DNA of 64,000 nt. Origin: Cudoniella acicularis. Its lineage: Eukaryota; Ascomycota; Leotiomycetes; Helotiales; Helotiaceae. The stretch is taken from assembly GCA_013054445.1 (NCBI GenBank), contig JAAMPI010000019.1, forward strand, positions 33,455-97,454, written 5' to 3'. The translations under genes were made by a program, and so were the position numbers. Below are positions 1-64,000 of the stretch, one piece after another (positions within the stretch are counted from its first letter, which is position 1; each line of letters begins with the position of its first letter). The notes below the pieces were generated by a model. It had not been told where the DNA came from. It saw only the letters and a program-made list of their open reading frames with translations, and did not search any database.

Positions 1-540
1 GCTAAATAAATGAAACTTGATATCTTTAAAAATGGGTGATTATAAAACGAAATTCATGCTCTGCTCCTGCAGCGATATTACTGCACATTGGCATTGAAGA
101 GACGTGGAAGAGATAATCGAGAGCTTGGCGTGTAATTATTTTAAAAGACTTGGGGAGACGAAGATGTCCTTCGGATTTCTTTCCACTCATAAAAAGAATG
201 CAAGCAACATATCCTGAACCCCGAGTTCATCAATATTGACAACGATTAAACGATCGCACCGGTCTTTTCGCACACAATCCGAGCTTCCACCAAAACTGAC
301 ATCTTACCGAAGTTCAACACGCATCCTGTTCCACGACACGATCTCACCTTCGAGAATCGAAATGGCTACTCACGAGGATGCGAACTAGAAGCTCACCGAG
401 TTCTATTAATCCCATTAACTGCCGCCCGGCATGCCGCCACCTAGGCATAAGGTGTTAGTTGTCGCATTCACTACGAGTTATGTTGTCCCCCATATCTACG
501 GCCGCATTGGGCCTTATTTCGAGAAGAGCGTGCTTGACAA
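1..540. other. No gene seen
   Basis: No convincing coding frame or RNA gene is visible on either strand. The right part probably belongs to the eroded 5' side of the helicase relic that follows. Confidence 0.4.
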
Positions 541-917
541 ATAATGATATTGAGCGGGTCATTGGCCCTTGCACCGAGCTTCAGTAAGAACAAATCAAGG
601 CATTTGCTCGTAAGATTCCTTTGGAAATCCTTCTCATTCCTGGCGCACCTGGCACCGGCAAGACCAGCGCTTTCATCCAACTTATCCTTGCTTGCGTCCT
701 TGCAGGCAAGCGCGCTGGTGTTTATGCTTCTACGAACGCCGCGACCAACAATATCGTCATCCGTGCTATGAATGCCAACGAGAAGCAACGTTTGATCGAC
801 CTTGATGGCATGCTCGTTATCCGTCTATGGACAGATCAGATCGAATGCAAGATCCTTCAGTCAATCGACGCTGATAATTTACAAGAATTCCTTGATAAAT
901 ATGTCGCTAAGAGTTGA
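541..917 (+). pseudogene. Fragment of an SF1 (DNA2/NAM7-like) helicase
   Basis: A short frame holds a Walker A motif (GAPGTGKT, near 648-671) followed about 20 residues later by a motif-Ia-like segment (VYASTNAATNN). Just upstream, 'EQIKAFAR' resembles the Q-motif region of superfamily 1 helicases. An in-frame TAA precedes this Q-like segment and the frame ends at 917, long before motifs II-VI. No Walker B or later motif follows, and the sequence passes straight into an AT-rich island. I read it as a truncated relic, possibly from one of the helicase-like genes often found in fungal repeat regions. The family assignment rests on the P-loop context only. Confidence 0.5.
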
Positions 918-1462
918 GGGCATAGTAAGTCGAAGGGCAATTCTAAGTCGAGGTGTAATATTGAAACCCTACCCGATAAAGATATAGTAAGTAAATAATA
1001 TAAGTTAAAAAGTGATTTATAAATAGAATAATTTAAACCAGTTTTATAAGTTTACTTTAATATCTCTATAGCCTTAATATTATAATATACTAAGTAAAAA
1101 TCTAATAATATAAACTAAACTAATAATTATATTATTAATTTAATATTTTAAGGCTTAAAAATAAATTCTTTATATTAATATTTAAAAGTATTATTTTTAT
1201 TTAAAGATATAATCCTATTATTTATAATATAAAGTCTTTAAATAATTAAGATTTAAAAGATTAATTTAACTTTAAGCTTTTATTAAAATTATATCTTATA
1301 TTTTAAAATATATTATAAGATTAAGAGATTTTAATAATTTTTTTTTTTATTTGTTATAATTTATTATATATAGTTTTTTAAATACAAGTTTAAGTTTTTT
1401 ATTTNAACTTTTTTTAATATTTAATTAAAAAAAATTCTTTTAAAGTTAATTTTAAATATATA
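918..1462. repeat. AT-rich island, RIP-like
   Basis: From about 980 to 1462 the sequence is almost only A and T, with long TTTAAA/TTATAA runs, no usable frame, and an N at 1405. This composition is typical of repeats eroded by RIP in Pezizomycotina. It flanks a solo LTR on the left; a second AT-rich stretch (1720-1850) flanks it on the right. Confidence 0.7.
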
Positions 1463-1719
1463 TGCCACAGATCTGGTGCAACGCACAGTCCTGTGACTAG
1501 GAAGCCTTAGACAGTGTGGCGCTATATTCGACAGAGGCTGCGACGCGTCCCCCTTATCACGTGTCCTCGCTTAGCAGAACTCACCTCCTGTATATAAGGC
1601 CTCTTCAAGGCCACCTCTCCTTCTTCTCTCCTTAGCTTAGTTTCTTCGTAATATAGCATTTCTTGCAAATACGTCCCCACGTGACGTCAGGGCCTTAGTG
1701 CCTTTGCAGAGCTGTAACA
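1463..1719 (+). mobile_element. Solo LTR of a gypsy-type retrotransposon (copy 1)
   Basis: The 257-bp unit starts TGCCACAG and ends CTGTAACA. Its ends form an imperfect inverted repeat: TGCCACAGATCTG against TGTTACAGCTCTG. It is flanked by a perfect 5-bp direct repeat ATATA (1458-1462 and 1720-1724), although the flanks are AT-rich. A TATA box (TATATAAGG, 1591-1599) lies where an LTR promoter should. About 200 bp of the same sequence recur in inverse orientation at 33962-34180. No internal gag/pol is present, so this is a solo LTR. Confidence 0.75.
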
Positions 1720-1954
1720 ATATAAATATATAAGCTTTAAAGAATATTAACAAAAAGAAAATATACTATAATAGAAATTATATAAATAACTATTTTATAA
1801 GTTAACTAATTATGTATAGTAAAGCACTTCCATTTTTGTTCTATATTGATCACGTGATTTTCAACACAGCACGTAATCACTTATTTTCTCTCGCAAATCG
1901 GTCATCTCTTGTCCCTTCGGAAGAACTTCCTTCTCCCTTAGGCATATAATTTAA

Positions 1955-4932
1955 TTAAGCAATCCCAAAGATTCCTTTCCTCCGTCTTGGAACCTCGATA
2001 TCAACCAGCGCCTTCTCGACTACAACAGTCGTATCGTAGTTCTGCCCATCGCTGTTTCCATTCTTCAATAGCGCTGGTGTATAAATCAAGACAACGGAAT
2101 GCTTTCTCGACGATCTAACCGTGCCAAACCTGACTTCCATTATGTCAGGATTATATTCGGTCTCCTTGTCTAACTCTTTTGTGTTGAGGAAGGTGAAGTA
2201 GGCTTTTTGCTGTTGCATTTGAAGATCAAGCATCACTGCATGCATAACAATTTTCTGAAGTATGTCGGAAGACTGTGTTTTGCCCATCGTGCACCAGATC
2301 CCTAGTCGTTCGTGGAGGGCTTGCACCACGCGAGGAATGTGTTGTAGGGCAAGCGCATCAATATCTTGCGCTGCAGAGCCTACAGGAGCAGCGAGTCGTG
2401 CTCCAGCAGCTCGCCATTCGTGATAAAGTTTTTGATGTTGGGGTTCTCGACCTATTTATGCATCAGTCAAGTGCATTATTCAATGTTAAAGGGCAACCCA
2501 CCACGAGTATTACGATAATCCTCTAGTACCGATGTATATGTTCCCCATAATTTTGCCCCAAACACTTTTAAAAGCAAATGATTCCAAACAAATGCCTGTA
2601 CGAACGCAGGTCTGTGTTCATTGGACTCACCATAAATCTCCCAATTAACGCTGATATACTCAAACGCCTCAGCTGTAGTTGTCGACACCCGTTTCACGTT
2701 ACTTGATGACGAAAATCCACGGCTTGCCCAGTCCTTGATATCGTATTTGAGAGCGGAGAACTGATTAGAAAAGTAACGGTCGTCGAAAATATAAGGATCT
2801 GGATTGGGCGCTTGCGAGGCCAGTCGTGCCACTGCTTCATCGAGATGACTGAGAAGTGCGACGTTCTCCTTAGCTACCTCAGAGTATTTAAATTGAAAGT
2901 GTTCGGATTCTGCGCGTAACTCCACGTTATTGTCCGCAAGCACCTTGTTTTCCTCTCGAAGCAAGGGTAGTTGCTGGAGTATCTGGTCCTGGTCTTGGTA
3001 TTTTTGCTGTTGTTGCCCATGCACTTTCAATCGCTCTTGGAGCATCTGTTCGGTATACGCTAGCCGTTTAGCTAAATCGGTTCGCGCATCGTCGCGTTCC
3101 GCAATTTCCAACTGCGTACGTTCGAGTTTAGACGAAAGTTCCGTATGTAGTTGCTTCAACTCCTCTTGATGCTGCTTAGCTTGTTCGATTCGCGCCTTGT
3201 CTCGTTCTGCAATTTCTAACTTCGCACGGTCGAGCTCGGACGACAGTCCCGCATGCAGTCGCTCCAACTCCTCTTCATGCTGCTCCAAAGTAGTGACTCG
3301 TTGACTCAACACTTCTTCCGTGTGAATTTTCTCTGCCTTGAGTTCCCTGTACTCTATCCGCATTTTATCGAACCCAGCATATGCTTCTTCCAATTTCTTC
3401 TGAAGGTCTACATTGATAGGCGCTACATTCGAGTCGTGAGGCATGGTTGTTGTAGGTTGCGGAAGAGGAAGCAATTTTGTGAGTTGGGGGGCAATTGTAC
3501 TTCCTATGGGAGCTGCAATAGACGTAGCTAATATGGTTTTGGTCCCTGACTTTCCGCCTTGTGTTGATGCCAAGATGGGAGCCACTTCGATACTTGTTCT
3601 TCGTCCGCCGCCGCCTTTAGTTGAGTCTTGGGAAGACTTGAGATCGTCATTGTGACCCTCGATCAAGGCTTCGGTGGGATTTAAGTTCCTTGGTAGCCTT
3701 GAGCGCAATACATGTGTCTCAGGACGCGTCTGTGCTACTCTAAGACTTGGTTGATGAACAAAGATCAATTTGAATGTCCCCCGATTGCAGGCAGTGCTAT
3801 CGATTAGCACGAATTTCCTTGCATTCTTAAACATATTGCTCATGCCGTTCCCTAACCTTGACAGATGCATGCCGACGGCTTGTCCCCGGCAAAGAACGTT
3901 TATTATGCCGACATGAGACGCGGTCGCTTGACTCAAGGGATTGTAGTTTAACTCCACGAGCCAGAGGGGTAATTGAACGCCCCGACTTCTCAGAGATGGA
4001 GTTTCTCCCACTGCTGTGGCATCTACGGAAGAAGCCCCTAGCATGCTATAATCCTCTGGTTCGAGAACTTTGAGCTCCGAATACTGAAATCCAGAGTGAT
4101 GCCTGCAGGATACCTTCCTGCAAAACCCCGTGGGTGAGATGGCTAGGAGCCCGCCAGAGTCATTTCGGCCATGGTCCGGAAAACAACAAGGAGACCACAG
4201 AAAGATCGTATGATCTTCAGATATCTTCATAATCTCTTTTTGGAGTCGTGCGAATGCTTTTGATTCTCCTTCGCCGTATATGAGGGGCATGTTGACTTCG
4301 AAAAGACCCAGAAGACAGTATACGATGTCCTCTTCTCGAGAAGTAATTCTCTGTGATGCCCAAGACATTCTCTGCGCGATATTGCACTCAAAGGGGTCAT
4401 CTCCTTCAAGAATATTTGTAGCAATACCCGTAATACTACTTATCTCGTCCTTGAGATCCAGCTTAGTGCCAATTTTCGACCAATCGGCAGCGTAGAACTC
4501 TACGACTAGGGGTGCAACAAGTTCTTGCAGAGTCCAACCTCGTGAGAACCATGCACTATATGGATCTGTAGATCGGAAGCGCGGACTGATGTGGAACCGG
4601 AAGCGCTTAGATGGAACATCGGCTAGGTATGCGTAACAAATGCTGGCGTTGCGATACCAGCTATACATTGAATTGATTGCTTCAGACAGCTCAGAGGAGC
4701 TCGACTTATCAATACAGCAAGTATCGATCCAGACCCAATCGTAACCATCTCGTGCAGCTTGTGCGCAGGTCCCCTGAAGTTTGCCGTATCCCTTTCTGTG
4801 TTTAAATCCGCCATCGTCCATATCTTTGAAGATTACCTCTTCCTCTTCCCACCTGTGCGATAGAATTACATATTCTGGGATCTGATCGAAAAACTCCTCT
4901 AACTGGAGAGAGGTGGTGTGTAGGAGCCGCAT
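1955..4932 (-). CDS. HET-domain (heterokaryon incompatibility) protein with long coiled coil
   Basis: Two exons: 2514-4932 and 1955-2451. The 62-nt intron (2452-2513) has donor GTAATA and acceptor TAG. It joins the large frame to a C-terminal exon whose frame stays open upstream of its first ATG. The product is 971 aa. The start is placed at the ATG giving MRLLHTT, the usual HET start; the longer frame begins with TTG. The N-terminus is a classic HET domain: YVILSHRW, GYDWVWIDTCCIDK, SEAINSMYSWY, WFSRGWTLQELVAP, and the SWASQRITSREEDIVYCLLGLF segment. Roughly residues 500-700 form a coiled coil with two near-identical heptad blocks containing 'LEIAERD'. No NACHT or WD repeats are seen. HET proteins trigger incompatibility-type cell death; partners are unknown here. 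The gene is flanked by AT-rich DNA. Confidence 0.9.
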
Positions 4933-5879
4933 GAGTGACAAGAGATTTCTCCGAGAGAATTGATCGTCGTCCAAATCCGGGCGGGATGCGAAGCCTAAGG
5001 CGGCTTACAAACACAGGCGACAAGGCTGAATTGACCGTCGACAGAAACAACTGCTTGGTTTCAGGAATTCTGATCAGGAAGCAGCCAATCTTAGAGTATG
5101 GCTTGTTTTGCTGAGAGGGGGCTTTGACTTCCCAAATGGTCGGGAACTGAAGACGGAGGAAGGGAAAAGCTGCACGACTTTGGTAGTTATGCAACGGAAN
5201 NTGCCATTTTTGCTTTTTGTTACTGGACGTTGATAGGGTCGTTTGGCAACGACGCTACGCCATCAGATATGGCTGAATTAGAACTCTTACCCTGTATGAG
5301 GCTCTATACAGTAGCTAATACAGCAACTTGCACGCGATTACACGTCTGGGGGGCTCACGTGGTGTATTCACATCTCAGTATATTTGAACATGCAAGCCTC
5401 ACGGGAAGTAGGGTCTGGAGGGCAACCTGGCTTTAACGGCACCAGCGAGCGCGGATCACAAAGTCGCGCAATCCGCCTTACTAAGTCCTACCCACCCACA
5501 CCTCGCACCCCCCATCCGCTGCGGCGGACGTGTGACTCATCAGGATAGAACATTCTCAACTCTGTCTTGTAGGTTTTAAGATATTCACCCCTAAGTTTCG
5601 CCAAGAGCTCCCCACCTGCCCTGCCCCCAGAAACTTATCTGAGCAACCGCCTTGTGAAGGGCAGCTGTTTTAGGCGGGTAGGGCTTAGTTTAGTTGGTTC
5701 GTGTGGCCATGGATCCCTATTTTCTAATGTCATTGTCGATTTGTCTATCTAATCTTACTCAAAGCAGGTGATTATCTGGCCTGGGCAAGGTTTTCATTTG
5801 GAACTAGTGAATCTAGTGTTAATATCTCTTGCGTCCTTTTTAAGAGGACAAGTATAAGTCACTAACCTATCCTTCTTCT
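4933..5879. other. Upstream region of the HET gene, no gene seen
   Basis: No open frame with recognisable content. Two N bases at 5200-5201 mark an assembly uncertainty. Confidence 0.5.
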
Positions 5880-6215
5880 ATTACTTGTTTTTTATAACTT
5901 AATTATTTAATTTAACTTAGATTATCTTTAAAGAGAATTTTTTTATTAAATTTCTAAATATATTATTTTATAATTTCTAAATAAATATTTAAGTTTACTT
6001 TTTTATATAGATTTATAGAGATAAAAATCACTTAATTATAATTTATTTTTAATTCAGTTATTTTTTTAATTAAGAGTTTTATAAAAAAAATGTTATATAT
6101 TATAAACTTAATATTAATTTAATTTATATTAAAGATTCATAATTTTTTTATAAAGTCTATAAAATAATAAATAAGAAATAAACTAAATTATTACTAAGTA
6201 TAATAAATTTACTGC
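5880..6215. repeat. Second AT-rich island, RIP-like
   Basis: About 330 bp consist nearly entirely of A/T runs with no frame on either strand. It ends sharply at normal-composition DNA about 290 bp beyond the 3' end of the secreted RNase-like gene. Confidence 0.65.
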
Positions 6216-6504
6216 TTGCCCCGAAAAGTACGAAAGGGAGCCGCGAACACTTTGCTCAGTGTCAAGGCTTGAACTTCATACGGATCTAATCTTTCTAAAT
6301 AATACTACGAAAATGAATGATACCTCCATCACAACCAAACTACAAAAAACAAGTCGCCCATACCAGATAACATGCTAATAATGACGCATCCCAATCCCAG
6401 ACATCGACCCTCTCCTATATATGCATTTCAACAAAACCAACAACAACTTGGATAGAAATAGAAATGCAGAATCCTAAAACATCACCGCATCTCTAGTCAT
6501 TACA

Positions 6505-7064
6505 CTAAGTTGCAGCCTCTGCAGCGGGCTCAGCTTCAGGGGCCTCAGGAGCCGGAGCATTTTCACATTTATGCACCAAGTCACCAACGCCCGCATTCTT
6601 CGTAGTAACACCGGCATAGCTGTAATCCGACTTCACAATAACGCGAGAGGGTCCTGGAGCGGTACCAACTACAAGGACAAACAATACGGTCAGCATTCTT
6701 TTCCCAAACTAAAGAAATTAGTTTCACTCAAAGGTTCAGGTATCTTACCAGTCCAAACAGGGTCTAACAGAGGAAATTCATAAAGCTGCCCCTTGGAGTT
6801 GAAAATTGCATTTCCCCTGGCATCTTTGTTGGAGAACTTTTTCGGGTATGTTAACCCATCATTTTTCAAGGCGTCGGCTTGAGCTCGAGAGGCGCGTATC
6901 TGAGCCTGTGTCCATGTCTTCGAAACGGTGCCGTCGGATCTGGCACAGACGACACCATCGACTGGGATAGTAGTTTTTTTTCTGGCTTCGAGGTCGAATG
7001 TTGGGGAGGCGACTGAGAGGGTGACGAGGCCGAGCAGAAAAGCAGACTTGAAGTTGAGCAACAT
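6505..7064 (-). CDS. Small secreted ribonuclease T1-like protein lacking catalytic His
   Basis: Exons 6749-7064 and 6505-6668 with an 80-nt intron (GTAAGA...GCTGACC...TAG); product 159 aa. The N-terminus is a signal peptide (MLLNFKSAFLLGLVTLSVAS). The body follows the RNase T1/N1/F1 fold. 'TYPKKF' matches the Y38-P-H40 strand, 'LYEFPLL' carries the Glu58 equivalent, 'PGPSRVIV' carries the Arg77 equivalent, and 'GVTTKNAG...VHKC' matches the strand that normally holds His92. Both catalytic His positions are changed (His40 to Lys, His92 to Thr), while Glu and Arg are kept. The mature protein has two cysteines. The C-terminus is an Ala/Pro/Glu tail. Non-catalytic secreted RNase-like folds are known as effectors in plant-pathogenic fungi, so effector is an inference. 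It lies beside an AT-rich island. Confidence 0.75.
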
Positions 7065-8432
7065 TTTGATCTTTTGATTGAAAGTGATGAAAAGTTGAAA
7101 TGATTGATAGATGAGAAAAAGTTATTGAGAATGTAATGAAAGACTTTAGGAGAGTACGTTGGTGATGGGATGAGACAGAACTCTTCGTTCTCGACGATGC
7201 TTCTTATAATTCAGTGAACTCGGGGCTGCCCGATGTTTGTGTGACCCTGGTATCGGGCTTAGACTTTGCAGCCCTTGAAGGCAAAGCGAGTAATGAAATT
7301 AGGTCAGATTTCATACCGAGATACTTAGAATCATTGTGTTGCCCCTGGTACCCTCTTATATTATATTTATAGTATATATTTGTCTCCTTTTGTTTCATCT
7401 ATATGCTTTATCCTATATAATTGGACAAAAATGCAGCGATAAGAATCATAGAGGATTCTCGAAAGTTCACTTACATTCTATAGTTAGCATGTTTATTTTA
7501 ATACTCTGTACTCCTCATCATCCCTCGAAATATACAGAATTATACAGCATGAATAATCCACCTAAATTATCTTCGATAAAATCCTTGGGGCCTGGATTGC
7601 TTCGCTGTGCGTAGATAAAATGGTGTGAGCTCCCCGCATGAAAAGCCTATGTCAGCACAAACGAGATCAATAATCGTGGCTGATTCGCCAAGAGGTAGCA
7701 TGGGAGGAAAGAAGCTTAAAAAAGAAGCTTAAAAAAAGAAGCTTCTATCCCTCGGGAACTGCCCTGAAGTTTGGGTATTCGCCTAGCCCCCAAATAGCCG
7801 GAACCGGGTATTGTCAGCTTATTCAGACCTGCAGGTACGACGAACGCAGTGAATAATTGTGAACACAACCGCAAAGCAACAAAGCCGAGGGAGAAAAGCG
7901 TAAGCAGGTACGAGATGCCGAAAACTAGTGGAGGACTGATTCCGGTCTAACTTCTGCAATGCACGTGGTGATCCCCTCGAATGCTGAGCCTCTATACTGC
8001 ATATGGTTATTTGGTCGACGTTCAGCCGCAGTTACGGAATATCAAATTAAGGACTTGGGGATAGGTGCATTATCGTATACCAGTTCGGGAATGCTGCGTA
8101 GACAGCGTTTTTTTCACTTTCGGGTACTCAAGTGAGCGCGTTGGTGAGATCAACGATTTTTTATCAATGATGAAACCCGCCCCCACTAGAAATCTCTAAG
8201 ACTGAAAATTGGTAGAGATATTGGTCAGATTGAGATGTTTTGCAAGTCCTGGTCTTTTGAAGTTGTTTCTAACTTTCAATCTTCTTCTCACCTTACGTAT
8301 TCCCACAACCATGTACCAGAAAATCAAGGAAAGCCGCTGATAATTCTCCTCCTGTAGGAAAATTTAGATTTTTTATGAACATTGAACAACGCTACAGGAT
8401 TTCAGAAAATGAACAAGACCCTTCCCCGTAGC
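7065..8432. other. Intergenic, no gene seen
   Basis: Only short chance frames. A local AAGCTT-plus-poly-A repeat unit occurs three times near 7710-7745. Nothing else is recognisable. Confidence 0.5.
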
Positions 8433-9379
8433 TTATCCCTCCGAAGAAGCCCTCCTCATCTGCGCCAAAGCCTCATCAACAAGTTTCCTCGTTTCCTCAT
8501 CAGTACATTTAGATTTAATAGACGGCAACTCTCTTTCCCACATGTCCCACATCTCTCTCGTAAACTTTGTCCCGGGGTCATTCCCTACCTTCCCAAAAAT
8601 CCTTTCATATTTAATATTACCCCACAGCCTATCCGCGGCATGCACAAGCCACAAGCAGGCCGTTCGTATTGCCACATCAGTAGGCGCCTGCGCACCAATA
8701 TCCTCTGGTTCAAAAACATACTTGAAAGCTAGATAGGACCAGAATGAAAAATCTAATTCAGGGATTATGACATCTCTGTAATCGACGTCGGCTGCGTTGC
8801 TGAGTTGGGCGAGGAAGGCGATGAAATTGTACCAGCGGCGTCTCTCCATGGGTGTGGTTTCGGAGTCGGAGACATCTGGTCGATTTTTGTTAGCAGGTTC
8901 CAGAAATACTGCAGTGAGTAGAAAAGCAAAAGCTTACTAAAAGCGTGCCATTCATCGGCGGCACCATAACCAAGCGATGGCAATTGTGTCCAAACGATGT
9001 AGCCCTCATTCTCCAAAGGATTACCCGTGGCCGGGTTCGTTATCGTGACTCTCCCAAGCTGTACAACATACTCGACGAGCTTGACCTGATTAGCAGGTGC
9101 AGTCCTTTGAGCAATCTCGAGGAGTGAAGTGGTATGGTGCCAAGGATGGTTTCCAAGTGCGCCGGATTCGTTCGAAGCCAATGCGGCCGCGGTTAGGCTA
9201 AGGGTTTTTTGAACTGCGTCTGTGACAGAAGCATCAGGTTGGTGGACCAGTGAGTCAAGTATTTCGAATTCTGGGTATGCTGCTAGCTCAGCAAAGTAAT
9301 TCAGCAGGACCTGTTCCCTTGCTAGCTTATGCTCCGGGGAGCCCAAGTTAATGTTTTCCGTCATGGCGGTGCCTTCCAT
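8433..9379 (-). CDS. DUF3632-like fungal protein of unknown function
   Basis: Exons 8938-9379 and 8433-8875. The 62-nt intron carries a canonical TGCTAAC branch point and joins ...DEWHAF to NVSDSET...; product 294 aa. There is no signal peptide and no obvious membrane segment. The protein is helical with conserved-looking Trp positions (RRRWYNFIAFLAQL, FWSYLAFKYVFE, ACLWLVHAADRLWG). This pattern, with an N-terminal 'LLNYFAELA...ILDSLVHQ' segment, resembles the DUF3632 family, which occurs in many copies in Pezizomycotina. The family call is from memory. The role is unknown. Confidence 0.65.
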
Positions 9380-9909
9380 TGTGAAAATCTCGAAAATTCA
9401 GCGGAGATGTGATCTGGAGAAATAAGAAAAAGAGAAAAGTAAGGGAATGACTATTTTTAGACAGGTTCAGAAACTTTGAAAATTTTATACCGTGTCAGAC
9501 TTTATCTTCAAATCGTGGGTTACTTGCCCGCGTGGGTGAGACTGGCGGCGTGGCAATAGATTGAGATCTTACGTCCCCCGTCAGCTGTAGGGCTCACTGC
9601 TCAGCCCTGAATTTGTGACGTAGCCTAACCAAGGAAGAATTACTCATCACGTGCGTCATCATTGTTACAGCACTGCGTACCGAGTCACCAACATCAAGCT
9701 AGTAGTTCGATTGTATTGTATCAGTTATAAAATTCCAGAATTGAGGAATGCGAGTTCTATCCACGATCTTCAAGAAACATACCCTTTTCCCGACTGACTT
9801 AAAACCGACCCCTGTATAAAACAAACCATGCGGACCCCTGAATACCAACTTCCACCCGCGTTCTTCTGAATTTAAATTGTGAATTAAATAGTTTCGGAGT
9901 CTCAGTATC
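9380..9909. other. Intergenic, no gene seen
   Basis: This stretch lies between the DUF3632-like gene and the 3' end of the metalloprotease gene. The one 72-codon frame here (minus strand, 9699-9917) resembles nothing and overlaps the protease stop, so I leave it out. Confidence 0.5.
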
Positions 9910-11281
9910 CTACCCACAAATTATTGCACAACCTCCACTCGCGGTTGCTTGATTTGTGCATCCAGCAGGAACATTACATTGAGCTGGCGCAGTCGTCACC
10001 GCTGGTGGTGGCCCCCCTGCATCGCCAGTAGCCGTTGGTATCGCGAGGCCAGACGGGTGAGCCGACAGATTGCTTGGGAAATTCTTAAAGCTCTGCGCAA
10101 AACTCAGAACATCCTTGATTTCTTGTCCATCTGGCACGTAGCCACTGAGAACGACGCTGTTGTTCAAGGAGCTGTCGTCTGTGGCATCTAGTACATCGAG
10201 GAAAGGCCCTACATCAGGTTGATCGGTGTCGTTCGTCAAGGAGAAGGTTGGAGTATTAGGGAGACCAAAAATGTTGGAGAAATACTTTGCTGTCGCATAC
10301 CAGGCATAGTTGTCCGCTAATAATTCGTTAGTTTGTAGTCCTTGCAGCATGGTTTTGGCGAACATGGGACTGGGGCATCACCTACCATTATTTCCTGCAA
10401 AGGACGGAAACCTGGCAGCAAGCTTCTCACAAAGTCTTGGCCCATACGTTCGAACCCCTGTTGGGGTTACTGGGTCGGAGAGCAAGTCTTTTACAACCAC
10501 TGCTCCCGTACTGACATTAGTGGAGCAGAAATTTCAGACGGAGGAAGGTGACTTGCCAGAACTGGTCTGAGTAATGATAGTTAAATGCGTCATTTCATGG
10601 AACATAACATGCGCTGAACTTTTCTTTTGAGTGAGATCTTTTTGCGCTATTGGGTCATTTTGCAGGTTACTCTGAACTTGATCAAGCGTAAGGTGGTTAA
10701 AGAACAACTCGCAAAAGACAATTTGAGCACCATTCTCGCTGAGAGCATAGGCTGCAATTTTTTGTCTTTGGTTGCCAATTTGTGTCTCGCATGTTAACTT
10801 TGTCTTGTTGGGCAGATCGATGCAAGACACCTCAATGCGCTTCCCGAAAATCCAGTCGAAGATAGGCCATGGATACCAATTAGCAATGTTGCTGATGACA
10901 GCTGTAGCAAGAATGTCAGCATGGAATCTCTAGCAAGATGTCGGGTGGTAAACTTCGAACGAGCAACGGCTTTGGGTCATTGCTAGGCGCAATGTCGGCT
11001 CCAAAATATCGAATTTCCAGAGGACCAGGCTGCTGGCCAGGAGCAAAGAGTTCATCGCGGACGGGTAAAAATGGTTGGATGTTGTCCGCAAGTTTAAGGG
11101 TATCCTTGTAGGCCTGGTTGATGAAAGCTTCCTGTACCGCACTGCATTCGTAATACTTGCTGATGTTGTTTCTCTTGAGCAGGTTGGACTTCTTGGAAAA
11201 ACCGACGACGCCGGCGTTTGAGGTTGCAGCGGCCAGGAGAAGAAGACTAGGAAGGTACAGAGAGGCAACCGGGATAATCAT
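9910..11281 (-). CDS. Secreted M35-like zinc metalloprotease, atypical third ligand
   Basis: Four exons (10954-11281, 10553-10901, 10386-10510, 9910-10316) keep one frame and give 402 aa. Introns are 52, 42 and 69 nt; two donors are weak (GTTTAC, GTCACC), and the last intron has a CTAAC branch. A signal peptide (MIIPVASLYLPSLLLLAAAT) is followed by a pro-like region, the HEMTH zinc motif (HExxH), and the block 'TGVRTYG' ... 'NNADNYAWYATAKYF'. That block is the C-terminal landmark of fungal deuterolysin/lysine-specific-endopeptidase relatives (M35). In M35 enzymes an Asp three residues before the Tyr of YG is the third zinc ligand; here that position is Val. The tail is Cys-rich (CNVPAGCTN...CAIICG). 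It probably acts, or formerly acted, on extracellular protein. Confidence 0.75.
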
Positions 11282-14095
11282 TTTGGTGGTTGTACGAGAT
11301 TGAGAAAAATGAAGATATAGAGTAGTGCTTGCTCAATGCTGAAATTAAATCCCAAACTTCCATAGCCCGGAATTTGTACTCCAGTTTGTTGGAACTAGAT
11401 GCTATTTGGGGCCTGTTGCATCTCACTCACCGCGGGTACCGATTTATTTCCAAACACTTGTCAGCACTCAGCCATCCTTCAGGATTTAACCTTATGTCAG
11501 GTCCACCTTCGTTTGATACCCGGATGGACAGAGAATGGGGCAAACACTGGCGGAGATGTAAATCGCATGTTTCGAAGAAGAGTTCTCATTGAGTCCAACA
11601 GCGCGATTTGGGTTGTCTGCACTAGCCAGCTCCTTTGTAGATTGTAGAGAGCACGTCATGCGAACACCAAGTCTGCTCGTCTTCCACTTGGGAAGCAAAA
11701 GTCTGGTTATGAAGCTTGTAGATAACTGTCAAAATATCAAAGTCTACCGTCACTTGGTTTTTGCATGCGTCATTGATGGCAACCATATGCCAAACAGCCC
11801 AAGCTTGAAAAGCCCAAAATCAAAGATGTTTTGGAAACGGAGAAACCAAGTCAAAACCCTGTTTTCGCCAGCAGAATTCCCAGTCCCGGACACATCTCCA
11901 GCAATCTGCTGCTCAAAGCGCTCTCTTGTATCCGTATGATGACGAGAAGCAATATATCAAATCAGCAGAGCCAAATTGTTCAGACGAGGCCAAGCAGAAT
12001 ATTACCCTGTCTCGCGACGAGGCACAGATATCCGCTCCACTGATGGAAACGAAGCACCGCTGCGGCTCCGTGGAAGTTTCGCAGATATCACATATGGGAT
12101 CCATCACTCTGCCGTCCCTGTCTACCTCGTGGTCATTTGTTGAACTCTTCTATTCGGGTGGGACCAAGTCGGCGTCTGCTGCATTTGAAGGCGACTGACA
12201 CGCCATTGCCGTTATCGGCGGGAAGCTCGGGCGTACCTCTATGCGATAGGCTTCGATTTTATGTGGTCTTGTCCTGCGGATGAAGATATTGGAACATCGG
12301 TAATGTTGGGAGTAGGACAACGAAGGGAGGGGTAATCAAGACGAGGATATCGCGGATTTGCACTTGGGGGTACGACTGCAAGACTCGTCAGCATATATCT
12401 TCACAGATCCTCAGGAGTTCCCGAGCTGGGTGTTTCTTTCGGAGCTGCGGTGTTTGGGGGTTTGTTTGGGTGTTGTTGTTCTCGAAAGCGGATCGTTTGT
12501 TGCAATCTGCGGCACAGGCACCTAAGCTAAGAAAATGTAAGCAGTGCTTTCTCTTCTTTCAACAGCACTATGCTCCTCGCACTACCGAACATCTCCCGTG
12601 CCCAGCAGATATCCCCAGAGTCCAGACGCCAGATAGGCTCCATTCCCAGAGATGCGAGAATTGTGTCTTTACCACCGCCGGTCGCGGAACGACGGGAGCA
12701 GCCCACTGTCGATAGGGTCGTTCAGAGCCGAAGACAACAAAATACTACCTCGAAGCCATCCTCTGATCGAATCGGACGAGAAGATGTGCAGTACCAATCT
12801 GCAGGAACATGCAACGCGCAATCGAGATGGAGCTTCGGCTGAACCAGCGGCGAAATCGAGATAAAAATGCCTATCGGCCCAAGCCTAGGTGGTGGCTGGC
12901 AGCTGGCTCGAAGGCCTCAACCTCTCCCTCGTCCACCTCGCGATGTCCTCATCTTGCATATGGCCTCGGTTCCTGGGGCTTGGGGAGTCAATTAGGCAGG
13001 GAACTCGGATAATGGGGAATGAGGGGACCATAACCAGAACCATTCTCGGGTGAAAGCGTGGGAGAGGTGCATTCCGAGTCATTGTCGAGATGGCTGCCAG
13101 CACCGGCGTCGAGATATGACTCGGGGGCCTAACTGCTGTTCCAACGGCTGTGGTCAGTGATGCCGCCTTCAGAACCGTCACTCAAATATAACCCATTAAC
13201 TTGGTTTTGACAGCGGTGACAATCCCTGCAGCAATAGCATGCAATATCCTCTCCCCACTCCCGGCACTGGATTGATTACTGAAAACACCATCCATTGTTC
13301 CAAGTTTCATCGCAATTGTTTATTACACGGTTCACTTCCACTGTTCACACTAGATTTTCATGTTGGATTCTTACTCCTAGCAAAATTTCAGATTTTGTCT
13401 ACACTCCTCTCCAAGCGGAGAGAAGCACCACTCAACCCCGCTTGGCAGAGTCCAAAAACCGCCCTTATCCTGTTGGTAATGGTTTGTAATTTCCCCTAAC
13501 TTTCTTGATGGTATATCTTCGGAAGTTTGCCAACTGAGCGGTCCAGCAATCGGCAACGGGTGGAAAGTATATTCCCTGCATTGTTCGGGGAGGGGAGCGG
13601 GGTAACAAAGTTAGTGGAGCAAGTTAAGCAATGCGGAGTCGAAAGTTCGGCCCTTCTCTCCTCACGTACAGTTCCTATTCTTGCGGCATCCCCACAGCTG
13701 CCCCCGGGTCCTCCCCCATCATGCCTCCATTGTTCTCCATCCCCCATTGCGTGTCAAGAACTGCCCCACATCGAGGAAAATGGTTCATGCAAGCCGGGGC
13801 GGGTGAACTTCGGACTATGAAATGTCTGTTCATTAGTTTTGCTGCAAAACTGGAATCCTTGATGATCCAAAAGATGATTTTAAACTTTTGGGAAGATGGA
13901 GCGGGACAGTACGTTGAAATCGTCAGTATTGGCAGCGTTGAAAATTTTCGGGGCGACTGCGTCCACTTTTGATCGAAAACGTGCCATTACTCTTACTATG
14001 GCAGCCCTCATAAGTATAAAGTCACCATGCTGCCCTTTTGAAACTGTTCAATCTCATCCAGAGTCACCCTCCTTGTATTCTGACGCCCCAGCAAA
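11282..14095. other. Large stretch without a recognisable gene
   Basis: About 2.8 kb hold only short frames with no recognisable motif and no consistent splice pattern. They may be remnants of decayed genes. The right part is the GH3 promoter: a TATAAA box at 14015-14020 lies 76-81 nt before the ATG, and a GCGGGG hexamer (13597-13602) fits the CreA carbon-repression consensus SYGGRG. That site is suggestive only. Confidence 0.4.
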
Positions 14096-16590
14096 ATGTT
14101 TTCATCAGTTTTGCGCCTGGCGACTTTGTTCGCAACGGCCTCCGCCATTGTAGAGCCGTTAAATACCACCATCTTGGGTCCATATGGTTCTGTCCCTCCT
14201 GTATACCCGTCTCGTGAGTCCTCCTTTTGCATTCATTCCAATCTCACTCATCTGACATTTAACATAGCCAATGCAACTGGTGCGGGTGGTTGGGAGGATG
14301 CACTCGCAAAAGCCAAGGCTTTTGTTACCGAATTGACACTCGAGGAGAAGTCCGGTATGGTAACTGGAATTCCCGGACCCTGTGTTGGCAATATCATTGC
14401 AATTCCAAGACTTGGTTTTGGAGGACTTTGCCTTCAAGATGGACCTCTTGCTATCAGAATCGTCGATTATGCCAGTGTCTTCCCGGCGGGTGTTTCCGCA
14501 GCAGCATCGTTCGACAGGCAACTGATCTATGAACGTGGAGTTGCCATGGGCGCTGAATTCCGAGGAAAGGGAGCTCACATTGCTCTTGGGTATGTCTCAT
14601 TCCGAAATCTTAAATTCTTGATCCCTTGCTAATTCTAAACAGTCCCGTGGCCGGCCCTCTTGGTCGAAGTGCCTATGCCGGTCGCAACTGGGAAGGGTTC
14701 TCTCCTGATCCTTACCTGACTGGTGTGGCTATGGAAGAAACCATCCTCGGTCTCCAAAGTAATGGACTCCAATCTTGTGCCAAGCACTGGGTTGCTTATG
14801 AACAAGAAACCCAACGCAACCCGACATACGACACCAGTGGAAATCTTCTTCAAGAATCAGTGTCCTCCAACTTGGATGACAGAACCATGCATGAATTGTA
14901 CATGTGGCCCTTTGCCAATGCTGTTCGTGCTGGTGTCTCAAGCATCATGTGCAGCTACAATAGAATCAACGGATCATACGCCTGCGAGAATTCGAAGGCT
15001 CTGAACGGACTGATGAAGGAGGAGCTCGGCTTTCAAGGCTACGTGATGAGCGATTGGGGCGGAACTCATTCCGGATTGTCTTCTATTGAGGGCGGCTTGG
15101 ATATGAATATGCCTGGTGGTCTCGGTCTCTATGGGTTGATATTCGGCGCTAATAGCTCCTACTTTGGAGGCAATGTCACAACTGCTGTCAACAATGGAAC
15201 CCTCGATGTCACACGGTTGGACGACATGGTTACCAGAATCATGACCCCTTACTACTATCTCGGCCAAGATAGAGACTATCCTTTGATCGACCCCTCCACC
15301 GCCGACCTCAACACTTTCTCGCCCAGGTCTACATGGTTCACAGATTTTGTTCTCAACGGAACTCGGGATGTCGATGTTCGAGCCGATCACGCTGCCATTA
15401 TCCGAGAAATGGGTGCGGCCTCTACTGTCCTTCTCAAGAATGTCAACAATGCTTTGCCGCTCAAGTCTCCCAAATCGATCATCGTTTTCGGAAATGATGC
15501 CAGCGAAGATACCGAAGGATACTACAACCAGGCCGACTTCGAGTTTGGTACTCTTTCTGTTGGCGGTGGATCCGGAACTGGACGATTGACCTATCTCGTG
15601 ACTCCCCTCGAAGCAATCAAAGCCAAGGCTCAGGCCGACGGAGCTCTTGTTCAGCAATTCCTCAACAACACTTTGATTGCCACGACAAATATTTCCACAT
15701 TGACCATCCCTCAATCGCCGGACGTATGCCTGGTTTTTCTCAAGACTTGGGCAGAGGAAGGTGCCGATCGAACTTCACTAGATACTGACTGGTATGGAAA
15801 CGAAGTTGTCGAAAGTGTTGCCTCTTACTGCAATAATACAGTTGTGGTAACGCATTCATCTGGCATCAACAACCTCCCTTGGGCCGATCATGAAAATGTC
15901 ACGGCCATTATCGCTGCTCATTACCCCGGTCAGGAGTCTGGAAATGTCATCGCGGATATTTTATATGGTGTTTCTAACCCATCTGGCAAGCTGCCATACA
16001 CCATTGCTTTGGAGATTGATGACTACAATGCCCCCCCAATCACCGCTGTCAACTCCACCGATCCTTACGCTTGGCAAGCATATTTTGATGAGAAGCTCGA
16101 GATCGATTATCGATATTTTGATGCGCAAAACATGTCTGTTCGATATGAATTTGGTTTTGGTCTATCATATACAAACTTTTCGCTTTCTGGATTGACTGTT
16201 GCAAAGTCTGACAACTCCACTGTGTCATCTGTTGCAGCCGCACAAGATACTGTTCCAGGCGGAAATCCAGGTCTCTGGGAAACTTTATACACAGTCAGTG
16301 TTGGAGTTGCCAACACAGGAGCCGTCAGTGGGGCGACAGTTCCACAGCTGTACATTACGCTGCCCTCATCCGCCCCCGCTGGTACACCCCCAAAGCAACT
16401 CCGTGGCTTCGAGAAAGTGAATCTTGCGGTTGGTGGAGCGCAAACCGTTGAGTTCCCCTTAATGAGGAGGGATTTGAGTTACTGGGATATTGTCGCTCAG
16501 GATTGGGTCATTCCGTCTGGCGAGTTTACTGTTAGCGTTGGATTTAGCAGTCGTGATATCAAGCTGACGGAAAGTATGACTGTTCTCTAA
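14096..16590 (+). CDS. Secreted GH3 beta-glucosidase
   Basis: Exons 14096-14213, 14268-14589 and 14643-16590 give 795 aa. The introns (54 and 53 nt) have GTGAGT/GTATGT donors; the second has a GCTAAT branch. The signal peptide is MFSSVLRLATLFATASA. Domains run in GH3 order. The (beta/alpha)8-like domain has GPLGRSAYAGRNWEGF, KHWVAYEQE, SYNRING and the nucleophile motif VMSDWGG (Asp near residue 284). The alpha/beta sandwich follows (STVLLKNVNNALPL, IIVFGNDA). A C-terminal fibronectin-III-like domain ends the protein (KQLRGFEKVNL ... GEFTVSVGFSSRD). Length and residues match intact secreted fungal cellobiases, which release glucose from cellobiose and short cello-oligosaccharides. Many N-x-S/T sites fit a secreted glycoprotein. 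The sugar transporter 0.5 kb downstream on the same strand suggests paired function. Confidence 0.95.
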
Positions 16591-17123
16591 TGGGCAGCAA
16601 CGGTGATGGATGGCATAATGATTAATGACAATTCTTTTTCCACAATCATTTTCGTTCATGGGTTATGCTTTCTTCGGCTCTTTTCATCGCAGAGGTCCTC
16701 TATCTTTTAGGTTCAGGTGGGTAAAACTGTGCGTGTCCTCAACCAATTCTCTGGGATATTTGAACAATGGAAGGCTGAACTTGCGGGCCTCTGCAAATCA
16801 TGATTTGTAAGACTTACATCCAGTACATTGGGAGTACTTGACTGGTAGAAGTTGCAGGACAATAAGTACCGAAAACGAATCAAAGTGCGGGGCACTCCAC
16901 ATCCCGTGGAATTATCCCCAACCCCTGAAGCGCGCGACCGGATCAGCTTCCCATAAAGAACTTCTAACAAGTAAGCAGGACATTTTTTCCAATTTTATCA
17001 ACAACTTAATCTCATAGATACCACGACTGAGAAGTATAAATTGTTGGCAGCATCACCCCAACCTCTCGTGGATACATACTTCTTACAGGCAGACGCGTGC
17101 CCTACACTTGAAGTCTATAGAAG
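16591..17123 (+). promoter_or_regulatory. GH3-to-transporter intergenic region
   Basis: No gene. A GCGGGG hexamer (16887-16892) fits the SYGGRG CreA consensus 232-237 nt before the transporter ATG. A similar hexamer lies upstream of the GH3 gene, so shared carbon repression is possible but unproven. Confidence 0.3.
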
Positions 17124-18775
17124 ATGGAGGCCATATCACAACCCGTTCGTGGCCGCCTCTCCACAATGTGGGAGGAGAAGAGGGTTATCATTATCTGCTT
17201 CCTTATTGGCTTCGCTCAATTTCAATATGGGTACGATTCAGCAGCTGTCGCGGGATTTCAAAGCATGCCAGGCTTCCTACGCGTTTTTGGATATCCTGAA
17301 GTAAGTCACTCTGAAGCAATGCAGGTTGCCTCGATACATTCCTTTGCTCCGCTGGCTTCGTGGTTTTTCATCATCGGTGCTTGATCTTCGCTAATGAAGA
17401 ACTTTAGCCACATATCACCATTGGTTACAATATTAGTACCAAAGTCCAGCGATTGATCCAAAGTTTGATGAACGTGGGTGGCTTGGTTGCTTCTTTCGGA
17501 GTTTATGCCCTCGGACCTCGTGCAAGCCGTCGACTCGGTATCTGGATTGCGTGTGCCGTTGGACTTGTCGCCATCTCGGTTCAAATTGGCTCCACAACGA
17601 TAGGAGCTCTATATGCTGGGAGATTTCTACTTGGAGTATCTAATGCATTTTACCTCACATTTTCTGTCACATACATGAGCGAAATAGCTCCAGCCCATCT
17701 TCGTGGCTCTGTGGTTGGCATGGTCACATTTCACACATCTCTTGGAGCACTTTTCGGCATTCTTGTCGACAACTACACTAATGAGTCTCTCGAGCGGAAA
17801 TCCTACCAAATTCCCCTGGGCGTAATGTACATCATTCCACTTTTCCTGGCGACAACTCTCATCTTCTTACCAGACACGCCTCGTTATTACATCTCCCGTG
17901 GCGAACACGACAACGCAGTTTTATCAATCAGAAAAACACGTGGCCTCACAAACATGAACCATATTCTTGCAGAGGTTTCGGATATTCAAGCCGCATGGGA
18001 TAAGGAACAAGAGCTGCATGGAAGCGCGCAAATAATGGATATGTTTCGTGGAAGTGATCTTCGGCGTACATTGATCACCTTCGGGGCATCGGTTGGCCAA
18101 ACTGCAACCGGAGTTGTATTTCTCGCTGGCTACTCCGTTTACTTTTACGTCCAGGCTCGCATCGGAACACCATTTGTGTGGGTTATGGTTGGACTCGCTA
18201 TTGCTCTCACTGGAAATATGGGTTCATTCCCCGCCATGAGATTTCTTAACCGCCGGCCCTTGCTCATCACCTGCTCCATCATATCCTCAATAATGATGTT
18301 TGCCATGGCAATTGTCTACACCAAATCAGCACTTGGCTCCTCATCCGCCGGCAAAGCCCTCGTCGGCCTCAGCATCGTCTACACCTGGATCTACGGCGTA
18401 GGACAAGGGCCCGTCCTCTGGGCCATCACCTCCGAAATTCCCTCGCAGCGACTCCGATCCCAGACCGTAGGTATCGCCAGCGGAATCAACTTCATTTTCG
18501 CCTGGCTTTGCTCATTCTTCACTCCATACTTCATCAATCACGACGCACTCAATTGGGGTCCGAAATATGGTTATATTTGGGGCGCTAGCAATGTGATTCT
18601 CGTGCTTTGGATATTCTTTTTTGTTCCCGAGACGAAGGGGAGGAGTTTGGAGCAGTTGGATGAGTTGTTCCAGAAGGGAGTGCCGACTTGGAAGTTTGAG
18701 GGTTATGTTACGGATCATCAGCTTGTGGATGCGGCTGCGGATAAAGAAGTTGAGGGGGAAATTGGAAAGGAATGA
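17124..18775 (+). CDS. MFS sugar transporter
   Basis: Exons 17124-17300 and 17408-18775 with a 107-nt intron (GTAAGT, branch CGCTAATG, TAG); 514 aa. Hallmarks of the fungal sugar porter family are present. The first helix contains GFAQFQYGYDSAAVAGFQ. The loop-2 region reads LGPRASRRLG. The E-x-APxxxRG motif reads MSEIAPAHLRGS. PDTPRYYISRG precedes the central loop. The C-terminal signature is FFFVPETKGRSLEQLDELF. Twelve hydrophobic segments fit the profile. It should import hexoses or oligosaccharides across the plasma membrane; the substrate cannot be read from sequence. Its position after a secreted beta-glucosidase suggests glucose or cellobiose uptake. Confidence 0.93.
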
Positions 18776-20124
18776 GAGGGACTACACTTTTTTTATTTTT
18801 AAACCATGGATTTGAATACAGCAACTGCAATATGTAATGCAGTTACAGGTCCGATGGCTCTTTTTCTCTTGTTTATAAGTACGTTTATTCCTTAGGACTT
18901 GAAGTCTTTGCCTTCTTACCCGAGTGCATGTAGCTGTCATATGCAGTACTAATAATACTAACCAGTATACTTGAGTGATAAACAGAGCGGTCTGGGATGT
19001 CTCTCTCTCAGCGCCAAAAATGCATAGCGCCTTACAGCCGTGGGGCGATTACTGAGGCCATCCTGGCTATGTCTATTATCAATTGTTATTACAGATTTTA
19101 CTTCTGCAACGCAAATCGCTGGGCAGTTAAGCTGCTTTACTGTGAGGGCCTATATAGGCTCGTCTATGATTTTGAAATCCATTCTCACGAGTAATCATTG
19201 ACCTATAGTACGTCGTTTTCCAAATGTGAAATACTGATTGCGAAAGAAAATCTGGAATAGCTTCAACTTTTAAGCAATAGCAAATCTTATTGGGAAAAGC
19301 TTGGTCAGGTCCGAAATAAACCTTGCAGGCAGTTACTACTGGATGCAAACTCTATAAGACTCCTGAGAGGGATCGAATCTGAGGTCCCACAGTGTTATCT
19401 CCAAAGGATTACTGTTTCAACGAATCACACACATCTGGATCTCAGGTATTTTGATTAAAGAGCACCAAAGTTGTCTAGTGACATTTCAATCTAGCCAAAT
19501 CCAACAATTAGCAAGCTTTATTTCCAAACCTAAGAATCTCATACGCTGAATTATACCGCCCTAACTTGGTCCGATTAGGGACCTCGCTGCACTGCCCCTG
19601 ACCAAACCAAAAATGCTTTTAGTAGCAGCCAACGAAAATCGCTGTACCGAAATAATACGATTCCCCGACGATAGAAGTCCTCCGAAACGGTTGGATAGGG
19701 TCATAATCAGTGAAGAACTTCAGCCTAGCCTCCTCCGTGACCGAGGGCCCTCCCCCTTTATCATTAACTAATCTATCCCTAGCCGTAAGACAAGCCACAT
19801 GGTCAACCCCGACAAGTGCGTCGAGGTAAGCATAATTTTCTATGAATAATAGGTGTTAGAGCGGGTCTGCTCCTCAAACATGCTTTTCGGTATTTCACTG
19901 ACTATCATCACTTTCACTAGTATTCTATTATACGGAAAAGGATAATTCAACCTAAATTACAATGACATTCTTAATAAAATCGAATTTTAAGTTGAAGTTT
20001 AATTGAAACATTTTTCTATTTTTTTGAAATATTAGCATTTATGCTACTTTTATTTATGGTAGACAAATATTAGGCAAAAGAGAATTCAATTTATTAAAGG
20101 AAATTCGTGTAGTTGAAAATTTAT
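18776..20124. other. Intergenic, no gene seen
   Basis: Nothing recognisable. A GATCGAATC string near 19370 matches the Pol III B-box pattern but has no tRNA around it. Confidence 0.5.
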
Positions 20125-21545
20125 CTATGACTTTCCACTTAAGACCATCAAATCTTTAAGTGACTTAATATCCCAGTTACCCGTGTTATCTTCCATCGAC
20201 TTCCCCGAGGCCAATTCGCTTTCCCATGCAATAAGAATATCCAGATTGACACCCAGGCCCTCATCACTTTCATTTCCACTCAACATGTCCTCCTGAAGTC
20301 CTACAGGCCGCGGACTCAAAACCTCCTCCACACACCACATTTCACCGCTACCGACCAAAATAGCAACCTCCTCCTTGGACAGATCAACAGCATATCTCGG
20401 TCTCGGGCCTAGCCTCTCACCAATATCCACCTCAAAATTTTCAATGTCATAGTAGTCGTCCACGCGTCGGCCTTCCTCATCGAAATATGGACATGTCTCG
20501 CTGGGATTGATGTAGCTATTGCTGGATCGCAGGGCTAGGAGATGTCTAGTCAAAGTTAGAAAGAGGACGAAGGGTGTGAGGGCTTGTTGGGGGATGGAGG
20601 TCATGATGCGGCTGAGAAGTATAACGAGGACTTTGCGTTTAGTAGGGGAAGCGCTGTAATCGTGATTGCTAGCGGCGGTAAGGGTTAGGATGCGGAGGAG
20701 GGGATGGTAAATCTTTGGCTCCTTTGGCTTTCGGGGGAGCCTGGAGCGAGGTTGCATTTGCAATTGGGAGTTCCGTAGATATCGAGACAGGTTGAGGAGG
20801 AATGGTGGATCCGTTGGCATGTTTTTGGGCTCTTGTGGATCTCGAAAAGTGTAGAAAGTTTATGAAAACCTTACGGAGGCTGCGATGGCCTTGTTCAGGC
20901 GGCTGGCATTGTGGTTTTGATACCTATTGTTTGGCTTGGGCTAGAACATCTCGTTGTGCGTTGGAATTGATATCAGCTCTAATAGCAGCAGTTTCGTCTT
21001 CATGCTTATTCGGCTCGTTCAGTGACAAGGAGTGGATATCAGAGAGAAGAAGAGTGAAATTGTCCGTAAATTTGAGGGCAATTTGTGGGTTATAACTGTT
21101 ACACTGGTAATGAGAAAGAGTGGCACTGAGCACCTCGAGATGAAAGAGATATGGGTATTTTGCTTGACAGGAGCCGCCATTGGACTAACTTTCCCATTTT
21201 GAGCGTCGAGTGTAGTCGTGTACTTCTCTTGATTGCCAGGAATAAGAGGGTGAAGAGGAGTGATAATGTTGCACGTTGCCTTTCGAACCGAGTCATCAGC
21301 ATCGAGGAAGTTGTTTTTAACTCGTTCGATTACTTCGACGACGCAACAGGGTAGTGGATATCTATCTAGGTACCATCCTTCCCATGGATTGAAGGCGATT
21401 CGGTATTCGTCGTAGTGGCTCCGGTGCCAAGGACCTGGATTTATGTTAGTGCAAAAAGGGAGGTTCCAGTACGTGGCTTGCCGGTTTTGTGCCCTCAGGT
21501 ATATGGGACTGATGCACAGACATAGCTATGACCCAAGGAGAAATG
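20125..21545 (-). CDS. Unrecognised multi-exon gene
   Basis: The last exon is clear (stop at 20125, open to at least 20820, about 230 codons). It has an acidic tail containing NLDILIAWESELA and NWDIKSLKDLMVLSG. Further upstream on the same strand lie stretches that look coding, in changing frames: ATYWNLPFCTN / PWHRSHYDEYRIAFNPWEGW / DRYPLPCCVVEVIERVKNN (about 21330-21500), and KYPYLFHLEVLSATLSHYQ with the following 50 residues (about 20924-21165). They suggest at least three or four exons, but I could not fix all junctions or the start. No domain is recognised. The span is approximate at the 5' end, and a pseudogene is possible. Confidence 0.4.
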
Positions 21546-21905
21546 TCATTTTCAGCTAAATTTGTGTTGGTGATGCAGACGGGTCTTGGGGGAGCATCTT
21601 ACCATTGCTGTTTGCAAAAGAGGTTGCTCTGTCCTGGCACTCATTGGAAGAGTTCGAAGAGTCAGTAAGTATGGAAGGAACCACTACGGCAGAATCAGCT
21701 GGATGTAAGAGTAGGGGCCATTACTCTACGACCACTTAAGCAAGACGCGTCGACGCGTCGATTTTTCGATGCCTTCCTTTTATAATTTATCCTTAAATCA
21801 ACCATCAATACAAATCCCTTAATATCAAAGATGCAAGACTCAATCCTATCAAGTCCTCTTCGAGACAATCCGGATAGCGATTGGCATACTCCTGTGCGCG
21901 TAGTA
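21546..21905. other. Short intergenic stretch
   Basis: No gene seen. It includes an ACGCGTCGACGCGTCG motif near 21748. The target TA of the next transposon is at 21904-21905. Confidence 0.4.
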
Positions 21906-22643
21906 AGTCCCCACCCCATTTGGGCCACCCCCCCCATTTGGGACACCTTGCTTAGCTCACCGCCACTCCCCACCCACTCACTTTAAATAATTATATCTTT
22001 ACAACACCTTATTTAATATCTTTTAAATTTGGCACATTTTTTGATTCGATCATAAAGAGTATATATACCGAAGAAGGCGTCATACGAGGACTCGAGGACA
22101 TCATAAATAGCGCGTCTGTATGAAAAGCTAGTCTTAACTATAGAGTTCCGAGGTCTACACTTTAGAATCGTATTAAAGGCCACGAATCGTCTCGAGAAGC
22201 AGCTATACCTCTTTAGAAGCTTTCCCCGGTTTAGAAAAAACGTTTGAATACAGGCCGAGGCAATTGCCTGATTAGGCGAGTCCGATCTGCTAACCTACTA
22301 AAAGCTCTTTAGGAAGATTGTAAAAGGGTTTGACGAGAAGGACTATGCTTTAGCACAGGCAGGGCTTCGAATTAAACAGTTAGAAGCTCGGGTCGAGCAA
22401 TTAGAGCCTAGGAAAAGACGGAAGGTTCAGACTAGTCCGAATTCCAAGTTGTAGACATCTAGGCCATTAAAAAGGCTTAGATCGAGGCAGGAGATCGTGA
22501 AATTGATAAGGATGAATCTAATTCGTCTATAGAATCTATAGCTACAAGCGATTGTATAGAAGTTCAAGATTTGTCGAGTTAATAGGGTTGGAAGTAGGTG
22601 GGCTAGAATTAAGCGGGGTGTCCCAAATGGGGGGGCGGGGACT
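21906..22643. mobile_element. Short non-autonomous pogo/Fot1-like element
   Basis: The 738-bp unit is bounded by inverted ends AGTCCCCACCCC... and AGTCCCCGCCCC... (right end reversed), each followed by a CATTTGGGACACC block. It is flanked by TA on both sides (21904-21905, 22644-22645), the target duplication of the Tc1/mariner superfamily. The interior keeps only a degraded C-terminal piece of transposase: an RIKQLEARVEQL coil followed by RKRRKVQTSPNSKL, like the tail of Fot1/pogo DDE_1 transposases, then stops. The DDE core is absent, so the copy cannot move by itself. Confidence 0.65.
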
Positions 22644-22679
22644 TAATTCGAGCTTATGCACGCGATGGATTCTTATAAC

Positions 22680-23668
22680 GCGAAATCGTCGATAAGACTA
22701 TTGTACCATGACGGTCAATTCAGACGATATCAAGACAAGAATCTAGCCGACGATCATGAAAAAATAAAGTTTATAAGCCTTATTTAATGTCTATAAGAGA
22801 AATCCGCCGCTGTATTCGCTATATCGTAAAAGACTAGTCGACGCGCCGGCTATCAATTTCGCAGGTTAAAGCCTAGCTATGAGTGAAGGCCTCTGTTCGA
22901 ACCACCCGTCGAGAACTACGCCGCGTAGGCTACCGCCGCTGTATTACATGCCCTCGACCCTATATATCACGTAAGTAACCTAAGAAAAGACTGGGATTTG
23001 CGATGGAACACCGGTGGTGGGGGACATCGGACTATGTGGCACACAGGGAGGATGGTAAGGCCGGAGGCGACTAGCGGAAGGTTATTTGGCTAGATGAAGC
23101 TATATTCGAGGTTGGGAAGAGTAGAGGGATCTGGGTTATACGGAGGGTAGACGAAAAGCGCTATACGGATTATATAAAGTCCGTTTATAGGTTAGGGAGG
23201 GTTTCGGTCATGATTTATAGTGCTATTAGCTAGGACTATAAGTCGGAAATAGTCTTTATAGAGAAGCTTCCTAGATGTAAGGGTATTTGCTCTAAGGCCT
23301 ACCTCTAGGAAGTTTTATAACCTGTGGTTTTCCCGCTATTCGAGTAACTTAGGCTAGAGTATATCTTTATAGAAGACGGTATAAAGGTCTATACGGGGAA
23401 GGCCCGGCTTCCACGGCTATAGCACGGCATTCGTGGCTTTAATTAGCTACCTTGTTCGCTAGATTTAAACCTAATTAAGGAGATATAGCGGTGGATAAAA
23501 GAAAAGCTAAAGGAATTGCCGTATATGCTAAAAAAGAGGGGGAATTTGTACAAGGAGTTATAAAAGCTTTAGGATCGGGTAGATCCACGTGACTTCCAAC
23601 ATTATACCGAGTAATTAACTTGTAAAATTGAGGATATGATTAAAGTACGTGGATTAACTACTATTAAT
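22680..23668 (+). mobile_element. RIP-decayed Tc1/mariner transposase relic
   Basis: Translation gives a continuous but stop-riddled DDE_3 transposase. It shows WLDEAIFEVGKSRG (first D), VDEKRYTDYIKSVYR, KLPRCKGICSKAYL, FIEDGIKVYTGKARLP (second D), SLDLNLIKEI (eroded SPDLNPIE third-acid motif), and an end at RGLTTIN*. Several stops stand where Trp or Gln is expected (TGG or CAG read as TAG), the signature of C-to-T/G-to-A mutation. The 5' part (22680-23050) is more degraded. Boundaries and terminal repeats were not found, so the limits are approximate. Confidence 0.75.
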
Positions 23669-23814
23669 TGATTCACATTCTTGATTTTAAGTTAAAATAA
23701 TACAAATTGTGATTTTAGTGAGTTTTAAAAGTAAGAAGGTCATTTTCATAGCTCTCTCTTAGGTGTACGGAGAGTAAGAGCCCTAACTCTTACCTATAAT
23801 TTCTATAATAGATA

Positions 23815-24023
23815 GACTGCGTGATGGGTACCCGTACACGGACCAGTTGGTCCGTGCCTAGCCGTGCGTCGGGTAAAGCCCTAAGGTTTTTTTTAATAAA
23901 TATCGTATTTTCGTGATAGACCTGAAATTTCTAGTTCTGTCAAAAAATCCGTATTAAATTTGGCCTAGAAACAAAAGGGAAGCACAGCCAAACGGGTACC
24001 CGTGGGTTACCCATCACGCAGTC
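23815..24023. mobile_element. 209-bp MITE, copy A
   Basis: It has perfect 16-bp terminal inverted repeats (GACTGCGTGATGGGTA) and TA on both sides (23813-23814, 24024-24025). An inner palindromic stretch ACGGACCAGTTGGTCCGT is present. There is no coding capacity. A second copy of the same 209-bp length lies inverted at 51287-51495; the two differ at about a dozen positions, almost all transitions. The TA target suggests mobilisation by a Tc1/mariner transposase. Confidence 0.9.
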
Positions 24024-24025
24024 TA

Positions 24026-26671
24026 ATAATAGAGCAAACTTTTGACGAAATGGACTTTCTATAGGTGCAAGATAAGTCTTCTACCGCTGACGGCTATAAG
24101 CCGAGTCTTACTCAAGGATAATTGAAGTACATAAATGCCTATCTTGACGCCGGTATTAGACCTTTCGAGGACAAGGATATCAAATCACCAACTGCTGCCA
24201 CCGATCTTGTCCTTCTTCCTGGGTTTCATTTCATGGCGGTTATTAATAAGGATGAGTCTCCAACTCGTTTTAGACTATTTACTGGAACAGAAAACAAGTA
24301 CATCCGTATCTCTGGTCCCTCTAAAGCTTCGGGCTTGAGGCACGCTCGAAGACACACCAACTTAAATTAAATCCACCCCTCCAGCTGTTGCTCCTATGAC
24401 AAAATCCTTCGATCCGCTTTCCATCAAAAATCTAGGTCTTGAGTAGAAAGACGATCAGTTGTCAATTCTTCTCGATGCCACTTCCACACTGGGACCAATT
24501 CCTTTCAGCCTCCTAGGTTTCCGACTGGGTATACAGTGGAGTGGTGATATTCTTCACATAACAGGCACTGATGTCAACCTCGATGGACTAGCTATATCCT
24601 TCACCGAGCCTCCAATAATTGTCGCCGGAATTTTCGACTACGTTGGAGAAATGTACTACGGTGGCATTGGTATTGAATTCGCTCCATATCTCTTTGAGGC
24701 AGCAGGTGGTTATGGTACGATCATTTTTCCTGGCATGGGCTCATTCAAGACAGTTTTTCTATTGGCTGAGCTAGTAGGACCACTGGTGATTCTCGAATTC
24801 GCCGAAATATCTGACATTGCTGGAGGATTTGGATACAACTCAAAGCTGACCCTCCCAACTGCATCTCAAGTCCCACAATTTCCATTCATCGGTTCAAATA
24901 TGAGTGTTAAAACTGGCCCTACTCCTATGGATACCATCAAGACTCTAACTGATGGGATGTGGATCAACGCAACGAACAACAGCCTCTGGTTCGGCGTTGG
25001 TTCAAGAGTTACAGCTTTCAATATCCTGTCATTTGACGCGGTGATTGTTCTAGAGTTTAATCCCAATCTTGTCCTTGGAATTTTCGCTGATTGCAATTTT
25101 GCAATCCCAAAAGGCTCCCCAGTTGGATTCAAGCTCGTGTACGTAGAGCTCGGTATCGCAGCCATGGTGGACTTCGCTGGGGGGCTCCTGGATATTGAGG
25201 CCCAGCTTGCACCATCCTCCTACGTTTTTTCTCCAGATTGTCATCCCACAGGCGGATATGCATTATGTTATTGATTTGGTAGTTACACACACGCTAGGGG
25301 CATTATGTTCACCATTGGCGGGTATGGGAAGTGGTACAAACCCCCGGAGCATTATCCAATTGTGCCAAGGTTGGGTATTAATTGGACAGTGGATGGAGGT
25401 CTGACAATTCTTGGACAAGCATGCTTCGTCATCACACCTAAGTGTTGCCAGACGGGTGGATTACTACAAGTTCATATTCACCTTGAACTACTTCGGACGC
25501 ATTTCGATGCTTATATTGACCAGTTTATCAACTACAGACCGTTCCATCTCATCGGAGATGCTGATGTTGACGTGGGAGTGTAGTTCTTGATGGATCTACT
25601 TTTTGTGACAGTTCACATCAACGTCAATATCAGCGCAGATTTGTATATCGAAAGTCCACCTTTCAGTGGCAAGGTTCATGTCGATTTCTGAGTGTTCGGA
25701 TTCAATATTTATTTTGGTCCTGGTCCGGAACCAGTATCTCCCTTGACCTTGGAAGAGTTCTATCAGATGTTGCGACAAGCTAGACCACCTTCAAGTACTG
25801 AAGAGCAAGATCAGAGTAAACGGGCTTCTGATCCCCAGGACCACACCATGAATATTGCCTCGGGATAGATCCCGACATCGAAGGGTGATCAGAATCCAAG
25901 CCCCGATGAGACTTGGCAAATACGAGCTGGAAGTTTTGTTTGCAATTCAAAACGCAACACTCAACTCACAACTTAAACTGGTCGATGTTACTAAAGCTAT
26001 TTACCGTAGGCAAATGGGAATCAAGAAGTGCTATAGCCTCCTCCGACACGACTATTAAACTTTCAGGAATGGCAGGAGAAGGCACTCCCGTCTAGGGGAT
26101 TGAATCTGTGGTCAAGTCCGTTCCGGTAGCTTTGTGGGGTCCTTGTATGTTTTCAATCTATTTTCAAACACCCGATAATTTTCCAATAAGCTAATAAAAC
26201 CTAGATATTCCCAAGAGAGATCCCACAAATCCATCTTTCGACCCGGCTGAATTAACCAATGGCTCTGACAGCCTCACTATCGACCACCAAATGGATGTTC
26301 GCATCACAGTTCCGTCACCCACGATCTCAGACAACATTATTCCAACATTCAATACTATCGCAGCTTGCGCAGAGATTATAGATCATCTTCATGATGCTTC
26401 CCCTGCTACTGTGGCAGCATCAGCGGAATGGAATCCGATAGCACCGTTAAGCAATTCAAATGATCCCTCTGCACAGTGGAGTGCAGTGAGTGGTAAGTGG
26501 GTCAATCCAACAATGGGCAAGGCAGCTGCTGAAAATTTTCTCGCGGGGTTTGTCAAGGTCATAGGATGGAATACTCTAGCTGAGAGTGAGTTGACTGCGG
26601 AAGCCCCGGAGATGTTGCTGCATCAATTTGACTCGATGTACATGGCGGCCCCATTATTGTGTGTTGTATAG
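24026..26671 (+). pseudogene. Broken DUF6603-like gene, 5' truncated
   Basis: A long, well-conserved-looking protein is readable but interrupted. Blocks include LGPIPFSLLGFRLG, YYGGIGIEFAPYLFEAAGGYG, LVILEFAEISDIAGGFGYNS, GGYGKWYKPPEHYP, PLTLEEFYQMLRQA, an intron near 26142-26204 (branch GCTAATA), and a final exon ending MYMAAPLLCVV. The order recalls large fungal and bacterial DUF6603 proteins (call from memory). Stops break it at about 24444, 25272 (where GGYALCYW would continue, TGG to TGA), 25580, 25689 (again Trp to TGA), 25866 and 26010; the 24122-24367 part is in another frame. The 5' half of such a gene is missing and the relic starts just after a MITE. Confidence 0.65.
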
Positions 26672-27697
26672 GTTGTTTGTGGAGGTCTGTAGTTAGAGGA
26701 TATATGATTGGCAAGATGGGAATAGAGAGCGTCTCCAATTTGGCGGGATACGAGTTTTGAAACCCTTGAAGAGGTTGACTTCCAAGCCCGCCCTCTTTGA
26801 TACCTCAACCCCCCAGAGGACAAGGAGAGGGCCCCGGGAATAACGGCCGCCTTGATTTTCCCCTATTAGGTACCGGCTTTCTGAGACCCGAGGGTGATCC
26901 ATAGGAGGCAAATCCAATAGACACGGTTTCGGAGTCATTGCGGTGCTTTCATACTCGAGGCAGGTGCAAATCGCAGACAACTCATAACTGCATATGGTTG
27001 TATGTTGTCAAATATCTTACATATGGCGTATTGAGGACTCCTGGGTCTTGGCGTTGATTGAAAATGACGAAATTCAATAACCCATGGATATGAAGAGATC
27101 AGCTATCCTGGCAGGGTGACCCTAAATTAGAAACTATAAAACAAAGTCCCCACTTATTGCCCCGATTCTCGGACTTATTTATGTTCAAGTTAAGGGTATT
27201 ATATCTGCGATGTCACTCTACTAGTCATTTTATTTACTTGTGTCAACCTTAGGCCTGTGCTCCCCGTAAGCATGTATGTGAGACGAATTAGTGGAGACTT
27301 ATTTGTAATAGACTCCAACGTTACCCCACTGCTTATTTTTTATATACCTATCAGTACGCATAGATCTCCGGAGTCGATACACGAACAGGTACGTAGTACA
27401 AAAGTCTTAGTAAGCTTACTATAAAAGAATTTAAGGACAAGGCAATTCTTGTGTAACAGAATGTAAGGCGGTGTCGTCCGAGGAAGCCGGCGGAGCGGGG
27501 GTCATACGATGACCCACTGGAAACAAGGAGATGAATTACATGGAGAAAATACTAAGCGTTGTTATTGAGGAATAGAGATTCCCAGTTTTTATTTTTCTTT
27601 CAAATTTTCGTTTAGATATTGACACAGCCCTAAGAAGTAAACTTTTTCTTGATATTCTTTGAATCAATAAACCAAAAAATCTACCAATCCCTATCAA
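26672..27697. other. Intergenic, no gene seen
   Basis: No recognisable frame, repeat or RNA gene. Confidence 0.5.
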
Positions 27698-28471
27698 ATG
27701 GCGACTACTGGAGAAGATTCTACTCCACGCAATTTTGATAGTGCAATTGCCCCGCAGATTAGGCTGTCCCTGGAAAAACAAAGAGGATTCCAGGATTCGA
27801 ACAAGCGCAAAGCGAAAGAATCGGAAAAATCGGGTTCTACAAAAGAAATCAGCATAAGTGTTCCGGCACAACCTCCTAGTCTTTTGAGTCTACCTTCATT
27901 ATAGCCATACCATCTCAGTCTTGATAATAGCTTGAAGGTCGCTTGAGATGGACCCGACGACCCAGAAAATCCAAAGAACTGGGCAGGTGATCAAAAATGG
28001 TGAGCGATCCTCTCCATCTCTGGATTTGTCCTCATGAGCCCACTTCCCACCACGATCGTAGCTCCAGCGCTCAATCTCATTGCTTTAGAACTCAACATCA
28101 CCAATGCCGCTCAGAAGCCCATAGTCCTCTCAATATTCCTGTTGGGTTTTGCTATTGGGCCAATGTTTATCAGTCCGTTATCTGAGATATTTGGCAGAAC
28201 ACGTATTCTGCAGAGTTTCAATCTTGGGTTTCTGGATTTTAATACAGCCTGCGGCTTTGCAAAGACCGGTCCACAAATCTTATGTTTCAGATTCTTCGCG
28301 GGTCTGTTCGGGAGTTGTTCCGTCGGTGTGAGCATGATCATCAAATGTCCCTAATTATTAAGCAGAGCTGATTTTTCGTCACTCTAGATCGGTGCTGGGA
28401 CTCTTGGAGATCTTTTCACGGCGAGCGAGCGCGGGAAGGCCATGGTTCTCTGCCTGATCTGGTGATTAGTG
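27698..28471 (+). pseudogene. 5' remnant of a DHA1-type MFS multidrug transporter
   Basis: The reading frame starts at 27698 with a hydrophilic N-tail. It continues through GPDDPENPKNWAGDQKW, the pre-helix-1 signature of fungal DHA1 carriers, then APALNLIALELNI, SIFLLGFAIGPMFISPLSEIFGRTR and, after a short intron (about 28329-28387), IGAGTLGDLFTASERGKAM. Stops break it: TAG at 27901, TGA before DGPDD and TGA after DQKW, the last two standing where Trp is expected. The coding similarity ends abruptly near 28470, after about four of twelve helices. The rest of the gene is absent and the promoter of the Zn2Cys6 regulator follows at once. Confidence 0.75.
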
Positions 28472-28530
28472 AGCCTCAGGCCCCTAGTTCGGCTGTGTGC
28501 AGTTAGGTTTTTAGCTTCGTTAGGGTTTCA

Positions 28531-28577
28531 CTCCGACGGAGACGGACTGACCTTGCTGACCTCAACTCCGTCGGACA
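28531..28577 (+). promoter_or_regulatory. Composite CCG-N-CGG module upstream of the Zn2Cys6 gene
   Basis: The module contains TCCGACGGAGACGGA, then CTGACCTTG and CTGACCTCA, then ACTCCGTCGGA. It therefore carries two everted CCG-N1-CGG pairs, the type of site bound by Zn2Cys6 dimers. It ends 58 nt before the regulator ATG (28636) and just before an AT-rich TATA-like stretch. Nearly the same module, inverted, lies upstream of the DHA2 transporter (30995-31040). This suggests autoregulation plus control of the transporter. Confidence 0.6.
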
Positions 28578-28635
28578 TCTTATATTGAGCCGTCTCCTCC
28601 CCTTCACATTTCATCTTCATGGATATGGACTTAAC

Positions 28636-30731
28636 ATGGCTGAATACGTTAATCCCCGAGCACAGGCTTGTCAGAATTGTGTCAAGGCCAAGGCCAAATG
28701 CTACAACCACGCCGACGGAAAATGTGAGAGGTATGCTAGCAGTATGCGATGATCTCACATGGATTATGCTTATACTTTCGCAGGTGTAATCGGTTAGGCA
28801 GAGATTGCGCAATGCAAGCACCTGCAATGCGAAAGCGGAAAGCGGTCAAGACAAAGTAAGCATCGCAGATGTTCCAATGATGCTCGAATTCACGTGATGA
28901 ACAAATACTGATTGAGATGTAGTCGAGAGGATCAAGCTGAACGCATCGCTGAGTTGGAACAAAAACTGGAAGATTTGGCATCACGCGTTGTTTCTTCTCA
29001 GCCCTCTCCAATATGTGGGGAAAGCCCAAGTTTTGTTGTGATCCCTGATTCCACCGGTATACAGTCAGATGGTACAAATTCAACGCCTCATCTTCTTTCA
29101 CACCGGCAGCAATCAATAGCCTGGCAAGCCACTCCTTCGATTCTCCCTAGAGGGACAACCGGAATCCCAGTCGATGCAGAAGAGCTATTGACTATTTTTC
29201 GCCGTGACTTGGCACGGCAGGTGCCATTCATCTCACTTCCCGGACAAGCAACTGTCCACAGTCTCTCAAAAGAAAGGCCCTTCCTCTTTCGAGCTATTAT
29301 CACCGTTGCTTCATATCATGATTCGGTATACCAGTCTGCTTTGGGTCAAGAATTTCTCAGATATCTCACTGAGCATCTCATCTTACAAGCACAAAAGAAC
29401 CTGGACATGCTTCAAGGACTTTTAGTATATATCTCATGGTCTGTCCTCCACCTAACATTTTGTCACAAGAGCACGAGATTAATACGCCTGGTTTTCATAG
29501 GTATAATGGCATGTTCGTTGGTAGATCGCAGATCACTACCCTTCTGACCATGGCTTTCTCCTTGGTGGTTGACCTGCACTTGTATTTCCCTATGACTAGT
29601 TTCGAAAACCATGACAGGTTTTTGAATGAGATGAAAGGCATCATTTCGGCGTACCATGTCACCTGGACTCGTAAGTCGGAGCCTTCCAGGGAAGAAAAGA
29701 GAGCCATTCTGGGATGCTTCTATCTATTCTCAGCTGTATGACATTCGATAGGATCTGTATGAATGGTTTCGCTAATGTGTATTAGGTTTCTGCGATATTT
29801 TGTCGCATCAATCCTCTGCGATGGACCCCGTATATGCAACACTGCCACGATGAAATTTTGAACCATCCGGAAAATGAAGGCGACATTTATCTCGCTCATC
29901 TTTCCGCCTTGCAGCGGATCGCTATGAATATCAGACACAGTGACCCTCGAGAGTGTCCTTCACAGCCACGGAGCTGGAATGCGGCCGCCGGAGTGCATGT
30001 CAAGTTGGTGATGTCAGAGTTGCAGAGATTTCAAGCCTCGCTGCCAGAAAATCTCCAACAAGATCGTAAGAACTCTGCTCTATTTATACCTCGCATTTAT
30101 AATAATAGTTATGGCTTAACAAAACCTTTTTGTAGCCCTGCTCCTCATGCATTGCAATTCTGTCGAGATGAATGTTTATGAGATCTGCTTCTCCATGCCA
30201 CCTACCATTCCCGTCGATACACCCACCCTTCAAAGAGCCGATGCCTTAGTGGCGTGTCTCAAAGCCACTCGAGCGATTACGGATGTTTACCTCTCCATCA
30301 GTGTCGATTCTATTGCGTACCTCAATTTTCGTTCAGTATTCATGGCGCAGATGTATGTTGCCTTGGTGACCCTCTCCAAGTTGGCAGTATTTCGTGCCGA
30401 GGATTGGGAGGTGAACAATGTCGAAACGACATTGTATGTTTTCACAATTCTCAATCGTGTGATTCAGATGACAGATGGCGCGAGTGCTCGATATGATTTG
30501 AGGGATGATGATAAGCCATGGCTACAGATCAGTCAGAGAATGCGGCAGCTAAAGATTGGGTTCGAGCGTCTGCTGGCGAACGAAAACACTCCTCTTGCTT
30601 CAACAATACCGGTCGAGAAGGAGGGAGACGGCGCTGCGAATACATACATGCCCTTACTTTGGAGTCAGTTTGATTTGTTGGGTGACGAGTTCTGGCAAGG
30701 CTTTCCGGATGACAATGATTTAATGCATTGA
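28636..30731 (+). CDS. Zn2Cys6 transcription factor
   Basis: Six exons (28636-28730, 28784-28855, 28923-29438, 29501-29735, 29786-30065, 30136-30731) keep one frame and give 597 aa; introns are 50-70 nt. The zinc cluster is C12-x2-C15-x6-C22-x7-C30-x2-C33-x6-C40 (ACQNC...KAKC...KCERC...RDC), split by intron 1. A basic linker (MRKRKAVKTK) and a short leucine coil (RIAELEQKLEDL) follow, as in dimeric binuclear-cluster factors. The middle region (PFLFRAIITVASYHD, LQGLLVYISWYN, ITTLLTMAFSLVVDL) is the usual fungal regulator architecture. No stop or missing residue is seen. It lies between a broken DHA1 carrier and a DHA2 carrier; shared promoter modules suggest it controls the latter and itself. 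Confidence 0.9.
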
Positions 30732-30994
30732 CATACCTTCTTGTGAAGGAAAGGGTCTTGATTAGAACGAGCTGTTTAGTAATACGAATAGGTGTAGACA
30801 TATTGTTGACAAGCACTGCAGTTAGAACTTGAGCCTCTTACATATTACACATATGGTACCTCGGTATGTTTTCTGGCACGAGTCTCAGCTTTATGCAACT
30901 TTAATTGTGCATGACTTCATGTTGTTACGGACTTTTCGACCCTATTTTCGTTATTTAGTGAAGGGTTTATGTTGACAATCAAATTAGCCCGTGG

Positions 30995-31040
30995 GCCGTC
31001 GGAGTGAGGTCAGGATCTCTGACTCCGTCTCCGTCGGACA
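30995..31040 (-). promoter_or_regulatory. Composite CCG-N-CGG module upstream of the DHA2 transporter
   Basis: Read on the minus strand it contains TCCGACGGAGACGGA, a 10-nt spacer, CTGACCTCA and CTCCGACGG. The order and spacing match the module 59-105 nt before the ATG of the Zn2Cys6 gene. It ends 124 nt before the transporter ATG (31165) and also has two CCG-N1-CGG pairs. Confidence 0.6.
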
Positions 31041-31164
31041 CATCATTTCAAAACAACCATTCGAAGGCAATAAAATATAACGTGCCCCAAAAATATTCAT
31101 TCAGATCCTCATCGATTCGACTCTGAAGCACAGATTATCGTGCAGCGCTTTCCCAATAGCCAAG

Positions 31165-33363
31165 ATGAATAGTTCTAATACCGCAATTGCTGAATCGCAG
31201 CAAGCCGGCCATCTCATAGATGAAGAGAAAGAGCGAACACCCGACTCAAGCATCGACATTAATAACAACATTAATAATGAGGTGACAGTGGATGAACCGG
31301 AATTACTAGACGGGTATCAACTTTATATGGTCGTTTTCGCAATTTCTTTGGCTGGATTTTTGTACAGCCTGGATGTTACTATCATTGTTACTGTGAGTTC
31401 AGATCTATTATCGCAACGCTTGGAGTCAAGCGTAGTCTCAGAATTTGCATGCTGATCTCCTCCTAGGCTGTCCCTGTGATTACCACCCACTTCCATACCA
31501 TCAAGGACATTGGTTGGTATGGGAGTGCATACCTCATCACATTGTAAGCATTTCCCCTTCTCGGGTGCTTCATCTCCAGTTCATATGGACCTCTTGCTTA
31601 TCTCTCCTCCTATTTCAGATGCGCTTGTGCTCCTCTCATCGGAAAGCTCTACCAATTTTACAATTCGAAAGCAAGTCTCAACCTTCCGAGGCCCTCCTCG
31701 TGCCCATTTCCTGGGATTTCATGGTGCTTTTGCTAACCATAAGCATTTCGTTCTTATAGATCACATACTTTATCTTTATCGCCATCTTCGAGATTGGTTC
31801 TCTGATTTGTGGAGTCGCGCCATCTTCAACGGCTCTTGTCGTCGGTCGTGCTGTGGCTGGAATCGGCGGAGCAGGAATCTTTAGTGGAGGCCTTACAATT
31901 GTGGGAACTTCAGCACCAAAAGAGAAGCGCTCGCGTAAGTGAAAATTTCTATCTCATAGCTCTGGAGCCGGGACAATAATCAAAAGATGAATATATACTA
32001 ATCACATGGCAGCGGAACAGAACTCGTTGCGTTAATTTATGTCTTTTCCATGCTAGGAAGCGTTGTGTCTCCAATCCTTGGTGGCGTTCTTACCGAAAAG
32101 ACGTCCTGGAGATGGTGTAAGTCTAACTATTCTTTTTCTTTCCTCGTCTGGTGCAACTAGCAAAGAAAGAACAAGTCTCACGGGGCACTAGGCTTCTATA
32201 TTAATTTACCGGCTGGCGCAATCACTTTGATCGTCCTTACCTTCGTTCGAATCCCCGAAAGCAGAGAGAAGTCCGAGAAAAAGCCCACGCTATACGAAGC
32301 CGTTAACCGTCTGGATCCAATTGGGTTTGCCTTGTTTGCACCAACTTGCATCATGGTCTTGCTCGCTCTACAGTATGGTGGTTCAACATATGCTTGGAAC
32401 TCAGTCACCGTCATAGGTCTTTTCGTTGGGGCTGGTGCTACCCTGATTGTCTTTCTCTGCTGGGAGAATAGACGGGGGGGATACGGCTATGGTACAATTA
32501 TCCATTCTTCGTCAACGAGTCGTTTACTCGAGTTGCCTTGTTGCCATGGTTCAGTATGGGTCACTGAATATCTTTGCTTATTATTTGCCAGTCTGGTTCC
32601 AGACTGTCTTGGGAGTCAATCCGATTCGAAGTGGTGCATACTTCATGGCCACTGCAGCAACACTGATAGCTTCAACTCTGGTGACTGGAGTCCTAGGTAG
32701 GCTTCATCCTCAAACTTTGTGTTTTCAAGCTCTACGTATTTGCTGACATTTATTCTGCTATGGTGTAGCCGCAAAGCTAGGTTCACCTATCATATTCTCC
32801 ATTATTGGAAACGCACTCGCTGCCATCGGTGGCGGTTTAATGAGCACGTTCACTCCATCAACTCGCACCGGTATCTGGGTGGGCTACCAGATCCTTACTG
32901 GGGCTGGTCGCGGTATGACAGTGCAACAACCGATCGTCGCAGTTCAAAACACCCTTGAGCCGTCACGAATGGCAGTCGGTACATCCATGATACTTTTCTG
33001 TCAATTTTTCGGAGGAGCTTTGTTCTTGGCTCTCGCAGAAACAGATTTCAGTAGCTCGTTGCGCTCAGCTCTTAAACAATACGCACCCGAGGTAGATGCT
33101 AACTTGATCACTGACGTGGGTGCTGCTGGGGTGAAGAAAGCCGTAATGAGTCAGCAGCTACAAGGTGTGCTGAAGGCGTATAATCAGGCTATTACGAACA
33201 CGTTTGTAAGTCTTGCAGTGTTGCTAGTTCTCAATTGTTGGCAATGGTTAATTGATTATAGTATCTTGGTTGTGCTGCTTCTGGGCTGGCTTTTCTAGTA
33301 GCATGGGGCATGGGATTCGCAAGGGTGAAGAAAGATAAGCCTAGCGGTCGCGAAGAAGTTTAA
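31165..33363 (+). CDS. DHA2-type MFS drug:H+ antiporter with a one-base frameshift
   Basis: Eight exons: 31165-31392, 31467-31543, 31619-31670, 31760-31934, 32021-32116, 32192-32696, 32769-33205, 33262-33363. They encode about 556 aa with a 14-helix DHA2 pattern: [60 protein letters not shown] joined to [13 protein letters not shown] (motif C region), [31 protein letters not shown]. Intron 3 (31671-31759) is of the GC-AG type (AAA|GCAAGT, branch TTGCTAACC). In exon 6 a run of seven G (32474-32480) shifts the frame. With six G, CWENRRGD continues into [14 protein letters not shown] and all downstream exon phases fit. So it is either a sequencing error or a very recent inactivation. Likely exports small toxic molecules. 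Confidence 0.85.
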
Positions 33364-33961
33364 TAGGTCGATGATAGACTCAGAGAGAATAAAGGATAGA
33401 GGTATAGCAACATCAGCACTAAGCAATATTGAATTAGTTATGTAGGAGAATCAGTGTGTAAAATGATTAGACTAAATTAGAATATTACCTTTTACTCTAG
33501 TTTAATCAACTAATCAGAGGTCTACTCTTATTCTAATCTAGATTATTAGATTAAATTAGAATATTAGTCTAACTATTAGTCATATGATAATCTCACGTGA
33601 GAAGGACACAGAGGAGTCCGAATAAGGTTATAGCGTAGGTGGCGTTCCGCTGAGCTTTATCATTATTTTGTAAGCGAGAGTCTCTAATTAGCTGAAAAAT
33701 CCTTCTAGAAGGCGGAAGAAGGCTGTTCGGACTTCGGCGACTCCGGGTGGCGTCTCGGGTAACACGGCATAATACGGGCCGGGGTTCCCGAAACACCTAG
33801 CCACCTTAACAATTCCTTTTATTAAAATTAAAGATAAAATATTAGAAGTATTCTACTAATTTTAGATTATACTTTAAAATTAGGAATTAAAGAATATTAA
33901 AGGGATAGTTAATATAATTTTATAATCTATTGATTTCAAATATAGCTCAAATTATACTTTA
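33364..33961. other. Repeat-derived, partly AT-rich stretch
   Basis: It contains ATTAGA/TCTAAT-rich inverted motifs (33460-33580) and an AT-rich block (33830-33960) directly before the inverted solo LTR. No gene is seen. Confidence 0.5.
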
Positions 33962-34180
33962 TGTTACAGCTCTGCAAAGGCGCTAGGGGCTCTGACGTCA
34001 CGTGGGGACGTAATTATAAGAAGGTGCTATATTATCGAAGAAACTAAGCTAAGGAGAGAAGAAGGAAGAGGTAGCCCTGAAGGGGCCTTATATACAGGAG
34101 GTGAGTGCTGCTAAGCGAGGACACGTGATAAGGGGCCAGGGGGACGCGTCGCAGGCAAGGGGACAGAAAACCCGTCTTAG
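33962..34180 (-). mobile_element. Solo LTR, copy 2 (inverted)
   Basis: It begins TGTTACAGCTCTGCAAAGG and matches the reverse complement of 1510-1719 over about 200 bp. The match includes CCACGTGACGTC, the TTAGCTTAGTTTCTTCG block and the TATATAAGG promoter box. Similarity fades after GTCTTAGGC near 34180, so the outer end is uncertain and no target duplication was found. Confidence 0.7.
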
Positions 34181-34975
34181 GCAGTCGGAGACATAGATCA
34201 AAAGTTTTTCCTACTCGATATGATTCAAGCTGCGCAATGTCGAACAATAGAACCAAGTAGCCGTGGGAAACTTGACCACAAGACCTACACCCAGTCTAAA
34301 CTCGCTGGCACAGGGTTGATCAACCTGAGCTCAGTCTAATTTAAGATGTTCCCCAATGTTGTTCCGAAAATGACTCTACCGCGACCACTCGGGTTCACAT
34401 TTATATACTAGTTGTCATGGAGCGGGTGCCTCAGGCTTGAGCAACTCGGTCTGATTCCACAGCTCTCACTTAGCTAGCAAGGTCTTATACCTAAGCTACG
34501 AGCTTCTTCTCTTCTAGATTAAGTCAAGTTAATCAATTCAATACGATCACACGTTGATTACTCGCTCTGATCTTGCGTGACACTGGTATTTATGGTCCTT
34601 ATATAACCCAGCCTTGGCATCCAATCAGGTAAGCCGTATTATCGCTATTTCACAACTGGCGCTCCCTCTAACAACTCTGCTCTCCAACACCTGGGGTCTT
34701 TTAATATTACTCAAATGTCAAAAATGACTGCGCGATAGAAAGTGTAAATCCTTAGCCATTGGGAAACGTGTAACTCCAAATAGTTTTTAAAGAAGAGGTC
34801 AAGCCGATATGTCTGTCAATATGCCTACTATTATATAATATGACTGTTGGGGCCTCATGCGCTAGGCTGAGATGCTGTTGAGGGAGGCCTTATGTATCCT
34901 TTTTGATAGTGTCTGTTTGTCGATCCTCAAACCGTCGAGTTGCTGGAAAAGGTCTGTAGCTTGAAGATCAAAATA
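34181..34975. other. Intergenic, no gene seen
   Basis: 3' flank of the sulfite oxidase gene; nothing recognisable. Confidence 0.5.
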
Positions 34976-36643
34976 TTAACCATTACAATCTGAACAAACT
35001 TTCAGCCGATGCCACGCATTGGCCAAATTGCCTCGCGCATTATATATACTCTTGTGGCTCTCAGGCTGAGAATTGTACGCCTCATCGGTCGCTTTGACAA
35101 CCACCATCGAGCATGCCGTGTCTTGCTTGTCCAATCTAGCGACGTTGAAAGTGCTTTTGTATCGCCATCTTGTCCACGTCCAAGATTTTCGCCCTAAGGA
35201 TAACATCTCATCGTCCAGCAGCGCAGCTTGATCCCAGGTGTCCCCATTATCAGTGCTGACATCAACTCTAACAATCTTCCTCCCCCCGCCCGAATAAGCA
35301 TAACCCTCCAATAGCATCTTCTGGTCCTCCACTTTTGCGTTTGTTATTGCGCTCGTAATTGGCATCTCTTGTATGGAAGACGCCTTATCCCAATCCGGAT
35401 GTGTCTCATTTGGGCCAAAAGACTTGTAGTCCCTCCGCTGCCATTGGGCATGACTTTCTTCGTCGGATACAGTGATGCGCTTTAACCACTTAACGGACCT
35501 TGCAGCAACATGCCCTGGCACGATGGCTCGTAGCGGGAAACCGTGGTCTCGTGGTAGTGGCTCGCCGTTCATTGTGTGTGCGAGCATGACGTCCCCGTAC
35601 GGATTGAGAGCCGATTCGATAGGTATGGAAGCACCGTATGCCTCACTACCCGAAAATTGGATGTGATTTGCTTCTGTATGGCCCTGCATGGCTTGCTGGA
35701 CTGGAAAGCCCGCATCGATGAGGACGTCGGAGAGTCTGACACCTTCCCACACAGCGGTCGATATGGCACCGACTTTCCATTGGAGGCCATTTGTCTGCTG
35801 CGCGTGCATTGTCATGTCGTTTCGACGGTTGCCTGCACATTGCAGAGTTGCCGAGACTTTAATAGGCTTGAACTTGTCACGGAGATCTTGCATCGTGTAC
35901 TGCGTGGTAGTACCATCAAGAAGCTCGACCTCGAGGGTGAATTTTTGCTCCTCAATCTTGGGCACCCACATGTGGTTCCGCACATAGAAAAGCTCATTCG
36001 GCGTGATGGAGTTGTTCGACAAGTCGTCAGTCGAGGTCTCGGCATTGCATGGCTTCGCAGTGATGGTACGAAGCCTCGAACTGCGCAGCGGATCATGTTG
36101 AAAAGGGTCCTCGATCTCCTGTACTACAGGTTTTCCATCGACAAGATCGTCAGAGTGTACAAACCCAATCCTATACTGCTCGAGTATTTCGTAGATGTGT
36201 GCTGTTTTGTGAATGGTGAAGATGTCCCAGTACGGGTCAATGCTACCGCCAGCAGCCTCTAGGATCACCTCGCCGCCAGGATGAGCGGCGACCCAATCTG
36301 TAATGTTGTAGACTTTGTCTCCGCGCGTGACCCACGGACTGCCTGATTTGCCATGGTGCTTTCGGATATCTGATAAACGAAATCTGGGCAGCGTCGGATC
36401 GCGAAGGTCTCGATCTCGATGGGACAGGGAACCGTCATCGGCTCGTAACGAAGAACAGAAGGATACGCCAGCTGCGAGGACGCTAGCTCCGGCAAGCACA
36501 AAAGCAATTGACGGTCCAGAGAGACGCAATGGTCTGGATTTGATAGGTGTTGCAAACTTGGCAAATCGTCGAACTTGAACGCGGCTACGCTGCTGCGCCG
36601 CAAGACGTATTACTCGGGTGGCAGTATAACGGGGTGCCTGCAT
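34976..36643 (-). CDS. Mitochondrial sulfite oxidase (cytochrome b5 plus molybdopterin domain)
   Basis: One exon, 555 aa. The N-terminus is an Arg-rich mitochondrial presequence (MQAPRYTATRVIRLAAQQR) followed by a hydrophobic segment (SIAFVLAGASVLAAGVSF), a bipartite signal for the intermembrane space. A cytochrome b5 domain follows (VYNITDWVAAHPGGEVILEAAGG, with heme His in HPGG and in the KTAHIYEIL helix). Then comes the Moco domain (NELFYVRNH, KVSATLQCAGNRR with the Mo-binding Cys, HTMNGEPLPRDHGFPLRAIVPG, SVKWLKRITV) and a dimerisation domain (ITNAKVEDQKMLLEGYAYSGGG...WTRWRY). No FAD/NADH part is present, which separates it from nitrate reductase. It oxidises sulfite to sulfate, passing electrons to cytochrome c. 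All key residues are present. Confidence 0.93.
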   Translation of the reverse strand: MQAPRYTATRVIRLAAQQRSRVQVRRFAKFATPIKSRPLRLSGPSIAFVLAGASVLAAGVSFCSSLRADDGSLSHRDRDLRDPTLPRFRLSDIRKHHGKSGSPWVTRGDKVYNITDWVAAHPGGEVILEAAGGSIDPYWDIFTIHKTAHIYEILEQYRIGFVHSDDLVDGKPVVQEIEDPFQHDPLRSSRLRTITAKPCNAETSTDDLSNNSITPNELFYVRNHMWVPKIEEQKFTLEVELLDGTTTQYTMQDLRDKFKPIKVSATLQCAGNRRNDMTMHAQQTNGLQWKVGAISTAVWEGVRLSDVLIDAGFPVQQAMQGHTEANHIQFSGSEAYGASIPIESALNPYGDVMLAHTMNGEPLPRDHGFPLRAIVPGHVAARSVKWLKRITVSDEESHAQWQRRDYKSFGPNETHPDWDKASSIQEMPITSAITNAKVEDQKMLLEGYAYSGGGRKIVRVDVSTDNGDTWDQAALLDDEMLSLGRKSWTWTRWRYKSTFNVARLDKQDTACSMVVVKATDEAYNSQPESHKSIYNARGNLANAWHRLKVCSDCNG

Positions 36644-36978
36644 TGTCGTTGGATTTGTAAGAATGAGCCATCGAGGGCACAGAAGAGAATAAAAAGAATA
36701 CCCTCAGTAAATTTCTTTCTAGCCCTGAAAAGAGACGGGCAACGGCGGCGACACGGTGTCTGCTCTCAACCTTACTAATGGCGTGGAGAGCGGAAGTTTG
36801 GTCACGTGTCTCAGACATATGGTTATTCAATCGCCGCCCTGCGTCTTATTGTTTGGGAGATAGCGATTACATAATCCGGTCAAACGCCGCGGGTTGTGGA
36901 ACTTCTGCATGCGGGCGAAAGCTCGGAATTCCGAGATTGCCTTGTCTCAAAATATGCCGCGGACTTGGTCTGCTCACA
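36644..36978. other. Short intergenic region
   Basis: It holds the sulfite oxidase promoter side and the 3' end of the next minus-strand gene; no gene seen. Confidence 0.5.
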
Positions 36979-39300
36979 TCAGTAAATATCAGCATTTAAA
37001 CGCCAAGGCGTTTGGAGAAGTATACCTCGTAGCCCGCTCAAAGCTTCAAATGCCGTGGCATAGTTCTCTAATATGGTTGAAACGGACGTCAAGCCCATCC
37101 GCAGACGTATGAGTAGGTTCTCAGCCATCGGACTGGCTGCTCTAGTCTCCAAGAGAATTGAGTCCATCCTGCTGTGCACCATGAACAGAGTGTATGTGCA
37201 CTGCATGGCGCAACATGCCAAAGACGGCATCAATCGGGGAGCGGCAAGCGTAGAAACAGACGTGAGATAGCATGGTGGCATACACAATTCGCCTGTCGGA
37301 TTTGGAAATGGGAGGTCGTTAAAGGTCTGAGCGATGTTAAGGGCAGCTTTGAGACAGATTTTTGTGGATTGATGCCTGGTAAACGGGAGAAGACCAGCCG
37401 CACCCGGCACGAGAACTGACGACAAACCAGTCGGCGGACTCGGGCTGTCGAATTCGTAAGCGCTCAAGGAAGGTGAGGAACTGGTGGGTGGTTTAGAATC
37501 CAGGTCACAATATTTACCCACGAACACGGGGTTGTCATAAAACGCACAGAATCTGTGTATTTTAATCCTCGCACTTCTATAGTTAGCTGTTGCTCCATTG
37601 CGATCTAGCTGTCATACCTACCTATTGAGTTTGATGCGAGCCATGCATCTTAGAGCACGGGAAACAACTTCTTCGCTGCTTTCTAGTGGCGACGTAGGCG
37701 AGCCTTGTAGGATCCAAGTGTCTGCTTCTCTGTTCACGCCCTCGACGTACTGCTCGAGCGCTTTCATCCTTTCGCAGACATTGAACATGTCATCGTTAGC
37801 TTTGGCGGTCTTGACAAGCTCGGCTGCAAATTGCGTACAAGTCAAGAGGATCTGCTGGGCCTTGATGAACAACTCAAATGCCTAGAATCATGTCAAAAGA
37901 AGCGAGCGCGACAACTCTCTCCCGATGAACATACCTCAGAATCTGCTTGGACGAAAGGATACTTTGTAACAGAACGTTGGGGTAGAGCTGAAGACGTCGG
38001 CGCCTGACCCAGCGTTTAGCACGGTACGCAAGCTCATGGACTCATGCTTACTGAATTGCTAACAATGTTTGCTTGGGTCATGGAGATGTACTACGAAGCG
38101 TTAAGGCGAGATCAAGGGAAAACAAGTTTTACATACTGTCATCCACCACACTCGAGCTTTTACTTCTGAGTAGAGATCTTCTTCCGAACATTCGTGGAGC
38201 GACAAAGCCATTGCCAACACTAAAGCCTGCCCTGCCCTGGACTGCATCTTCTTAAGATTGCCACGTTGCGCATATTCATAGAAGCTAAGGATATCAAGCG
38301 CGACAATGTCCTCTAGTTCCTGGGGCACCTCTTGATGAAACCGGTGCGTTTCAAGTTCGTCTCTGGGCTCTGCAAGAGCAGTAGATGGGCTTATGAAATC
38401 AGGCATATCTTTTTCGCCTTCAATACTTTCAAGTGCGGACTGAGCGAGGTATTGTGCATAGTTGCGTCTGAACAAAAGCGACTCTTGCGTCTGGTAGTTA
38501 GAATCATCGGCACAAGGGATCAATGTAAGCACGGCAGCTATGGCAAGACCAAGTGGACTGGATGGCTCATACTCGGCGATGTCATCTTTGCGGAGATTTG
38601 CTGGAAGATCCAGAGGCGTGTGGATCGGGGGTGGAAGGATGGGAAAGAATGGGTGTATGTACACATAGTACGCCTCGAGTCTATCAGTGTCAGAAGGTGG
38701 TCCTCAGTGAGACGAAAGGTCTTACATTGCGTAATCAGATCCATACGTTCTCACCATAGGAGTCGACACAGTAATCCCCGGTACATTTGCTACACTCGGC
38801 AAGAACAGGCTATCGAATATGTGATCGCTGTCCTGTAAAAACTCTGGAAGGTGTAGAAGGCCCGCGCCTGGCTCGATGAAGTTCTCGATCGCAAGCTCTA
38901 CATACACGATCAGTGGATTCATTGGCGACGAGGTGTACACATACGTTGCGGATGTACTTCTTCTACTGATACTTCAAACGGAGAAAATAAAGGTTGAATA
39001 GAATCGCGGCGAGTTCGCCTTATTCTGGCACCACCCCTTCTGCTCGGTCTATAACTGCATTCTCGTTCTCTAATTTGGCACTGTCATTGCAGCTTGGTCA
39101 GTGAATGCTCCTACTCACGAGGGCAGTCATGCACATACACTACTGCATGGTCGCCCGCCATCGCATCGTGTCTTCAAGCTTCTACTAAAAATTCATGTCA
39201 GTGCCATCAAGTGAGCAGCGGATCTGTGGGCCTACCAGGACAAGCAAGCGACCGGAACTGGCCGGGCCACGGGTGGCCTCTCCGAGCCATTGTCACTCAT
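36979..39300 (-). CDS. Zn2Cys6 transcription factor, nine exons
   Basis: Exons 39236-39300, 39139-39184, 38945-39080, 38726-38897, 38137-38680, 38052-38090, 37935-38003, 37622-37881, 36979-37576 give a single frame of 642 aa; introns are 45-58 nt. The zinc cluster is spread over three exons: C19-x2-C22-x6-C29-x5-C35-x2-C38-x6-C45. Intron 1 splits the codon of C22 and intron 2 lies just before C38. A basic tail (YRPSRRGGAR) follows. The regulator middle domain shows LEAYYVYIHPFFPILPP, LALALAMALSLHE-type helices (VLAMALSLHECSEE), ARVWWMTYISMTQANIVSN, FELFIKAQQILLTCTQF and ARIKIHRFCAFYDNPVF. The pattern is complete and apparently intact. Targets are unknown; neighbours are sulfite oxidase and, beyond a MITE, a monooxygenase. 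Confidence 0.85.
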
Positions 39301-39530
39301 TTCAGAGTCTGTTGCACTGAACGTGCAAAGCAAGATCAGCAGGTTTGGGCCAATTTTCTGATAAACTCCTATAACCTTACCAAGTTACCAATACCGGTTG
39401 CAACGCCTAGGAGCGTGGGGTCCATCGAAGGAATATTAGCTTGTACAAGTGCACGGCGATTGCATCATTTTTGACCGCGATTGCACAATCTGAGTGGTCT
39501 GCGCCCCCGGCATTTTTGGGAAGGATTCAC

Positions 39531-39936
39531 CAGCGTGTGAAATGAGTAGAGTAGAGTATGACCTCATACTCATACTCTACTCAAGTCAAAATATTAGTAC
39601 TCAAACTCTACTCTAATAATACTCGAGTAACTTGAGTAGTACTCGAGTATAACACGTGACCTTAAAACAGCCAGCTTTCTGTTAAAGCGGCACAGGCCAA
39701 TCCTAATACGGAATAGCTCTTCGCTTAAAGCATGCTAATCCTAATACAAAACCTTTTCGCTTACGATAACCAATAAGGAATCTCATAGAAATTCTCGTGA
39801 TTAACTCAAGTATTACTCGAGTAACTCGAGTATATTACTTTAGAGTATTTAAAATATTATGACCCATACTCTACTCTAAACTACTTAAGTAACTCAAGTA
39901 CTACTCGAGTAGTTAGAGTATTTCTTTGACACGCTG
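39531..39936. mobile_element. hAT-type MITE (406 bp) with perfect 8-bp target duplication
   Basis: The ends are CAGCGTGTGAAA and, inverted, CAGCGTGTCAAA. The flanks are the 8-bp direct repeat GGATTCAC (39523-39530 and 39937-39944), the hAT superfamily signature. Both subterminal regions are filled with ACTCGAGTA/ACTCAAGTA repeats on both strands, as expected for transposase-binding subterminal repeats. No coding sequence is present. The intact duplication implies a fairly recent insertion. Confidence 0.92.
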
Positions 39937-40229
39937 GGATTCACGATTGGGTCACAACCGGGGTCTTAGGTGGCACGAAGAACGAACCGAGCTTTCAACT
40001 TACACAGTACACAGTAGTACAACATACTCTGAACTTCAACAGGGTCAAGCAGCCGCTCAATGCAATTATACACACATTATAGCCATGGAAAGTATGATGG
40101 CTCGCCACTTTTCCGTAACAGGCTGCTATACAGGATGTGCCCCCTTTGATAAATTGAATTTCATTTTCCTTATTCTCTAAAACAACTACGCTTGAATCCG
40201 GCCTACCTCGCGGTAGTGGTAGGGAGCAG

Positions 40230-41839
40230 CTAGGTGACGTTCGGCATCTTGTTGAGCAAGTCTAGACCATATGTTGGCGGAGGCGATCTGGCCTTCTTTT
40301 GCCCACTCAAGTCCAAACCATTCAAATTGACATCCAGTTCGTCCCACGCTTGAGCATTTATCCTCCGCCACATTTTCTTCCGCAGCTCAAGACCATCCAG
40401 GAACGCCTTGAACCACTCACGGTTGAAAGGTGGCAGCTGCCGGCCCAGACCATGCTCGCCAGGTCCAGCCAATGCCCGAACTGCCTCGAAATAATCCTCA
40501 AAGTCTGGAAAGACCAGGGTGAACTTGGGGCCATCCCCTCTAGCAGCGATCCGATCCTGCTCCCACTTTTCTTGCTCGGCCACGGGCGGGAGAATAGCTC
40601 GGCCGGCTAAGATGCGTGCCGCTAGCACAGCTTGCCATTCGAAGATTTTGAAAGTCAAGCCTGCAGCTACGGCGCCAATGAAAAGCAGGGTTGGATCTTT
40701 CTGATACACAACATGCTGATACAGGTTCGGGACGCGATTGTTTCTGACCTCTACTTGGGGCAAGAACGGTAGCGTCCAGGAGTATCCGGTGCCGAAGATG
40801 ATGTTGTCGACATCCCGAACCGAGTTTCCATCGACGAAGTGGACGGTACGACCTTCGATTCGTGATATGGATGGCTGCTTTGAAATCTGGGGGTGGTTGA
40901 AGGCATCATCGCCAAAGTACCCATTGGCTTTATGGCCGCTTACGACTGCGTAAACGGGAGATACCACCGCGTTGACCAGATCCACCGCAATATCTGCCCC
41001 TGACACGGAAGCCCCGACGACAATAACCCGCTGAAAATGTGTCAGCATCTATATGACAGTCTCGAAAAGGGGTACTCACCTTTCCTTGGAAGTACTCCTT
41101 TCCACGGAACTGCTTGCTGTGCATAGTACTACCAGGCCGTAGCTTCTCAAACTGCTCGAGTCCTTCAATTGCTGGCACATAGGGCACCGTATAATGGCCG
41201 CTTGCGACAACAACGGCATCGAACCACTCGACCCACCAATAATCCTTCTCAGCACCATCCCTTCGTAGCGTCACCTTCCACTCGTGCCCGACCTTCTCAA
41301 CGCGTTCCACGGTTGTGTTGTAAGATACCAGATCCTGGTAGCCATTGCGGTCCACAAGTCCCTGGATGTATCTCTGCATTACAGACCAGTGGCGGAAAGG
41401 GGTGTCAAGGCCATGTAGGCCGATGGATCTTTGACTACGCTCAGCAGGAATTGGCTCCTGACTGTACGCCATTGGGATGCTGTCAATGTTCGTTTCCAGG
41501 TAAGGATAGATTGACGACTCTGCGTATCGCGGATTGGATATCTTCGCTTTTTGAGCCGGAAGCCTGTCTGGCAACGGGATGGGTGTATCAGCACTCCTGC
41601 TGGCGAGCGCAGCAAAATCAGATAGCAGTGGTGGTGGCTCTTTGTCGGCAAGCCTAAAGTGCAGTATTAGTGACCTTGAATCGAGATGCGTCAATGTCAA
41701 CTTACCAGCAACCGCCAGGAGCTTCACGTCGCTCAAAGACGCGAATAAGGTCGAACGTTTTTTCTTTCGCCAAAGCATCGATCGTGATAGCACCGGCTGG
41801 GCCGGCGCCAATGACAGCGACTCGTTTTACTGATACCAT
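40230..41839 (-). CDS. Flavin-containing monooxygenase (FMO-like)
   Basis: Exons 41706-41839, 41080-41653 and 40230-41030 give 502 aa with 52- and 49-nt introns. The N-terminal FAD-binding Rossmann motif is VAVIGAGPAGAITIDAL. ERREAPGGCW follows. The central FMO-like segment is HSKQFRGKEYFQGK. The NADPH-binding Rossmann motif RVIVVGASVSGADIA begins exactly at exon 3. Then come FGTGYSWTLPFLP (the ATG-like FATGY region) and a helical C-terminus. No signal peptide is seen. FMOs oxygenate soft nucleophiles or act as Baeyer-Villiger enzymes; the substrate is unknown. It is divergently transcribed from an ACS-type MFS carrier with 428 bp between the ATGs, which suggests joint control. Confidence 0.9.
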
Positions 41840-42267
41840 TTTTCGTGACTATGATGAGCGTCTGAGGAATTTCAGAAGCGGCCATATGTGACGATATACA
41901 CACTAGCTGCGACTGCCATAAGCGTCGGCAAGCTTCGACAAGCTGTAGATGCGGCTTTTGACATCGTTCAAGGCCCGCGGCATTTGAGCAGCACCGCGGT
42001 GTTTAAGCAACAACGCCATCCTACGAGGGTATGTTGTGGCTGACTGGGAGCTACTGCTGGGCTTAACTAGATGGAGCGGTTTGGTCTTGCTTCCAATTGG
42101 CTAGCCTCGTGCTTCAAGCGATTGCGCGATCGCCGCCGGAGATTGCTGTATTCAAACAGCGTGCACCAGGTGCAGCCTTGTAAGATTACCAAAAATATAT
42201 TAATCGGTGCGGATCAGCATAACTTCTGTACATTTTAGAGCTCGTTGGAATATCAGCAAACAACACT
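41840..42267. promoter_or_regulatory. Shared divergent promoter region
   Basis: 428 bp between the start codons of the monooxygenase (minus) and the MFS carrier (plus). No frame is present. I could not identify a specific regulator site. Confidence 0.45.
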
Positions 42268-43987
42268 ATGTCCGATTTATCAAACGATAAAATAGTGTAT
42301 AACACGGCTGGTGCCGACCAGTCGTTAGGTTCCGATGATGAATTAGAATGGACACAAGAAGAAGAATTGAAGGCAAGGAGGAAGTACGTTGGACTCGCAA
42401 GACTAAAGTGTTAATAATGATTTACAAAACTACAGAGTCGACGCCTCCGTACTGCCGTTGCTCTTTCTTGGACTTCTAGTCTTTCAACTCGATCGCATGA
42501 ACTTGGCCAGCGCTCTGACAGCCGGGTTCGCGACGAACATACACATCAATCAGTCCACGATCAACTTGGGTAACCAATTGATGTTCATGGGGATTGTAGT
42601 TTTGGAAATACCCTTTAATCTAATTCTGCAAAGGGTTGGACCACGAAAATGGATCTCAGCTCAGGTCTGCGTGTTCGGATTTATCGCCATCATGCAGGTT
42701 TTTGTGAAAAGCCGAAGCGGATTCCTGGCTTCGAGGCTCTTTCTGGGTTTCTCTGAAGCTGGCTACATACCAGGAGCTTCGTACACTCTGTCATGCTGGT
42801 ATACCAAGCGTGAACTTGCAAAGCGAATTGCGATCTTGTTCTTTGGGATGTTCGGCGGAAATGCATTGAGCCCAATACTGGCTACAGGAATCCTCAAACT
42901 AGCTGGCCGCGGCGGGCTCAATGGGTGGCAATGGCTTTTCATAAGTAAGTGGCTCGTCTATTATTTCGATATTGAAAGCTAATCTGGTCCTAGCCGAAGG
43001 CCTGTTCACGATTTTTGTGTCTTCTATGCTGGTTTTGTTCTTGCCGGGCTCGCCTGAAACACCACGGCCGTTATTAAGCCCCGGTCTTGTGCATTTCTCC
43101 AACACCGACCGATCTATCTTGAAGAAGCGGCTCGAGTTGGACGGTCCCGATAGGAATGGAGCAGACGGCGCGCGAATACCGCTCAGGACAGTCTGGAAGA
43201 CAATCATGCACTACAAACGTTGGCCGCACTATGTCTCCACGTTTTGTGTTTTTTCGACGTGGTCTCCGCTAACCACATATTCACCATCAATCATCCTGTA
43301 AGTTGCTAGCTTGATAAATCACAACTCGTTCTGATAGGATGCTCTAGGGCGCTTGGCTTTAACAGCACTGCCGCGAATGCTCTCTCGGCGGTAGGCGCAT
43401 CCTTGGCCCTTTTGGTTGTCTTCTGCATCGCCTACATTAGCGACAAGACCAACAAGCGGGGACTTGCAGTAATCCTTGGCCAGACTTTGTACCTCATTGC
43501 CCTTATCGTTGCTTACTCGGCCCAACCTCATGTGGGAAAGTGGTCGAGATGGGGACTGTGGACTCTAGTTAACGCGTTTGCCGTGGGTTACCACCCTTCG
43601 CACAATTCCTGGGTCCAACTCAACTGCAAGGACAGCGGGGAGAGAAGTATCGCGGTTGCGTAAGTTTCCCTATTAATATGACGTGAAGATGGACTTATGA
43701 GTTTACGACAGCATGTGGGTCATGTCGGCCATTAGTGGTCTTATGGTTGGCACGCAGTATTTCCAAGGCCGTGATGCTCCAAGGTACGTGATTTTTCTTG
43801 TCCAAACACAACGAATAGCCCCTGATGTAGTAGCAGATACCAGACTGGGTTGCGAACCATGATCATTATGGTCTCCGTTGGCATTGCTGCCGCGCTCGTT
43901 CAGGAGGTTATATATATCACTCACAACAGGCGCGTGAAGAAGAGCGCTTCCACGGACAATTCGGAGGCTTATGTGTATGCGCTATAG
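42268..43987 (+). CDS. MFS carrier of the anion:cation symporter (ACS, allantoate/nicotinate-type) family
   Basis: Six exons (42268-42383, 42436-42944, 42994-43297, 43348-43659, 43712-43783, 43837-43987), introns 49-53 nt, 487 aa. ACS features: a hydrophilic acidic N-tail, LPLLFLGLLVFQLDRMNLASA (helix 1 with the D-R-x-N motif), VVLEIPFNLILQRVGPRKWIS, RLFLGFSEAGYIPGASYTLS, WYTKRELAKRIAILFFG, NGWQWLFITEGLFTIF (family hallmark), FLPGSPETPRP, and SDKTNKRGL in the second half. It should import small organic anions or vitamins-like acids; the substrate is undetermined. It probably works with the divergent monooxygenase. Confidence 0.92.
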
Positions 43988-45246
43988 AGAATAGTGTTAC
44001 GAACCCCTCTTAGGACATCTGTCCTAGGACCCAGGGGCCCTTAAGAAAGATTAGGTCAGCAGAAGACAGCGAGGACCTTAGGCTCAGGGAGACGACGGGT
44101 CTGTAACGGTCGGTGTATTTACCCACTATAACAATTATGCAGCAACATATGAAATCTTGGGAGTGAGGTTCTACTAGATGAGCATCGCTTCCAGAAGATA
44201 TCTTCTGGAAGGACCTCGATCCTGAGCCTAAGGGCCATATCCATCACATACTTGACGTTCCCGAATATACTTGGGTAGTGTAGTATTCGGCCAGAATTCC
44301 AACGATACATTGGTTGTTGCATCTATTGTCTGTGGATAAGCCGCTTCCCCCAAGAGTGTTGAAGCCGATTCTTGAAAATTTCAGTAAAGTCGAGGTATTG
44401 CCCCACATTGGTGGAGTGTTGATGATTCTACTTTTGGTTGCAAAACTCCGAATCCTTAGAGAATTGTGTATTGCTAGCAGAATATTTCGGCCTAGTAGGT
44501 AAGGGCTCAAATATTCGTATGCGGTGGCCCGCGAACGGAGGGATGACGGTATATTCAACACAGCATTGTCGGTGTGTGACGGAAAAATGTCAGAATCTCT
44601 GTATAATACAGGCCAAGATTCTAATGAGACCTCAAAACCGGGGAATTGGGACCTTTGAAAACGATATATTTTCTCGGGAGTTTGTATCTATACCAGACTC
44701 AGGGTGCTGATCTGTGACATGATCCAGTTAGTCGTATTCATAGCATCCACTGCGATTGGTTTACCGTCTTTCACTCACTCTTCACTTGGAAAACGCTGAT
44801 AGATAATGAACAATAGATCTGAAAAATGTTGTTGGATGTTGCGAACATTATGATGATTAACACCTAGCCCAAGCAAAATTTTCCAGGTCCATGACGAAAT
44901 GTGAACAGTTCTAGAACCAGCCAGTATCATTACGCATAAAACCTGAGACTTACAAGCGGAACAAGGGCTGTAAATAATAACGCCCCGGTCGGCCATATAA
45001 TGACACATGTGGAGACCCACTGTGTAGTTTAAGTAAGGCCCGGTTGCTTACACCGAGCTAAATTTGTAGTAATGATAATATAATCAATACCACGATACTT
45101 TCTTATTAGAAACCGAGTTTTCTTAAAGAAACGGCTAAAGAGTAACGGCATACTAATTATAAATTCATATACTTGAGAGAAAGAGATTTAAATCTTTTAA
45201 ATAATGGATTCGATAGGGTGGGTTTCTCTTCACCCAGGGACAGACG
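43988..45246. other. Intergenic, no confident gene
   Basis: A TGTTACGAACCCC string at 43995 looks like an LTR start, but no matching end was found. Frames around 44310-44500 (LPPRVLKPILENFSKVEV) resemble a protein fragment that I cannot name. Confidence 0.4.
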
Positions 45247-46351
45247 TTAGCTACTAAGATTGGAAATAAGAAGCCTTGGCGATATAAGGATGCATCTCCT
45301 CCATTTCCATTCCCCTCTTCTTCGTTTTTTGCTTTGGCCTTCCTCTTCCTCCGTTGTCTCTGTCTTGTGCTCAGCATGCGTCTGAATCGTGGCATCTCCC
45401 TCCTCGGCTCTTTCTCCTACTCGTTCTACAGCATCTAACTGTTCCCGCAGATTGCTCTTGCTTTTATTTAGGTATGCAACCGTGCATTCCCATGCAAGGT
45501 CCTTCTTTTCTAAGTCATTGTGTTTGACTGCTGGAATTGATATTATGAGAGTCTTGCTATAAAATGGTGGAACTGACCTTTCAATTTATTATACTCAGAT
45601 TCTAGAAACAATATACGGTCTATAACGCGAGGTAGTTAAATATTTATTTGACTAAGATCATTCGCAGAAGAAATTACTTGCCTTTCATTTCGTGGCACTC
45701 TGCATGTAATTGCCAGTTGTCTTGTCTTGTTGCTGGTTGTCACTTCGTAATTGCCAACTATCCCATTCTAATTGTCCCTTTTCCTCCTGCAGCTTTTCTA
45801 CAACATCTGAAGGGGAAGAAAAGAGATTAGGAACAGCTAGGAGCAGATGATAGATAAACTTACGAATAGAATCTCGAGTTGTAAGTTGGTAAAAGCGGGC
45901 CATTCTCGATAGAAATGGTGACTTGGTTATCGGGCTGTCCTTCCTGTTCCTCAAACTTGCCCCCAAAAGACGGTGCTGCCCATTCCTGGAGCTTGTCATC
46001 CAAATCTGAAGAAGTCAGTGGGTATTCAGAGGGGGTAGTTAGTACAAGCTTACGTCGCAGTTGGGTGACTCGACTGTCTTCACCCTGGTAAAGGGCTCGT
46101 ATCGACGCCTGAGGTCACTGTCAGGTCAGAGATCTCAAAACTAAAGTCAAATCAATATCATACTGGCTCAGGGGCAAGACTGGTGGCTACATCTGATAGG
46201 GTTGAATCTCCGGAAAGACCATGGAGTCTATAGAGAGAAAGATTAGTCATGATCAAGCAGAGGAAGATAATATATATAATAGTGACCCACACTTGGGCAG
46301 CTTGAATGTCGTCTCCCCTTCCATTGTATCGTTTTGGCGTTGTGAACTCAT
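45247..46351 (-). CDS. Putative multi-exon coiled-coil protein of unknown function
   Basis: Several short coding-like segments in order on the minus strand suggest a gene of six or more exons from ATG 46351 to stop 45247. They are MSSQRQNDTMEGETTFKLPK; LHGLSGDSTLSDVATSLAPEP; an exon of uncertain frame near 46000-46110; VEKLQEEKGQLEWDSWQL; ESEYNKLKGQ; then KHNDLEKKDLAWECTVAYL and NLREQLDAVERVGERAEEGD with a basic, nuclear-signal-like tail (GQSKKRRRGEWKWRR). Candidate introns with GT..AG and branch motifs separate them, but two junctions have conflicting phases. No domain is recognised. The gene may be real but poorly modelled, or decaying. Confidence 0.4.
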
Positions 46352-46809
46352 ACCGTGAAGCAAAGGCATCAGATAATAGTAAGTAAAAGGTGAATGAGAA
46401 TGGGTAGGTGGCTGCTCATCTTCCTTTTATACTTCAAGCCCTCTGGGTGACAAGGATCAAGTCTGCCTTGCTAGTTTAAACAACCATTCTGCCGATAGAC
46501 CCTCTTTTGAACTTCATCCTGTCCACAATCCCGGGTTGAATACCCCTGCGTAGATACTTATGGCTCATCAGTGCCGAAGGAGCAAATACTCAGATATTCA
46601 CAGGCTCCATCCCAGCCACTTAGTATTCCCGACCACCCGTGGTTCTCGGAGAGTTCTCCAAGCCTCGTGTCTGCAAAGAACCACCTGTGCATAGAATGTT
46701 CAGCTCTGCCCTTATCTGGAAAGGCGTTAATCAGGAGACTCGCCAATGCTAGCGGAGAGCTCGTAGAAAGCCTAAAGGATGCCAGACAGAGGGAGGATTC
46801 TGGATCTCC

Positions 46810-47367
46810 GTGGAGACAGCGAATATGATACCCTACTCGCAGAACATATTCAAGATTAGTGACCCAGAAGAGATATTTCAATTTATTGCGCAGATCGGCT
46901 TTCTGAACACCAAGTTCATAAAGACATTACATATCTGGGTGCCATGGATGGCTACTCTGTCTCCGTGGCTACAACTCTTCTATGTTTTGTCTAAGGAAGC
47001 AACCAGGCTGCGGTCTATTAAGCTTGGATGGGGTGCGAATTGTGACTATCTCTGGCACTTGGAGCGAGGGGCGATGGAGAGGGGTTTGGGTGATAACCTG
47101 GACTTTGTGCGTGCGCTCGGAATGATCCAAGGGCTGGAGAAATTAATCATTAAAGGGTACTATGCAAAGAATTGGCCCATTTATTTGGAGGAGAGGATGG
47201 GTACGCCGGTGCGAGCTATATGTGGCCACTATCGTGAGGGGCGTGAGTTGAAGGGAGATATGAACGATAAGGAATTAGAGGATCAGAAGTTTTTATGTGA
47301 GATGAATGAGCGGGAGTTGAAGACGTTTAGAAGTTATCAGCAGGGAACAGAAGATTTGATTCCATAA
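46810..47367 (+). pseudogene. F-box/hypothetical-type protein remnant
   Basis: A 185-codon frame contains MIPYSQNIFKISDPEEIFQF and PWLQLFYVLSKEATRLRSI, then GLEKLIIKGYYAKNWPIYL. This style recalls fungal proteins in which an N-terminal 'rlPpEiRn.IY' domain precedes a 'FYseN.F' segment. The expected upstream part is in another frame (46571-46820, RRLANASGELVESLKDARQ) with no clear intron between them, and the frame in use has a stop near 46746. So either an unseen splice or a frameshift separates the halves. No catalytic motif. Confidence 0.4.
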
Positions 47368-47551
47368 AGCATATAATGCATAGATTTTACGTAATCCTTC
47401 TTCCCCAGGCCAGGTGACTGTAAAGACCTTATTTATAGTAGAATTTTATGGAAAATAGATGAATATACCTCGAAGTTTAATAGATTCGATTTAATTTGGT
47501 TTTCATTCTACTGTTGTGCTGCCGCTGGTAGAGATCACATGATATCCGGTG

Positions 47552-47677
47552 GAAACCAAGTAGTGTGTAGAAACCAAGGGGTGTGTAAAAACCAAATGGT
47601 GCGTAAAAACCAGGTAGTGTGTAAAACCCAGGTAGTGCGTAAAAACTAAGTGGTGTGTAGAAACCAAATGGTGCGTA
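47552..47677. repeat. 18-bp minisatellite, about seven units
   Basis: Tandem units of the form RAAACCAARTRGTGYGTA repeat about seven times. Because 18 is divisible by three and no stop is formed, two minus-strand frames stay open and would give hexapeptide repeats such as FYTPLG. I see no gene around it, so these frames are by-products. Confidence 0.85.
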
Positions 47678-48146
47678 CACACCAAACGAAGTTACCCTGC
47701 CAAATCATCTCGTTTGGGTAGTCTCCATCAAGGTAATGCCCGGAAGTTCATATCACGGATCGCCTCGCTTTTCAGGTGGTCTCTAAAATGATACCCTATC
47801 ATTCCTAATGTCTTCCAAGCTCCACTCGTGGAGCCAATTATGAACTCGAAGATACGGAGGTCCAATTTATTGACAGAAACAAAGGAGGAAAGGCGTGCAA
47901 GGCTGCTTTCGATTCAAACAGTTTTTGTTGCTGCGGTGTCGCGCCTTATCTCTTCTCCTCCGCGTTGTGGAGAGTAGTATGTTGCACCGTGAGTCTATTT
48001 CGGGCTGGTCGGCTTCGTCCTTTTCTCTTGTAGAAGGCATCCGTCAACTTCTTGATGATGGTGGCGCGCTCGATCTTGAAGAAGACTTTATTGTTGTGGT
48101 CGGTTCAGATGTTCGCTGACGGCTTGGCTTGCCGCCTTCGTCGGAT
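47678..48146. other. Intergenic, no gene seen
   Basis: No recognisable content. Confidence 0.5.
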
Positions 48147-48462
48147 TGTCACGACCCAAGATCATGTGACGATTCACGTGATCAGTTCAGCAGTTCAGCG
48201 GTTCAGCGCCCAGGGCCTGAACTGGTGAACTACTGAACTGTCACCACCACGACCTATATAGNCTATATAGTTTTCCTATGTTAGANCGNNTGCTCAACTC
48301 ATATTCNNATATCANCACTTGATTANGATAACGCTCTACCAGAACCTGCTTNACGCTTCCAAGGCTAAGTAAACCCCGTTCACGTGACATCGAGATCTCA
48401 CGTGATAACAGAACGTTATAGGGAGCTTATAAGAGTTCCTCTGTCGGTTCCTGTCCGTGACA
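48147..48462. mobile_element. Candidate solo LTR or related repeat (316 bp)
   Basis: It starts TGTCACGACC and ends GTCCGTGACA, imperfect inverted ends of LTR type (TG...CA). Inside are GTTCAGCAGTTCAGC and CTGAACTGGTGAACTAC arms and a TATAAG box. Several N bases (48262-48352) suggest collapsed repeat assembly. No 5-bp target duplication is visible. Confidence 0.4.
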
Positions 48463-50134
48463 ATGATGAAATCCAAATCTGGATATCATAAGAAGGCTCC
48501 CAAGGAGTTCCAAATATAGAATTTGGATAGTTCAATCTCGACCCACTAAGGAAGGCTTAGCAACCCTTCGAGTTAATAGAAACGGTGTGTGATTACCCAC
48601 CGAATTGATTAGCAGTGATGCAATATCATCTCTTCATTCACGTCAGAAATGTGGGCGAATGTCCCACGCCGAGTACGAGGCGAATGTATCAGGTCTAATC
48701 CAATCAACCTAGACGCAGTCAGTTTTCATTTGATGCTGGTGCGATTCGTGCCTATACCTTCCTTTTCTCCGCGATTGGACGTGGATTGCGCTAACCAAAC
48801 CCTTCTGTCGTAATGGGCTTGGCGCTGCATATCATCCGTAATGAGGCGCATCGCGATGACGCAGTGCAAGAACCTTCATCCTCCATACCGTCTGCATGGA
48901 AGAAGTCTCGCAAGATGGGCGTAAACGACGTTCAACATTCGAGCCAGCGAGCGAACGGCGCAGTGACAAACGACGCAGGACGTGCTGTCATGGAGAAGAT
49001 TGCGAATTAACGACCAATGTATTGGCACAAGAGTCAACTATTCGTAACCTCGCCGGCTTAGAAGCTGTGTGGGTTTCAAATGGCGGCAGGGCCTTGTATC
49101 TCTCATTCTGTATTTACAAGCAAACAGTGCGTCGTGCAATTTGGAACCCAAAAATAGCGAGCAATATAAATGCCGCGTTCTCACAGCAAAAAAAACCAGT
49201 GTAGCCCACCCAGCATCTCCGCACAACAATAACCCCAGTGTTGTTAGAGGTTCAGATGTTTGGTCGGTGGACTGGGTGTCACGTGATCAAGAGTTACGAT
49301 GGTGGGGTGAAAAACGTGGGGTAAAGCGGGCAGCGTTGAGGATAGTTCTGCCTTCAATATGGAAGAGAGAGCATTACACACGTTCTCATTAGCTCACCCA
49401 AGTTTCGCCGTAATTTGGGGAGCCGTTTCGAGACCCTAGAATTTTATTTTAGGGGACCCATTTGTGGTCCCCAAGTTGAAGATAGATGATCGTGGAGGAT
49501 AAGACAGAAACGAAGGAATCTTGAGAAGGGAGAGAGGAGGGTATCCGAGAACGAAGCGAAAGGACAGCTATGAGGTCCGCTTAGAGAATCGAGAGAATCG
49601 AATTGCAAAGAAATACGTGGAATCTCTCTGCTTGCTAAGCTTTGGAGATGGTCTTCATCAAAAAGTTGCAGGCCAGATATGGCCGCTGTGATCCTAAAAA
49701 GACATTGAGGGTGGTCCCTATCCAAAACGTGCGGTCTATAATCCTAAAATTCAAATGTTTAAACTGGAGAGAGCCTAAACTGGACGCCAACTATTTTAAG
49801 GTCTCTCGGTGGGGACTTCCCAACCAAAGGTAGCCATAATCGGCTACCTCCAAAAACAAGTGAGCTATGGAGGTAGATTTGGATCGTCTACAGCGTCTCA
49901 CCACCCGTGCCTCGCCAGTGGATTTTCCGATTAGTTCTAGCTTCTTTGGGTGTAGTGGACCATATCTGTTAGGGTAGGTTTTCATTCTCCTTCTCCTTTT
50001 CTTCCTTTCTGCATATAGTAATCGAGTTTATTATGCTTCCACGAGATATAGATTCGTGCCTCCGTGCCGCTCATAGCGATGCTGAATGCGGCGCTGTCAA
50101 TCAGCTAGACCTTGTCGCTTTTACACTGCCTTAG
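48463..50134. other. Long stretch without a recognisable gene
   Basis: Only short frames without motifs; some may be transposon-derived. Confidence 0.4.
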
Positions 50135-51284
50135 TTAGCGGTTGAGGCGTTCGGCAATATTGACGCAGGATACGGAGGCCCCAAGACATTGATTTGTCGC
50201 TACCCACAAACTCCCAGACCCTCCAGGACCGTCAGCCTTGAACTCGACAGACCCTTTACGCCTGATTCCTGGCTGTCGATTGGGAGGCGCCTTTGGTGAT
50301 TGAGCTGCCACTGGGTTTGGCTGTGATGGTTGCGTACTCTCATCTCGTTGCGTTGGCCAGGGTTTCCCCTGAAAAAATCCTGTGGCTCCCGTTCGTGTCC
50401 ATTCCATGGGAGTAGGTGCTGCGGAGTATATTATTGTCGTTCCATTGACCTGATTCATAAGAGGTGACGACACTCCAAAGCTCGACGAGGTAGCATTGGT
50501 TTGCGCATTTTGTAATGAGGTATGAGGAAAGAAGTCCCGAAGAAGCCGATGAGCCGTCGGACGCTGATCAGCGACGTCGACGAGCATGGCTGCCATGCGA
50601 GGTTCATGCTGGCTCAGAAGTGTCTGGAGGTGCCGGTGCCACTGTTCCCAATGCTGCCATGTAACCTCCCTCTCTGCTTCGGGTGGGAGTTCCTCTAAAC
50701 ACTACACGAAGGTTATCCCGAGCCCGTATATGTCGACCTTTGGCGTCTGCTCACCGTTCTGCCGAACCTCAGGTGCCACGTACCACTTCGATCCAGCTAT
50801 AGTCCTTGATGTGTCGACAACCTTTGCGATGCCGAAGTCTGTCAGGAGGAACTTGTCGCCTTGGTAAAGGATGTTCGCAGGCTTTATGTCTCGATGGATA
50901 ACTTGCGGATTGTACGTGTGGACGAAATCCAGCGCGTGCAAGATCTGGTAGAGCATCCTGTTGGTCATCGGCCGCACCGCCTCTAGCTCTTCATCTCTGA
51001 GTCGTTCTAGCAATTGATAGAGGTTGCCGTTATAAATAGGCATGAAGATTTCGATCTTCTCGCCAATCTTGAATCCCTGTGTGTATGTGTATGGCACGAT
51101 ATTGTCCTAATGCAATCAGCGTGAGGCAAGCAGACAGCCAGGATAGGGAGCTCACATGATGCTCTACTTGCTTGACCAAGTTCACTTCTAGTTCAACCCT
51201 TGCCCTGAAATCCTTCTCCGAATATATCCTCCATTCCGGCACCTCCGCTTTTACAGCGACGATTTTGCAGGTATGGTGGTTGCC
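50135..51284 (-). pseudogene. Serine/threonine protein kinase pseudogene
   Basis: Exons 51156-51284 and 50135-51106 with a 49-nt intron. Readable motifs are IVAVK (beta-3 Lys), ELEVNLVKQVEHH (alpha-C Glu), VIHRDIKPANIL (catalytic loop), LTDFGIAK (DFG), KWYVAPEV (APE) and DIYGLGITF. The C-terminal extension is Pro/Gln-rich. Two defects are seen. A TAG at 50702-50704 interrupts the domain right after GLGITFV, although the frame continues with CLEELPPEAEREVTWQHWEQ. The 5' side stops about ten codons before VAVK at a 209-bp MITE, and beyond the MITE the frame soon meets a stop, so the Gly-rich loop is missing. It was probably functional until recently. Confidence 0.8.
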
Positions 51285-51286
51285 TA

Positions 51287-51495
51287 GACTGCGTGATGGG
51301 TAGCCCACGGGTACCCGTTTGGCCGTGCTTCTATTTTGTTTCTAGGCCAAATTTAATACAGATTTTTTGACAGAACTGGAAATTTTGAGTCTATTACGAA
51401 AATATGATATTTATTAAAAAAAACCTTAGGGCTTTACCCGACGCACGGCTAGGCACGGACCAACTGGTCCGTGTACGGGTACCCATCACGCAGTC
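51287..51495. mobile_element. 209-bp MITE, copy B, at the 5' edge of the kinase
   Basis: Same terminal repeats (GACTGCGTGATGGGTA), same length and same TA flanks (51285-51286, 51496-51497) as copy A at 23815-24023, but inverted. Removing it restores a plausible frame for a few codons upstream of IVAVK. Confidence 0.9.
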
Positions 51496-51497
51496 TA

Positions 51498-52107
51498 GGC
51501 AGGTTAAATATTTGGATCCCTAGCTAGGGAAGAGGGCCTTTTCGGGCCCTCGTTAAAATTTAATGGTTTCTAGTAAACGTTTCTAGTAAGTATGTGAACA
51601 GGATGAGCAGGCCTGAGCAAACCTGAGCCGAAACTAAGCCGGCCCTAAGCCGAGCCTGAGCAAAGGCGGCGTTGTTCAAATGAGGTATCGGGTTAGGAAG
51701 TGCAAACATTCCCGTCGTATAAGACTCTTTCTATATGTGTATTAGTAACTCGGAAGGTAATGCGACCCCTCTTTCACGTACATACCATATTTTCCTGAGC
51801 CCCTCGCTTGATTATTGCTTGTTGTGACAAAGGATAAAAACGGATATATTTTGTAGGGTGCGTCGGTCAATTACATAGCAATTACCCATATTAATTATCC
51901 CAGAATCATGACAAGACACGATCTCGAAACACAAATATTGAGGATGTGACATGGCTAACCTTGTTAGGGCGGAGAGGGCTCTCCGCGGGGTATGTAATGT
52001 ACGTAGTTAGAAAGCTATATATACAGCCACTAAATATAACTCTGCTGAGTTCATAGTTTAAAACAGTTAAGAGATTTTAAGAAGTCTTCTGTGTCTCACG
52101 TTTCACT
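51498..52107 (+). promoter_or_regulatory. AA9 gene promoter region
   Basis: No gene. A TATATATA box at 52016-52023 lies about 85 nt before the LPMO ATG. A GAGCC/GAGCA-rich stretch (51605-51665, TGAGCARRCCTGAGC-like) is a short imperfect repeat. Confidence 0.45.
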
Positions 52108-53180
52108 ATGAAAGTTTCTAATATAGTTACTGTTGTCTCTTTTGCTCCCTTCGCATTTAGCCATGGCGGAATATTCACGTACAAGATCGACGGCGAAGAA
52201 TATCCAGGGTATACAAACCTCCATCCCCCACCTCACCAAGCCACCAAAACTAACACCCTTATTCCCATCCCAGCAACCCAACAGAGCTTGAAAACACCAC
52301 CTGGACCAACGCGGTCCCCGACCCAACTTGGCCTAGCATCCAACGCCAATGGAACTTCAACCCGGTATACAACGTCTCCGGCGCAAACATAACCTGCAAC
52401 TGGCGCGGCACCCCTGGTACCTCGTCCCTGCACGCCACCATCGCCGCTGGATCCAACATTACTGCGCGCTGGGATAACTTCTACTCCCCGCCCGTGTGGC
52501 CCCAGTACTGGGAACATGGCGCTGGCCCCTTACTAGTTTATATGGCTCGCTGTCCCGGTTCCCCATCCTCTTGCACTGGTTTCTCCCCCGCAGGGTCAGA
52601 TGCCATCTGGTTCAAGATTGCCCAAACCGGCTTAAAACCTGGCGCTTCAACACTCTCAGATGGGAATTGGCAACAATGGGACTTAGTTGGCCACATGTCT
52701 AGTTCGCCAACTGATCCGAATCGTAGTCCTGGGTTGACGGTTACTATCCCGAGGGATTTGAGGGAGGGAGCGTATTTGATTCGGCATGAGATTATTATGC
52801 TTGCTAGCCAGCCGGCACAGTTTTATCCGAATTGTGCGCAGTTGATGGTTAAGGGGAGCGGGAAGGCGGAGCCGGAGAGTGGGAGTTTGGTCGCGTTTCC
52901 GGGGGCTTATAGAGCTGATGGTTGGTGTTCTCTAATTTTCTTTGTTTTGTTTTGGGATGGAGTGGCATGTGTTTGAACGAAAACTGACTGTGGGCTTTTG
53001 AATTGCAGATCCGGGGATTGCGATGGCGGATTGGAGTATCTCGCAGACTCCGGTGAGGGATGTGTATAATACTAGTGTTGGTACCCCCTTTCCGACATCA
53101 GACAAGAGATTCAGAAACAAGCTTACAGATTGCAGGTTTATCCGTTTCCGGGGCCACCTGTTTGGACTGGTGGGAACTGA
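52108..53180 (+). CDS. AA9 lytic polysaccharide monooxygenase
   Basis: Exons 52108-52208, 52274-52920, 53009-53076 and 53136-53180 give 286 aa; intron 1 has an AACTAAC branch. The signal peptide (MKVSNIVTVVSFAPFAFS) is cut directly before His, giving the N-terminal copper ligand (HGGIFTYKIDGEEYPG). The second ligand region is YWEHGAGPLLVYMARCP. The family block TVTIPRDLREGAYLIRHE is followed by QFYPNCAQL with the axial Tyr. The end DVYNTSVYPFPGPPVWTGGN is the usual AA9 tail. There is no CBM1. With copper and an electron donor such enzymes oxidatively cleave cellulose, complementing a GH3 beta-glucosidase. The models need all four exons; the short frames seen separately are its parts. Confidence 0.93.
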
Positions 53181-54021
53181 AAAGAAATTACATCCTTGAT
53201 GCGAAAAGACTCTCTCGCTGTCATTCTAGTATCATGTCCTGGCGAGTAGAATGCTCGTTGGTTTCTTGATAGCTAGAAAGTGAGCAGCTATTCTTTGAGC
53301 TCCAGCAGTACTTGAATCGCTTTATTTTCTGGATTTCTGAATGAATGCTTCCTCTATGGGAGCTCCTATCAACTCAATGAACGAAGATTCTTACTTTGGC
53401 TGAAAACATTTTTCTACTTTAAATCTGGCAATATTCTTTCCGAGGGAAGTAGCACGTGATAATAATTTAAAACACTTCAAATTAACACAACAGGAAGCTG
53501 TGAAAATATGATCTCGTAAATAGAAACACACTAAACGGTACCTAATTCTTTAAAATATTATCTCAGCCGTAAAATAAAATTACTGTAAAGCGTGAAACTT
53601 TTGAAGTATTAAAGTTGACTTGGATTTCTTGTTAACCGAGGCTTAAAGCGATTATTCAAAAGCATACAAGCCAGAAATAAACTAAGTATTGAAGTAGTTG
53701 AAGTACTTAAGGCGTTGAAATTTCCATGCAAGTTGCTGGAAAGGAATCGTAATATGTATTGTGATGAGGGTTTTAGATTCTCAAAATATTTATGATTATC
53801 CACTAACTAAACTCTTTGGTGTCACTACAAGGAAATTACTGCTGACATCTCATATTTATGCTGTATTTCCTCTATGCCATCATCTCAAGTTGTAGTGACC
53901 AGAAAAATCCAAATTCACTTCACCACATCCAAGTAGAAAGTTGCGGATGTATCTAGCAGTGACCCCAATGTGTTTGAAATACCCACGCAAGATAGCTGGG
54001 GCTATTCTAGTGAGCGTGCCA
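53181..54021. other. Intergenic, no gene seen
   Basis: 3' flank of the AA9 gene; AT-rich in part, nothing recognisable. Confidence 0.5.
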
Positions 54022-54327
54022 CTACGATGGTAGTGGGAAATTCAGAATATAGTTTCCGTAATACCAACCCAGGTCGTCATGGACTAGTTGGGGTTGAGGC
54101 GGTATCGTCGGAGGATTGGGCAGGAAAGGCGCATTAGTGGTGGCAGGCGTTGCTGATGAATGTGATGCTGCATTTCCAGGTCCGGAGGTATTTGAGTGGG
54201 AGGAGGATGGTGCTCGTGACGAGACTGAAGAAAGTGAACTGGGGGACGAAATTGGATCCCACCACTCCGAAGGAGGAAGACGAAGTGTGTGACGGCGTGT
54301 CCATATGTGTGGTCTTCGTCTTGCCAT
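54022..54327 (-). CDS. Small Ser/Pro-rich hypothetical protein
   Basis: A 101-codon ATG frame with a basic N-terminus (MARRRPHIWTRRHTLRLPPS) and a low-complexity Ser/Pro/Thr middle (SSPSSLSSVSSRAPSSSHS). There is no signal peptide, membrane segment or known motif. A strong TATA box on the same strand (TATATAAGG near 54823, minus) could serve a transcript here, although an earlier out-of-frame ATG lies between them. It may be a chance frame. Confidence 0.3.
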   Translation of the reverse strand: MARRRPHIWTRRHTLRLPPSEWWDPISSPSSLSSVSSRAPSSSHSNTSGPGNAASHSSATPATTNAPFLPNPPTIPPQPQLVHDDLGWYYGNYILNFPLPS

Positions 54328-55079
54328 GTCTACAGTGCTGAAATCGTGTTACTTTTTGGATTGTTAGGTTTTTATCCTCGATTCTGTTCCGGGAGTTGAC
54401 TTCAGATGTTACAGGAGGATGTCGGGGTTATCTTCTTAGGTGTTTTTCTCTGCCGCTTACTCAAAGAACACTCGGGCTCGAATTTGTTATTGTCAAGTTC
54501 CAGAATCGACTGCACCTTGGGCTTTCCTTTGCTCTCGACTTTTTCGTGCAGGTTTGCGCATGTTCTTTTCCGTCCCCTTTCATCCGAAACACTACAGTGA
54601 AATTGTTCCCACAAAGGAGAAAGGAACACAGAATACTCCACCCTAGCCAATGAACTACTGTACAATTAACTTGTGAAATACTCGCTTTTCTTTGTATCCA
54701 GTAGTTGTGTGAAAATAATTTTGGAGTTATAGTTTGCTGCTTGAGAGAGACGTGGTGTAAGACCGAGAGTTGATTGAAGAAGCAGAAGAAGAGAACTAGA
54801 TCTTTAGAGGGGGAGGCCCCTTATATACAGGAAAGTGGTGCTTTTGAAGCTAGACCCAGTGAAGATATAAACCATGCGCACGGTACAATACAGCACTGAT
54901 ATTGAGGCACAGTTATAAGTGGGGCTCTGTCTAACACGTGGATATCTTTCTTGATGATGGTATAGAGTCAAAATATGCACAAATGAAGGATAGTATGTGG
55001 CCAAAATTGACTTTCTACTCTTTTAAATTGCCTCAGGAATTCTCCAGCTTAATATGACTCTCAGAAATTCTTCACCCAC
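54328..55079. other. Intergenic with a minus-strand TATA promoter-like site
   Basis: Minus-strand CTGTATATAAGGGGCC (about 54818-54833) is followed by a CT-rich, leader-like stretch. The same TATATAAGG core occurs in the two solo LTRs, so a degenerate LTR is an alternative. Confidence 0.35.
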
Positions 55080-55751
55080 TTAAGCCGCGGCACCAAGTGT
55101 GATATACGCCACCATACCCTTGGCCACATCCTCTCCATCAAGAGGAATAACCGACATAATTGGATTAAACTCATCCATAGCTTCGGCAGCATAGATAGAA
55201 TCTGTAGCTAGTTAGAATTCATGTTTTAGACACTTTCTCGGGAAATAGAGACTCACCAACGGCATTAATCGTACGGTTGATTTGTGCGTGGCTAACGTAC
55301 GGCTCCAAAGCCATGATCTGCTCAGACAAAGTCTCATCGAAAAATATCTGCCCAGTTGAAATAGTGTTACCGTTAACTACCGTTCCATTGCTGCCGACAA
55401 CCCAATTCGTGTGGATCTAGACTTGGATGTGGACCGTTCGCTCAACATAAAATCCCGGGAAACGGTCTTCATTTCCAACATGCCATTCGCATTAGTTGGC
55501 CACATTCCTCTGAGGAAAGTGGTGTTGCCAGTGTGTAGGTCAGCAGTTGAAGGAGCAGTGATATTGAGTTCCTGAAGCAGAGTTTCGAAGGCCCAACACT
55601 TTGCATTCATAACAGCTGCTTGGGGCTCGCCGCGTTTGGGAAATTTTGAGCGGCGAGTTAGCTCGTGGAAACTGAGAGGTTCATGGTGGCCTGGGTTGGC
55701 AGTGATGCCGGGCAACAAGGTGCCGAGGAGAAGAGGGGTAGAAAATTGCAT
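55080..55751 (-). pseudogene. Intradiol ring-cleavage dioxygenase-like pseudogene
   Basis: Signal peptide MQFSTPLLLGTLLPGITANP, then a short N-region, then TTFLRGMWPTNANG, FPGFYVERTVHIQV, IHTNWVV and NTISTGQIFFDE. After a 55-nt intron (55202-55256) follows DSIYAAEAMDEFNP...YITLGAAA. These are C-terminal blocks of secreted fungal intradiol dioxygenase-like proteins. The middle, with the two iron-binding Tyr and the DIWH-type segment, is missing, so about 100 residues seem deleted before TTFLRG. A one-base loss in the T run at 55460-55462 shifts the frame before FPGFY. A TAG at 55417-55419 stands where QVQIH would read (CAG to TAG). Confidence 0.7.
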
Positions 55752-57090
55752 AGTGAGTGAGTGACTGAAAGATTTCGAGTGAGTGTTTCAAGCCACTGCC
55801 GGGAGTTTCTGGTTGAAGGAAGAGAAAGAGGTAAATCTTGATTTTAAACACGCCTTCCTCTTTGATTCTCTGCGCTTTGGCATAAAAGTCTCGTTTTAAT
55901 TGTTTCTATCTGCGAAAGATCGCCCGTGGGCCAGAAAACGAATCGCGTTGTCAAAATCTTGAACACTTCCACCGGAATCCTGGAATCCCCATATAGGTGG
56001 AGGCTTTTGATGTTAACGTCTCGGGAATGAAAGTTCCCTATCTTTTTCGACTTTAGTCCGAACCCCTGCTTTCACCAACTTAAAAAATATTGTCAATATG
56101 CAGGTCGTGATTCGCTGAGCCAAGATATCCTTCGCCGTTGCTTTCTTGTGCCCCAGCAGTTGTCCACTTCCGCCTCTTGGCGACGCGAATGATATACGCA
56201 AGCTGCCCCGCGATCTTGCATCCTCCCCGAAAGTCAAGATATAAGTGTAAAGTAAACCCCGATGAGTTGCCGTTGATGAGAAATATTGACGTCCTCTGGA
56301 AATGTACATAGCATCAGAAGCAAACCGTAGAAAAAAGTGGGATGCAAAGTAAGATATTCCATTCCTTGCACAAAAAAAATATACTAGCTGATTAGAAGAT
56401 AGGAACAGAAATTTTAAAAACAACGGTACGCCTTCTCTGCAACTCGTGGTAACGTATATCATGGTAAAAGTGGCAGATCTACCAGGAGTAGCAGTTGTTA
56501 TTAGCTATACACTGGAGGCTAGAAATTTCATAGTCACAAAAAGTTCCATGTCACCAGTTTTGTAATCTCCTTTGAGTCTGCAAGCTTTTGAACATTGTGG
56601 AGTGCCTTGTATGATGTGTATGTACAAGAAATTTCTTGAAAGATTTATTCCACGCATCGGAGAGTGTTATTGTCAAAGCAGAGGTCGAAGAAGTTATTAG
56701 ATATTTAAAATCAGCGAAACGGGGTAGTTTGAAACTTAACCCTATAATCGCCGAATTAATTAAGAATAGTCCTCAAAAAGCCTAGAGGCCAACAAGACCG
56801 ATGCAAAAATTTAGGTCTGTTGGTTTACAGTTAAGATGCAGGATTGATCTTGCTATTGATTCATAAAATGGATTGAGTCTTAACATCCACTGGTCGCTTA
56901 GAATAGGAGGCGATTCGGGTAATGACAGGGTGATGGAAACACACCGTAAGCCACACCGTGGCACAGTACAGTAAGATGAGCACCTGAAAATGGTAGTAAG
57001 CGCTAAAATCTCATCTCTCACCCCTTTTCATGCAATTGAAAAGCAATCAATTTTCATCTGAGCAAGCACTTTGACACAGTAGTTCTCGTG
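55752..57090. other. Intergenic, no gene seen
   Basis: Frames present (for example minus 56013-56462) have no recognisable content. Confidence 0.45.
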
Positions 57091-58520
57091 ATGTTGTTAC
57101 AAGTGACTTGCATTTTGGTTAAGTTGTCAACTATAATAATTATCTGTGCCTCCGCTGCAATCGCCAGCTCTCTCCTCTCACCGCAACATTGCGCCAATGA
57201 AGCCTACCTCCTTTCCACGAATCTAGCCTGCGGGGAGTTGGGGTCAGGTGACCTTTTATCCACTATTGGACGAGCGGGCGTGGAATTATTCGTCAAAAAC
57301 CGAGGCCCAGCGTATTTTCACCCTTGGTCCTTCGATCCCCTCTGCACACCGGTTCTCGAGAAGCTCGATAGCGAAGTCTGTGTCTACACAAATGCTAGCT
57401 TTGGCATGGGTCGAGGAATTTCCATTCTTACCACCCCGGCAATAGCGAAAAAATTTGCTTCTTTACCACCATTTCAAGACGAGCTCGCAATCAAGAAAGC
57501 CGATATCGCGGGCAAACCATGGAGCACACGACAAATCGAGGGAAAAGGTATCGGCATGATTGCTTCTCGGGATCTCAAAAGGGGCGATCTTATAACATCT
57601 ACAACTCCGGTTCTTCTTGTTTACCCTTCATCATTTCTTCGTTCTTCAATAATGGAACTTCTTTTGCGGCGAGCAATTGAGCAACTTCCTCGGTCATCGC
57701 AAGATGCTTATCTCAATCTCGCCACTATCTTTGGCGACGAGGCTGTGAAGATACAAGATGTGTTGAAAGCGAATACTTTTGAAGTTCAAGTAGGAGGGGT
57801 AATGCATCTCGCTGTTTTTCCGGAGCAGTCAAGGATGAACCATGACTGCGGCCCAAAGTGAGTGGATTGTTTCTCTTTCTCTGATTCCCCTTAGACTTGA
57901 ACACTACTAACGATTGCGGTACTTATTAGTGCACAGTATTACATAGACCACGAGCGTCTAACACATTATGTGCATGCAACACGTCCAATCCTTAAGGGAG
58001 AAGAAATCACTATCTCGTGTAGGTTTATTAGGACTTTTAAGAGAAAAAGCTCTTAGGTCTAGCTCTGACGAAAGCAGATACCGACCCGCTTCAACCTACT
58101 TCCGATCGGCAAAAGCACCTGAAAGTAGCCTTCCATTTTACCTGCTCATGTTCACGTTGTTCTTCGGCTTCTGAATCCGATTCTATTCTTAGACAGATTA
58201 CTCAATTGGTGATGACCTTGTCGAACATCGACTATAAATATGATGGAACACCAGAGATGGCGGAAAAATTAATTAAGCTTCATGAGCATGAAGGGTTAGA
58301 AGGTTTCATGGCAATGGCATACAGTCTAGCAGCTCTCACATACAGTAGTATTGGTGATGAACAGGGTACGATTTTCAATGCGCAAAAGGCGTGGGAAGTA
58401 TCTAGGATGCGGAATGGACCAGGGATGAATGACGATGAGATTTGGAAGGATGCAATTGAAAACCCTAGAGAGCTTTGGAATTGGGGAAAAGCCTTGAAAT
58501 TCAAAAAGTCCGAAATGTAG
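57091..58520 (+). CDS. SET-domain protein with N-terminal signal peptide
   Basis: Exons 57091-57857, 57930-58018 and 58078-58520 give 432 aa. The start is the ATG at 57091; a GTG just before it is not a start. Intron 2 (58019-58077, GCTCTGACG branch) joins EEITISY to TDPLQPTSDRQ. The N-terminus (MLLQVTCILVKLSTIIIICASAAIAS) looks like a signal peptide or anchor, followed by a Cys-containing region. The SET domain has GKGIGMIASRDLKRGDLI, SRMNHDCGPNAQYY (NHxCxPN motif), GEEITISY and the post-SET FTCSCSRCS (CxCxxC). A TPR-like helical C-terminus follows. It resembles fungal 'SET domain protein 5'-like proteins. Lysine methylation is the expected chemistry, but a secretory location is unusual for a methyltransferase. 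Confidence 0.88.
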
Positions 58521-58785
58521 TAGCTAGACATAAGGCTTTATTACAAATGATGTAGCCAGCTGATATTGGAGGCTCAGTAGGATATTTCAGACTCATAGCA
58601 GGGTGTCTTAAATCAATATGAGATTGTATCCAGCATAATTCAAGTCATTGGCAAGAAAGATGCGAAGTTTAAAATAAGTTGTCGATTTACGAAATCGCTG
58701 GGCGTTGCTATCTTATTCAAGTCTCTGCTAAGCTGCCATTCCTACAATATTTCCTTATTTTCAGAACTGATTTCTATACTTGAAT

Positions 58786-59413
58786 TCAAATACTTTCCCC
58801 CTCGGGCAGAGGAACATCAGCGCCATTGAATATAATCGTGGAGTATAAGAAAATGCCCGCTGTGTGAATCACGGCAGCCACGCCTTCTTTCCCAAGCACC
58901 TTTTCTGCCTTCGCGAAGCTCTCGTTACTCAAAGGCGCCCTCAACCGCGCTAATTCCCTTGCAAGCTCATACGTCATTTCATCCTTCTCGCTTAAGCCTT
59001 TCGGGGTCCTCCCCTCTTTCGCATCCTGTATTTGACTTTCGGTAAGCCCCAATTTTCTTGAGAGTCGAACGTGTGCGTACAGCCCATAAGCTGCCGGTGC
59101 ATAGGACATCACTGCCAAAATGGCAAGCTCGCGCTCTCGGGGTGAAAGGAGCTTGCTGATGTTGAGATTCAGGTCGATCCAATTTTTCACTAAACTTGGT
59201 GTATAACTTGAAGGTATTAGTGGCACGGAAGAATTAATTGAGAAGCAAGTGGAATACTGACAGTACAGGGGTGAACGGACCAAGGAATGCACCATCACTG
59301 TTCTTCTGGGTGAAAGTATCTCCATAGAGCTTGGTGCTTTCATCTATGAAATCGTGACATTCTTGCTGCTCTGGTGTTTGATTTGCACGTGGGATAGGTG
59401 GAAAGCGTGACAT
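58786..59413 (-). CDS. Carboxymuconolactone decarboxylase-like (AhpD-fold) protein
   Basis: Exons 59262-59413 and 58786-59206 give 190 aa. The 55-nt intron (GTCAG...CACTAATAC...AAG) joins GPFTPVL to YTPSLVKNW. Conserved segments are LSPRERELAILAVMSYAPAAYGLYAHVRLSRKLGL, where the Glu and the His of the CMD active site are present and the CxxC of AhpD peroxidases is absent, and GVAAVIHTAGIFLYSTIIFN. It has no signal peptide. Such proteins act on aromatic-derived lactones or in redox chemistry; the substrate is unknown. Whether it was linked with the intradiol-dioxygenase-like pseudogene 3 kb away is speculative. Confidence 0.85.
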
Positions 59414-59989
59414 ATTGAAAGATGAACAGAACGTAGTTGAGATTCGTTCAACTGCATTTACAAATGGTGGATTCAAACTTTGGCAACTAGATTTTATATC
59501 ATCTGCGGGATTTGTTGTAGAATCAGCCTTGTTCTTCTCGTATTCTAGATCCAATGAGAACGTTTCAGAACAGAGTCACATTTGCGCTGGTCTTCCGAGC
59601 AGTCCAATACAGGTAGCGGGTCCGCAATGGCTTGATGCAGGTAAGAAAACCAATTCACAAAATATACGTTTTGGAACTTTTGATTCGTGGATATTCCGAG
59701 CCGCTGATTCCGGCCCCGGCTCTAAAAAACCAATAGATGATTAGCGTAACACTACGAAACCCAATAAGTTGATAGTTCACAACTGTATCTCCTTAATAAT
59801 CAATGGTGGGGCTAGAATTTTGGAGGAAAGCATGTCACTAAGCAATATGAAGGTGGTCAGGTTTTCTATAAAGTTTGCTACCCACCGGTAAGATAACCGA
59901 GAGACTCGGCTAGGGTCGATAGGAATCACTTTAAAAGCATCAAATAACCACAACTTTAATTCCTTTAAAGGTTCCTGTTTCATTATTTA
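59414..59989. other. Intergenic, no gene seen
   Basis: Upstream of the CMD-like gene; only short frames. Confidence 0.5.
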
Positions 59990-60253
59990 TGTTGGAGGTA
60001 AATTTGTATAGGCGGAAGAAGAGTCGACTGTTAGGTCGAGAGAGATTCAAGTATGTGGAATAATAATATGATTTTGACTTAAAGACTTATCTATCTATAA
60101 AGGGGTGAGCGGACTATATATACTACAAGTGTAGTTGCTAGAAGCTTCTATAGCTTAGAAATCAACGCTTATAAATCAAAGAACAACCTAGAAGATTCTA
60201 CTAAGGTTTAAACATTAAGTTTAGAATAGTGCTTATTACCTAATAATACAACA
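59990..60253 (+). mobile_element. Solo LTR of a copia-type retrotransposon
   Basis: 264 bp beginning TGTTGGAGG, a common copia LTR start, and ending AATACAACA. The flanks are ATTTA (59985-59989) and GTTTA (60254-60258), a 5-bp duplication with one mismatch. A TATAAAGG box lies at 60096-60103. No internal coding region is attached. Confidence 0.65.
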
Positions 60254-62008
60254 GTTTAGCAGTATATACTATGCGAGGATGCGATTTAAAAGTTTCTAAC
60301 ATTAGTTTAAAATTTGCATCTCCAAACTAATAACTTTGTCTAAGTTGGCTGACAACTCATCCCCTGATTATCGGGAGCAGTCTAATTTGAAAGGACCCTT
60401 GGCCTTACTCTTTTGATATTCCGCCGCTTTTGATATTTGACTGAGTTCTTCGCCCCGTTAGCAATTACTCAAAATTTAGAAATAAAAAGGGTCAAAATAG
60501 AATTCAGACGAGCCAGAGAAAAATGGTAGACTCCTTGCTATAGAAATGTTAAAAAAAAAACTCGAGAATTAATGTATAAATAGAAATGGAGGAATGCATT
60601 AGCCCAGAAAGTGGGAATAAGAACATGGTTAAAAGTTGCGGCTGAGAAGATACATTGATGAGTAATCTCCTCTCTGCTTAGTATTAGCTATGTTCTCGGT
60701 AGCCGGGGGCAAAAGGAGGCTAATACGAAATGTGGGGGCTGTATCGATGAAACCCTCAACACTGTTTTCCGAATGTGGTGATTTTCTGTGACTGAGCAAG
60801 CCACCATACGTGTGCGCATGTTGACGTGGGATTCTTGGGCAGAAAAGTCTAGGAGGCAACGATAGTTGCTAGAGCTTGGATTTACTGGTAAAGCTTGACT
60901 CAATACGCTTCCGGATACCCCGGGTGCGACCACGGGTGTCTCTAATTGTCAGAGGCCATAAACTGTAATAGTGCGGTTCGTAGCTTTGCCGACGATGCCG
61001 AGAGTACTAACTAATTATCGGCTCTCTCCTAAGTCAAAGAACGGGCCTTATTAACACTAAAAATAAAGCTATTCTGAGCTTTCACGACGATCGTGCTTAG
61101 ACCCCCGTATCCCGTACCCTCGCTAGTATTATTATACTCTAACACCCCAACTCTTATACCTATAAAAAACAGGTCAGGCGTTCGAGTAGTAGTTCGAACT
61201 TAGTGGAGGCTAGTAGCTTAGAAAATTGGTAACGAGCAAGGCCTAAGAGAGGCTTTAAATCGCGAAATATAGTTAGGAATAGCTTTAAAATTTTGCGATA
61301 GCGAGAGTGCGACAGTGTGTACAGGGAGGCGGAGTTCTCTTCCTCTCTAATAATAGCGGACACCTTCTGAAATAGGGGACACCCGGGGTTGCACCCGTAG
61401 TGTCCGGAGGCGTATTGAGTTTGGCTCAATAATTGTCTGATCTTTCTTGCCAGAGGCTACTCAAAATGCTATGCAAGTACTCCTAGGAAGCCTCTAGGTA
61501 TATAAGCGTATCAGAGAGCCTGAGTAAGGGATCATTCCCACTTTAGTAACACCAATTTGGCTGACCGAGGATCGGTTACCAACCCTTGTCAACCACATAG
61601 CTGCCGCAGTAACAGCGACCACTGAAGTTACAGGCTTTAAACGCTAATTATATATGGCATCTAGCCTATAACATCCACTAGAACTCGATTTCCCCCAGGC
61701 TCTGCTGCCTGTAGTTCGTTGCTGGGCCACAATATCCCAACACCACAGCGACTAGGGTCTCGTTTGCAAGGGTTCAGGAATTCTGGAACAATCCTTCGTA
61801 GGGATATTGCTTTAGCTAGGGTTTCGGTATCAAAGTTTAGGGCTGTAAGGCGTAGCGATTTCGTATGCAGATACTTAAGGCTCCAGTATCGCCACGATTT
61901 GATAAAATCGAGTATTCTATCTGATTTTTCCGCCGTCTTGTCTTTCGCTGAAAATTCGTTCAAAACTTGGTTTCGGTTCTATATCTTCACCTGTTCTGAG
62001 TTAAGCCG
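60254..62008. other. Long stretch without a confident gene
   Basis: Short frames only. A minus-strand 100-codon frame (61661-61963) has protein-like text but no recognisable domain. An inverted motif GTTCGAGTAGTAGTTCGAAC lies near 61181. Confidence 0.4.
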
Positions 62009-62667
62009 ATGCCTCCTAATCAAGCCCATCATCCTGCTGCCCAGCACCAGCAGGCACGCCCTGTTCAACATCACGCTCCTCCTCAGCATCACCTGCAGCA
62101 ACAATATCCAGCTGCTCATCCAATGCCTCATCCAGTGCAACATCATCCGGCACCTCAGCATCATGTGGCACCACAACACCACGCAGCACCACATCCCCAG
62201 CAACATCAACAAGCGCAGCACTACCAACAACCTCAGCAGCAACAGCAATTCATTACCGAGAATGAAACGTATTCCACTCAGAACGTCGTCTATAAAACCG
62301 GATATTCAGCACCACAACAACAGGTATGCTACCGTCTCCATGACGTTTCATATTTTCTTCTGACGGCCACAGATGTATATCCAGGAACAATTTTACGAAC
62401 CAGAAAGAAAGAAAAGGAAGAGTCGGTGGTGTATAGGTAGTCTGTGAGTATCTGCCAAATTGCGTGTGAAGATGACAAGCTGACGGGTGATGCCGCAGTG
62501 TCGCCTTGTTATGTTGTTGCGCACTTTTCGAATGCTGCGGGTGCGATTGTTGTGATGACTGCATCGACTGTGTCGACTGCGATGATGGTGACGATGATGG
62601 ATGTAATTGCTGTAACTGCTGTGATAGCGGCGACGAAGATGGCGGGTGTTGTAACTGCTGCGATTGA
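62009..62667 (+). CDS. His/Gln-rich CYSTM-like membrane protein with Cys/Asp tail
   Basis: Exons 62009-62323, 62373-62443 and 62499-62667 give 184 aa. Intron 1 (49 nt) is GTATGC..CAG. Intron 2 (55 nt) is GTGAGT..AAGCTGACG..CAG. Residues 1-80 are a low-complexity His/Gln/Pro/Ala region (QHHAPPQHHLQQQ). A less repetitive linker, FYEPERKKRKSRW, comes next. The hydrophobic Cys-rich module CIGSLVALLCCCALFECC fits the cysteine-rich transmembrane module (CYSTM) pattern. The tail alternates Cys with Asp/Asn (CDCCDDCIDCVDCDDG, GCNCCNCCD): 20 Cys in the last 55 residues. CYSTM proteins are linked to stress and metal tolerance; the acidic Cys tail suggests metal or thiol binding, an inference. The final exon lies in no obvious ATG frame, so the gene is easily missed. 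Confidence 0.72.
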
Positions 62668-63440
62668 TTTGGGTTGAAGGCTGTGTGGTTTGGGTGGGTG
62701 AATGGATAGTTGGGCAGTTGTATAATGTATTGTAAGATTACATGTAGCCGTGGAGAAAGCAAGAAGATAACCTTACCCCTTGAGTCGTTTTTTCAACTGG
62801 TAGGATATGCGGATGAAAGTTTATTCAAGAGCTGAGATGTTCTACAAATCAAGTTAGTCTTTTCCATGACTCTGGTAGTGGATACGTGAATTGGGATGGG
62901 ACTTTAGGACGCGCCGGGTGAAGCGAATCCTTAGATATGGCATTCTTGAGGTATTCCAGGCATGCCAAGGCCATTCGAATGACCTCAGATTTCCGAGTCA
63001 TGTCCCCAAGCGAAGGCCACATCAACACATGGTATCGCCAAGAATATGAGGCTAAAGCCAGCAAGCATCTCGAAAGCATTGTTTGATGGAAACAGGTCGA
63101 GCAGATCCAACTTCACTCACGGCCCACGGAGTCCGATTTAAATACCGAACCCAAATGCAAGATCGGAGTTGGTCTAAAGAGGAAGAAAGGAACTTTAAAG
63201 TTGGTGAAACTTTGAAGTGTTGCTGAATCTAAAAATGACAGATACAGTATTGACCTCAAAACGCCGTACCTAACCAAGTTAAGGTACGGTACTTACAAGA
63301 TTCAGTTGCAAGATTTCTAAAATCTGGGATACAATAAAAAGTCTTTTCATTAAGACATTAACAGGCATCTTTAATCATGATAAAAGTTAATCACGGCGTA
63401 TTTACATATTAGTTGCCATCCTAATCATTGCTCCCCCATT
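62668..63440. other. Intergenic, one doubtful small frame
   Basis: A minus-strand ATG frame of 76 codons (62849-63079, MLSRCLLALASYSWRYHVLM) begins hydrophobic but has no known motif. I do not call it a gene. Confidence 0.35.
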
Positions 63441-64000
63441 TTAAACATAAGCGCAGACCGAAGGCGGGTACTGTACCGCCTTCTTAATCATCGCCTTCAA
63501 TTTATCTCCATCAATCGTGTTGACATAAGTGACATTCCGGATATTAGGAGGCATGAGCGCTTTCTGGTAGACATGGACATTCCCGTAACTTGGGGAAGAG
63601 TACGCCACGTCGACATCGAGGTAAACTACCCAACTGTCAGTCAATCCCCCCATTTACAGATCAGGAGAACTCACCAGTAGTACTATTAGTACTCAAACTT
63701 GGATCCACGAGAAGCGCCATGGCCGTCTCATCCCAAAACGGAAAAATAGTGCCATAATACTCATACATAAGCTTCGAATACGGATTCTTGACCTCGTAAA
63801 TATCATCCAAGAATTCCTGGGAGGAGATGACTTGGTTGGCGACGTTGCCGGCAATGGTGATGCTGGGGAAGGGGGCAGTGAGGGCGATTTTAGCGGCTTC
63901 GGGGTCGATCATCAGATTGATGTCGGAGTTTATGTCCGCTTGGTCGGTTGTGCCTGTTGCCTGGGTTTCATTTCTCGTGTTAGAATAACATGCTTGACAG
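63441..64000 (-). CDS. Inosine-uridine-type nucleoside hydrolase, 3' part
   Basis: Partial gene: the frame is still open at the window end. Exons 63675-(beyond 64000) and 63441-63625 are joined by a 49-nt intron (GTGAGT...GGGTAG), giving NSTTVYLDVDVAYSSPSYG. Family blocks: INSDINLMIDPEAAKIALTA, FPSITIAGNVANQ, YYGTIFPFWDETAMALLVDP, and the end RNVTYVNTIDGDKLKAMIKK. The FPFWDETA Asp and the IAGNV segment belong to the active-site half of IUNH proteins, which split nucleosides into base and ribose. Secreted fungal members are common, but the signal region lies outside this window. Confidence 0.82.

Follow-up and report, generated by a model that had tools for sequence, protein, structure and literature searches.

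A candidate operator module common to the promoters of a zinc-cluster regulator gene and an adjoining DHA2 efflux pump gene in Cudoniella acicularis

Introduction

Does a zinc-cluster regulator that adjoins an efflux pump gene control both that pump and itself, and is the site through which it might do so visible in the two promoters? Fungal loci in which a Zn2Cys6 regulator lies beside a DHA2/TRI12-type efflux pump are known, and the same two gene types adjoin in the 64,000-nucleotide stretch of Cudoniella acicularis DNA analysed here (the window). The locus differs from those in that no secondary-metabolism backbone gene was recognised in a Pfam scan of 35 of the 49 open reading frames of at least 130 aa, a scan that may miss genes made of small exons. 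Reading the window's letters, the original prediction held that the two promoters carry one composite module, that the regulator acts on itself and on the pump, and that the inverted arrangement might also mark the ends of a mobile unit.

Results

Two Modules in Inverted Orientation

The predicted architecture is confirmed in the sequence: a common order of 15-mer, 9–10 nt spacer, CTGACCTCA and CTCCGWCGG, in opposite orientation at the two promoters, with two everted CCG-N1-CGG pairs in each segment. As predicted, 58 nt separate the end of the first segment (28531-28577) from the regulator ATG at 28636, and 124 nt separate the end of the second (30995-31040) from the DHA2 ATG at 31165. Within them we delimit modules of 43–46 bp. 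Module M1 (28532..28577, + strand), upstream of the regulator gene, reads TCCGACGGAGACGGA, a 9-nt spacer, CTGACCTCA (28556..28564, +), A, CTCCGTCGG and ACA; module M2 (30996..31038, − strand), upstream of the DHA2 gene, reads TCCGACGGAGACGGA, a 10-nt spacer, CTGACCTCA (31005..31013, −) and CTCCGACGG. The 15-mer is exact in both, at 28532-28546 (+) and 31024-31038 (−). The everted sites of M1 are CCGACGG at 28533..28539 and CCGTCGG at 28568..28574; those of M2, read on the + strand, are CCGTCGG at 30996..31002 and CCGTCGG at 31031..31037. The CCGWCGG core starts are exactly 35 bp apart in M1 and M2 alike. Each module holds five CGG/CCG half-sites, that is, one CGG beyond the two everted CCG-W-CGG sites, and M1 alone has, by inspection, a perfect 10-bp inverted repeat, TCCGACGGAG...CTCCGTCGGA. 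By eye only, TATA-like stretches follow both modules on the + strand: TTATATT (28580..28586) just 3′ of M1, and ATAAAATATAA (31070..31080) about 30 bp after M2.

Six of the ten CCGWCGG occurrences in the window fall inside 28320-31037. An additional CCGACGG lies at 28712-28718, inside the part of the regulator gene that codes for the zinc cluster, and a CCGTCGG at 28320 lies within what appears by eye to be an MFS-like pseudogene with in-frame stops (27900-28510), which ends shortly before M1.

Similarity Against Chance in the Window

Allowing up to 2 mismatches, we count the 15-mer twice in the window, where shuffled sequence gives a mean of 0.07; CTGACCTCA by itself is not significant there (2 matches, shuffle mean 0.46, and 2 or more in 8 of 100 shuffles). 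Two of four alignment-type tests were weak, and stricter alignment separated the modules. The ungapped 46-mer comparison gave an identity of 29/46, equalled in 12 of 1484 random pairs, a poor separation that we put down to the 1-nt offset of CTGACCTCA between the modules. A gapped score with weak gap costs again gave poor separation: among 3000 shuffles 197 were as high, and among 2962 random pairs 257. We attribute this to the scoring, whose gap costs were too weak for an informative alignment. The two 300-bp promoters, aligned locally with gaps and in inverted orientation, scored 22 against a random-pair mean of 10.5, a score reached by 5 of 5937 random window pairs (two of them AT-rich, with GC 0.15 and 0.08, one with a C run and two dispersed-repeat-like). 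That alignment spans the module only, and similarity stops at the module borders. Among the random test windows, 23564-23863/51327-51626 and 1584-1883/34060-34359 have inverted stretches in common (scores 52 and 30), which are probably dispersed repeats.

Occurrence in the Genome

We searched the C. acicularis genome (53,198,242 bases in 1836 contigs, the window's contig being 97,454 bases), taking pattern counts as lower bounds and the reversed pattern as control. CCGWCGG-N0-30-CTGACCTCA was found in 2 places in the 53,198,242 bases, both at M1/M2 (control 2), and CTGACCTCA-N0-30-CCGWCGG in 4 places, 2 of them at this locus (control 0); CTGACCTCA-N0-2-CTCCG has 3 places, again 2 here (control 1). 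Pairs of CCGNCGG 10–40 bp apart occur in 34 places (control 68 forward), among which only M1 and M2 have the 28-bp gap. The flanks of the modules (179 and 305 bases) are single-copy. Such a genome search had been proposed with the original prediction as its check, and the outcome, with the motif combination at these two promoters only, favours cis-regulation. Similarity that ends at the module borders, together with single-copy flanks, is what would be expected of a site kept by selection and not of a recent duplication.

The exact 15-mer has 3 places in the genome (control 0). The third, on contig C1638, is coding: the open frame around it continues into WD repeats, and upstream of this copy is an open reading frame with NPHP3_N/NACHT matches. 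Allowing up to 2 mismatches raises the count to 87 places, fewer than the 164 of the reversed control, and degenerate copies therefore mean nothing. Among these 87 we inspected near-copies on C132, C1593 and C327. The one-mismatch copy at C132:10303-10324 (L043:303-324) agrees with M2's first half at 21 of 22 bases; it is apparently coding and in no promoter, lying inside the − strand open reading frame 12-362 of L043. That frame alone has no Pfam match and looks by eye like the second exon of a short-chain-dehydrogenase-like gene; the open reading frame upstream of it scores 24.8 bits for adh_short (cut-off 26.6). The match is probably due to chance. The same contig also carries a Zn_clus open reading frame (25.3 bits). 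The C1593 copy is a match without extension, and CTGACCTCACTCCG on C327 has no adjoining CCGNCGG. On C932 (L062:1501-1516), CTGACCTCACCGTCGG is followed after about 175 nt by an ATG, and the first exon that starts there is bZIP-like by eye. The CCGNCGG pair is absent from nine loci with weaker regulator relatives on 8 other contigs, a result we regard as neutral.

The Regulator, the Pump, and Their Apparent Linkage in Relatives

Regulator and pump genes stand in tandem, both on the + strand. The Zn2Cys6 regulator gene (28636..30731, +) has six exons (28636-28730, 28784-28855, 28923-29438, 29501-29735, 29786-30065 and 30136-30731), with borders set by eye, and encodes 597 aa, open throughout. 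Its six cysteines have binuclear-cluster spacing (C-x2-C-x6-C-x7-C-x2-C-x6-C, residues 12-40), and by eye there is also a basic stretch and a likely coiled coil. Pfam Zn_clus scores 17.2 bits on the first 122 residues, against a cut-off of 21, and Fungal_trans scores 22.2 bits on the regulator, against a cut-off of 23. Searched against solved structures, the regulator profile first matches PPR1 (1pyi, E 0.005) and then, weakly, Leu3 (2er8, E 0.03). Its best relative is 57% identical with 99% of the query covered, and close named relatives, 43–58% identical, come from Lachnellula, Phialocephala, Mollisia, Mollisiaceae, Acephala, Hyaloscypha, Coleophoma and Talaromyces; no relatives were found in viral and prokaryote contigs. 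Of 11 aligned close relatives, 8 (P0001-P0004, P0006, P0008, P0009 and P0011) are nearly identical to the regulator from its start up to the third cysteine, P0007 diverges ahead of the first, and the zinc-cluster domain is missing from the models P0005 and P0012.

The DHA2-type MFS efflux pump gene occupies 31165..33360 (+), its end taken from the tblastn match of its relative P0044. Pfam TRI12 scores 29.2 bits on the open reading frame 32161-32700 (cut-off 23.2), and P0044 itself has an MFS_1 match at 1.6e-31.

Locus tags and contig entries suggest that regulator and pump are linked in Mollisiaceae sp. DMI_Dod_QoI and in Lachnellula occidentalis. In the former, EG329_001283 (regulator, P0006) and EG329_001282 (pump, P0043) have consecutive tags and both list a longest contig of 132,760; in the latter, a longest contig of 25,376 bases is given for regulator P0005 and for pump P0044 alike. 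Linkage is drawn for 2 of 12 regulator relatives with E < 1e-120, the pump matches being the best 120 of 2704. For the sulfite-oxidase-like neighbour, the best 120 of 2631 matches include neither of the contigs taken to carry the linked pair, which leaves a larger conserved cluster unsupported on that side. Among those sulfite-oxidase-like proteins, P0192, filed as Candidatus Bathyarchaeota, sits among fungal relatives and is possibly fungal contamination.

Discussion

We consider it probable that M1 and M2 are two instances of one operator and that through it the neighbouring Zn2Cys6 regulator controls two genes, its own and that of the DHA2 pump. The operator would be an upstream activating or repressing site used at both promoters, with one regulator dimer on each CCG-W-CGG (extended, TCCGWCGGA), which would place two dimers on each promoter at a distance of 35 bp; CTGACCTCA and the additional CGG may provide further contacts or bind a second factor, and the outcome would be autoregulation and pump control by one regulator. 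That the neighbouring regulator is the binding protein, that its dimers adopt this geometry, and that regulation follows are points we infer from the sequence. The proposal that the factor regulates itself and the pump is accordingly retained in graded form: the restriction of the motif combination to two promoters and the pairing suggested in two relatives argue for it, while the identity of the binder is drawn by inference. Counting against a common operator, M1 and M2 differ in strand and in distance from the ATG (58 versus 124 nt). We would go further only tentatively, in suggesting that the module could be a fixed-phase composite operator for two dimers, with everted N1 sites set at an exact distance of 35 bp across a second-factor CTGACCTCA, and private to one regulator–pump pair, as a dedicated one-locus circuit in Helotiales.

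A different protein might be the binder. If the modules were a common operator for some other zinc-cluster factor, or for a zinc-cluster factor together with a bZIP-like one at CTGACCTCA, the regulator would be a target, and features of CTGACCTCA would fit: it is exactly conserved while the spacers are not, it is not itself a CGG half-site, and its TGACCTCA is one base away from the CRE, TGACGTCA. The CTGACCTCACCGTCGG found about 175 nt before the bZIP-like-looking first exon on C932 points the same way. A dispersed regulator should, however, have more targets, and the order CCGWCGG-then-CTGACCTCA is found at this locus only; we think this alternative unlikely.

The inverted orientation of the 15-mers would also suit terminal repeats of a mobile unit carrying the regulator. 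The original prediction, which raised this reading, added that no target duplication is visible; that is not strictly right, as both 15-mers are immediately adjoined on their outer side by a 3-bp CAC (28529-28531 and 31039-31041; chance about 1/64 for that length). The end of the by-eye MFS-like pseudogene shortly before M1 would suit this reading too. Several copies would be expected of DNA transposon ends, yet both flanks are single-copy. The regulator gene, the only one recognised inside, takes up 2.1 of the 2.5 kb between the modules, no transposase was recognised by eye or in the Pfam scan of open reading frames, and similarity goes on inward as separate motifs. Recent mobility also fits poorly with the apparent pairing of the two genes in two relatives: the pair seems to be common to relatives at 52–57% protein identity, so any such unit would be old. 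We therefore disfavour this part of the prediction and hold it highly improbable. Chance, or an old inverted duplication without function, is a very unlikely source of the modules as well. The 21/22 match in an apparently coding exon on C132 does show that rare matches occur, and the promoter alignment score was equalled by those 5 of 5937 random window pairs. Against this, two adjacent promoters have three motifs in one common order, which is found nowhere else in the genome, and a neutral copy would not retain motifs while losing spacers and flanks.

If the modules are indeed one operator, as we favour, its sites can be set beside those of known zinc-cluster proteins. The Saccharomyces cerevisiae Lys14 site is cited as TCCRNYGGA in PMC3601966, which gives a different motif for Candida Lys14. 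The sites here are likewise everted CCG-N1-CGG with T/A flanks, and by inspection three of the four fit TCCRNYGGA fully, the misfit being M2's second site, which ends in C. They differ from the Lys14 site in that two of them stand 35 bp apart with CTGACCTCA at a regulator–pump pair, and the likeness concerns the sites. Binding at everted sites is well established for Zn2Cys6 proteins. LeuB binds CCGN4CGG in vitro via its Zn2Cys6 DNA-binding domain (PMC6221358). Everted CGG half-sites are common to Leu3/LeuB and this locus, and Leu3 is also the second, weak structure match of the regulator profile; the difference lies in a spacing of 1 in all four sites here against 4 in CCGN4CGG. Judged by their letters, the sites resemble Lys14's TCCRNYGGA more than Leu3's CCGN4CGG. 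CCGNCGG was not found together with Zn2Cys6 or an everted repeat in the literature searched. The arrangement is of a known kind; the site itself is new. A regulator family with no specific functional name among the matches listed now has a concrete candidate site, and the shared-operator reading leads to the prediction of a private circuit linking a single regulator to a single pump.

The pump side of that circuit carries a complication. The pump's reading frame breaks in a G run at about 32477 in this assembly (32470-32480), and the frame in which relatives align runs to 32478, with a different one taking over at 32477. The break is either an assembly error in the G run or a real loss. With its frame broken in this assembly, the pump may not work here, and if the break is real, the operator at the pump may be a relic. 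The public model of this pump, C. acicularis protein G7Y89_g534, stands at 86% over the query, probably because it skips an exon pair. Four public pump models (P0041-P0044, from Cudoniella, Mollisiaceae and two Lachnellula species) skip a stretch within 31467-31759. The skipped stretch (31467-31543 and 31619-31670) is open here and reads like a second MFS helix, and the intron after it would be GC-AG, a type that gene callers may miss.
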